Of a stretch of 38,371 bases of DNA, positions 1 to 38,371 are shown in pieces; positions within the stretch are counted from its first letter, which is position 1, and the number at the start of each line of letters is the position of its first letter. A program made the position numbers and the translations under genes. Origin of the DNA: Clostridia bacterium. Its GTDB lineage: Bacteria; Bacillota; Clostridia; Christensenellales; Borkfalkiaceae. Below the pieces are notes generated by a model. That model saw only the letters and a list, made by a program, of their open reading frames with translations. It did not search any database and was not told the DNA's origin. The DNA lies in NCBI GenBank assembly GCA_017467265.1, contig JAFTSO010000047.1:1-38371 (forward strand). Direction: 5' to 3'.

Positions 1-829
1 CCGTGTATTTCGTCGTTCTCGTATCCGCAGGGATTTCACCTTCGATTACGAACGGCATTTCTTCAATACCGATGATCGGGTTGGTAAGATCGTCATAGTC
101 CGATTCTACACCGAACGTCAACACCTTGTCTTCTGCGCCGGCCATCTTGATCGTGACTGTGTACGGCGTGATCGTCCAGTCTGCATATACCGTCACAGCT
201 TCTTTCGGCATCGTCGTGCCCGTGTATGCTTCGCCATTGCCATCTACCCAGCCGTTGAATACCTTGCCGTCAACGGGAGCGGGTGCGCTCAAATCAAGCG
301 TTGCGCCTGCTTCCAGCTCTACACTCGTCACTGCACCGGGCACTCTGGGATTGCCGTTGATCTTCGTGAACGTGTACGTCTTCGTCGTTGCTACGATCGT
401 CACTTCGTAGTTCTGCAATTCCCACGTTTCGGGAATACCCTCGTACGAATACGTCGTTTCTTCTTCGTCTGCAGGAAGTTCACCTTCCAGTACGAACGTA
501 AGCGACTGAATACCGATGATCGGGTTTTCCAGATCGTCGTAGTCGTCTTCTACACCGAATTTCAGCACTTTGTCCGCTTGACCTTCTTGCTTGATCGTCA
601 CCGTGTACGGCGTGATCGTCCAATCCGCATACAACGTCAGGTGATCTTCGGGCATCGTACCGCTATACACCGTACCCGTGCCGTCTACCTAGCCGTTAAA
701 CGTCTTGCCTTCAACGGGATCGGGGGCAGTAAGATCGAGCGTTGCGCCAGCTTCCAATTCCACTGTCGTAATCGTCGCGTTGGGATCTCTGGGGTCGCCG
801 TCGATCTTCGTGAACGAATACTTCACAAC
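1..829 (-). repeat. Tandem 444-bp (148-residue) coding repeat of the lipoprotein
   Basis: Two successive units align with an exact 444-bp offset; for example the FTKI codons near 803 correspond to those near 359. The first unit spans about 386-829. The second covers 1-385 and is cut by the window edge. They share the ELEAGATLDL, FNGW(V)DG, ADWTITPYTVTIK and FGVE(D/S)DYDDL blocks, so the gene grew by in-frame duplication. The TAG nonsense codon is only in the first unit. Confidence 0.85.
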
Positions 830-1036
830 TTCGGGTTCAGAAGAGCTTTCGCTTTCTGCTTCAGACGAGCTTTCTTCGCTGCTTTCGCTTTCTACGGGCG
901 TAGAAACTTCGCTGCCTGCTGCCGAGCTGCTGGAAGTGTTGCCGCCGTTGCCCTTATCTTTGCCGCAAGCCGCAAACAACGTTGCCGACATCGCCAATGA
1001 TAAAGCTAACAATAAGGCTTTCTTCATTTTGTTCAT
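1..1036 (-). pseudogene. Repeat-containing surface lipoprotein, interrupted by an in-frame TAG; 3' end outside the window
   Basis: The protein starts with a lipoprotein signal peptide (basic MNKMKK, hydrophobic stretch, lipobox ending FAAC with Cys at residue 24). A Ser/Glu-rich linker (about residues 35-70) follows, then long repeats of 148 residues. Each repeat holds an FNGW...Y.GTMP...YADW segment like the Listeria-Bacteroides (InlB B) repeat, then an immunoglobulin-like TITPYTVTIK segment. At 689-691 the conserved Trp of FNGWVDG is TAG, which ends translation at 115 residues. The same frame stays open from there to the window edge and still encodes good repeat sequence. Start choice: ATG preceded by a GGAGG site (TTGGAGGAAAAC). 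Expected location is the outer face of the membrane, anchored by lipid. It is either a recent nonsense mutation, a sequencing error, or a gene now making a short linker protein. Readthrough cannot be excluded but nothing suggests it. Confidence 0.8.
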
Positions 1037-1105
1037 ATGTTTTCCTCCAATTTTAATTTTTTTATTAATCTCAAACCACTAAACAAAGATTTTTCCTTTG
1101 TTAAA

Positions 1106-1187
1106 TTCTTTATTATTGTAGTATAACAGCACCAAATTTTGTTTTCAAGCCTATTTTTTATCTTTTCTTTACCATTTTTACTCATTT
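1106..1187 (-). repeat. Promoter cassette, copy A
   Basis: This 82-bp stretch matches 4496-4577 without gaps at a constant offset of 3390 bp, with 11 mismatches by my count (about 87% identity). It includes the promoter and about 40 bp of conserved AT-rich sequence upstream of the -35 (GAGTAAAAAT..TAAAGAA). Similarity stops near the start of the leader. It is described as copy A of a shared promoter module. Confidence 0.85.
1120..1148 (-). promoter_or_regulatory. Sigma-A promoter of the lipoprotein gene
   Basis: On the minus strand TTGAAA (-35, 1143-1148) is followed after exactly 17 nt by TATACT (-10, 1120-1125), with TGT directly before the -10 (extended -10). The leader of about 75 nt holds an inverted repeat AACAAAG/CTTTGTT (1082-1102) and an AT-rich stretch, then GGAGG before the ATG. 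Together with the 43-codon frame and the inverted repeat further upstream, this describes the non-coding stretch 1037-1364. Confidence 0.75.
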
Positions 1188-1226
1188 CTTGTAAAAAATC
1201 TTACCTTTTCTATTCAAGATCACCTT

Positions 1227-1358
1227 TTATTGCAAAATGGCAATCAATTTTGTGCCGTCATATTTTTGCGCTAGTGCGTGCAAAAATACCATGATTGACA
1301 AATCTAGTATCGATGGGCGACAGATGCTTTTGAGCCAGCCGCCCACGATCAAGCGCAT
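1227..1358 (-). CDS. Possible 43-codon frame directly after the large surface gene
   Basis: ATG lies two codons downstream of the stop of the 1036-residue gene and in the same frame, and the frame runs 43 codons to TAA. No Shine-Dalgarno site precedes it. The product (starts MRLIVGGWLKS, hydrophobic middle, ends LIAILQ) is not recognised. It may be a decayed 3' extension of the upstream gene, a remnant of something else, or chance. Low confidence that it is translated. Confidence 0.15.
   Translation of the reverse strand: MRLIVGGWLKSICRPSILDLSIMVFLHALAQKYDGTKLIAILQ
1261..1288. other. Perfect 9-bp inverted repeat between the two surface genes
   Basis: TATTTTTGC and GCAAAAATA are separated by 10 nt. 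The T-rich arm comes first on both strands, so this is not a normal intrinsic terminator in either direction. It lies about 110 bp upstream of the lipoprotein -35. It could be an operator or an mRNA structure, or chance. Confidence 0.3.
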
Positions 1359-1364
1359 TGTAGA

Positions 1365-4300
1365 TTAAAAACCACGTACTTCCGTCACGTACAGATACAA
1401 ACCGTTCCAGCCTTTCCATTGACCGAATATTTCGGACAAATTGTTCGCAGTAGATTCAAAAGTATAACCGCGCGGCGACGGCTGCGTCCAGCCCGTACCG
1501 TCTACTTTCTGATAGGACGGCGTGATGTCCATAAAGATGCTCCAACCCGTTTCTGTCTTCGTAAGTTCTACCAAGAAGAAGATGTTGGCTTGCTGTACTA
1601 CGACGTTTTTATACATAGTCGTATCCATCGTATCCTTCAATTCGGGAATCGTTAAATTCGACGTCATCGACATCATAAATTTATATTTGTCGTAGTCCAA
1701 CTCATTAAGGTTCGCCGAGGACATATCTCCTTTGTTAAACGGCGTCGTTTCATATACGTTGTCGTATCCACCCGGCACAGCCATTGTGGATTTCGTACCT
1801 GCTTCCAATGCCGATTGTAGAACTACCGTGCCTTCCTTCGGCTTTTGAATACCCAGCACTTCCGTCGAATAAATGCTAACCGTATCCGTACTTCCCGAAA
1901 TTCGGCTAATCAAGAACCCATCGTTCCAACCTGTACGGTAGAGCAAGCATCCCAACGAATTCAAGGGCGCGTTTATAGCACCTTTATTCAAATCGCCGTC
2001 AATATCCGTTTGCGTAGCAAACAGTTCGCCGTTGAGCGTAATTTCCATCGCCCAAATATTTTTACTCGTTTGCGTGAAATGGAAATACATCCACTCTTCC
2101 GTCAAGACCGTCTTACCACAGTAATAATACTGACCGCCTACAACCTTCATCGCAAAGAACAAATCGGTGTACACACCAAAATTCGAGCGGTTATAATACC
2201 CTTCGCCCAGCACGTTGCCCGTCCAGCCGCTAGAAGAATCTCTGCGCGTGAGCCGCTCGAATCCTTCTGCCACTTCTACGTCGCCAAGATCTGCATTATC
2301 TACTAGCGTATTTCCGATATACGAATCAAAGAAGGAGCCTACCGCCACCACAGCGTCCTTTACGTCGCCTTTTTTATAGGTGTACTCGACCGTAATTTTG
2401 AAGTGTTCTCTAACCCCGTTCTTAATGCTAACAATCGTAAGCTCGTTATTGCCCCATTGCAGTTTCGAGGTGTCCAAAACAAAACTGTCCGCACCTTCTG
2501 CAATACGTTCTTTTCCGATATATACGTAGTTTTCTTCGCCCATCCAGCTGTTATCTCCAATCGTCAATTCGGGCAACTGGCTATAAACAACGGGTTTACC
2601 TTCCGTCACGGGCGCGTCAACTTCTTTGCCGTAGCTATCGATATATACCGTATGCGCCGTTTTGTTATCAGGATTAAACAAGGAGGTAGCGGTAATCGTG
2701 ACCGTTTTACCGAACGCTTCTTCCGTCGCGAATAACGCGGCATCTTTATACGTCACGCCTTCCACTTCTGCCACTTCTATCTTTGCGTACGGATTATCGA
2801 CCTGAATCGGCATACTAAATCCTGCCATCAACGTATCGTCCGTATTAATGAAATGGATCGCTTTGCTCGTATCCAGCGTTTCCGCTTGCTTCACGAACAT
2901 AGGCACTCCGTTCACTTTCGTCCAAATCGTCGCATCAAAATCTTTCAACGCTTTTGCATCCTGTGCAATTTCTTCATACGAATTATAGAGAATATCCGCA
3001 TTTGAATTCTCTCGCACAATCTTATCTGCCGTGATCACAACGACGTTTTCAATACTCGGCGCAGAGCCAGCCAAACGCACATTATACGTTGTACCGCCCG
3101 ACGGGGAAAGCGCACTCTCCAATGCAATCGTTGCACCCGACGCATCAATCAAACAGTTGCGTACCGACGCCTTGCCGCCCGACTTGAAGGCGAAGAACGA
3201 TCCCATTACTCTAGGCGTATTCGTTGCCAAGTTCAACGTAGCTTTATCGCCGCCAAGCGCTTTGTACGAAATGCTGACGTTTTCCACCAACCCTTCACCC
3301 AAAGCACAGATAAATCCGTTATTCGCTAAAATGGACGCGTTGGTAAACGATACGTTTCTAACAATACCGCCAGCGAGATACCCGAAAATACCGCCGCTCT
3401 CATTTTTACCACCTGCATTATCGCCGACCGTCACACCGTCAATGTTATAACCGCAGCCGTCGAAAATTCCCGAGAAACCGCGCGTATAATCTTGCCAATT
3501 CCCGTGAAGCGAAAACACTTTACCAGTATCCGTCATTGATTTGATCATTTTGTTATACGAAATATCGTTCCCCAAAATGAAATAGCCATCGTAATACTCG
3601 GAATTCACTACCTTATTCGTTTTCGACGAAAGTTCCGTTTCACCTGTATTGGCAACCGTTGCCATCTGATCGAGCTCTTCTGCGCTGTTGATAATCATTG
3701 TATAGATCTCAACGTCCATCGTGTACGTGACGATATCCGTAATAAAGGAAAGCTGCTGTTTTCCAAGCAACCTACTTTTTTTCGGCAATTTCGTCGCGTC
3801 CAATTCTACTTCTTGACCTTTGGATCGTTTGTCTATCCTTTGTCCATGCAGCTCTACCGATTGCAACTTTCCTTCAATCTCACCTTCGATCTTGACACGT
3901 TCCAAGTCTACAACTTCCAAAACTTCCGTTTGCGTAAGATGTACTACGGGCGCAACCACGTTGCAATTCAAAAGCACCGTCGCCGTTTCACCATCAACCG
4001 TTACTGTACCCGTCAATGTTGTCATACCCCTAGCTTTACCTACGATGGTATTACCATCCAAAACCACAGAATCTCCGTCAATCGACCAAGAAATCGTTGC
4101 CTCCGCGAACGTTTCGCTGCCGCGCATCGCAACAAACGCCAAATTCTGCGTGTTGGCAATCTCGCCGAATTTATCCGTGGTCGATATCGTCATCGAATAT
4201 GCGCCGTTCGTAGGAACAAACGCCTCGTTTAACGACTGAATTTTCAACGTCGCACCAATAACGTTTATAGTAAAAATTTCGCTGGTGTAAATACCGCGTA

Positions 4301-4475
4301 CCGTCGTAGATACAATCACGTCCACCGTTTCAATCGCAGTACCCGTCACGCTGATTACGTTTTTATTTACCGACAAAGTCGCCTGTGCGCCGCTACTTGA
4401 TTCCGCCAAGCTCACTTCGTATGTAAAAAAATTATACAATAAACAAAAAAGGATTGTCAATAGCGTTTTTTCCAA
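1365..4475 (-). CDS. Large secreted surface protein with Ig-like (Big) and GLUG-like segments
   Basis: The 1036-residue product is extracellular. Residues 1-24 look like a signal peptide (EK, then LLTILFCLLYNFF, cleavage after SLA). Residues about 90-175 resemble a bacterial Ig-like (Big) domain, with a W.IDG..V..DGN...GKA.G.T pattern. Residues about 265-410 resemble GLUG/beta-helix modules (AEELDQMATVAN, F.G.FDG.GYNIDG, GGIFGYLAGGIVRNVSF). The C-terminal third holds two similar unknown domains ending in SIYSTEVLGI and YLYVTEVRGF. No LPXTG motif or C-terminal membrane segment is present. The start is uncertain: the longest frame begins with TTG about 28 nt after the predicted transcription start, with no clear ribosome binding site, and no ATG is available. 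Function is unknown; adhesion or polysaccharide contact is only a guess from the domain types. Confidence 0.75.
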   Translation of the reverse strand: MEKTLLTILFCLLYNFFTYEVSLAESSSGAQATLSVNKNVISVTGTAIETVDVIVSTTVRGIYTSEIFTINVIGATLKIQSLNEAFVPTNGAYSMTISTTDKFGEIANTQNLAFVAMRGSETFAEATISWSIDGDSVVLDGNTIVGKARGMTTLTGTVTVDGETATVLLNCNVVAPVVHLTQTEVLEVVDLERVKIEGEIEGKLQSVELHGQRIDKRSKGQEVELDATKLPKKSRLLGKQQLSFITDIVTYTMDVEIYTMIINSAEELDQMATVANTGETELSSKTNKVVNSEYYDGYFILGNDISYNKMIKSMTDTGKVFSLHGNWQDYTRGFSGIFDGCGYNIDGVTVGDNAGGKNESGGIFGYLAGGIVRNVSFTNASILANNGFICALGEGLVENVSISYKALGGDKATLNLATNTPRVMGSFFAFKSGGKASVRNCLIDASGATIALESALSPSGGTTYNVRLAGSAPSIENVVVITADKIVRENSNADILYNSYEEIAQDAKALKDFDATIWTKVNGVPMFVKQAETLDTSKAIHFINTDDTLMAGFSMPIQVDNPYAKIEVAEVEGVTYKDAALFATEEAFGKTVTITATSLFNPDNKTAHTVYIDSYGKEVDAPVTEGKPVVYSQLPELTIGDNSWMGEENYVYIGKERIAEGADSFVLDTSKLQWGNNELTIVSIKNGVREHFKITVEYTYKKGDVKDAVVAVGSFFDSYIGNTLVDNADLGDVEVAEGFERLTRRDSSSGWTGNVLGEGYYNRSNFGVYTDLFFAMKVVGGQYYYCGKTVLTEEWMYFHFTQTSKNIWAMEITLNGELFATQTDIDGDLNKGAINAPLNSLGCLLYRTGWNDGFLISRISGSTDTVSIYSTEVLGIQKPKEGTVVLQSALEAGTKSTMAVPGGYDNVYETTPFNKGDMSSANLNELDYDKYKFMMSMTSNLTIPELKDTMDTTMYKNVVVQQANIFFLVELTKTETGWSIFMDITPSYQKVDGTGWTQPSPRGYTFESTANNLSEIFGQWKGWNGLYLYVTEVRGF

Positions 4476-4495
4476 AGACGATATACTTTTTCGGG

Positions 4496-4577
4496 TTCTT
4501 TATATTTGTAGTATAACAACCTAAAACTGTGTTTTCAAGCCTGTTTTTTATCTATTCTTTACTATTTTTACTCATTT
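4496..4577 (-). repeat. Promoter cassette, copy B
   Basis: Partner of the copy at 1106-1187 (71 of 82 positions identical by my count). Two surface genes therefore carry the same promoter and the same upstream AT-rich block, while leaders and coding regions are unrelated. That pattern fits a mobile or recombining regulatory module. Confidence 0.85.
4510..4538 (-). promoter_or_regulatory. Sigma-A promoter of the large surface protein gene
   Basis: TTGAAA (4533-4538), a 17-nt spacer, TATACT (4510-4515), with TGT before the -10. A second promoter-like pair, TTGACA-N18-TATAAT (4455-4460 and 4431-4436), lies inside the stretch encoding the signal peptide. Confidence 0.7.
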
Positions 4578-4581
4578 TTAC

Positions 4582-4617
4582 AAAAAAAGCTCCCCCGCTT
4601 GCCACGAGAGAGCTTTT
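4582..4617 (-). terminator. Intrinsic terminator after malQ
   Basis: On the minus strand AAAAGCTC...GGGGAGCTTTTTTT forms a GC-centred hairpin ending in a run of seven T. It closes the yabP-to-malQ unit and directly abuts promoter cassette B. Confidence 0.85.
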
Positions 4618-4653
4618 GCTGTATATATTCTATTTTGTTTATTTTGTTATCTA

Positions 4654-6165
4654 TTAGCGATCGTATGCCTGCGCGAGTGCTTGCAGCCACGCCGCTTTTC
4701 TGCGCCCAAAATCGTTGCACGTGAAACGGAACGTCCAATTTTGATTGCTGACCGTGGACGGAGCATTGAGTCGTGCTTCTTCGCCTAAACACAACACGTC
4801 GTGCATCGGTACGATGACGGTGTCCGCCTTGGACGCAAAGAGCAATTCGATAATGCTACGGCACTCATCCTCTATCGTTTCCGTTAAATAGGGAACGTCC
4901 AGCGCCAAGCATTGTTCTTCGAACGCTGTTTCAAAATCCTTTCTCGTTCCCTCGTCCATATTTTCCAAGAACGAACGCAGCGTTTCGTTATCGTGCGTGC
5001 CTGTGTAGGCAACGCTGTTGCCGTCAACAAAATTTGTAGGCAGATATTCGTTATCCTTATCACCGTTAAACGCAAACTCGAACACTTTCATCCCAGGATA
5101 CCCCGTTGTTTTCATCAGCGCATACACGCCGTCATCCAAAACGCCGAGATCTTCCGCTACGATACCGTAGCTACCCAGTCCTTCGAACAGCTCCGCCTTC
5201 GGTCCGTCCAGCCACTCCCCGTCCTTTGCCGTTTCCGCGTCCATAGGGACTCCCCAAAAACGATCGAATGCACGGAAATGGTCAATGCGAACAATATCAA
5301 ACAGCGTGAACGCATAATCGATACGCGCACGCCACCATTTGTAGCCGTCCTTTTGCATTTTTGTCCAGTCGTAAACAGGATTGCCCCACAGCTGGCCGTC
5401 TTCCGAGAACGCGTCGGGGGGTACGCCTGCGCGCAAAGTAAGATTGCCTTCCCCATCCACCATAAACAACTCTTGGCGGTGTTTCCACATCTCCACGCTG
5501 TCTTCCGCAACGTAGATGGGCATATCGCCCATAATCGCAATACCGCGTTCGTGCGCGTATGCTTTTAACGCGTTCCACTGCTTTAAGAAAATATATTGCG
5601 TAAATTGCCAAAATTCGATTTCGTCCTTATATTCGGCGGCGTACGACGTCAAAGCGAACGGATCCGCGCTACGGTACGGCTCTACCCAGCCCGTCCACGG
5701 GGCATAGGAGAACTTCGTTTTCAAGGACATAAACAGCGCATAGTCAGCGTATTTGCTTTCTGACAAAAAGGCTTTCCAGGACACGCAATTCTTATCAAAG
5801 CGCACGAAAGCCTTTTGCAAAATCGCGATTTTGTGTTCAAACTGTTTGCCGTAATCCACACGCCGTTCGTCGTACGACCAATCGACTGATTTATAATCGC
5901 TCTCATCCAATAAACTTTCCTGCACGAGCGTTGCAAAATCGATAAAATACGGATTGAGCGCGTCGGCTGCGCACGATTGATAGGGACTGTCACCGTAGCC
6001 CGTGGGCAGTAGCGGCAACACCTGCCAAATCTTCATACCTGCTGCGTGCAGCCAGTCTATAAATGCGTACGCACCTGCCCCAAGCGTACCGATCCCACAA
6101 TCGGACGGCAGCGACGATACGGGCATCAATACGCCTGCCCTTCGTTCTTTCTTTCCTGTTTGCAT
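4654..6165 (-). CDS. malQ: 4-alpha-glucanotransferase (amylomaltase)
   Basis: This is a GH77 disproportionating enzyme that moves alpha-1,4-glucan segments between maltodextrins or to glucose, in cytosolic glycogen/maltodextrin use. The 503-residue length matches the short bacterial type. Visible family blocks are GVLMPVSSLPS...GIGTLG near the N-terminus, WQVLPLLPTGYGDSPYQ, GDMPIYVAEDS, the nucleophile region DIVRIDHFRAF, the acid/base region IVAEDLG, and YTGTHDNET. The ATG is chosen because AAGGAAGAGAG lies just upstream; an upstream TTG in frame would add eight residues without a site. It is the last gene of its unit, after an M50 protease gene, and no other glycogen gene is nearby. Confidence 0.95.
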   Translation of the reverse strand: MQTGKKERRAGVLMPVSSLPSDCGIGTLGAGAYAFIDWLHAAGMKIWQVLPLLPTGYGDSPYQSCAADALNPYFIDFATLVQESLLDESDYKSVDWSYDERRVDYGKQFEHKIAILQKAFVRFDKNCVSWKAFLSESKYADYALFMSLKTKFSYAPWTGWVEPYRSADPFALTSYAAEYKDEIEFWQFTQYIFLKQWNALKAYAHERGIAIMGDMPIYVAEDSVEMWKHRQELFMVDGEGNLTLRAGVPPDAFSEDGQLWGNPVYDWTKMQKDGYKWWRARIDYAFTLFDIVRIDHFRAFDRFWGVPMDAETAKDGEWLDGPKAELFEGLGSYGIVAEDLGVLDDGVYALMKTTGYPGMKVFEFAFNGDKDNEYLPTNFVDGNSVAYTGTHDNETLRSFLENMDEGTRKDFETAFEEQCLALDVPYLTETIEDECRSIIELLFASKADTVIVPMHDVLCLGEEARLNAPSTVSNQNWTFRFTCNDFGRRKAAWLQALAQAYDR

Positions 6166-6231
6166 ATTCTCTCTTCCTTGTCTTACCAAAGTAAGCCGTT
6201 TTCTCGTAAGTTTTCCCGTTCTTCCTATTTT

Positions 6232-7299
6232 TTATTCGTTGCAGAGCTTTTCTATCAGAATTTTTTCCGATTTTGCCAAGCCCAACGGGTATTCGCGTAC
6301 AGCGCAATCGAGCGCCTGCTCTTTCAAAATCTCTGCAGCGTCCGTCTTGCCGATCGCAAGAGAATAGGCAAGTAAAGCGCGTTTTGCGCGCGCCGTGTCT
6401 TTCTGCAAAGCTCCTTTGCATAATTTTGCGCTCTCTTCCGCGTTTTGTAAATCGCCATTGGCTGCGTGCATATACGTCAGCTCCACCGCCACGTCCATCA
6501 CCTGTTCATACGGCAAATATTCCTGTGCGAGCGCGAGCCTATTCAAGCAGTCTGCCGCGCGTTCCATCTCCCCTTTTTCCAAATGATAGCGATAGCGCAA
6601 ATCGAGCATAACGGCAAAAAGCGGCTCGTCTTCCGCAAGCTGTGGTACGTCGTAATAGAGTTTTTCGTCCAGCTCTGCAAACGTTTTTCCTGCGTACAGA
6701 TTGCCTTGGATCTCCATCGTGGCGAGCATATTTTGCTCCGCAGGTGCACCCTTTTTAATGCCCAGATACACGAGCATATCCGTTTTACCGCTGGCATATT
6801 CCAAGGGCATAACGTTGAGCAAAAATAGATACGCCGTATAGGGCACCGCGCCCCACAGCCCGAACTGCGTCGTCCATAAGCAGGTACAATGAATTGCGGC
6901 AACAAGCAACGCCGCCACGACCACGCCGCTGACTGCCACGCCACCAAGAGCGTATTTTGCGGCGCGCTTTTGCATATTGCCCCCCACTTTGGGGATCACC
7001 TGCGTTTCGTCCGCCGCAAACGGCGATGCGAAGCGGCATTGTTTCTTACCCTGCACACGTATGCTCTTAAAACAGAAAAATTTCACGAGCACGTATTCCA
7101 TTTTCACCGACCACGCGGCGAAAACGTGCCCAAATTCGTGCAAAACGGGCGCAAGAACAAAGGACGCCGCCATACCGACCAAGCACCACACCAGATCAGC
7201 CGTGCCGCCCTTCCAAGCAAAGAAAAAGGCGAACGCCAACCCTGCCAACAACAGCAGAGTCTGCAAAAGGGCATATATTGTCGCAATACGTCTTTTCAT
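6232..7299 (-). CDS. M50-type membrane metalloprotease with C-terminal helical (TPR-like) domain
   Basis: The 355-residue protein has hydrophobic segments at about 8-28, 36-56, 117-138 and 150-165. The zinc-binding HEFGH is at 54-58 in the second segment. NVMPLEYASGKTD (162-174) fits the family's NxxP...D third-ligand motif. These are hallmarks of site-2 proteases, which cut substrates within the membrane. Residues about 200-355 are soluble, rich in paired amphipathic helices and TPR-like; they may bind substrate or partner. The ATG has a GAAGGAAAG site. Its position after yabP-yabQ-divIC-gppA hints at a cell-envelope or sporulation role (compare SpoIVFB, also M50), but sequence and architecture do not identify it as SpoIVFB. 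Confidence 0.75.
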   Translation of the reverse strand: MKRRIATIYALLQTLLLLAGLAFAFFFAWKGGTADLVWCLVGMAASFVLAPVLHEFGHVFAAWSVKMEYVLVKFFCFKSIRVQGKKQCRFASPFAADETQVIPKVGGNMQKRAAKYALGGVAVSGVVVAALLVAAIHCTCLWTTQFGLWGAVPYTAYLFLLNVMPLEYASGKTDMLVYLGIKKGAPAEQNMLATMEIQGNLYAGKTFAELDEKLYYDVPQLAEDEPLFAVMLDLRYRYHLEKGEMERAADCLNRLALAQEYLPYEQVMDVAVELTYMHAANGDLQNAEESAKLCKGALQKDTARAKRALLAYSLAIGKTDAAEILKEQALDCAVREYPLGLAKSEKILIEKLCNE

Positions 7300-7321
7300 A
7301 TCCGTCTTTCCTTCACTGTTT

Positions 7322-8188
7322 TTATGCCATCAAACCACGTTTGATCGCGTAGCCTTCTAAATTATCCCGATCGCTGACCGTCAGCGACGTAAAACCGAGC
7401 TCTTCTAAGAGCGTGGCGAGGAGCACCGCACCGCCCGTGATTACGTCCGCACGGCCTTTGGGCATACACGGCAACGCCGCAATTTCTTCCACGGACATCG
7501 CCGAGAGCTTGTCTGCCAACGCCTTTAATGCCGAAACGGGGATTTCCGTGCCCGTCACCTTGTCCGAATCGTATGTATCTAACTGCAAATACTGCGCGGC
7601 GAGCGTCGTCGCCGTACCGCCGATCCCGTACAACGTATCTACGGGTGGGATTACGCCGTATTCTTTTGCCGCGCGTTCCGCGCGCGCACGGATTTCCGCT
7701 ACGTTCCTGCCGTATCCGTCTTTTAAGCGCACCACGCCAATATTCAAGCTCTTTTTATAGACGGTCTTACCGCTCGTCCGAACGGCAATCTCCGTACTCG
7801 CGCCGCCAACGTCAATCACCGCGCCGTCGCGACCGCCCAGCGCGCCCAGCATACCGAGTTCCCCTTCTTCTTCCCCCGAAACGACCTCGATATCCAAGCC
7901 GCATTTTGCCTTTACACAATCCAAAAACGCCTGACGGTTGTCTGCCGTACGCACAGCCGCCGTCGCAAAGGCAACGACCTGTTCCGCACCTTCTTGGGTG
8001 GCTTTGACGTAAAAATCGGCAACCGCCTGCGCCGTACGCTCGATCGCAATGGAAAGCAGACTGGTAGAGTTCGCCAGCCCTTCGCCCAGCCTTGTGGTAT
8101 TTAGGCTCTTATATAAAACTTTTCCGTCCGCCACGAACAAGAGGCGAACGGAATTCGAGCCGATGTCAATCACGGCAAATTTTTTCAT
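7322..8188 (-). CDS. Ppx/GppA-family phosphatase
   Basis: The 288-residue protein has the ASKHA fold signatures of exopolyphosphatase and pppGpp phosphatase: VIDIGSNSVRLL (about 6-17), the catalytic-Glu region SGEEEGEL (104-111), VIDVGGASTEI (124-134) and YGIGGTATTLAA (187-198). It would hydrolyse polyphosphate or the pppGpp 5' phosphate in the cytosol; which one cannot be told from sequence. It is the short form without the C-terminal HD domain. Its ATG follows the divIC stop codon with no gap, and GAAGG inside the divIC end serves as ribosome binding site, so translation is probably coupled. In other Firmicutes a Ppx/GppA gene is also found near divIC. Confidence 0.9.
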   Translation of the reverse strand: MKKFAVIDIGSNSVRLLFVADGKVLYKSLNTTRLGEGLANSTSLLSIAIERTAQAVADFYVKATQEGAEQVVAFATAAVRTADNRQAFLDCVKAKCGLDIEVVSGEEEGELGMLGALGGRDGAVIDVGGASTEIAVRTSGKTVYKKSLNIGVVRLKDGYGRNVAEIRARAERAAKEYGVIPPVDTLYGIGGTATTLAAQYLQLDTYDSDKVTGTEIPVSALKALADKLSAMSVEEIAALPCMPKGRADVITGGAVLLATLLEELGFTSLTVSDRDNLEGYAIKRGLMA

Positions 8189-8449
8189 TTATTTTTTACC
8201 TTCTAATTCCATCAATTGCTGATACAGAAGCTGCAGACCAGCCTCGGTCTTGCAATATTCGAGCGTGCCCTTTTGCGTTTCCAAAATCTGTTCTTGGCGC
8301 GCTATTTCCGCACGCGTCTGATCGATCTTTTTATTCAGGCTTGCAATCGTGATCCATTGATAAATGACGTAGGTCAACAAAAACACAAGCAACGCCGTCA
8401 CCGCTGCGGTGCACGCCGTTATGATTCTTCTCATCTTATCTTGCGTCAT
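8189..8449 (-). CDS. divIC: Septum formation initiator (DivIC/FtsB family)
   Basis: The 86-residue bitopic protein has a short cytosolic start, one membrane segment (about 12-31, AVTALLVFLLTYVIYQWI) and an outer coiled coil (about 35-65, LNKKIDQTRAEIARQEQIL). This is the DivIC/FtsB layout; these proteins join FtsL and DivIB/FtsQ at the septum. The ATG overlaps the yabQ stop (ATGA) and the stop touches the next ATG. The order yabP-yabQ-divIC is the same as in Bacillus subtilis, which supports the call for a poorly conserved small protein. Confidence 0.85.
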   Translation of the reverse strand: MTQDKMRRIITACTAAVTALLVFLLTYVIYQWITIASLNKKIDQTRAEIARQEQILETQKGTLEYCKTEAGLQLLYQQLMELEGKK

Positions 8450-8826
8450 ATCTTATCCCCCATTTTTGAGAGTTTTTTCTTCGTTTTGACCTTTTTTGCC
8501 ACTTTGATTGCCTTATTATAGCATACTTTTTGAAAAAATGCAAGTATTCTTCGCAAAGTTTTCAAATATATTATGCAACCGATTCCGTGACCTATCCACA
8601 TATAAAATCGTAGGGACGGGAAGCGGAAGGCGTACGCTGCGTACGAGCACAACAGCGCAAAACACGCAAAAAAGACCAGATCAAGCAGGATTCCTATCGC
8701 CCTGTGCTTTCCTTTCCCACAACCAAACGTCGCGCGTAAAAGCACAACAGGTTCGCACAAAAATCCCCCGATAAAACCCACGGCGATACAAATGCAAAAT
8801 ACGCCGAATTGTCCAGCCGTGTGCAT
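8446..8826 (-). CDS. yabQ: Spore cortex biosynthesis protein YabQ
   Basis: This 126-residue protein has about three or four hydrophobic segments (residues 5-30, 44-65, 70-90) and a very basic C-terminal tail (KAIKVAKKVKTKKKL). In B. subtilis YabQ is a forespore outer-membrane protein needed for cortex peptidoglycan. The sequence is divergent, and the call rests on length, topology, the RFYMWIGHGIGCIIYL region and position between yabP and divIC. Its ATG directly follows the yabP TAG. Confidence 0.8.
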   Translation of the reverse strand: MHTAGQFGVFCICIAVGFIGGFLCEPVVLLRATFGCGKGKHRAIGILLDLVFFACFALLCSYAAYAFRFPSLRFYMWIGHGIGCIIYLKTLRRILAFFQKVCYNKAIKVAKKVKTKKKLSKMGDKI

Positions 8827-9087
8827 CTATTTGAATATTCTCGCTGCGAAATTCTTGCCGCCGTACTGCACACCCGTCAACATGCCTTCTGCGGCAAACG
8901 TTCCGCTTGATTTTGAAAAGCCTGTGATTTTCAGACCCGACCCGATTATGTTGAGCCGTTCGCCGCCGACAAGCGACAGCACAATTTTGACTTCGGAAAA
9001 GGAGATCACGCTCTCCACCGCGCTCACGTTCAAAAATTTCCTTTGTTCAATCGATAACGTATGTTTTGCATTCAGATTTTCTTGCAT
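8827..9087 (-). CDS. yabP: Sporulation protein YabP
   Basis: The 86-residue protein has the YabP pattern: a polar start, HTLS.EQRKFLNVSAVESVISFSE (about 9-32), then GGERLNIIGSGLKITGF...G.FAAEGMLTGVQYG. In B. subtilis YabP is made in the mother cell and needed for spore cortex. The ATG has no Shine-Dalgarno sequence upstream (CGATAAACT precedes it), yet the conserved N-terminus begins here. A sigma-E-like promoter sits immediately before it, which would give an almost leaderless mRNA. Confidence 0.85.
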   Translation of the reverse strand: MQENLNAKHTLSIEQRKFLNVSAVESVISFSEVKIVLSLVGGERLNIIGSGLKITGFSKSSGTFAAEGMLTGVQYGGKNFAARIFK

Positions 9088-9092
9088 AGTTT

Positions 9093-9122
9093 ATCGTATG
9101 CGCGAAAAAAAGTTTCTATGCC
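9093..9122 (-). promoter_or_regulatory. Candidate sigma-E-type sporulation promoter for yabP-yabQ-divIC
   Basis: On the minus strand GGCATAGA (9115-9122) and CATACGAT (9093-9100) are 14 nt apart. They resemble the mother-cell sigma-E consensus (ATA core in the -35, CATAnnnT in the -10). The -35 overlaps the ttcA stop. The -10 ends five nt before the ATG, so the mRNA would start at or next to the AUG. Pattern match only. Confidence 0.4.
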
Positions 9123-9964
9123 TCACCGTCAAATCTTTCTAAAAAACTGTGCTTTACTCCGTCCGTTTTATATTCAACAAGCGTGTCTAGCTGTACGTTA
9201 TGGATACTCTGAAAAATATTATTCTCGACGTTCGGATTTTCCTTTTTTAATTCCGCAATCAACGCCTTTACCTTGCGCCGAGCGGAAAACGTGTCCTCGT
9301 CACTCCCCGTTAAATTCTGCGTGAACTTGCAGGCGCATGCGATAAAATCCAGCCCGTTGTATTCCTTCCAACGCAAAATATCGTTTTCCAAGATGCAGTA
9401 CATCGGACGTATGAGCTCCATCCCCTCAAAATTCGTGCTCTGTATCCGCGGCAACATACCTTGGATCTGCGCCCCGTAAAGCATACCCATCACCGTCGTT
9501 TCGATCACATCGCTCTTGTGATGGCCGAGTGCGATTTTGTTGCAGCGGAGCTCTTTGGCTTTTGCGTACAAATGTCCGCGACGCATCCGCGCGCACAGAT
9601 AACAAGGCGACTCTGCGTTCGCAGCATCCGCCGCGGCGAACACTTCGCTCTCAAATACTGTAATCGGTACGTGTAAAAGGCACGCGTTTTCTTCGATCTT
9701 TCGTCTATTTTCTTCGTTATAGCCAGGATCCATCACCAAAAAGATTAGTTCGAACGGAACGTCGCTGTGCCGCTGTAATTCCTGCATCAATTTCGCGAGT
9801 AGCATACTGTCTTTGCCCCCCGAAATGCAGACGGCAATCTTGTCCCCTGCCTGTATCAGCGCATATTTTTTCACCGCCAAAACAAACGGCGACCATATCG
9901 TTTTGCGGTAGGTCGTAATGATCGACCGCTCGATCTGTTGGTATTTTTCCAAGTCTTTCGCCAT
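9116..9964 (-). CDS. ttcA: TtcA-family tRNA thiolation (PP-loop ATPase) protein
   Basis: The 282-residue PP-loop protein has the ATP-binding SGGKDS at 48-53, the CxxC motif CYLC at 121-124, GHHKSD at about 148-153, and further cysteines in the ACACKF segment (about 210-212). TtcA enzymes adenylate tRNA C32 and insert sulfur through an oxygen-sensitive iron-sulfur cluster held by such cysteines. The family also holds other tRNA sulfur-transfer proteins, so the target nucleotide is inferred. The ATG has a GAGG site and its own promoter. No terminator is visible after its TAG, so reading through into yabP is possible. Confidence 0.85.
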   Translation of the reverse strand: MAKDLEKYQQIERSIITTYRKTIWSPFVLAVKKYALIQAGDKIAVCISGGKDSMLLAKLMQELQRHSDVPFELIFLVMDPGYNEENRRKIEENACLLHVPITVFESEVFAAADAANAESPCYLCARMRRGHLYAKAKELRCNKIALGHHKSDVIETTVMGMLYGAQIQGMLPRIQSTNFEGMELIRPMYCILENDILRWKEYNGLDFIACACKFTQNLTGSDEDTFSARRKVKALIAELKKENPNVENNIFQSIHNVQLDTLVEYKTDGVKHSFLERFDGEA

Positions 9965-9989
9965 ATCGTCCTCGCGTGATTTTTTTGCT

Positions 9990-10018
9990 ATTATAACAAA
10001 TTCTTACTATCCCGTCAA
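9990..10018 (-). promoter_or_regulatory. Sigma-A promoter of ttcA
   Basis: TTGACG (10013-10018), a 17-nt spacer, TATAAT (9990-9995) with TGT in front. It begins seven nt after the stop codon of the helicase gene; no terminator separates the two. Confidence 0.75.
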
Positions 10019-10024
10019 GGTTTT

Positions 10025-11278
10025 TCAACGAATTATCAATAATTTTTCACGCGCACGCGTGATTGCGGTATAGAGCCAACGATCCTGCGAATCGCCAAAC
10101 ACCCAACTCTCGTCGAACACGATCACGAAATCAAATTCCGAACCCTGCGCCTTATGACAAGTGACTGCATATGCAAATTCGAAACGGCAAATGGGCTCGT
10201 CTTTGACGGTACGCACCTTTCGCAGCAACTCGTAATTATCTTCACTGACCACGACGCCCCCTGCCAGGGTGATCGCTCGCGCCCCGTAGCGGTGAGAATA
10301 CCGCCCCTTTGTGAAAATCCCCGTATCGAACGGCACGTCGATCTTACTCTGCATAAAATCAGCGGTGAACTCCATTGTCGCCAAATCGTCCATCTGCTCT
10401 TTGACGTGCGCCGCCCTGCCGATAATCCCGTTGACGAGAAAGAAACGCCCGTCTTTATCAAGCGGTTGCTCCCAGTCGTTCAGCGTGCAAATAAGCTTTT
10501 CCCCTTCCACGGGCAACGTTTCGTTCTCATGTATCCCCAAATAACCACGAATCTCCGCATTGAGCTCGTTCCGTGTGCGGTTTCTGCCGCACAAAATCTG
10601 ATCGGCTTTCAAAAACAGTCGTTCGCGCTCTTCACCTTTCAAGGCGTTCCTGCCAATCACACACACCTTGTCCCCGTAATTCCCATAGGGAATCCTACGC
10701 CCCTCTCTCGCCATCGTGGCGAGCTGAATAATCGGGTTGTCCGCCGCCTGCCGCACAATCTCCGTCATTGTGTAGTGCGGATTGATGAGTAGCGAACACG
10801 TGCCGTTTACGGGCGGCAGTTGTGCTCCGTCACCGCAAAAAAGACATTTTACGTTGAACGATAACAGATCGTTCAAAATCGTTTCATTGAGCATCGACGC
10901 TTCATCGACGATGATCAGACGAATCCGTTCGTCAATCTTTGGACGTTTGATAAAATGCAATTCGTCCAGCTCAATAATTTCCCCGTTTTCGTCCACACCA
11001 AAATCTTCTTCGTCACGCGTATAAATCAAGCTGTGCACCGTCCCTGCCACCGTGCCGTTCCGCACGAGATTTGCCGCCGCTTTCCCCGTCGGCGAAACGA
11101 ATACCGCCTCTTCACCTGCGCGCAATCGCAAAACGCTTCGCACGATATAATCGATCAAAAACGTCTTGCCTGTGCCTGCATAACCCGACAACACAAACAC
11201 CTGATTGTCGGTATGCAAATACCACTCCGCTATCAAATTTTTTGCGTTTTCTTGGTCGCGCGTCAGTTCGATTTCCAT
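10025..11278 (-). CDS. RecD/Dda-like superfamily 1 DNA helicase
   Basis: The 417-residue protein is an SF1B-type 5'-3' helicase core. Walker A GYAGTGKT is at 32-39, VSPTGKAAANL at 61-71, Walker B IIVDEAS at 122-128 and CGDGAQLPPV near 150. The UvrD-C2-like end has AYAVTCHKAQGSEFD and LYTAITRAREKLLII. It lacks the N-terminal helical extension of RecD2 and is close to phage T4 Dda in size. Role: DNA unwinding in repair or replication; details unknown. The start is the ATG 11 nt downstream of the -10 box. A GTG further upstream would overlap the -10 itself, so the ATG is preferred. No ribosome binding site is present. Confidence 0.85.
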   Translation of the reverse strand: MEIELTRDQENAKNLIAEWYLHTDNQVFVLSGYAGTGKTFLIDYIVRSVLRLRAGEEAVFVSPTGKAAANLVRNGTVAGTVHSLIYTRDEEDFGVDENGEIIELDELHFIKRPKIDERIRLIIVDEASMLNETILNDLLSFNVKCLFCGDGAQLPPVNGTCSLLINPHYTMTEIVRQAADNPIIQLATMAREGRRIPYGNYGDKVCVIGRNALKGEERERLFLKADQILCGRNRTRNELNAEIRGYLGIHENETLPVEGEKLICTLNDWEQPLDKDGRFFLVNGIIGRAAHVKEQMDDLATMEFTADFMQSKIDVPFDTGIFTKGRYSHRYGARAITLAGGVVVSEDNYELLRKVRTVKDEPICRFEFAYAVTCHKAQGSEFDFVIVFDESWVFGDSQDRWLYTAITRAREKLLIIR

Positions 11279-11289
11279 AGGTATAACCA

Positions 11290-11318
11290 AGTATAACACA
11301 TATTTTTTTAAATTGCAA
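11290..11318 (-). promoter_or_regulatory. Promoter of the helicase gene, giving a nearly leaderless mRNA
   Basis: TTGCAA (11313-11318), a 17-nt spacer, TATACT (11290-11295) with TGT in front. Only 11 nt separate the -10 from the ATG, so the predicted 5' leader is about 4-5 nt and has no room for a Shine-Dalgarno site. Confidence 0.65.
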
Positions 11319-11366
11319 GCATTTTGCGAACATTTGTTTGTTTTTTGCTTGAAAAAATTTTTTCAT

Positions 11367-11400
11367 AAAAAAACGCTCCCTGATTGACCGAGAGCGTGAT
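11367..11400 (-). terminator. Intrinsic terminator after the MATE gene
   Basis: CACGCTC...GGGAGCG followed by seven T on the minus strand. It ends the GH2-kinase-MATE unit. Confidence 0.85.
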
Positions 11401-11419
11401 TTTTTATTGTGCACATTTT

Positions 11420-12751
11420 TTAATAATGATATTTTTTACGTTTTGCAAGCATAAAGATTGCCGTAAATGCGACCGCCGTCACTTCCGCTACGACAACGGA
11501 AATCCAAATCCCGTCAAGCTCCCACACGAGCGGCAAGAGGATTACCGCCGCAATCTGGAAAACGAGCGTTCGCAAAAAAGAGATAAGCGCCGACGTCAAG
11601 CCGTCGTTAAGCGCGGTGAAAAATCCCGAGCCAAAAATAGCAAATCCCATAAACGGGAACGCCACCGAGAATATGCGAAAACCGTGCACCGTCATATCCG
11701 TCAAGCCCTGATCGTAGCTGACGAAAATTTTCGCGAGCGGAATCGCGAGGAGCTCTGCCGCGCCGAACATCAGCAATCCTCCGATCAATAAGATGATTAG
11801 GCTCTTTTTCAAGATACCTTTTAGCTCCGTGTGATTGCCTGCGCCGTTGTGATAACCGATCACGGGCGCCGTGCCCATTGAATACCCGATAAACGCCGCC
11901 GCAAAAATCATACTCACGTACATCATTACGCCGTACGCCGCTACTCCGTTCTCGCCTGCATATTTGAGTAATTGCAGATTGTACAACATACCCACGATGC
12001 TCATCGCAACGTTGCTCATAAACTCAGACGAACCGTTTGTGCAAGCCTTCAAAATGGCTCTACCGTCAAATTTTGTTTTGCCCAGTCGTAAAATGCTTTT
12101 GTTTTTTCTGAAAAAATACACGAGCGGAATTACGCCGCCTACGAATTGACTGACCGCCGTAGCAATCGCCGCACCAGCTAACTTATATTCTTTCGGCAAT
12201 AAAATCACGAGCAGCGCGTCCAGCGCCATATTCGTCACCCCTGCCGCGATGATGACGGCTAAGCCTAAACGCGGCTTTTCCGCTGCGACAAAAAAGCTCT
12301 GAAAAAGATATTGCAGCACCAAAAAGGGCAAGGCGATCAAAATAATCCGTCCGTAAAGCACACAGTTTTTCAAGATCTCCCCTTCTGCACCCAGCAGCTT
12401 TGCAATCGGGCGTAAAAAGATGATCCCTGCCACGGCGAACAAAACACCCAGCACAAATGTCACGTACGTAAACAACGAAAAATAAACGTTCGCTTTTTCG
12501 GGATCGCCTTCGCCGAGCGTGTTGGACACAATCGCCGTGCCACCCGTGCCGAATATAAATCCGACTGTCGACATAATCATCAAAAAGGGCATAATGAGAT
12601 TGACCGCCTTAAAGGGAATATCCCCTGCGAAGTTGGACACAAAGAAACCGTCCACCACGCCGTAGATGGACGTAAAAATCATCATTGCAATCGACGGCAA
12701 CGTAAACGTGAGTAGTTTTTTATACGTGAAATGATCGGACAGCTGTATCAT
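11420..12751 (-). CDS. MATE-family multidrug/cation efflux transporter
   Basis: The 443-residue membrane protein has about 12 hydrophobic segments in two similar halves. The N-terminal block LTFTLPSIAMMIFTSIYGVVDGFFVSNF and the GTGGTAIVSNTLGEGDPEKA loop are typical of MepA/NorM-like MATE proteins, which export drugs or metabolites in exchange for Na+ or H+. Substrate unknown. The ATG overlaps the stop of the upstream kinase-like gene (ATGA), which indicates translational coupling; an in-frame start six codons further upstream lies inside that gene and has no better support. Confidence 0.9.
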   Translation of the reverse strand: MIQLSDHFTYKKLLTFTLPSIAMMIFTSIYGVVDGFFVSNFAGDIPFKAVNLIMPFLMIMSTVGFIFGTGGTAIVSNTLGEGDPEKANVYFSLFTYVTFVLGVLFAVAGIIFLRPIAKLLGAEGEILKNCVLYGRIILIALPFLVLQYLFQSFFVAAEKPRLGLAVIIAAGVTNMALDALLVILLPKEYKLAGAAIATAVSQFVGGVIPLVYFFRKNKSILRLGKTKFDGRAILKACTNGSSEFMSNVAMSIVGMLYNLQLLKYAGENGVAAYGVMMYVSMIFAAAFIGYSMGTAPVIGYHNGAGNHTELKGILKKSLIILLIGGLLMFGAAELLAIPLAKIFVSYDQGLTDMTVHGFRIFSVAFPFMGFAIFGSGFFTALNDGLTSALISFLRTLVFQIAAVILLPLVWELDGIWISVVVAEVTAVAFTAIFMLAKRKKYHY

Positions 12752-13368
12752 GCCTGCCCCCCAAACCAAAGCCCCGCGAACTGTGCAATCACAGGAACTA
12801 ATCGTTTAATCTCCCAGCCACCCGTATTGACGGTCAAGTGGTACGAGCCGCGCTCTCCCCACGACGTTCCCGTCATCAAAACACGCGTTTTCGCACGCGT
12901 TTTATCGATACTTTTCATTTTTCTGCGTAGCTGCTTGTCAGTGAGTATTTCCCCTTCGGGCGCGCGCTCCTTACAACGGCGCAGCTTGCTCTCTTCGTTC
13001 GCACAGACGAAGATATTGAACGGATTGTATCCTTGCAAAATCACGTCCGCGTTCCGCCCTACGATCACGAAATCCTTGCCCAGCGCCGCAATCTCTTCGA
13101 TCACGCGTTTTTGCGCCAACAACAGCTCGATTTTGCTCGACTGAATATACGCCGTCGAGCCGATCGTGCCGCGAAACGTGATCGGCACGTTTTGCCAGCC
13201 GTGATCGGATAAGTGCATCGTCACGTAATCGGCGTTCAAGCCGCTCTTTTTCGCCACAGCGGAAATAATTTCGCTATCGTAATAATCAAAACCGAGTTCG
13301 TCGGCGAGCCGTTTACCGATCTCTCTGCCGCCCGAACCAAACTCGCGACTGATTGTAATAATCTTCAT
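12748..13368 (-). CDS. Cytidylate-kinase-like P-loop protein
   Basis: The 206-residue protein starts with ITISREFGSGGREIGKRLADELGF, the P-loop and following helix of the cytidylate kinase-like family (the Cytidylate_kin2 group). YYDSEII follows, then FVIVGRNADVIL and an arginine-rich lid region (LRRKMKSIDKTRAKTR). Such proteins are found in many Clostridia, sometimes beside transporters, and their substrate is not established. It is not the housekeeping Cmk, which differs in its NMP-binding region. The ribosome binding site is GGAG before ATAAAGTT-ATG. The gene is coupled to the MATE gene by a 4-nt overlap. Confidence 0.8.
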   Translation of the reverse strand: MKIITISREFGSGGREIGKRLADELGFDYYDSEIISAVAKKSGLNADYVTMHLSDHGWQNVPITFRGTIGSTAYIQSSKIELLLAQKRVIEEIAALGKDFVIVGRNADVILQGYNPFNIFVCANEESKLRRCKERAPEGEILTDKQLRRKMKSIDKTRAKTRVLMTGTSWGERGSYHLTVNTGGWEIKRLVPVIAQFAGLWFGGQA

Positions 13369-13389
13369 AACTTTATCTCCGTTTCGTTC

Positions 13390-13418
13390 AAAAGACGCAC
13401 CGCCAAGGCGCGCCTTTT
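13390..13418 (-). terminator. Weak terminator or attenuator between the beta-mannosidase and kinase-like genes
   Basis: AAAAGGCGC and GCGTCTTTT pair over 9 bp (one G-U) with an 11-nt loop on the minus strand, followed by only GAAC. It may reduce reading into the downstream genes. The same hairpin has a longer T tract when read on the plus strand, but no plus-strand gene ends here. Confidence 0.4.
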
Positions 13419-13452
13419 GTTTTTTTGCTTTTTCCGTTTTGCTTATATCTGC

Positions 13453-15732
13453 CTATATTTTTACGTCTTTCGCCTGTAAAATACCGTTATACGAGCGCAG
13501 GAAATTCTTATATCCCACAAAATCGTGCGCGCGCTTTTCGTTGATGAAATGGTTGTAATACGTTTCACCGTTCACCTCCACCGCCAAAACGAGATATTTT
13601 ACGTCTTGCAGCTCGGTAAACGTACCCACGTTTGCGTTCACATTCGGCTGCAATTCAAACGTGCCTTCTTTGAGCAGAATATTCTTTTCGTCATAAATTT
13701 TATACTTGCCGCTAAACGCCTGCAAGCTGTCATTGCAAACGTACGCGTTCAAACCTTCGTCCATAATCATCGTCAAGGGCTGCTGCGCCTGCCGTACGTA
13801 GTAGTGCGAGAGCTTTTTCCGTCCGTAATAATCGACGAGTGCGGAGTTGTACGCGGGCCAACCGTCGCGCATATTCCACAGCAATATACCCGTCATATAC
13901 GGTTTTTTAATTCTCGTCTGCTCAATCAGGAATTTGTACGCTTCCGCCTGCAAAATCTGCGACGACAGAATAAAATCGTCCACGTCGTCGGGTACGAACC
14001 CGAAATAATATTTAGACGCGTGCAAAATATCCCCGTCCGTCGAATAATCGTGCAGTTTCCACGTTTCCTTTTCAAAGAATTTTTCCTTTTGCAAAGCGTC
14101 TTTGCCAAGGCACTCTTCCAAGCTCGCCCGTGCGATACAACCGCTGTATCCGATTTCGCCAACAAAACGGTGGTGCATCTTTGCATACGTTTCGTAATCG
14201 TCGCGATGCCACCAGTAATGCTCTTCGGGGAGCGTCGTACGCGACTGTTCTATTTCGTCCAGATCGATCAAAAATTTGCCGCCGCGCTGTTTTACGTATT
14301 CTTTGGTAAACAACGGCGAAGTGGGATAATAGATACGGTACGGGTCGTTGTCACGGATTGCCTGCGGTAAGACTTTGCGCGTTAAAACGTCGTCGTTGGG
14401 GTCTTGTCCTGTACAGAAATAGATCCAGTCCGTTTCGTTGCTGCCGCAATAGAGCACGAGCGAGGGATGATTGCGAATACGCTTGATGACGCTCTCCGCC
14501 TCCGCGTACAGCTTTTTGCAAAATTCTTCGTCCTGCGGATAGGCGTGGCACGCCAGCATAAAATCCTGCCAAACCATAATACCGTGGCGATCGCACAGCT
14601 CGAAAAATCGTTCGTTTTCATATACGCCGCCGCCCCATACGCGCACCATATTCGAGTGGTTTTCCACGTAATTCAACACGCACTCTTCGTATTTTTCTTC
14701 GTCCTTTGCGTGCAAAACGTCCAAAGGCACCCAGTTTGCACCCTTGCAAAGCACAAATTCGCCGTTGATGGTAAAACGGAAACCTGCGTTATCGTCCAAG
14801 AAATCGCCCCGTTCCAAAACGACGTGACGAATCCCCCATTTCGTTTTGCGCTCGTCGAGCAGCTCGCCGCTATCTGTATACAGCGACACCGTCACGTCAT
14901 AAAGGTTAGGTTTACCCATACCGTTCGGCCACCAAAGGAGCGGTTTTTCGATATATGGGAATTTCGTTGCCGCCTTATACGTGACGGGATAGGTAAACGA
15001 AAACGCACGGTCTTCACATTGTCCCGAGAACACGATTTTGCATTTGCCATACATCGTCGCAGGGAGTTTTAATTCGTAATGGAAACACGTGCCTGCAAGA
15101 TCCGTCTTAGCAAACACCGTGGAAAAATACAAGTTTTCAATGCGGATTTTGGGACGGAATTCCAGACGTACGCTGCGCCAAATCCCAGCCGATACGTCGC
15201 GCGGAAAAATATCCCAGCCGTATGCGTGCGACGGTTTTCTCGTGCGGAGATTTTCAAAGCATTGCCAGTCCGCTACCATACTCGGCGATACCTTATCCCC
15301 TTCCGCTGCCTTGATTGCGGAGCGGATATGCACCGCCAAACGGTTTTTGCCCGTTTTCAAAACGCCGTCCACCGCAAATTCGTGCGCGATAAACATATTG
15401 TCGCTCTCCCCGAGTTTTTCACCGTTGAGATAATATTCGGCATACGTATCCACGCCGTCGAATACGAACACGTTATCGGTATTTTCAGGGATTTCCGACA
15501 GCGAAAATTCTTTTACGTACCACCAGTCGTGCAGCTCGAATTCGCGCGTTTTTTCCACGTGATCGCCCTGATAAATATTCGGCAGCTTGCCTGCGTTCAT
15601 CAAATCGATTTCCACGTTGCCGGGCACAGCCGCAGGAATATGCTCCCCCGTCACGTCACACGGAAAAACGGGCGAAGTGCCCACCGAATATCCGTACAAT
15701 TCCCAAGCCCCGTTCAAACAAATCGTCGCCAT
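13453..15732 (-). CDS. GH2 beta-mannosidase-like glycoside hydrolase
   Basis: The 759-residue cytosolic protein (no signal peptide) has the GH2 layout: a sugar-binding jelly roll (LNG.W.L.GY...PAAVPGNV..DL), Ig-like domains, and a TIM barrel. The acid/base Glu lies in CGSNETDW (E433) and the likely nucleophile in RFVGEIGYSG (E526). FVLCKGANWVPLD and MVRVWGGGVYE are typical of the beta-mannosidase subgroup, so the substrate is probably beta-1,4-mannosides or mannose-containing oligosaccharides. ATG chosen for its AAGGAG site; an alternative start 16 codons upstream overlaps the -10 region. No sugar transporter is adjacent. Confidence 0.88.
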   Translation of the reverse strand: MATICLNGAWELYGYSVGTSPVFPCDVTGEHIPAAVPGNVEIDLMNAGKLPNIYQGDHVEKTREFELHDWWYVKEFSLSEIPENTDNVFVFDGVDTYAEYYLNGEKLGESDNMFIAHEFAVDGVLKTGKNRLAVHIRSAIKAAEGDKVSPSMVADWQCFENLRTRKPSHAYGWDIFPRDVSAGIWRSVRLEFRPKIRIENLYFSTVFAKTDLAGTCFHYELKLPATMYGKCKIVFSGQCEDRAFSFTYPVTYKAATKFPYIEKPLLWWPNGMGKPNLYDVTVSLYTDSGELLDERKTKWGIRHVVLERGDFLDDNAGFRFTINGEFVLCKGANWVPLDVLHAKDEEKYEECVLNYVENHSNMVRVWGGGVYENERFFELCDRHGIMVWQDFMLACHAYPQDEEFCKKLYAEAESVIKRIRNHPSLVLYCGSNETDWIYFCTGQDPNDDVLTRKVLPQAIRDNDPYRIYYPTSPLFTKEYVKQRGGKFLIDLDEIEQSRTTLPEEHYWWHRDDYETYAKMHHRFVGEIGYSGCIARASLEECLGKDALQKEKFFEKETWKLHDYSTDGDILHASKYYFGFVPDDVDDFILSSQILQAEAYKFLIEQTRIKKPYMTGILLWNMRDGWPAYNSALVDYYGRKKLSHYYVRQAQQPLTMIMDEGLNAYVCNDSLQAFSGKYKIYDEKNILLKEGTFELQPNVNANVGTFTELQDVKYLVLAVEVNGETYYNHFINEKRAHDFVGYKNFLRSYNGILQAKDVKI

Positions 15733-15770
15733 AATTTTTCTCCTTGTTTGGCTTTTTTCTTTCGTATAAA

Positions 15771-15799
15771 ATTCTATCACAACATCGTCCCGTTGTCAA
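15771..15799 (-). promoter_or_regulatory. Sigma-A promoter of the beta-mannosidase gene
   Basis: TTGACA (15794-15799), 17-nt spacer, TAGAAT (15771-15776), with TGA directly before the -10. It follows the terminator of the upstream unit by about 15 nt. No clear operator palindrome is seen. Confidence 0.7.
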
Positions 15800-15815
15800 G
15801 CGTTCGCTCTAAAGT

Positions 15816-15850
15816 AAAACGCGCCGTACCGTTTAGGATAGGCGCATTTT
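15816..15850 (-). terminator. Intrinsic terminator after the LOG-family gene
   Basis: AAAATGCGCC pairs with GGCGCGTTTT (one wobble) around a 15-nt loop on the minus strand, followed by ACTTT. It marks the end of the long unit that begins near the RNase J gene. Confidence 0.7.
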
Positions 15851-15852
15851 TC

Positions 15853-16434
15853 TTAACCGTCTTTGAGTTGTTTTACCGTCTTGTGCACTTTCTCGGGATT
15901 TTCGACGTACGAGAGCAATTCGTCCAGATCGTCCGTCACTTCGTACAAGCCCAAGCAATCTTCGCGCACAAAGCCCTTATTCACCGCTTGACGCATTACC
16001 GTTTGGATCTCGTTATAATATCCTTGCAGATTGTACACCGCGATCGGTTTTTCGTGGCGGCAAAGCTGTTTCAACGTCAAAATTTCGAAAAATTCTTCGA
16101 ACGTGCCGATACCGCCGGGAACGATGATAAACGCGTCTGCGTTATCTTCCATAATTTGTTTACGTTGGCGCATTGTATCAGGTTCTATCAATTCGGTGCA
16201 GAACGGGAACACTTCTTCCACGTCTTCGTCATCGAAGAATTTCGGGATAACCCCCAAAATATGTCCGCCTGCGCCGTGCACGCCGTCCGCCACCGCACCC
16301 ATCAAGCCGTTCGCGCCGCCGCCGAACACTAACGAGTGTCCGCGCTCCGCCATTACCTTGCCCAGCTCTTCCACTTTGTTCTTAAACTCTTCGTCGATTG
16401 CGGAAGACGCTGCGCCAAATACACATATTCTCAT
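15853..16434 (-). CDS. LOG-family nucleotide 5'-monophosphate phosphoribohydrolase
   Basis: The 193-residue Rossmann protein has the two family motifs MRQRK (88-92) and PGGIGTFEE (106-114), with a VFGGGANGLMG phosphate-binding region (37-46). LOG proteins split nucleoside monophosphates (including cytokinin riboside phosphates) into base and ribose 5-phosphate. In bacteria the physiological role is usually nucleotide salvage or turnover, and many are annotated as TIGR00730 proteins. The ATG is chosen for its AGGAGAG site; a longer frame starts upstream without one. It is the last gene before the terminator. Confidence 0.9.
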   Translation of the reverse strand: MRICVFGAASSAIDEEFKNKVEELGKVMAERGHSLVFGGGANGLMGAVADGVHGAGGHILGVIPKFFDDEDVEEVFPFCTELIEPDTMRQRKQIMEDNADAFIIVPGGIGTFEEFFEILTLKQLCRHEKPIAVYNLQGYYNEIQTVMRQAVNKGFVREDCLGLYEVTDDLDELLSYVENPEKVHKTVKQLKDG

Positions 16435-16458
16435 ACTTTTCTCTCCTATTATCAAAAT

Positions 16459-17421
16459 TTAATAAAAGGTCGCCAGTTGCTCTTCGGGCGGATCGCATAC
16501 GATCACCTTTTCGGCAACCAGAACAGGACCTTTCCCTTTATAAATACGATGTTTTTTGAATTCTACCTTTGCCGTCACGCTGATCCAGTCGCGCGTTTGC
16601 AAGCCCATTACCTCGGGCAATTCGCAGGCTACGCCGCAATACTGAATATCGTCCACGCAGCAGGTCATTACGTGTCTGCCCACCACGACGTCCTGCGGCG
16701 AGAGCCGTTTGTCCGTCGCGACAATGCCGCGGAATTTTACCGTTTTGCCGATATATTCTTCCAGATTTTCCGTCAGATCGCGATAGAAAAACGCGTAATC
16801 CTTGTCTTCGATCGCGATAATCGGCGCGTTCACGTCAAAAGGCAACGGGTCTTCGATATCGTCAAAATCCGCTTTGCCGTCCACGCGTTCATAGACAATG
16901 TCACAGCGGCGCGAAATCCCACGCACCAGTTTGTGCAAAGCCATCTTATCCATACTCTCCGCGTAGCGATTGAACACGACAAGCTGCGTATTTTGGATTT
17001 TGTCGAATACGAGCTGGCGCATATTCGCGTTGTACCCCAACACCGTTTGCGCGTCGAAGAAGGTCATCATTTGATTGATCATCCAGCCTTCGGGCATTGC
17101 CGCAAAGAAATCTTCCAACAGCCACATACCATTATATTCGACGACGACGCGTTCTGCTCCGTGTTCGATTTGCAGCTGCGTGAGATATTCTTCCGTCATC
17201 TGCTCTTTGTCTTCGATCACGACAAGATCAACGCTCTCGGGCGTTGCAAATTTGATCGTTTCGTATTCTTCTTCGCCTTCTTCCATCACGAGCAACAGCG
17301 TCTTTTCCCCCGACGAAAAACGGGGATCTTCTAACGTTTCCTGAATAAATTTCGTTTTGCCCGATTCCAAAAAGCCCAAAAAGAGATAGACGGGCGTTTC
17401 TACGGGGAGTTTTTGTTTCAT
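16459..17421 (-). CDS. G3E-like GTPase fused to a DUF1980 (TIGR03943/YcgQ-type) C-terminal domain
   Basis: The 320-residue protein begins with a Walker A GFLESGKT (about 16-23) and a CobW/P47K-like nucleotide domain, but it lacks the CxCC metal motif of true COG0523 proteins and has FNRY where NKxD is expected. From about residue 220 it matches the C-terminal domain of TIGR03943/YcgQ proteins: YIGKTVKFRGIV, VVGRHVMTCCVDD, GVACE and ISVTAKVEF. In Firmicutes YcgQ-type proteins accompany YcgR permeases in zinc-linked gene sets. The fusion lies 17 nt after the His-rich G3E gene. I infer a shared metal-homeostasis task; biochemical activity is unknown. Confidence 0.7.
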   Translation of the reverse strand: MKQKLPVETPVYLFLGFLESGKTKFIQETLEDPRFSSGEKTLLLVMEEGEEEYETIKFATPESVDLVVIEDKEQMTEEYLTQLQIEHGAERVVVEYNGMWLLEDFFAAMPEGWMINQMMTFFDAQTVLGYNANMRQLVFDKIQNTQLVVFNRYAESMDKMALHKLVRGISRRCDIVYERVDGKADFDDIEDPLPFDVNAPIIAIEDKDYAFFYRDLTENLEEYIGKTVKFRGIVATDKRLSPQDVVVGRHVMTCCVDDIQYCGVACELPEVMGLQTRDWISVTAKVEFKKHRIYKGKGPVLVAEKVIVCDPPEEQLATFY

Positions 17422-17438
17422 AATCTTTTCCTTCTTCG

Positions 17439-18575
17439 TTAAATCTTAAACAGTAATTCCAAAGCGTGTTCGTGCAGACCGCAACCGATCACACAAAGCC
17501 GACCCGTCACCCCTGCTACGCCGTCGCGAACGTCGATTTCGCCCGGTACGTAATCAAAATGCAGCCAACCGTTTTCCCCTGCCACGATACCTTTCGCGCG
17601 GAGCACCGTGCCGTATTCGTGTTCGTGCTGAATTTCTTCCAGCGCCGCCGTAAGCTCGTCTTTTGTGTAAATTCTCGTCGTTTCCTTGCCCCAACTCGTA
17701 AACACGTCGTCCGCGTGATGGTGATGCCCGTGACCGTGACGATCGTGTTCGTGATGATGACAGCAGCAGTTAGGATCATCGCACTCTTCGTGATCGTGGT
17801 GATGATCGTGATGATGTTCGTGATGATGTTCGTGTTCACAGCACCCGTGATCATTGTGGTCGTGATGGTGATGATGACAGCAGCAATCGGGATCGCCGCA
17901 CTCTTCGTGATTGTGATGATGTTCGTGGTGATCGTGATGATGCTCCACTTCTTCGGAAAGCCGTGCAAGCTCCGCTTGCAAACTGTCTTTCTGTTCCATC
18001 GCCGCCAAAATCGCCTTACCGTCCAAGGTATCCCACGCCGCCGTGACAACCGTCGCCGTGGCGTTTTTCTCTTTCAACAGCGCAACCGCCGCCGCGAGCT
18101 TATCCGCGGAGACTTTGTCCGTATGCGAAAGGATAATGCAGCTGGCATTTTCCACCTGATCGCCGAAAAATTCGCCGAAGTTTCGCAAGTACATTTTGCA
18201 TTTCGCCGCATCAACTACCGTACAGAACGCGTTGAGCGTGCCGTCAATATTTGCGTTTTTCACCGCTTTGATCACGTCGCTGAGTTTTCCTACGCCCGAC
18301 GGCTCGATCACGATACGGTCGGGAGCATATTGCGCCGCCACCTGCTGCAACGCTTTGGAAAAATCCCCCACCAGCGAACAGCAAATACAACCCGAATTCA
18401 TTTCGGTAATATTAATTCCTGCGTCCTGCAAAAAACCGCCGTCGATGCCGATTTCGCCAAATTCGTTCTCTATCAAAACAACCTGTTCGCCTGCGTAGGC
18501 TTCCTTGATCAGCTTTTTAATCAACGTCGTTTTGCCTGCGCCCAAAAAGCCCGAAAAAATATCTATCTTCGTCAT
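17439..18575 (-). CDS. COG0523 G3E GTPase (CobW/ZNG1-like) with a His/Cys-rich metal-binding insert
   Basis: The 378-residue protein is a metallochaperone-type GTPase. Walker A GFLGAGKT is at 9-16, the metal-binding CxCC motif GCICC at 62-66 and the Walker B-like region IVIEPSG at 88-94. SHTDK at 150-154 stands at the guanine-specificity site, where NKxD is usual. Residues 212-287 are almost only His, Cys, Asp and Glu. They contain a 39-residue repeat whose units begin HEECGDPDCCC and HEECDDPNCCC. A CobW C-terminal domain follows. COG0523 proteins deliver metals, often zinc, to client enzymes under shortage. The insert could store or sense zinc, nickel or cobalt. SD: GAAGG. No Zur-like operator was identified by eye. 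Confidence 0.88.
   Translation of the reverse strand: MTKIDIFSGFLGAGKTTLIKKLIKEAYAGEQVVLIENEFGEIGIDGGFLQDAGINITEMNSGCICCSLVGDFSKALQQVAAQYAPDRIVIEPSGVGKLSDVIKAVKNANIDGTLNAFCTVVDAAKCKMYLRNFGEFFGDQVENASCIILSHTDKVSADKLAAAVALLKEKNATATVVTAAWDTLDGKAILAAMEQKDSLQAELARLSEEVEHHHDHHEHHHNHEECGDPDCCCHHHHHDHNDHGCCEHEHHHEHHHDHHHDHEECDDPNCCCHHHEHDRHGHGHHHHADDVFTSWGKETTRIYTKDELTAALEEIQHEHEYGTVLRAKGIVAGENGWLHFDYVPGEIDVRDGVAGVTGRLCVIGCGLHEHALELLFKI
17715..17942 (-). repeat. His/Cys-rich coding repeat (117-bp period)
   Basis: CAT/CAC- and TGC-rich codons encode the metal-binding insert of the G3E GTPase. The two HEEC...CCC blocks start at residues 223 and 262, exactly 39 codons apart, and the DNA between them is still clearly alike. 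This points to a recent tandem duplication and a length-variable locus. Confidence 0.8.
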
Positions 18576-18636
18576 AGGTAATACCTTCTTTGTATTTTAT
18601 ATCTTGTTTTTTTATATATACCGCAAAATTTGACGA

Positions 18637-19863
18637 TTAAAACGCCCAAACGCCATTTTCGAAAATCTGCACGCGTTCGCCGTTCGCCTTAATCCCGACA
18701 ATGGACATATCCGCCGAACCAATCATAAAATCGACGTGGATCATACTGTCGTTGATACCGCGCGCCTTGATCTCTTCGTCCGTCAGCTTTTCAAAGCCTT
18801 TCAAACACTCGTTAAAGCCGTGTCCTACCGCAAAATGACAGCAAGCGTTCTCGTCGAAAAGGGTGTTATAAAAGAGCACGCCCGAACGATTGATCGGGGA
18901 TGTGTACGGGATCAGAGCGCACTCGCCCAGTTTCCCCGCGCCTTCGTCCATCGTCACCATTTTTTGAAGCAATTCTTCCCCTTTCTCTGCCTTTACTTCC
19001 ACGACTTTGCCGTTTTCAAAACGGAGCGAGAAATTGTCGATCAGCTCGCCCATATACGAGAGCGGTTTCGTCGAATACACGATCCCTTCCACCGCGCCTG
19101 CCTTGGGAGACGTGAACACTTCTTCCGTGGGGATATTCGGGTTGAAAGCTCTGCCTTTGAGCGTCTTTTCAATTCCGCCCGTGAACACGCCGTCGGGCAG
19201 AAGCTCTACGGTGAGATCCGTGCCGTTCGCGCTCTTGTATTCCAAATACTTTAAACCCAAAGCATTGAGATAATCGCAACGTGCGCGAAGATCGGAATTG
19301 TGTTCCTTCCACGTCTGCACGGGGTTCTTCCCATCCGCGCGCGCCGCCTGTAAAATTGCCTGCCACATCGCCTCTACCGCTTTGCTCTCGGACATATCAG
19401 GGAATACCTTTTTCGCCCACGCTTTGCCGGGGACAGCCGCAATACACCATTGATGTCTATTTTCCATCTTCTGACGGAAGGGCTTGATCTGCGGATACGT
19501 CGCCTGACGTGCCTTTGCCATTTTCGCCTGATCAACGCCGTTCATACCGTCGGGATCGGACGATTCGATGAACAAACGGCAAGAATAATTGTTCGCCTTA
19601 AATTCCCATTTCGCCAGTTCCCAAGGGGAAAGCGTGGATAACGATTCCAGAGTTCTATACTGCGCGTTGAGTTTGGATACGGGTTGGTGACTCCACTCCA
19701 CGTACACTTCGCTCGCGCCAGCGAGATAACATTGTTCGACGACCATCGTCACAAATTCGGGCTGATCAAGCCCAGCCGCTACGAATACAGTCTGCCCTTT
19801 CTTTACGTTCAAGCCCATCTTAACAATGAGCTTTGCATATTTTTTCAACTGCGATTTTCTCAT
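18637..19863 (-). CDS. M29-family metallo-aminopeptidase (AmpS/PepS type)
   Basis: The 408-residue cytosolic enzyme removes N-terminal residues from peptides with a two-metal centre. Family blocks include an N-terminal Lys-rich domain (KYAKLIVKMGLNVKKGQTV), the metal and catalytic regions NPNIPTEEVFTSP, DEGAGKLGECAL, HFAVGHGF and MIHVDFMIGSADMSI, matching the conserved Glu, Glu, His and His/Asp ligands. Its GAGGAG ribosome binding site lies inside the end of the oligopeptidase gene, three nt before its start, so the two are coupled. It probably works downstream of the M3 oligopeptidase in peptide catabolism. Confidence 0.93.
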   Translation of the reverse strand: MRKSQLKKYAKLIVKMGLNVKKGQTVFVAAGLDQPEFVTMVVEQCYLAGASEVYVEWSHQPVSKLNAQYRTLESLSTLSPWELAKWEFKANNYSCRLFIESSDPDGMNGVDQAKMAKARQATYPQIKPFRQKMENRHQWCIAAVPGKAWAKKVFPDMSESKAVEAMWQAILQAARADGKNPVQTWKEHNSDLRARCDYLNALGLKYLEYKSANGTDLTVELLPDGVFTGGIEKTLKGRAFNPNIPTEEVFTSPKAGAVEGIVYSTKPLSYMGELIDNFSLRFENGKVVEVKAEKGEELLQKMVTMDEGAGKLGECALIPYTSPINRSGVLFYNTLFDENACCHFAVGHGFNECLKGFEKLTDEEIKARGINDSMIHVDFMIGSADMSIVGIKANGERVQIFENGVWAF

Positions 19864-19866
19864 AAT

Positions 19867-21576
19867 TTACTCCTCGATTTGTTTACTTAAAATATCTATT
19901 GCATACGATACGGCGCGTTTTACGCCACCTTTCTCAAAGGGAATTGCCAAATTTGCCGCCTGCAAAGCGTCCTTATACCCTAACGAGCCGCCGATTTTGC
20001 ACAGAGTCAAATAATCGCGCCAACACGCGGCTTTGTCCGTCGCCAGCTTTTTCTTGAATTCCATTGCGCCCATCGTCGTCAGCGTGTAATTGATATAATA
20101 GAACGGGTAGTGATAAATGTGCAATTTATGATACCACCAGCCGCCGCGCGAGAAAAATTCGTTCTCGTCACCGTAATCGCGCCAAGGCATATATTTCTTT
20201 TCGAGCGCACTCCACGCCGCCGTACGCTCGTCGGGTGTCATATCGGGATTCTCGTAAACGATATGCTGGAATTCGTCCACCGCCACCCCAAAGGGCACGA
20301 ACGTGATCGCCTCTTGCAAATGCTGGAAACGATATTGCTCCGCTTTGTCGCCAAAAAACAACTCCGCGTACGGATAGGCAAACTGTTCCATCGACATAGA
20401 GTGGATCTCTGCGATGTCGGTAGGTTCGCTCCAGAGTGCCTGCAAAGGCTGGTGCCGCATCGCCATATACCCTGCAAAAGCGTGCCCCATTTCGTGCGTG
20501 AGTACGTCCACGTCCCCCGTCGTACCGTTAAAGCACGAATAGACGAAGGGCGCTTTGTAATCGTTGAGCGCAGTCATATACCCCGTCGCCGCTTTGTTCG
20601 GCTTGTTCTCCAAATCCATTAGCTCGTGCTCGATCATAAAATCGATAAATTCGCCCGTGGTTTCGCTCATATCGCGGTACATTTTTTGCGCCTGCGCCAC
20701 GAGATATTTGCTATCGCCGATGGGGACGGCGTTGCCGCCCAAAAAGATGAGCTGCTCGTCGTAAAAACGGATTTTGTCCACGCCGATACGCTTTGCCTGC
20801 GCTTTGTACAGTTTTTCGCAGAAAGGCACGATTTCTTCCAAAACCTGCGCGCGGAACGCCGCCACGTCCTTTTCGTCGTAGTCCATACGTCCCTGCTGCA
20901 TATAACCAAGCGGAATAAAATTCGCAAAGCCCATATTCTTGCCCATTTGATCGCGGATTTTCACCAAGCGGTCGAAAATCTCCCCAAGTTCTTTGTCGTT
21001 CTTCGCAAAGAAATCCGCGTATGCCTGCGCTGCCTTTTTACGAACTTCGCGATCGGGATCGGAAAAATATTTCAAAATCCCAAACAAATTGTGCTCGCCG
21101 CCGTCAAAGGATATTTTGCACGCCGCCGTCAATTTTTGATAACGGTTCGTCAGTTCGTTCTCTTCCTGCATCAGCGGCACGTTTTCTTCGCAAAAACTGT
21201 CTGCCCCCAATTTGACCGCCTTCAAAAACTGTTCGCCGTACGCCTTGTCAATCTCCCCCTTAAACGGTGAAGCCAACAACGCTAAATTGAACGCCTGCAT
21301 AGACGGCATACACTCGGTCAAAGCGCGGTGGATATATTCCGATTCTTTATCGTAAAATTCGTCGGATGTATCAACCGTGTGGCGAATCTCCACCACCGTC
21401 GCCATCGTGTTGATATGTGAAGAATATTCTTCTTCGTCCAAAATACATTGATTGACTTCGTCAAACGATTTCGCCGCCGCAACGCGTGCGTTCAGCTCTT
21501 CGTAAAAAGCCTTTAACCCGTCAAAATCGGGGCGCACGTATTGCACGTCCGAAAACGTTTTCAGTTTGTTTTCCAT
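19867..21576 (-). CDS. M3-family oligoendopeptidase (PepF type)
   Basis: The 569-residue cytosolic zinc peptidase has the HEMGH motif at 361-365 and the downstream Glu ligand in DIAEIHSMSMEQF (about 388-400). It is all-helical, as expected for thimet/PepF-like enzymes, which cut short peptides inside the cell. Length fits the pepF/M3B branch. SD: AAGGATAGAG. It stands between asparaginase and an M29 aminopeptidase, so peptide and amino acid breakdown genes are grouped here. Confidence 0.93.
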   Translation of the reverse strand: MENKLKTFSDVQYVRPDFDGLKAFYEELNARVAAAKSFDEVNQCILDEEEYSSHINTMATVVEIRHTVDTSDEFYDKESEYIHRALTECMPSMQAFNLALLASPFKGEIDKAYGEQFLKAVKLGADSFCEENVPLMQEENELTNRYQKLTAACKISFDGGEHNLFGILKYFSDPDREVRKKAAQAYADFFAKNDKELGEIFDRLVKIRDQMGKNMGFANFIPLGYMQQGRMDYDEKDVAAFRAQVLEEIVPFCEKLYKAQAKRIGVDKIRFYDEQLIFLGGNAVPIGDSKYLVAQAQKMYRDMSETTGEFIDFMIEHELMDLENKPNKAATGYMTALNDYKAPFVYSCFNGTTGDVDVLTHEMGHAFAGYMAMRHQPLQALWSEPTDIAEIHSMSMEQFAYPYAELFFGDKAEQYRFQHLQEAITFVPFGVAVDEFQHIVYENPDMTPDERTAAWSALEKKYMPWRDYGDENEFFSRGGWWYHKLHIYHYPFYYINYTLTTMGAMEFKKKLATDKAACWRDYLTLCKIGGSLGYKDALQAANLAIPFEKGGVKRAVSYAIDILSKQIEE

Positions 21577-21588
21577 ATTCTCTATCCT

Positions 21589-22581
21589 TTATCCAATTAG
21601 GTCGTAGTTTACCGTTTTATAGAACAGCTCACGCACTTTGTCGTCGCCTTCCACTTGCGCCAAAATCCACATCAGTTTCGTGATAATGCTCTCGTAGGTC
21701 ATCGAATAGCTTTCGAGCAGTTCAAAACGGTTTTTCCAACCCCTGCCCACGCGATACACGTTCATATCGCTGCCTTCCTGCTGCACCTGCGTAGTGACGA
21801 CCAAAGTCTTGCCTTTCCGCTCCCAACTCTCGATCGTTTCGTAAAACCCGTAATAATCCCCTTCGGGGATACCGCCCGTGCCATAGCCCGACAAAACCAC
21901 AGCGTCGTAAATGCGGAAATATGCGTCCAAAATCTCCTTTCGCGCGCCCGGCGTCAACGTCAACAGCCCCACTTTTTCGTTCAAGGTAAGATAAAATTCG
22001 GGCTTGTCCTGCTTGGGCGTCGTAATATACTGAATAATGCGCCCGTCGCGGATCACGGCAAGGTTCGGAAAATCCACGCTCGTAAACGCGTTAAAGCTCT
22101 TCGTGCGGATCTTTTTCGCTTTCGTGCCCGCGATGACTTTGCCTTGGAAAACGATTACAACGTCGGCAGCGTTATCAGATGCCGCATACAAGAAGCTGTC
22201 GCGGAGATTGATACGTCCGTCCGTGTCTTCCTTATCGATCGGCTGCTGCGAGCCTGTAAACACGATGGGCTTTGGCGAGTGCTGTACCATATACGACGTC
22301 ATTGCCGCCGTGTACGACATCGTGTCCGTGCCGTGGCAAACGACGAACCCGTCGTAATCGTCGTAATGATCGCGGATTGTCGTGGCGAGCCGTACCCAAT
22401 GATCAGGGGTGACGTTCGTGCTGTCAATATTGTAAATCTGTATCGCGCTCGGTTGACAAAACTCAAAAATTTCAGGCACGCATTTCAATAAGCCTTCTGC
22501 TGCGATCTCAGGGATTAACCCTTGCGCACCAGAGTGCGACGCAATCGTACCGCCCGTGGCGATCAAAAGTATTTTCTTCAT
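21589..22581 (-). CDS. ansA: Type I L-asparaginase
   Basis: The 330-residue enzyme hydrolyses L-asparagine to aspartate and ammonia. The first catalytic Thr lies in ATGGTIAS (8-15, T12). The second motif is CHGTDTMSY (82-90, T85-D86), and the Lys of the triad lies in VIAGTKAKK. No signal peptide is present, so it is the cytosolic type. Aspartate produced here could feed fumarate formation and the fumarate reductase encoded elsewhere in the window, but that link is only inferred. Confidence 0.93.
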   Translation of the reverse strand: MKKILLIATGGTIASHSGAQGLIPEIAAEGLLKCVPEIFEFCQPSAIQIYNIDSTNVTPDHWVRLATTIRDHYDDYDGFVVCHGTDTMSYTAAMTSYMVQHSPKPIVFTGSQQPIDKEDTDGRINLRDSFLYAASDNAADVVIVFQGKVIAGTKAKKIRTKSFNAFTSVDFPNLAVIRDGRIIQYITTPKQDKPEFYLTLNEKVGLLTLTPGARKEILDAYFRIYDAVVLSGYGTGGIPEGDYYGFYETIESWERKGKTLVVTTQVQQEGSDMNVYRVGRGWKNRFELLESYSMTYESIITKLMWILAQVEGDDKVRELFYKTVNYDLIG

Positions 22582-22599
22582 CTCTGTTTTCTTCCTTTT

Positions 22600-23796
22600 T
22601 TATACCTTGCGGCGAAGATAATCGCCTGCGTGCAATTCGTACGGGCATTTGATTAAGTAAATCTCCTGCACACGTTTCGCATCGTCCGTCCTTACACCTT
22701 CACGATCCAAAATCTCGTCCGCGACGAACGTTTTTGCAAAATTCCCGTCGGGCGAAAGCACTTCTAATACGTCGCCTTGATGAAAACGGTTTCGCATTTC
22801 TGCCATTACGTACCCGTTCTCCGTCCCCAGAACGTCGGCAATATACAGATAGTCGCCGCGACTCTGACTGTCTTCATAATTGACCGTTTCGTGGTTCTCG
22901 CCCAACATATACGCTTGCGTATATTCGCGATGTGCCACCGCCAAAAGCTCACGCTCGGACACGGACAAATCTTCCCCGTCCATCGCGCGACGGTAAGCGT
23001 TGATCACCGTCGCCAAATAATAGCCGCTCTTCATACGTCCTTCGATCTTGAACGAGCATACGCCTGCGCGTTCTAACTCTTGCAAATAAGCGAGCATATT
23101 CAAATCTTTGCTATTAAAAATGTACGTACCGCGTTCGTCCTCTTCCATAGGTAGCCACTCCGAGTGCCCGTTGGTGGCGTTGAGCGCGCGCACTTCGTAC
23201 CGCCATCGGCAGGACTGCACACAAGCCCCGCGGTTGGACGAACGTCCGTCTAAATAATCAGACAACAGACATCTACCGCTGTACGAAATACACATCGCGC
23301 CGTGCACGAACGTTTCCAGCTCTATTTCGGGCACAAATTCGTGAATCTCTGCAATCTCTTTGATCGAGAGTTCACGCGCCAAAATCACCCGCGATACGCC
23401 CTGCTCCCACCAAAATTTCACGGCGTATTTATTCGTCGTGTTCGCCTGCGTGGAAAGGTGTATTGCCAAACTCGGCGCAGCGTGTTTCACCACATATACC
23501 ACCCCTGGATCGCTGACAATCACGGCGTCCACGCCCACGTCTTCCAATGTTTTGAAATAGCTTTCTAAAACGCAAAAATCGGCGTTCCGCGCAAAGACGT
23601 TCGCCGTTAGGTATATTTTTTTACCGATTGCGTGCGCATAAGCCGTCGCCTCGCGCAGTTCGTCCACGGAAAAATTGTCCGCGAACGCACGGAGCGAAAA
23701 CTGTTTCCCTCCGACGTAAACCGCGTCTGCGCCAAAGTGCAACGCCGTACGCATTTTTGCATAGCTACCCGCAGGCGCTAAAAGCTCTGCCTTCAT
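22600..23796 (-). CDS. trhP: U32-family tRNA uridine 5-hydroxylase (TrhP-like)
   Basis: The 398-residue U32 protein has the family opening ELLAPAGSYAKMRTALHFGADAVYVGG. The four-cysteine set lies in HGAMCISYSGRC and GACVQSC (C169, C176, C192, C196), which binds an iron-sulfur cluster in TrhP. TrhP enzymes use prephenate to make 5-hydroxyuridine at wobble position 34 of tRNAs. The gene lies 16 nt after an O-methyltransferase that matches TrmR (YrrM), the enzyme that methylates this product. B. subtilis has two U32 genes (yrrN, yrrO) at this place; only one is present here. Older annotation as a collagenase-like peptidase is unlikely to be correct. Confidence 0.85.
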   Translation of the reverse strand: MKAELLAPAGSYAKMRTALHFGADAVYVGGKQFSLRAFADNFSVDELREATAYAHAIGKKIYLTANVFARNADFCVLESYFKTLEDVGVDAVIVSDPGVVYVVKHAAPSLAIHLSTQANTTNKYAVKFWWEQGVSRVILARELSIKEIAEIHEFVPEIELETFVHGAMCISYSGRCLLSDYLDGRSSNRGACVQSCRWRYEVRALNATNGHSEWLPMEEDERGTYIFNSKDLNMLAYLQELERAGVCSFKIEGRMKSGYYLATVINAYRRAMDGEDLSVSERELLAVAHREYTQAYMLGENHETVNYEDSQSRGDYLYIADVLGTENGYVMAEMRNRFHQGDVLEVLSPDGNFAKTFVADEILDREGVRTDDAKRVQEIYLIKCPYELHAGDYLRRKV

Positions 23797-23812
23797 CTTT
23801 CAACCTCTTTCG

Positions 23813-24445
23813 TTAGCTTTCTTGTTCGCCGCGATACACAGACAACGCAACGCCGTCCCCCACGTTCAGCACGGACGTGATAAAATCCCTGTCCTTTGTC
23901 ACCGTATCCAAATACGAACGAATTTTATCCACAATCGAGTGCCGTTTTTGCGGTGTCGGCTCTTCGCCACTCACCCAACCATACAGCAATACGTCGTCCG
24001 CGAACAGCACCGCGCCTTTCTTCATCAACCGTTTTAAGTCGAACAAGTATTTTTCATACTGCGCTTTCGGTCCGTCCAAAAACACAAAATCAAACCCCCC
24101 GTCCATCATCGCAAGGATTTCCCCTGCGTCGCCAAGATGTGCCGTCACACGATCGGAAACGTCAAAATCCGCAAAGTTTTGCTTGGCTTCGAGATAGCGT
24201 TCTTCTTCCAGCTCCATCGTCGTGACACGAGCGTTTTGACACTCGTAAAGCATTGCCACCGTCGAGAGCCCGACCGCCGTGCCGATCTCTAAAATGCGCG
24301 TGGGTTTTACCGCAGCGAGCGTAAGCAATAAAAATTGCAGCGTTTCGTCGTCCGCCACGGGGATTCCGCGCGACAAAGCGTCTTTGCGTCGAGCGGAAAT
24401 CCTCTCGTCAATATTCAGTTGCACCAAAGACGCCGTATATTCCAT
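23813..24445 (-). CDS. trmR: tRNA 5-hydroxyuridine methyltransferase (TrmR/YrrM-like)
   Basis: The 210-residue class I methyltransferase binds SAM through ILEIGTAVGLST (51-62) and has DFVFLDGPKAQYEKYL (119-134) with a likely metal-binding Asp, as in the COMT-like O-methyltransferase_3 family. Neighbouring trhP argues for TrmR, which makes 5-methoxyuridine at tRNA position 34. It starts 15 nt after the RNase J gene, with AAAGGAAAA as ribosome binding site. Confidence 0.85.
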   Translation of the reverse strand: MEYTASLVQLNIDERISARRKDALSRGIPVADDETLQFLLLTLAAVKPTRILEIGTAVGLSTVAMLYECQNARVTTMELEEERYLEAKQNFADFDVSDRVTAHLGDAGEILAMMDGGFDFVFLDGPKAQYEKYLFDLKRLMKKGAVLFADDVLLYGWVSGEEPTPQKRHSIVDKIRSYLDTVTKDRDFITSVLNVGDGVALSVYRGEQES

Positions 24446-24460
24446 CTCGTTTTCCTTTTC

Positions 24461-26470
24461 TTATACGTCGAGCACGGACACCACGATCAGTGGCGCTTGT
24501 CTCGTCTTTTTGTAAAAATAATTACGCAGTTGTTTACGGATATAGTTGCAAAGTTCTTCCTTGTTGCCTGCTCCGTAATCGTAATTTTCCACGGCGCGTT
24601 GTACCACTGCACGGAGCTCCCACTCCATCTCTTTGCCCGTGAACACGCAACCGTGCGCCTCTACGACGGGATCATTAATCACGTAGTTGCCTGCGGCGGC
24701 AAGCGCCACCGTAAACACACCGTCCGCAGACATTTTTAATCTGTCCTTCATTACTTCGCTCGTACCGTAATCTTCTACGCCTTCGCCGTCGATCAGCCGC
24801 GTGCCTGCCTGCACGTTCTCCCCGAATTTCATTTCGTTTGCGGTCAGTTCTACACAGTTCCCGATCTCCGTGATCAAAATATTCCGTTCGGGCATCCCCA
24901 AGTTTTCGGCGAGCTGCGCGTGCCGTTTCAGATGACGGTATTCGCCGTGCACGGGAATAAAGAACTTCGGCTGTAATAACGTATGCAAAATCTTGTGTTC
25001 TTCCTGACAGGCGTGCCCCGATACGTGGATTTTTTCCAAGCTCTCGTAAACGACTCTCGCGCCCTTTTTGTACAGATTGTTGATAACGCGATAAATCATT
25101 TTTTCGTTGCCGGGAATCGGATTTGCCGAAATAATAATCGTGTCGTTCGTGCCGATCGTCACTTTGTTAAATTCTCCCGACGCCATGCGGGTGAGCGCGC
25201 TCATCGGTTCGCCCTGCGAACCAGTGGATACGATCAAGAGTTCTCCGTCGAACAGATTTTTTGCTTTTTCAATATCGATCAAAACGCCTTCGGGGATCAG
25301 AAGTTCGCCGATTTTAACGGCTGCCTCTACCACCTTAAACATACTCCGCCCCGACAACGCCACCTTCCTGCGATATTTCACCGCCAAATCGATGATCTGC
25401 TGTAATCTGTGCAAGTTGGATGCGAACGTCGCGATATTCAAACGGCTGTTGGTGTTTTCAGAAAACAGATGATCGAGCGTCGTCCCCACGACCGTTTCGC
25501 TCATCGTATAGCCCACGCGTTCGATATTCGTCGATTCGCTCATATACAGCAATACGCCCTCTTTCCCCAGCTCTGCGATGCGTTTGAGATCGATCGGTTC
25601 GCCTGCAACAGGCGTTAAGTCGATCTTAAAATCGCCGCTGTGATAAATCAATCCGTTGGGCGTGCGAAGCGCGAGTGCGCACGCACCCGAAATCGAGTGA
25701 TTGACGTTAATAAACTCAACTTCAAAAGCACCAAGTTTAACACGATCGCCTGCCTGCACCACACGTTGTACCGCATTTTTGACGCTGTGTTCTTGCAGTT
25801 TGTTATCCGTGAGCATCAACGTTAGCTTTGTACCGTAGATCGGTGTATTTTCGTTGATCTCTTTCATTAGGTACGGAATACCGCCGATATGATCTTCGTG
25901 ACCGTGCGTGAGCAAGACCGCGCGGATTTTGTCTTTATTCTGCGCTAAGTACGCCACGTCAGGCACAACAGAATCCACCCCCGGCATATCTTCGCCGTTG
26001 GGGAACGTCAGCCCTGCGTCGATCACGAGAATATCGTTCCCGTATTCGATCGCCGTCATATTCTTTCCGATCTCGCCTACGCCCCCTAAAAAGACGATCT
26101 TTACGGGACGAAATTTTTTACCTTTCGTTTGCTTTGCCACCTGTTTGACGGGTTGCGTATACACCGTATCCGCAGCGCTGTGTTCTGCCTTGCGTTTTTG
26201 CTTTTTTGGGGTTTCCACCGCGAAATCTTTGTTTGATTCTCTGGGCGGCGTTATTTTCTTTTTCGGTTTTTCCGTCTTTGCCGTGTTTGCTATCGGTTGC
26301 GGCTTGTCCACGCCACGCCCCTTTCGCTTTGTCGCCGTAGGCGCGATCGACTGCTGAACAAAAACGCCGTCAAATGCCGTACCCATCGGACTTTTATCTT
26401 TCGTGCGTGACTTTTTGGCGGGGCTTGTCTTTTCCCCACGCGTGCTTTTTGTTTCCTTTTTTTCCTTCAC
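24461..26470 (-). CDS. rnj: Ribonuclease J with a long basic N-terminal extension
   Basis: The 669-residue enzyme combines a metallo-beta-lactamase domain (from about residue 122: FLGGVGEIGKNMTAIE, THGHEDHIGG with the zinc ligands at 189-194), a beta-CASP domain and a C-terminal domain. RNase J degrades and matures mRNA and rRNA as a 5'-3' exonuclease and endonuclease. The usual length is about 555 residues. Here about 120 extra residues rich in Lys, Pro, Thr and Ser precede the core, probably disordered and RNA-binding. The start is GTG. An AAGGAG lies an unusually long 14 nt upstream, directly after a small hairpin. The conserved core does not depend on the exact start. Confidence 0.92.
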   Translation of the reverse strand: MKEKKETKSTRGEKTSPAKKSRTKDKSPMGTAFDGVFVQQSIAPTATKRKGRGVDKPQPIANTAKTEKPKKKITPPRESNKDFAVETPKKQKRKAEHSAADTVYTQPVKQVAKQTKGKKFRPVKIVFLGGVGEIGKNMTAIEYGNDILVIDAGLTFPNGEDMPGVDSVVPDVAYLAQNKDKIRAVLLTHGHEDHIGGIPYLMKEINENTPIYGTKLTLMLTDNKLQEHSVKNAVQRVVQAGDRVKLGAFEVEFINVNHSISGACALALRTPNGLIYHSGDFKIDLTPVAGEPIDLKRIAELGKEGVLLYMSESTNIERVGYTMSETVVGTTLDHLFSENTNSRLNIATFASNLHRLQQIIDLAVKYRRKVALSGRSMFKVVEAAVKIGELLIPEGVLIDIEKAKNLFDGELLIVSTGSQGEPMSALTRMASGEFNKVTIGTNDTIIISANPIPGNEKMIYRVINNLYKKGARVVYESLEKIHVSGHACQEEHKILHTLLQPKFFIPVHGEYRHLKRHAQLAENLGMPERNILITEIGNCVELTANEMKFGENVQAGTRLIDGEGVEDYGTSEVMKDRLKMSADGVFTVALAAAGNYVINDPVVEAHGCVFTGKEMEWELRAVVQRAVENYDYGAGNKEELCNYIRKQLRNYFYKKTRQAPLIVVSVLDV

Positions 26471-26490
26471 CTTACTAAAATATTCTCCTT

Positions 26491-26507
26491 AACGGATTTT
26501 TTCCGTT
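26491..26507 (-). promoter_or_regulatory. Hairpin directly before the RNase J ribosome binding site
   Basis: AACGGA and TCCGTT form a perfect 6-bp stem with a 5-nt A loop, ending at the AAGGAG. It has no T tract. It could tune translation or be a processing site, since RNase J and RNase E mRNAs are often self-regulated. Function inferred. Confidence 0.35.
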
Positions 26508-26516
26508 CATAAAATA

Positions 26517-26547
26517 GAGAGCCGAAAATATGAAATTATCAGCTCTC
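26517..26547 (-). terminator. Probable weak terminator after the unknown coiled-coil gene
   Basis: GAGAGCTGA pairs with TCGGCTCTC (9 bp with one wobble) on the minus strand, followed by the imperfect tract TATTTTATG. No promoter is visible between it and the RNase J gene, so RNase J may depend on readthrough. Confidence 0.55.
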
Positions 26548-26582
26548 CATCGTTTATTCGTATGTATCTTTTGTTTTAGCCC

Positions 26583-27320
26583 TTAGAATTTCAGGCTGAT
26601 CTTCTTACCCTGGGTAACCTTGATAAGACCTTTTTCGATCAATTCTTCGTCCGTTTCGTACGCGTATTCTGCCACGTAATCAACAGGCGCGAAATCTTTT
26701 TCTTTTACCGCTTCCAACTTCGACGCGAGATAATCTACCAAACGAACAGCTTTCTTTGCACCGATTTCGCTCTTAACCTTGATAAGGAAAGGCGTAGCTT
26801 CGTATGCTTTCTGATCGCCTGCGAATTTCTGGTGATATACCGTTTCTTTAAGTTCGGGATCGTTTACGTCGAGTGCCAAGTACAATTTCAACGTCTTACC
26901 AACAACCGTCATCTTTGCGATCGTGTCGCGGCCAAAGTTGAATCTGTCGCCCTGCAAACTAACCGTCGAGTTTACTCTCTTGTACGAATCGAAAGCGTTC
27001 TTGATGTCGCTGTAATATACTTTGAGTTTGACGTCGCTCTGTTTCAATTTCGCAACGAAGCTCTTCTTATAACGGGTGACCGTTTCTTCTGCGGGCGTTT
27101 CCGTAGCAGCTACTTCTTCTGCCGCGCATTCGCAAGGTTCTTCGCAAGGAGCTGCACAAGCTACCCCGTTCTTTTTGAGCTCTGCAAGCTCTTTTTCAAG
27201 CGCGTCGATTCTAGCCGACAGCTGCGTGTAAATACTCTGATTCTGCTTATAAGCATAGCGAATCTCTTTTGCCAAAGATTCCATCGTCAAATCTTTTCCA
27301 GTTACGTTGTTGTCAGCCAT
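26583..27320 (-). CDS. Conserved protein of unknown function: coiled coil plus C-terminal domain
   Basis: The 245-residue soluble protein has a coiled coil at about 15-52 (SLAKEIRYAYKQ..., then IDALEKELAELKK) and a Cys/Glu-rich linker (about 53-82, PCEEPCECAAEE). A C-terminal domain at about 85-245 contains YYSDIKNAFDSYKRV, FNFGRDTIAKMTVVGKTLKLYLALDV, and YEATPFLIKVKSEIGAKKAVRLVDYLA. I recall the GRDT-AK---GKTL-LYLAL pattern from hypothetical proteins of anaerobic Clostridia, but know no assigned function. The gene has a strong extended -10 promoter, a leader of about 100 nt and a GAGGTGG site, so it may be highly expressed. Nothing in the neighbours assigns a role. Confidence 0.85.
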   Translation of the reverse strand: MADNNVTGKDLTMESLAKEIRYAYKQNQSIYTQLSARIDALEKELAELKKNGVACAAPCEEPCECAAEEVAATETPAEETVTRYKKSFVAKLKQSDVKLKVYYSDIKNAFDSYKRVNSTVSLQGDRFNFGRDTIAKMTVVGKTLKLYLALDVNDPELKETVYHQKFAGDQKAYEATPFLIKVKSEIGAKKAVRLVDYLASKLEAVKEKDFAPVDYVAEYAYETDEELIEKGLIKVTQGKKISLKF

Positions 27321-27349
27321 GTCTCCACCTCTTTTTTAATTTTGCCCAT
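27302..27349 (-). CDS. 15-codon leader ORF overlapping the start of the unknown coiled-coil gene
   Basis: ATG preceded by GGAGGAG at ideal spacing (TAAGG between), followed by 15 codons (starts MGKIKKEVE) to TAA. It is in another frame and ends 16 nt inside the downstream gene, whose own GAGGTGG site lies within it. The better ribosome binding site belongs to the short frame. This suggests translational coupling or control of the main gene. No protein evidence. Confidence 0.45.
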   Translation of the reverse strand: MGKIKKEVETWLTTT

Positions 27350-27379
27350 CCTTACTCCTCCAAAGGAACGGGGACGGGT

Positions 27380-27404
27380 GTCCGTTGATTGAGTTTTTAC
27401 GGAC
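27380..27404 (-). promoter_or_regulatory. Leader stem-loop upstream of the 15-codon ORF
   Basis: GTCCGT and ACGGAC form a 6-bp stem with a 13-nt loop, about 30-40 nt upstream of the GGAGGAG site. A mutually exclusive smaller hairpin (GGAC-ACCC-GTCC) uses the same GGAC. It could be a simple mRNA stabiliser or a regulatory switch. Not a known riboswitch that I can recognise. Confidence 0.35.
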
Positions 27405-27425
27405 TTTCTTTTGTTTGTTGGTATA

Positions 27426-27454
27426 ATTATAACACATCAAACGCCGTCGGTCAA
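27426..27454 (-). promoter_or_regulatory. Sigma-A promoter of the unknown coiled-coil gene
   Basis: TTGACC (27449-27454), 17-nt spacer, TATAAT (27426-27431) with TGT in front. The 120 nt further upstream, to the end of the ATPase gene, are AT-rich with A and T tracts; I see no gene or convincing terminator there. Confidence 0.8.
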
Positions 27455-27574
27455 GGGTTTGGAGAAAAATTTTTAGCTAAAAAACGGCTTTTTTTGCAAT
27501 TTTTTTACAAATTTTCACGTTTTTTTTGTTAAAAGCCTAATTTTCTCCTTTTTTCGTTCGTTTCGATACGGGTA

Positions 27575-30217
27575 TCACCTTTTTTTGTTTTTGCACGCTC
27601 TTTGCACGCATTTAACGAGCTCTACAACAGGGATTATAAGCAAGCCCATACCCACCGCTACAGCATATTCGACAAAGCCTACGTGTTCAAAGCCAAACGC
27701 CTTTGCCAAGAAGGTAATTTCGCACACCGCCGTCGTGAGTAAGAACGCCCCTGCCGCCGCAAGCCAGAGCACAACGTTCTGACGTTTTAACGTGAACAGA
27801 CTGTCCCGTTGCGAACGCATATTCAAGCTGTGGAAAATTTCCGCGAGCGAAAGGGTTAAGAACGCCATCGTAATTCCGTGCGCCGCCGCGTTCGAGCCGT
27901 CGGGTGCGAGCACGTATCTGCCAAGGAAATACGAGCCGAGCGTCAATGCTGCCAGCAAAATACCCTGATAGAGCACGTCTATACCTAAACCGTCTGCGAA
28001 TATGCCCGATTTTGGATCGCGTGGTTTGCGTTTCATTACGTTCGGCTCTGCCTTTTCCACGCCGAGCGCCAACGCAGGGAACGTATCCGTGATCAAGTTG
28101 ATCCAAAGCAAATGCACGGGTTCGAGCAGAGTAAAACCACAGAGCGTAGCCACGAAAACACCGATTACTTCACTCATATTCGACGCGAGCAAGAACTGAA
28201 TTGCCTTACGGATATTATCGTAGATACGTCTGCCTTCTTCTACCGCGCCGACGATCGTTGCAAAGTTGTCGTCGGTGAGCACCATATCCGCAACGTTTTT
28301 GGTCACATCCGTACCCGTAATACCCATACCGACGCCGATGTCTGCCGCCTTGATAGAAGGCGCGTCGTTGACGCCGTCCCCCGTCATCGCGGTCACGTAC
28401 CCTGCTCCACGCCAAGCGTTGACAATACGCGTTTTGTGTTCAGGCTGTACGCGTGCGTACACACTGATATTACGGAATTCTTTTTCGAACGTTTCGTCGT
28501 CCATTTCGTCGAGCTGTGCCCCCGAAACAGCGTGAACGCCTTCGCCCAAAATCCCCAGTTCTTTGGCAATTGCTATCGCCGTATCGATATGGTCGCCCGT
28601 GATCATAATCGGGCGAACGCCTGCCTCGCGGCATTGTTCAATCGCCACCTTAACCTCGGGACGAACGGGGTCAATCATACCGCAAAGCCCCGTAAAGCAA
28701 AGATTTTCTTCCAAGTTCTCGGGCGAGAATTCTGTGGGAGCGTCCTTCCAAACGCGCTCTGCACACGCCAAAACACGCAACGCTTTATCTGCCATCGCTT
28801 TGTTTGCAGACAAAATCTGCGCCTTGTATTCCGCCGTCATCGGTACTGCTTTGCCATTCAAAATATAATGCGTACAGCGATCGATAACCACGTCGGGCGC
28901 ACCCTTGGTGTACTGCACGAGCGATGCGCCCGTGTTATGCACCGTGGACATCATCTTACGATTAGAATCGAACGGAGCTTCGCCGATACGAGGATATGCC
29001 GCCTTCAACGTAGGGTTCTTCATACCCAGCTTATCCGCCCAAACGGCGAGCGCCGTTTCCGTCGGCTCACCCGTCACCGTGCCGTCCTCGTCGATAGACG
29101 CGTCGCTGCAAAGCGCCATACCGCGTGCAATCGCGTTCTCGTCCTCACCAAAGAAATCGACAACTGTCATTTTGTTCTGCGTGAGCGTACCCGTCTTATC
29201 CGAGCAAATAATCTGCGCGCAACCGAGCGTTTCTACCGCCGTCAGCTTACGAATAATCGCGTTGCGTTTGGACATATTCGTCACGCCGATCGACAGCACG
29301 ACGGTCACGACCGTAGCCAACCCTTCAGGGATCGCCGCCACCGCGAGAGATACCGCTACCATAAACGATTCGATACCAACGTCTAAATTGATTTTGCCTG
29401 CGCGCAAAATGTTCACGGCGAATACTACGCCGCACACACCCAAAACAAGCCAAGTGAGCACTTTGGAAAGCTGTGCCAGCTTTCTCTGTAAAGGCGTCTT
29501 GCCTTCCTTTGCCTGTGCCAACGCGCCTGCGATTTTACCCATTTCGGTATCCATACCCGTTGCTGTGACAACGGCAATACCGCGGCCGTACACCACCGTA
29601 CCGCCCATATAGACCATATTTTTACGATCGCCAAGCGGAACGTCTCTGCCCGAATTACCGACGGGAATCGCTGTGGAAACCTTATCCACGGGCACAGATT
29701 CGCCCGTGAGCGCAGCCTCTTCGATCTTTAAGCTGGCGCTTTCCAAAATTCTGCCGTCGGCAGGCACAGCGTCGCCTGCCTCTAAAATGATGATATCTCC
29801 CACCACGAGATCTTCGGTGGGGACAACCTGAATCCTACCGTCACGGAATACCTTAGAGTGGGCGGCGGACATCTCTTGCAGCGCCTCGATCGCCTTTTCC
29901 GCTTTACTCTCCTGCACAACGCCCAAAATCGCGTTGATGAGTACCACCGCGCCGATGATGATCACATCCACGTACCCTTCCCCTTCACGGACGGCGAGTA
30001 CGCCGCTGATCACCGCCGCTACGATCAAAATGATGATCATAGGATCGGCGAGCTGTTCTAAAAACCGGCGAATTACCGATTTTTTCTTTGCCGCTACCAG
30101 CTTGTTTTTGCCGTTTTGCAACAAGCGTTCGTTCGCCTGTGCGCCGCTCAAACCCGTCTTCTCGGACGTGTTGAGCTCCTGCAAAACAGCCTGTTTGTCT
30201 TCGCAATAATACTTCAT
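27575..30217 (-). CDS. P2-type cation ATPase (Ca2+/Mn2+ exporter), riboswitch-controlled
   Basis: The 880-residue P-type ATPase has an N-terminal cation-ATPase domain, TGES at 171-174 (actuator), IPEGL at 296-300 (fourth membrane helix, ion site), the phosphorylated Asp in DKTGTLT (D340) and MTGDGVNDAP in the hinge. Ion-site residues of helix 6 are in LLWINLITDTFPALALG. These match the SERCA/PMR1-like group that moves Ca2+ and often Mn2+ out of the cytosol; about ten membrane helices are expected. Family alone would suggest Ca2+. The yybP-ykoY-like leader points to Mn2+, as for Lactococcus YoaB and pneumococcal MgtA. SD: TAGGAG before CAAAA-ATG. Confidence 0.92.
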   Translation of the reverse strand: MKYYCEDKQAVLQELNTSEKTGLSGAQANERLLQNGKNKLVAAKKKSVIRRFLEQLADPMIIILIVAAVISGVLAVREGEGYVDVIIIGAVVLINAILGVVQESKAEKAIEALQEMSAAHSKVFRDGRIQVVPTEDLVVGDIIILEAGDAVPADGRILESASLKIEEAALTGESVPVDKVSTAIPVGNSGRDVPLGDRKNMVYMGGTVVYGRGIAVVTATGMDTEMGKIAGALAQAKEGKTPLQRKLAQLSKVLTWLVLGVCGVVFAVNILRAGKINLDVGIESFMVAVSLAVAAIPEGLATVVTVVLSIGVTNMSKRNAIIRKLTAVETLGCAQIICSDKTGTLTQNKMTVVDFFGEDENAIARGMALCSDASIDEDGTVTGEPTETALAVWADKLGMKNPTLKAAYPRIGEAPFDSNRKMMSTVHNTGASLVQYTKGAPDVVIDRCTHYILNGKAVPMTAEYKAQILSANKAMADKALRVLACAERVWKDAPTEFSPENLEENLCFTGLCGMIDPVRPEVKVAIEQCREAGVRPIMITGDHIDTAIAIAKELGILGEGVHAVSGAQLDEMDDETFEKEFRNISVYARVQPEHKTRIVNAWRGAGYVTAMTGDGVNDAPSIKAADIGVGMGITGTDVTKNVADMVLTDDNFATIVGAVEEGRRIYDNIRKAIQFLLASNMSEVIGVFVATLCGFTLLEPVHLLWINLITDTFPALALGVEKAEPNVMKRKPRDPKSGIFADGLGIDVLYQGILLAALTLGSYFLGRYVLAPDGSNAAAHGITMAFLTLSLAEIFHSLNMRSQRDSLFTLKRQNVVLWLAAAGAFLLTTAVCEITFLAKAFGFEHVGFVEYAVAVGMGLLIIPVVELVKCVQRACKNKKR

Positions 30218-30277
30218 TTTTGCTCCTATCTATATATATTTATTCCATATTGCCACGCGAATAATACTTCGCGAAAT

Positions 30278-30309
30278 AAAAAAAACAAGTACGGAGATTG
30301 CCGCACTTG
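30278..30309 (-). terminator. Riboswitch expression-platform terminator before the ATPase gene
   Basis: CAAGTGCGG pairs with CCGTACTTG (9 bp, one G-U) around a 6-nt loop and is followed by eight T on the minus strand. It lies between the aptamer and the ATPase start, about 60 nt before the ATG. A terminator at this place in a long leader implies metal-dependent antitermination. Confidence 0.88.
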
Positions 30310-30356
30310 AAAAATACCTATCAAAACGGGTTTTCTCGCACGACGGTCGCCGATGA

Positions 30357-30441
30357 CGAGTCTTGCAATGAAGGCAGCCAGACGCATTTTTCGCGTCGAG
30401 ATTGTTGACATGCCACCGCTTTCGCGTTTGCTACTCCCTCT
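30357..30441 (-). promoter_or_regulatory. yybP-ykoY-like manganese riboswitch aptamer
   Basis: The leader contains the hallmarks of the yybP-ykoY class in order: GAGGGAGTAGC (30430-30440), a short GNRA-capped helix (CGC-GAAA-GCG), ATGTCAACA (30403-30411), a hairpin GACGC/GCGTC (30381-30397) and GCAAGACTC (30358-30366). The outer GAG/CTC can pair as a short P1. This class senses Mn2+ and usually controls manganese exporters, including P-type ATPases. The P1 helix is shorter and the AGACC block is AGACT, so the fit is good but not perfect. The remaining leader up to the ATPase holds the terminator and nothing else I can identify. Confidence 0.78.
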
Positions 30442-30453
30442 GTTTGTATTTTT

Positions 30454-30482
30454 AGTATAACAGTTTTGACAGAATTTGTCAA
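30454..30482 (-). promoter_or_regulatory. Sigma-A promoter of the riboswitch-ATPase transcript
   Basis: TTGACA (30477-30482), 17-nt spacer, TATACT (30454-30459) with TGT in front. Transcription would start about 15 nt before the aptamer and give a leader of about 230 nt. Confidence 0.85.
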
Positions 30483-30506
30483 ACGTTTGAAAGTGATTTT
30501 TTGATG

Positions 30507-30536
30507 AAAAAAGGTCGGCGTTTTCACCGACCTTTT
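30507..30536 (-). terminator. Intrinsic terminator at the end of the redox operon
   Basis: AAAAGGTCGG and CCGACCTTTTTT form a 10-bp hairpin with a T tract on the minus strand, ten nt after the transporter gene. The ATPase promoter follows within 25 nt. Confidence 0.9.
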
Positions 30537-30546
30537 CATCTCTCTT

Positions 30547-31758
30547 TTAGAAAGGCAACAACACGAGCAGGTTGCACGATACTACGATAAGCACGAGTGC
30601 AAACGGGTACGTTGCCGCGTATGCCGACGATACGTCGTCCGTACCTGCTACGCTGATCAGCGAGCCAAGCGCAGGCGTGCTGGTCATACCGCCCGTAATC
30701 GAGCCGAGGTTGTTAAATATCGAAAGCTTGAACACGAATTTGCCGAGCAAGAATCCAACGATCATCGGTACGGTCGCCATAATGATACCGTAAACGATAT
30801 AAATCCAGTCGAACGACGATACGAAACGTACGCCGCCAGGGATACCTGCCCCCACCAAGAACAATACTAAACCGAGCTCACGGAAGAAATTGAGCGTTTT
30901 CTTGGATACCTTCATATCAATCTTGCCGAAGTGTCCGAAATGTCCTACGATAAGCCCTGCGATCAACGTACCGCCAGACGAGCCGAAACTGAAATAGTTG
31001 CCGCCGCCAATGGGCACTTTTACACAGCCGATCAAAAGGCCGAGCGCAATCGTGATAAAGAACGGGAAGAAACCGAATTCTTCCAAAGCAAATCTCTTTT
31101 TGCCGTCGTCTTTAATTTGGATCGTATTCGCCGCGACGAAATGTTCTCTTTCCTTCGCTATATCCACTTTCAAAATTTTGGGCATAATTTGCACGAAGAG
31201 GACTACGCCGAGTACGCCGTACAAATAGCCGATGCCGTAGCCTGCGGTCACTTCGCCTGCTGCCAAGCCTGCGGATTCCTTTGCCGCGCCAAACGCGGGC
31301 GTGGACGTAAGCGAACCCGAGAGCAAACCCGTACCCATAGCAACGCTCATATCTTTATCAATCCACGAAAGGAAAACGGTAATGCCTATGCCGAGTGCAA
31401 CGATTACCGCGCCCATAAATACGTACGACATCATACTCTTGTTGAACGAACGGAAGAATTTCGGGCCTGCAATCAGACCGACTGCCGTCACGAACAACAC
31501 CGTACCGATGTTCGAAATCGTACTCAAAACACTCTCGTCCGACGCACCCCAAAGCTCGATCGTTTTTTCTCCGAGCTTAATATCGGGGACGTACGAGAAC
31601 AGGACACCAACCAAAATAGCCACCAGCAATACCCCTGCCGAACCAAGTGAAATACCTTTGATCTTAATTGCGCCGACCAAATACCCCAGTGCGCAAACGA
31701 CAAAGACAATAAACAACGGCGTGAGCAAGGAATTTAATACTTGATATAAATATTCCAC
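30547..31758 (-). CDS. Aspartate:alanine exchanger-family transporter, putative succinate/C4-dicarboxylate exporter
   Basis: The 403-residue membrane protein has about ten hydrophobic helices in two halves. Each half ends in the duplicated signature (SGSLTSTPAFGAA and TGGMTSTPALGS) of the AspT/YidE-YbjL (AAEx) family. Central RCK/TrkA-C domains of the classical members are replaced by a short polar loop. The family includes AspT and the Corynebacterium succinate exporter SucE. Being the last gene after fumarate reductase subunits suggests it exports succinate or exchanges C4-dicarboxylates; substrate is inferred from context only. The start is GTG with AGGAG seven nt upstream; a longer frame from TTG lies inside the upstream hairpin and has no such site. 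Confidence 0.8.
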   Translation of the reverse strand: MEYLYQVLNSLLTPLFIVFVVCALGYLVGAIKIKGISLGSAGVLLVAILVGVLFSYVPDIKLGEKTIELWGASDESVLSTISNIGTVLFVTAVGLIAGPKFFRSFNKSMMSYVFMGAVIVALGIGITVFLSWIDKDMSVAMGTGLLSGSLTSTPAFGAAKESAGLAAGEVTAGYGIGYLYGVLGVVLFVQIMPKILKVDIAKEREHFVAANTIQIKDDGKKRFALEEFGFFPFFITIALGLLIGCVKVPIGGGNYFSFGSSGGTLIAGLIVGHFGHFGKIDMKVSKKTLNFFRELGLVLFLVGAGIPGGVRFVSSFDWIYIVYGIIMATVPMIVGFLLGKFVFKLSIFNNLGSITGGMTSTPALGSLISVAGTDDVSSAYAATYPFALVLIVVSCNLLVLLPF

Positions 31759-31779
31759 AATAAATCTCCTTATTTTTGC

Positions 31780-31821
31780 GGACAAAAACGCACAAAGCGT
31801 ACTACCCCGTGCGTTTTGTCC
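31780..31821 (-). terminator. Long hairpin between frdA and the transporter gene (attenuating terminator)
   Basis: GGACAAAACGCAC pairs with GTGCGTTTTTGTCC (13 bp with one bulge) around a 15-nt loop on the minus strand. The 3' arm includes five T. No promoter fits between it and the GTG start, so the transporter must be read through or processed from the frd transcript. It probably lowers expression of the last gene. Confidence 0.65.
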
Positions 31822-31851
31822 GTGCCTATTTCATCACATTTCCCTCTTTTT

Positions 31852-33456
31852 TTAGTTCGCCTGTCTTCTATAATCGGGCAGGAGCTTGGGCGATTGCGTA
31901 TCCGACGAGATACCTGCGTCGGCAAGTTCTTTCTCGAACGCCTGTACGTGATCGAGCGTCAACTCTTTGAGCTCTACGCTCTTGTACTTTTCACCAGCCT
32001 GCTGACCTGCGTTTCTACCGAATACGATAATGTCGAGCAAGGAGTTACCCATAAGTCTGTTCGTACCGTGGATACCGCCAACCGCTTCGCCTGCTACGTA
32101 CAAGTTTTCAATGCACGTCATACCGTTTGCGCCGATGTCGATACCGCCGTTCTGGTAATGAAGCGTGGGATAAATCAAAATGGGTTCTTTACGAATATCG
32201 ATACCGTATTTACCAAACATTCTCAGCATTGCAGGAATACGTTTTTCAATCGTGCCCTCACCGTTCAAAATATCGATAAGCGGCGTGTCCAGCCATACGC
32301 CTTCGCCGTCCGTCGTCTTGATCCCGTTGCCGTTTTGCTTACATTCACGAATAATGGAAGATGCGGTAACATCGCGCGTTTCCAGCGAATATACGAACGC
32401 TTCACCGTCCTTGTTGACGAGCTGTGCGCCCAGTGAACGCACCTTTTCGGTTACGAGCGCACCGTAGATCTGCGTGGGCTCTGCCGCACCCGTAGGGTGA
32501 TACTGCAACGTTTCGGGATAGAGCAATTTTGCGCCTGCTCTGTAAGCAAGCACCAAGCCGTCTGCCGTCGCACCGTAGTGGTTGGACGTAGGGAAACCCT
32601 GATAATGCAATCTGCCTGCGCCGCCCGTCGCGATAACGACCGTCTTCGCTCTTGCAATCAAAATTTCTTTCGTTTCCATATTCATCAACACCGCGCCTGC
32701 AATCTTGCCGTCGGTGTCTTTGATAAGTTCGATCGCCGCCGTGAAATCTACCACCGTGATACCGCGGTTGAACACTTCGTCGCGGAGCGTTCTCATGATT
32801 TCCGAACCCGAATAGTCGCGGCAAGCGTGCATACGCTTTCTGGACGTACCGCCGCCGTGCGTGGTGACCATCGTGCCGTCTTCTTCTTTGTCGAACATAA
32901 CGCCGAGATTGTTCAGCCACAAAATCGCCTCGGGCGCTTCGTTTACAAGCTTATATAAAAGTTCGGGCTTGTTCATAAAGTGACCGCCGCCGAGCGCGTC
33001 GAGATAGTGCGTAGCAGGACTGTCGTTGGGTTTGTCAGCAGCCTGAATACCGCCCTCTGCCATCGCCGTGTTTGCATCGCCCAAGCGGAGCTTTGTAGCG
33101 ATCATAACCTTTGCGCCGCGTTCGTGCGCTTCAATCGCCGCGGACGAGCCTGCGCCGCCACCGCCGATTACCAACACGTCCACGTCGTAATCGATCTTCG
33201 AAAGGTCGATTTTCATATCCTTGATACGGGAATGCCCCTGCAAGAGTGCAGCGAGTTCGTGCAATACTTTGCCGCCCTTGTTTTTGCCCACTTTCAGTTC
33301 TTCATAGGCAGACGTGATATAGTCGGGGTGGAACTGTGCCAAAACGGCGTCCTTTTCTTCCGCCGTCATACGCGCGTGGAGCTTTTCAATACGAGAAGCG
33401 CGCGTTGCCTCTACTTTTTTCATAGATTCAAGTTGTTCTTGCGTGTAATGATACAT
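31852..33456 (-). CDS. frdA: Soluble fumarate reductase flavoprotein subunit (FrdA/SdhA/TfrA family)
   Basis: The 534-residue FAD protein reduces fumarate to succinate. The Rossmann motif is DVLVIGGGGAGSSAAIEA (about 93-110). Catalytic residues line up with the family: H320 in QYHPTG, R361 in ETRDV, H433 in LHYQNGG and R467 in GIHGTNRLMGN. The His that covalently binds FAD in membrane Frd/Sdh is Asn (N129 in GDANTAMAEGG), so FAD is probably non-covalent. About 90 helical residues precede the FAD motif, an unusual extension. The C-terminal capping region is short. No cytochrome b or anchor subunit gene follows. It starts 12 nt after frdB (AAGGAG site). L-aspartate oxidase and adenylylsulfate reductase are related but fit the context less well. 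Confidence 0.88.
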   Translation of the reverse strand: MYHYTQEQLESMKKVEATRASRIEKLHARMTAEEKDAVLAQFHPDYITSAYEELKVGKNKGGKVLHELAALLQGHSRIKDMKIDLSKIDYDVDVLVIGGGGAGSSAAIEAHERGAKVMIATKLRLGDANTAMAEGGIQAADKPNDSPATHYLDALGGGHFMNKPELLYKLVNEAPEAILWLNNLGVMFDKEEDGTMVTTHGGGTSRKRMHACRDYSGSEIMRTLRDEVFNRGITVVDFTAAIELIKDTDGKIAGAVLMNMETKEILIARAKTVVIATGGAGRLHYQGFPTSNHYGATADGLVLAYRAGAKLLYPETLQYHPTGAAEPTQIYGALVTEKVRSLGAQLVNKDGEAFVYSLETRDVTASSIIRECKQNGNGIKTTDGEGVWLDTPLIDILNGEGTIEKRIPAMLRMFGKYGIDIRKEPILIYPTLHYQNGGIDIGANGMTCIENLYVAGEAVGGIHGTNRLMGNSLLDIIVFGRNAGQQAGEKYKSVELKELTLDHVQAFEKELADAGISSDTQSPKLLPDYRRQAN

Positions 33457-33468
33457 AGCGCCTTCTCC

Positions 33469-34143
33469 TTATTTCTCGATTTCTCTGTGATTGTACAGGT
33501 TTTTCTGTTCTTCCAGCGGCGTGTTCATAATCGATTCGAGTGCCGCTTTGCAATCCCCTGCGTCGATCTCCGCAACACGGTTGATCAAGTGTTCGCTCTT
33601 GGGTGCGAGATATTTACCCGTCAAACGTCTGGTAAGCAACGCAACCTGCGGATGCGAAATGCCTGCCGGGCAACGAGACGAACATACGCCGCACATTACG
33701 CAGTCAAAGCTCTCTTCCGCTGCTTTTTCGTATTCGCCGCGCTGTGCGTACGCGATATACTGCATAACGTTGAGTTCCTGCGTGCAGCTCTTCGTACAAG
33801 CATTACAGCCAATACACGAATAAATTTCGGGATACAGCTGCATCATAATTTGCTGCGTGGGTTTGACTTGATTGATGTCGTACACTTGCTTAACCAAGGG
33901 GAAGAACGGCAACGTCGCTACGTACATGCCCTCTTCTACTTGCTGTTGACAAGCAAGACAGGTTTTGAGTTCTTGTTGACCTTTGATACGGTAAATGGTC
34001 GAACAAGCGCCGCAGAAACCGTTTCTGCATCCGCAACCGCGGACGAGCTGATATCCTGCGTACTCCATCGCTTTCATAATCGTTAAACTTTCCGGAACTT
34101 GATAGCGTTTACCGAAAAGAAATACGTTTACCATTTTTTCCAT
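33469..34143 (-). CDS. frdB: Fumarate reductase iron-sulfur subunit (FrdB-like)
   Basis: The 224-residue protein has an N-terminal [2Fe-2S] ferredoxin domain (C37, C39, C44, C47, then C62 and C65) and two CxxCxxCxxxC motifs (C110-C120 and C148-C158, the second followed by Pro). Membrane-type FrdB carries a [2Fe-2S], a [4Fe-4S] and a [3Fe-4S] cluster; here both C-terminal sites have a full cysteine set, which suggests two [4Fe-4S] clusters, as in the iron-sulfur subunit of thiol:fumarate reductase. However, the CCG domain of that protein (TfrB) is absent. The subunit would pass electrons to FrdA. It lies between the FAD/NAD oxidoreductase gene and frdA with gaps of 12 nt. Confidence 0.88.
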   Translation of the reverse strand: MEKMVNVFLFGKRYQVPESLTIMKAMEYAGYQLVRGCGCRNGFCGACSTIYRIKGQQELKTCLACQQQVEEGMYVATLPFFPLVKQVYDINQVKPTQQIMMQLYPEIYSCIGCNACTKSCTQELNVMQYIAYAQRGEYEKAAEESFDCVMCGVCSSRCPAGISHPQVALLTRRLTGKYLAPKSEHLINRVAEIDAGDCKAALESIMNTPLEEQKNLYNHREIEK

Positions 34144-34155
34144 AGTTTTCTCTCC

Positions 34156-34983
34156 TTAATACTCGTCGGGCAATTCGTCGAGCTCCGTCATACGGAACAC
34201 GGGACCGTCTTTACATACGAACTTATCGCCTACGTTGCATCTTCCGCATTTGCCGATACCGCATTTCATACGGAGTTCCAATGTCGTATATACGCGGGAT
34301 TTTTCAAAGCCGAGCTCTAAAAGCCCCGCCAGCGTAAACTTGATCATAATGGGAGGTCCGCACAAAACCGCCGTCATCGAAGGGTCTAACCCCAACTCTT
34401 TGACATAGGCAGGTACGAATCCAACGTGTCCGCCCCAACCTTCTTGAGGACGGTCGATCGTGAGATAAACTTCCGTGTTCGGTTCGTTTACCCACTCCGT
34501 TTGGATCTCTTCAATGTCCACGAGATCGTCTTTACTTCTCGCACCGTACACGATGACGACTTTGCCGTAATTTTCACGGTAATGACGAACGTAGTTGATT
34601 ACGCTGCGCAAAGGCGCAAGACCGATACCGCCGGCAATAAAGAGCAAATCTTTGCCTTTAAAATCCTCTTCCACGGGGAAGTTCTTGCCGTACGGACCGC
34701 GAACAGTGATCTGCTGACCGACTTCCATAGCGTGAATCACTTCGGTTACACAACCGCATTTTTTAATGGAAAATTCCATATATTCTTCGTTCGTAGGCGA
34801 AGAAGTGATGGAGAACATACACTCGCCGACGCCGGGCACGGATACCATCGCGCATTGCCCGGGCATATGTTGGAACAGCTTTTTGCCGTCCGTTCCTACC
34901 ACGCGGAAAGTTTTTACGTCGGGCGTATCTTTACGAATGTCCGTAATGACGCCTACTTTCGGAATGAGATTTTCTTCAATCAT
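34156..34983 (-). CDS. FAD/NAD(P)-binding oxidoreductase (FlxA/AsrB-like)
   Basis: The 275-residue protein belongs to the ferredoxin-NADP reductase-like group that includes AsrB, PyrK and FlxA. It has a flavin-binding barrel (MPGQCAMVSVPGVGECMFSITSSP, about 40-63), a nucleotide-binding region (LLFIAGGIGLAPLRSVI, 113-129; GARSKDD; LCGPPIMIKFT) and a C-terminal [2Fe-2S] site with C241, C246, C249 and C257. It would oxidise NADH or NADPH and feed electrons to the neighbouring iron-sulfur subunits. Its ATG overlaps the end of the upstream gene by 8 nt. In sulfate reducers FlxA does this for the FlxABCD-HdrABC complex. AsrB of sulfite reductase is the main alternative, but no AsrC is seen. Confidence 0.85.
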   Translation of the reverse strand: MIEENLIPKVGVITDIRKDTPDVKTFRVVGTDGKKLFQHMPGQCAMVSVPGVGECMFSITSSPTNEEYMEFSIKKCGCVTEVIHAMEVGQQITVRGPYGKNFPVEEDFKGKDLLFIAGGIGLAPLRSVINYVRHYRENYGKVVIVYGARSKDDLVDIEEIQTEWVNEPNTEVYLTIDRPQEGWGGHVGFVPAYVKELGLDPSMTAVLCGPPIMIKFTLAGLLELGFEKSRVYTTLELRMKCGIGKCGRCNVGDKFVCKDGPVFRMTELDELPDEY

Positions 34984-36022
34984 TTGCGTTTCCTCCCAGC
35001 GTTTTGATTACTTTGACGATGTTCAGACGTTGAGGACACTTGTTCACGCAACGTCCGCAACCGACACACGAATACAATCCATCGTTCTGCGAGGGATAAT
35101 ATACGAGTTTATGCATAAATCTTTGACGATATCTTTGCATTTGCGTCGTACGGGAGTTACCGTGCGCCATCAGCGTGAAATCCGAATACATACAGGAGTC
35201 CCAGCAGCGGTAGCGGATTACGCCTTCGTTCGTCTTGAAATCGCGAATGTCGAAACATTGACAAGTCGGGCATACGAACGTACACGTTCCGCAACCCAGG
35301 CACGCTTCGCTCAACGACTCCCAAGCGGGATCGTCGAATAATTCGTTCAGGTTTTCGGGTTTGAAACGACTCAAATCCAACGCCGCAAAAGGCAAGCTTT
35401 CCAAAACCGCTTTGGTTGCCGCCTGCTGCGCTTCGACTTCCGCTTCTCCGCCGTTTTCAAAAAGCTCTTTGACAAGCTCGGTCAAGCTCTCGCCCTTTTC
35501 GGTGTTCGCCCGCCAATACAGATAGTTGTCGTCAAGCCAAGTCGTTACGTCGCCCTGCGGAGCCGCCGCATCGATTCCGAATACGCCGCAAAAACAGCTT
35601 TCTTCTGGACGGGAGCAAGCCAACGTTACGATCGTCGTCGCTTCTCTTCTGATTTGATAATAGGTGTCTACGGGATCGGCAAGGAATACTTTATCGAGCA
35701 CTTCGATCGCCTTATAATCACAAGCCTTCACTCCGAACGCCACAAAGGGCTTTTCGTCCGTTTTTTCCGCGAGCGCCTGACGTACGTCGATTACCTCGAT
35801 GTTTTTACCGTCCGTTTTAAACTTCATCATATTTTCCGTTTGCGGGAAGAAGATATTCTTGGGGGATTTTACCGTTTTCAACGTTTCAAGGGACACTTCT
35901 TTTCCTTCGCTCCAAACGGCGTAATTCACTTCGCCCGCTTTTTTCACGGGAATAAACAAACCCATCGTTTCATTGATCTTTGCGTACAGCTCGTTCAATC
36001 TTTCTTTTGCAATCTTCAACAT
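34976..36022 (-). CDS. 4Fe-4S dicluster protein (AsrA/FlxC-like)
   Basis: The 348-residue protein has two full CxxCxxCxxxCP motifs (C241-C251 and C319-C329) in its C-terminal half. The N-terminal half has FGVKACDYKAIEVLDKVF and CSRPEESCFC, typical of the AsrA/Fer4_22 family of electron-transfer subunits. It resembles its upstream neighbour in plan (a KxCD motif around residue 100, then two clusters), so the pair are probably old paralogues. Start: ATG shares one base with the TAA of the upstream gene (TAATG), with GGAGG just before. It likely bridges the NADH-oxidising subunit and HdrA or FrdB. Confidence 0.8.
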   Translation of the reverse strand: MLKIAKERLNELYAKINETMGLFIPVKKAGEVNYAVWSEGKEVSLETLKTVKSPKNIFFPQTENMMKFKTDGKNIEVIDVRQALAEKTDEKPFVAFGVKACDYKAIEVLDKVFLADPVDTYYQIRREATTIVTLACSRPEESCFCGVFGIDAAAPQGDVTTWLDDNYLYWRANTEKGESLTELVKELFENGGEAEVEAQQAATKAVLESLPFAALDLSRFKPENLNELFDDPAWESLSEACLGCGTCTFVCPTCQCFDIRDFKTNEGVIRYRCWDSCMYSDFTLMAHGNSRTTQMQRYRQRFMHKLVYYPSQNDGLYSCVGCGRCVNKCPQRLNIVKVIKTLGGNAND

Positions 36023-36999
36023 TATTTCGCCTCCCCGTAAACCACGTCGTTGACTTCCGAATCCCCTTCGGTAAACGAAGTGAGCGGCGTTTTGCCTTCG
36101 GATTCTTCGCCGGCTTGATACTCGCCGTACAAGCCGTCGATATCTTTGATGAATTTTCGATTGAGAAGGTGCAGAGGAATGTTTTGAGGACATACCCTCG
36201 AACATTCGCCGCAATCCGTACATCTGCCCGATACGTGGAACGCGCGGATCACGTGGAACAACTGTTCCTCAAATTGATCGTCGTTCGCTTTCGCCGCAAT
36301 CCCCGAAGCGGGATTGTCAAATACGCATTTCAAGCACGAACAAGCGGGACATACGTTACGGCACGCGTTACAGCGGATACACTTGGATAATTGCTCACGC
36401 CAGAACGCGAAACGTTCGTCTGCGGTCATCGCTTCCAATTTCTCCACTTCTTCAAAACGGTTTACGTCTTTGGCTTCACGCTCGTGCAGAATGATCTCCT
36501 CGTCTTTCGCTACGTGCGTTTTCGTACAAGTAGCGCATTTCGTAAGCACGACGTCGGGTTTATACAACGTCGCATTTCCGTAAGCAGACGTAACGTTTAC
36601 GTCCTTGCCTACGACTTCCACACCCGTCACGCCGACGATTCCGTTTCCTTTAATTTTTTCGATATCGAGTTTTCCAAGGCACTCTACCGCGATCACGTAC
36701 ACGTTTTCACGCTTGATACGGTATTCTTTTACGAGCTGATTAAAGCTGTACGTATCGCAAGGCTTCAAAAATACAGCCGTTTTACCTTCTTTCTTGCTGA
36801 CTTGGATCAAGTATTTGGAAAGGTTTGCGCCGCAGAAATAATCGTAAACGAAATCTTTCAATTCCTCTACCGTTTCAAAAACCGCAGGGGAGGGATCGAA
36901 ACAAAAATCCCCTTTCTTCCAGCCGACTACACGAGCAACTTCACCGCTTTCCAACAGCGCTTTCGCGCGCTCTATCATTTTCAATTCTACGTCTTTCAT
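36022..36999 (-). CDS. 4Fe-4S electron-transfer protein with FrhB-like region (FlxB-like)
   Basis: The 325-residue protein has FLKPCDTYSFNQLVKEY (about 77-93) and VYVIAVEC (C107) as in FrhB/FdhB-type proteins. KCATCTK (C155, C158) follows, then two CxxCxxCxxxCP sites (C207-C217 and C260-C270). It carries at least two [4Fe-4S] clusters, and the extra cysteines could hold a third. Gene order and size fit one of the two ferredoxin-type Flx subunits. SD: AAGGAGG, and the start lies 2 nt after the MvhD-like stop, so it is tightly coupled. Whether it binds flavin cannot be seen. Confidence 0.78.
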   Translation of the reverse strand: MKDVELKMIERAKALLESGEVARVVGWKKGDFCFDPSPAVFETVEELKDFVYDYFCGANLSKYLIQVSKKEGKTAVFLKPCDTYSFNQLVKEYRIKRENVYVIAVECLGKLDIEKIKGNGIVGVTGVEVVGKDVNVTSAYGNATLYKPDVVLTKCATCTKTHVAKDEEIILHEREAKDVNRFEEVEKLEAMTADERFAFWREQLSKCIRCNACRNVCPACSCLKCVFDNPASGIAAKANDDQFEEQLFHVIRAFHVSGRCTDCGECSRVCPQNIPLHLLNRKFIKDIDGLYGEYQAGEESEGKTPLTSFTEGDSEVNDVVYGEAK

Positions 37000-37000
37000 C

Positions 37001-37456
37001 TTACTCGCCCTCCTTTACTCTCAAGTCGGTAAGGCGTTTATTTTCGCCAAGTTTCGTTACCGTTTCCACGAAATCGTTCATCACGGCGGAGAAACGCGCG
37101 CCCTCTGCCGCGGATACCCACTCTACGCGGGTACGCTCTTTTTCAATCCCCATATAATCCAGGAAATTGAACAGGAGCGCCATTCTTCTTCTCGTGTAAT
37201 AGTTACCCGTAACGTAGTGACAATCCCCGGGATGGCAACCGCAAAGGATTACGCCGTCCGCGCCCTGTTGGAACGCCTTCAAAATGAACGTGGGATTTAC
37301 ACGACAGGAACAAGGTACGCGAATGATCTTTACGTTCGCCGGATACGTCAGACGGCTGGAGCCTGCAAGATCCGCGCCGGCGTACGAACACCAGTTACAG
37401 CAGAACGCTACGATATTCGGCGTAAATTCTTTCTTTTCCGTAGTTACTTCTTGCAT
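37001..37456 (-). CDS. MvhD/FlxD-like hydrogenase iron-sulfur subunit
   Basis: The 151-residue protein has the MvhD/FlpD cysteine pattern: FCCNWCSYAGADLAG (C19, C20, C23), PCSCRVNP (C49, C51) and CGCHPGDCHY.TGN (C72, C74, C79). MvhD-type proteins carry a [2Fe-2S] cluster and dock the electron-donating module (hydrogenase, formate dehydrogenase or Flx) onto HdrA. Start: ATG with GAGG upstream, overlapping the end of hdrA by 13 nt; a longer frame inside hdrA is less likely. The direct contact with hdrA is the same as in many HdrA-MvhD pairs. Confidence 0.9.
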   Translation of the reverse strand: MQEVTTEKKEFTPNIVAFCCNWCSYAGADLAGSSRLTYPANVKIIRVPCSCRVNPTFILKAFQQGADGVILCGCHPGDCHYVTGNYYTRRRMALLFNFLDYMGIEKERTRVEWVSAAEGARFSAVMNDFVETVTKLGENKRLTDLRVKEGE

Positions 37457-38371
37457 ATCGCTTCTACCTCCGACATAATCTGTTTCGAGCTGAATCCTTT
37501 CAGATCCATCGCTCCCGACGGACAAGTTACCGTACACGCGCCGCAACCTTGACATACTGCAGGATTGACCGACGCTACGCGACGGGTTTCCGTCTTACCG
37601 CCGCCGAGACGGAATTCCTTATCGAGATACGTGATCGCGCCGTACGCGCATACGTTCGCGCATTGGCTACATCCGTTACACATCATTTCATCGGGCGTCG
37701 CTACGCAAGGATTGGTCTTGAGTTTATCTTTTACGAGCAAGCCGATTACTTTCGCCGCGCAAGCGGAAGCTTGCGATACCGTTTCAGGAATATCTTTCGG
37801 GCCTTGGCATACGCCTGCGAGATATACGCCCGCCGTAGGACTTTCTACCGGACGAAGCTTCGCGTGGGATTCGGTGAGGAAGTTGTTGGTATCGATGCTC
37901 GCCGTGAGCAACGTAGCCACCTTTCTAACCGAAGGCTCGGGTTCGATCGCCGTTGCGAGAACGACGAGATCGGATGCAATCGTAATTTGTTCGTTGTCGA
38001 TGAGGTTAGAACCCTGCACCATCAACTTACCGTTTTCGTTATACACTTTGCCGACCATACCCTTGATATAGTCCACTCCGTACTGTTCCACCGCGCGGCG
38101 GTAGAATTCGTCGTAATTCTTACCGGGCGTACGAACGTCGATATAGAATACGTGAACTTCGGTATCGGGATATTTTTCACGAATGAGCATTGCGTGCTTC
38201 GCCGTATACATACAGCAGATCTTCGAGCAATAAGGCTTGCCGCAACCGCTGGAATCACGAGAGCCTACGCATTGAATAAACGTGATTACTTTCGGATGTT
38301 CGTTATCGGAAGGACGCAACAACGTACCGCCCGTAGGACCAGCCGCGTTCATCAAACGCTCCAACTCCAAC
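37444..38371 (-). CDS. hdrA: HdrA-like flavin/iron-sulfur subunit, 5' part outside the window
   Basis: The last 308 or so residues are present. They contain VITFIQCVGSRD...YCSKICCMYTAKHA, the HdrA region that follows the FAD domain. Next are DIRT-like VRTPGKNYDEFYRR, LATAIEPEP, FLTESHAKLRPVES.TAGVYLAGVCQGPKDIPETV (FAD-binding end), and two 4Fe-4S sites (CNGCSQCANVCAYGAI and CQGCGACTVTCPSGAM). HdrA is the flavin-based electron-bifurcating subunit of heterodisulfide reductase complexes and of bacterial Hdr-Flx systems. The N-terminal FAD motif, any fused domain and any hdrB/hdrC genes would lie beyond the right edge. Confidence 0.92.
   Translation of the reverse strand, partial: LELERLMNAAGPTGGTLLRPSDNEHPKVITFIQCVGSRDSSGCGKPYCSKICCMYTAKHAMLIREKYPDTEVHVFYIDVRTPGKNYDEFYRRAVEQYGVDYIKGMVGKVYNENGKLMVQGSNLIDNEQITIASDLVVLATAIEPEPSVRKVATLLTASIDTNNFLTESHAKLRPVESPTAGVYLAGVCQGPKDIPETVSQASACAAKVIGLLVKDKLKTNPCVATPDEMMCNGCSQCANVCAYGAITYLDKEFRLGGGKTETRRVASVNPAVCQGCGACTVTCPSGAMDLKGFSSKQIMSEVEAICKK

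Follow-up and report, generated by a model that had tools for sequence, protein, structure and literature searches.

A conserved flx-hdr-frd operon in Clostridia that may encode an electron-bifurcating NADH:fumarate reductase

Genes and hairpins at the contig end

The window analyzed here, a stretch of 38,371 nucleotides, is an entire contig (C27) of a MAG from a gut member of the Clostridia, and its end cuts hdrA. From position 38371 down to 30547, all on the minus strand, lie hdrA, an mvhD/flxD-like gene, two 4Fe-4S dicluster genes, a gene for a FAD/NAD oxidoreductase, frdB, frdA, and a gene for an AspT-family transporter. Successive genes from hdrA to frdA are spaced by -13, 1, -1, -8, 12, and 12 nt, followed by 66 nt before the longest transporter frame. 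The content, order, and spacing of these genes, as well as a hairpin in front of the transporter, are as the original prediction had described them.

Only the C-terminal 308 codons of hdrA are present (37444..38371), matching positions 350-642 of the 777 in the NCBIfam HdrA2 profile (E 4.4e-95). The N-terminal ~355 residues fall past the contig end; the homologue in a related locus, L034, has 663 aa. The flxD/mvhD-like gene of the FlpD family (37001..37456, 151 aa; PF02662, 9.9e-57) overlaps hdrA by 13 nt. Its longest frame opens at 37555, but 37456 is likely to be the start, since the Pfam match begins at residue 48 and many relatives begin at Met-Gln there.

The two iron-sulfur genes that follow encode a protein of 325 aa (36022..36999; Fer4_8 at residues 203-274, 2.9e-9), which we take to correspond to FlxC in the Flx nomenclature, and an FlxB-like relative of sulfhydrogenase beta and AsrA of 348 aa (34976..36022; PF17179, 3.6e-30), whose match to NCBIfam ShyB (8.3e-58) is under that model's cut-off. 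The FlxA-like FAD/NAD(P)H oxidoreductase (34156..34983, 275 aa) contains PF00175, PF00970, and PF10418 and aligns with the gamma subunit of sulfhydrogenase 1 (9nez_C) at 1.9e-55. FrdB (33469..34143, 224 aa) has a 2Fe-2S domain and two full CxxCxxCxxxC motifs, and FrdA (31852..33456, 534 aa) is a flavoprotein of the fumarate reductase type (PF00890, 5.8e-75).

Between frdA and the transporter gene lies a hairpin (31779..31822, minus strand) with a fold of -27.1 kcal/mol and a z of -4.28 against 200 shuffles. The letters that follow it, GCAAAAATAAGGAG, contain no T run, and the terminator scan of the minus strand listed no site between frdA and the transporter. We therefore rejected a classic terminator separating the two genes. 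The transporter itself (30547..31785; PF06826 of the AspT/YidE family, 7.1e-60) is likely translated from a GTG near 31758 that follows AAGGAG. Succinate export is a putative role, assigned from family and position; a homologue lies within 1.6 kb after frdA in 66 of 72 evaluable loci. A terminator-like hairpin with a T run on the same strand, 3' of the transporter (30286..30309), is a possible end of the operon, weak as a terminator because the scanned stretch contains 10 such sites compared to 11.1 expected in shuffles.

The complete operon and its distribution

The original prediction held that HdrB and HdrC were absent and that FrdB and FrdA took their place. The window itself indeed lacks both genes. 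However, among the closest 80 of 400 relatives, gathered with FrdA as bait, all 58 evaluable loci have hdrB and hdrC immediately 5' of hdrA and frdBA 3' of it, and fumC precedes hdrB and hdrC in 55 of 57. The window's gene order, which the prediction had singled out for comparison across genomes, is kept in all 58 loci where it can be judged, and thus is not due to chance. In the same MAG, another contig (C3) ends with an LDH/MDH-like gene, then fumC, and finally hdrB, of which the first nine codons are present before the gene runs off the contig. Because the relatives have hdrB and hdrC next to hdrA, and in this genome fumC is followed by the start of hdrB, FrdBA is no substitute for HdrBC; that reading, to which we give hardly any probability, was rejected as an artefact of the contig end. 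An upstream hdrBC was among the observations that the prediction had named against itself; separate transcription of frdAB, the companion observation, is not indicated, given gaps of 12 nt.

The operon is split over contigs C3 and C27; the remainder of hdrB, hdrC, and the 5' part of hdrA, about 2.2-2.3 kb, would fall in the gap between them. Judged from these sequences, the complete unit is (ldh/mdh)-fumC-hdrBCA-flxDCBA-frdBA-transporter, and the window is its 3' part. A fumarase gene, seven flx and hdr genes, frdBA, and a transporter gene, all in one direction, are thereby assembled from the relatives and the two MAG contigs. For the FlxABCD-HdrABC portion, hdrB and hdrC come from the relatives, and hdrA and the four flx-type genes from the window. 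The fumC product of L034 exceeds the cut-off for class II fumarase. The malate step is unsure since the first gene of the MAG's own operon scores above the cut-off as L-lactate dehydrogenase.

FrdA was found in 30 of 247 genomes of the order and in 39 of 398 of the phylum, with varying neighbors in the latter. The two baits of the analysis, FrdA and the HdrB-type domain, co-occur across 37 genomes: both were present in 17, FrdA alone in 4, the domain alone in 2, and neither in 14; one of the four FrdA-only genomes is the window's own, with the contig break at that point. Of 29 loci from outside the order, 11 contain hdrB; four of these were short, and coverage extended only ~3 kb downstream. 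Other families show the orders hdrCB-frdBA and frdBA-hdrBCA. In the wider phylum, the FrdBA pair can also have neighborhoods devoid of flx and hdr, indicating that FrdBA can use other donors. Merdimmobilis hominis (locus L110) is a named strain carrying the operon; the open-access papers that name it alongside succinate are, judged by their titles, not about its products.

In a first sample, genomes with FrdA seemed to be without canonical RnfC. Across the 247 genomes of the order, however, RnfC scored above cut-off in 16 of 30 genomes with FrdA compared to 153 of 217 without it (Fisher p 0.063), and the idea of the operon as a substitute for Rnf was rejected.

Conserved residues and the proposed electron path

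By alignment to PDB FrdA sequences, the active-site residues H320, R361, H433, and R467 are present, the His/Arg/His/Arg set of a soluble fumarate reductase of the TfrA/FrdA type, while N129 occupies the position of the His that links FAD in covalent-FAD enzymes. The four fumarate-site residues, compared using the E. coli FrdA numbering, are invariant in 44 sequences, with Asn at the FAD-link position; none of the 79 near or 34 far FrdA sequences has a His motif there. Against the mechanism proposed below, the active-site motif expressions match in just part of a set of 34 loci: 24 (QYHPTG), 21 (the Arg motif), 31 (PT.HY), and 31 (HG.NRL.GNS). FrdA also has an 88-residue N-terminal extension, and its best NCBIfam match is TfrA (1.1e-106), at 357.6 bits below the cut-off of 718. 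The 2Fe-2S and both 4Fe-4S motifs of FrdB are kept in 78 of 78 sequences, and the two CCG motifs of HdrB in 58 of 58. Over its full length, the L034 HdrA can be aligned with 5odc_A, a bifurcating HdrA (2.9e-209), and it keeps 28 of 30 Cys by a by-eye count. No membrane segment was predicted in the redox subunits at a hydropathy threshold of 1.6.

The sequence shows which genes are present and in what order, together with conserved ligands for the cofactors and the residues of the fumarate site; from these we propose a complex, an electron route with its direction, bifurcation, and an exported substrate. FlxA would accept hydride from NADH, and the electrons would reach the HdrA FAD by way of FlxB, FlxC, and FlxD and be split at that cofactor. 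The low-potential electron would move via the HdrA 4Fe-4S clusters to ferredoxin, and the high-potential electron through HdrC, HdrB, and FrdB until it arrives at the FrdA FAD and then at fumarate. HdrB and the short FrdB would together take the role of the fused TfrB of thiol:fumarate reductase. Two rounds would give 2 NADH + fumarate + 2 Fd(ox) -> 2 NAD+ + succinate + 2 Fd(red), for which we computed about -49 kJ/mol at standard potentials. The redox complex would be soluble and would not need quinone; succinate would leave through the AspT-family transporter, and reduced ferredoxin would be reoxidized by [FeFe]-hydrogenase or, in some relatives, by Rnf.

The gene content thus supports the original prediction in that FrdBA is joined to HdrA and an Flx-type NADH module, with no gene for a membrane anchor. 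The predicted electron split to fumarate and ferredoxin is plausible, and bifurcation and physical complex formation are, as a proposal from sequence, the most likely reading. We consider it more likely than not that one soluble FlxABCD-HdrABC-FrdBA complex carries electrons from NADH to fumarate while splitting some to ferredoxin, with succinate exported by the transporter. To the stronger statement, that the nine subunits form a true bifurcating NADH:fumarate reductase that is the main quinone-free succinate route in many gut Clostridia, with HdrB working not as a disulfide reductase but as a fixed bridge to FrdB, we would give about an even chance.

The same genes could be connected differently. 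With its two CCG clusters retained, HdrB could still serve as the reductase for a free disulfide or a DsrC-like protein. FlxABCD-HdrABC would then reduce a disulfide, either of a small molecule or of a protein, as well as ferredoxin, and FrdBA would be a thiol:fumarate reductase whose partner HdrB oxidizes the thiol. The rank of TfrA among the FrdA matches, even under its cut-off, fits this arrangement, as does the proposal of DsrC as the partner of Flx-Hdr in Desulfovibrio vulgaris (PMC10920352, in part). Yet the profile search matched no CCG (HdrB-type) domain within FrdB itself, so a free-thiol route would need HdrB twice, and no dsrC-like gene was noticed, in passing, among the operon genes. 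We regard thiol coupling as unlikely. Somewhat more doubtful is a real Flx-Hdr-Frd complex that does not bifurcate. Passing electrons from NADH to fumarate already releases 68 kJ/mol on its own, at standard potentials, and to our knowledge bifurcation is not established for every HdrA; excerpts of PMC5861303 likewise state that genes alone do not prove it. In a plain NADH:fumarate reductase, however, HdrA would be superfluous, and it retains nearly all the cysteines of 5odc_A.

It is improbable that FrdBA and Flx-Hdr are separate enzymes that merely share an operon. Elsewhere in the phylum, FrdBA adjoins fumarase or malic-enzyme-like genes (labels assigned by eye), with no flx or hdr in the stretch covered, but the adjacency is strict in the 58 loci, and the rearranged hdr-frd orders of other families also argue against independence. 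Still less probable is reverse use, in which electron confurcation would drive succinate oxidation. Hdr-type enzymes are presumably reversible in principle, but FrdA lacks the FAD-link His, which in E. coli FrdA is tied to succinate oxidation. Furthermore, the operon contains a fumarase gene and a putative exporter gene, and an operon of the same composition belongs to a succinate-forming fermenter (PMC7282089, in part).

If the coupling of NADH, fumarate, and ferredoxin in one soluble complex is real, fumarate reduction would conserve energy with no need for membranes or quinones, and fumarate would join the acceptors for HdrA-type bifurcation as a fumarate branch. It would also explain the formation of succinate, an important gut metabolite, in gut Clostridia where neither MenD nor a cytochrome b anchor was detected. 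Given the spread of FrdA through the order and phylum, the coupling is a general question; the published proposal, as far as the excerpts of PMC7282089 go, rests on one thermophile.

Comparison with known systems

The statement in the original prediction that no such complex had been described does not hold. The portion of PMC7282089 consulted describes a 'succinate operon' of Pseudoclostridium thermosuccinogenes with the same composition and the same proposed role, citing a 2019 preprint. By locus-tag order it comprises fumarase, a seven-gene Flx-Hdr set, two fumarate reductase genes, and a potential succinate transporter. This likeness, including the proposed ferredoxin coupling, is one of composition as given in that paper, not of sequence homology. 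Its flux and H2 arguments are consistent with the mechanism proposed here; a lowered redox potential acted opposite to H2, an effect that the authors find confusing. In contrast to that thermophile, the operon here belongs to gut Clostridia that are mostly uncultured, an LDH/MDH-like gene often precedes it, and the transporter family may differ, theirs being a 'hypothetical protein'. What is new here is the location of the missing HdrBC, the conservation counts, and the residue tests.

The open-access literature, which leaves most subscription journals outside, returned nothing under 'bifurcating fumarate reductase' or for an NADH-dependent fumarate reductase with heterodisulfide reductase, and no test of a Flx-Hdr-Frd enzyme. 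The excerpts of PMC9044749, PMC10579422, and PMC7325909 contain no further report of such a complex, although the last describes an actinobacterium that has frdAB without membrane subunits, and hdr genes too.

A similar idea appears, in the part of PMC6315080 consulted, for tubeworm symbionts, in which tfrAB is clustered with flx-hdr. Both these clusters and methanogen TfrAB resemble the present operon in a TfrA-like FrdA and in having HdrB-type and FrdB-type parts together. Here, however, the HdrB-type part is a separate gene and FrdB is short; a fused CCG domain and a FrdA above the TfrA cut-off, which would mark TfrAB, are both lacking, and korABCD is not among the conserved operon genes.

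A membrane quinol:fumarate reductase would have a cytochrome b anchor, for which the cluster contains no gene; Sdh_cyt was above cut-off in 0 of 37 genomes, a search that left Fumarate_red_C/D outside. As to the SdhABE-type 8-methylmenaquinol:fumarate reductase, HdrB matches its SdhE (7.4e-39) and methanogen HdrB (1.0e-38) equally, both well under cut-off. Unlike that system, HdrC, HdrA, and Flx are added here, and MenD was above cut-off in 0 of 37 genomes, with the futalosine route to menaquinone outside the search.

All seven gene types of the D. vulgaris FlxABCD-HdrABC are found here, but the acceptor proposed there is DsrC (PMC10920352, in part), whereas frdBA follows in the operon here. 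Finally, in the Moorella MetFV-HdrABC-MvhD complex, HdrABC-MvhD is proposed to pass NADH electrons to a non-disulfide acceptor enzyme, as is proposed here; according to the excerpts of PMC5861303 that acceptor is MetFV, while in the present operon it would be FrdBA.

A gene cluster interrupted by a contig end

On the minus strand of the window, from 38371 to 30547, domain matches reveal a truncated hdrA, flxD/mvhD, two 4Fe-4S dicluster genes, a FAD/NAD oxidoreductase gene, frdB, frdA, and an AspT-family transporter gene, the gene set and single direction claimed in the original prediction. The domain content comes from profile matches, and the flx letters follow Flx nomenclature. Spacing from hdrA to the transporter is -13, 1, -1, -8, 12, 12, and 66 nt, and the frdA-transporter gap holds a strong hairpin (z -4.28) that lacks a T tail. 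Elsewhere in the window (16459-18575), a gene with a DUF1980 C-terminal domain adjoins a CobW-family gene, a pair that presumably resembles metal handling.

Relatives were sampled as the best 80 of 400 found among GTDB genomes, a set biased to close ones (FrdA identity at least 75%). Many of these 80 loci come from the gut of goat, sheep, deer, buffalo, yak, or chicken, and one belongs to a named strain, Merdimmobilis hominis An559. Their order is (LDH/MDH-like gene), fumC, hdrB, hdrC, hdrA, flxD, flxC, flxB, flxA, frdB, frdA, transporter. In all 58 loci with a complete hdrA and upstream room, hdrB and hdrC adjoin hdrA, with frdB and frdA downstream. Among evaluable relatives, fumC is present in 55/57 (missing in L065 and L068) and the LDH/MDH-like gene in 37/56. 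In the relative locus L034, the first gene exceeds the NCBIfam cut-off for L-lactate dehydrogenase and also that of a broader malate dehydrogenase model; the fumC of this locus passes the class II fumarase threshold and, narrowly, that of a broad aspartase subfamily. The cluster is a real, strongly conserved operon. A transporter homologue lies within 1.6 kb of frdA in 66 of 72 evaluable loci (all except L062, L083, L095, L102, L109, and L110), and 48 of these 66 have 50% identity or less to that of the window. These missing or diverged transporters suggest that the exporter is swapped more readily than the enzyme.

The window is the entire contig C27 of its MAG (G000; 79% complete, 53 contigs), and the contig end removes the first ~355 residues of HdrA, which were not found elsewhere in this MAG. 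Another contig, C3, closes with an LDH/MDH-like gene, a fumC sharing 97% identity with its L034 counterpart, and the start of hdrB, whose first codons, ATG AAA ATC CGT TAT TAT CCA GGC TGT, encode MKIRYYPGC before the gene runs past the contig end. A profile search found no HdrB domain in the assembly, as expected if hdrB sits in the contig gap. A second fumC contig, C31 (L180), shares 84% nucleotide identity with C3 (L179); C31 is cut inside fumC, and C3 stops just past it. This pair fits a second strain or species mixed into the MAG, and such mixing probably also broke the assembly of the operon. Given the order in relatives and the hdrB start on C3, HdrBC is present in this lineage, and thus the idea that FrdB/FrdA take the place of HdrB/HdrC in the HdrA-Flx complex falls.

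Residues and motifs of the subunits

Aligned to E. coli FrdA (3p4p), the window FrdA keeps four substrate-site residues, H320, R361, H433, and R467, which we take to be H232, R287, H355, and R390 in E. coli numbering. These four residues do not vary among 44 sequences chosen from the available loci, and neither does Asn at position 129, which occupies the place of the FAD-linking His of E. coli. No His motif was seen at this position in 79 near or 34 other FrdA sequences. E. coli FrdA that loses this His is spared in fumarate reduction, not in succinate oxidation. Together with the Asn, this effect leads us to read FrdA as a putative one-way fumarate reductase with non-covalent FAD. The substrate-site motifs are less strict in the 34 order and phylum loci (QYHPTG in 24, the Arg motif in 21, PT.HY and HG.NRL.GNS in 31 each). 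Ahead of the FAD domain, FrdA carries an N-terminal extension of 88 residues (window 33193-33456). It is partly invariant across the 44 sequences and is not covered by the PDB matches listed, in which the best-aligned regions begin at residue 77 or later; it is a candidate docking part.

In 78/78 near and 33/33 other loci, FrdB carries one 2Fe-2S motif together with two complete 4Fe-4S motifs, and a Pfam search gave no CCG domain match for it. HdrB has both CCG motifs (58/58 near, 15/15 other loci) and matches SdhE of 8-methylmenaquinol:fumarate reductase and methanogen HdrB equally, both under cut-off. For these reasons HdrB and FrdB together look, by sequence, like a split TfrB. HdrA of L034 aligns full-length to bifurcating HdrA (5odc_A, 2.9e-209), with 28 of 30 cysteines kept as counted by eye on the alignment. 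The nearest PDB match of FlxA is the gamma subunit of sulfhydrogenase 1. No redox protein of the operon has a hydropathy window above 1.6.

Neighbours of FrdBA and cell context

The FrdA family occurs in 30/247 genomes of the order and 39/398 of the phylum (threshold 1e-90; weakest listed match 5e-183). In five further order loci (L171-L175), fumC-hdrBCA-flxDCBA-frdBA is complete in four and cut in the fifth; the transporter is matched only in L173, with 1.3 to 3.1 kb of downstream room. Outside the order (29 loci in 28 genomes, L142-L170), one locus, L165, has the full hdr-flx-frd set. Others show hdrC-hdrB-frdBA (L152, L160, L164), frdBA-hdrBCA (L147, L154, L157), or long hdr arrays ahead of frdBA (L146, L150, L159, L163; L156 is cut). 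hdrB was seen in 11 of the 29 and not in the remainder within the stretch fetched; in several loci without it, FrdBA stands beside fumarase- or malic-enzyme-like genes, labelled by eye. These varied arrangements indicate that FrdBA is a module with several neighbours, HdrB being a recurrent one.

The arrays of L146, L150, L159, and L163, from other families of the phylum, have several successive HdrA-like stretches before mvhD and frdBA, and might encode larger bifurcating assemblies in which FrdBA serves as the acceptor. At L158 and L167, FrdBA adjoins small proteins that begin with a hydrophobic segment and contain C..CH motifs; by eye they resemble cytochromes, and they may supply the module with electrons in place of its other donors. 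L166 (genome G151) has frdA with no frdB match; this FrdA is a second, diverged copy (56-57% identical), and G151 also has a frdBA pair.

Cell context was surveyed in 37 genomes: the MAG itself, 22 of its genus, and 14 from other families of the order. The HdrB-type domain and FrdA tend to occur in the same genomes (both in 17, FrdA only in 4, domain only in 2, neither in 14; counts without kinship correction). One of the four FrdA-only genomes is the MAG itself, with its contig break, and the other families contribute 2 with both and 12 with neither. For menaquinone and the cytochrome b anchor, searches limited to the MenD and Sdh_cyt models gave no match above cut-off in any of the 37, with E. 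coli and B. subtilis controls positive; weak MenD matches in 17 genomes were taken for other TPP enzymes, and Sdh_cyt had one weak match. [FeFe]-hydrogenase matches occur in 34/37 genomes, 23 above cut-off. RnfC shows no clear pattern with FrdA (16/30 FrdA-positive vs 153/217 FrdA-negative genomes of the order, p 0.063, Fisher test). An RnfC-like match far under the RnfC cut-off lies at C35:1372-2343 of the MAG and at similar places in the genus, in frames of ~430-490 aa with internal stop codons in several genomes including G000.

Proposed coupling and its precedents

With gene content, gene order, and residues of the operon as observed, we infer the complex, its electron route and direction, bifurcation, and the transported substrate. 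FlxA would oxidise NADH, and electrons would pass via FlxB, FlxC, and FlxD to the FAD of HdrA. From there, one electron would go to ferredoxin and the other through HdrC, HdrB, FrdB, and FrdA to fumarate. We consider it probable that such a bifurcating Flx-Hdr-Frd complex reduces fumarate with NADH. The main rivals are a thiol-linked pair of enzymes instead of one complex, which we think rather unlikely, and a complex that forms but does not bifurcate, to which we give a somewhat slimmer chance. The bifurcating reaction would yield about -49 kJ/mol, as computed from the potentials of -320, +33, and -420 mV given in PMC5861303.

The list of bifurcating systems up to 2017 in PMC5861303 names no fumarate reductase in the portion available. 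A search of mainly open-access literature found no biochemical proof of the coupling; as far as we could see, NADH-fumarate-ferredoxin coupling is a testable proposal. In PMC6315080, the products of interspersed tfrAB, korABCD, and flx-hdr genes are suggested to form one complex. According to PMC7282089, the 'succinate operon' of P. thermosuccinogenes combines a fumarate hydratase gene with seven genes for a Flx-Hdr complex, two for fumarate reductase, and one for a possible succinate transporter; it is ~4-fold up under CO2 limitation, with significance not reached for every subunit. The operon in the window belongs to this already known, proposed kind.
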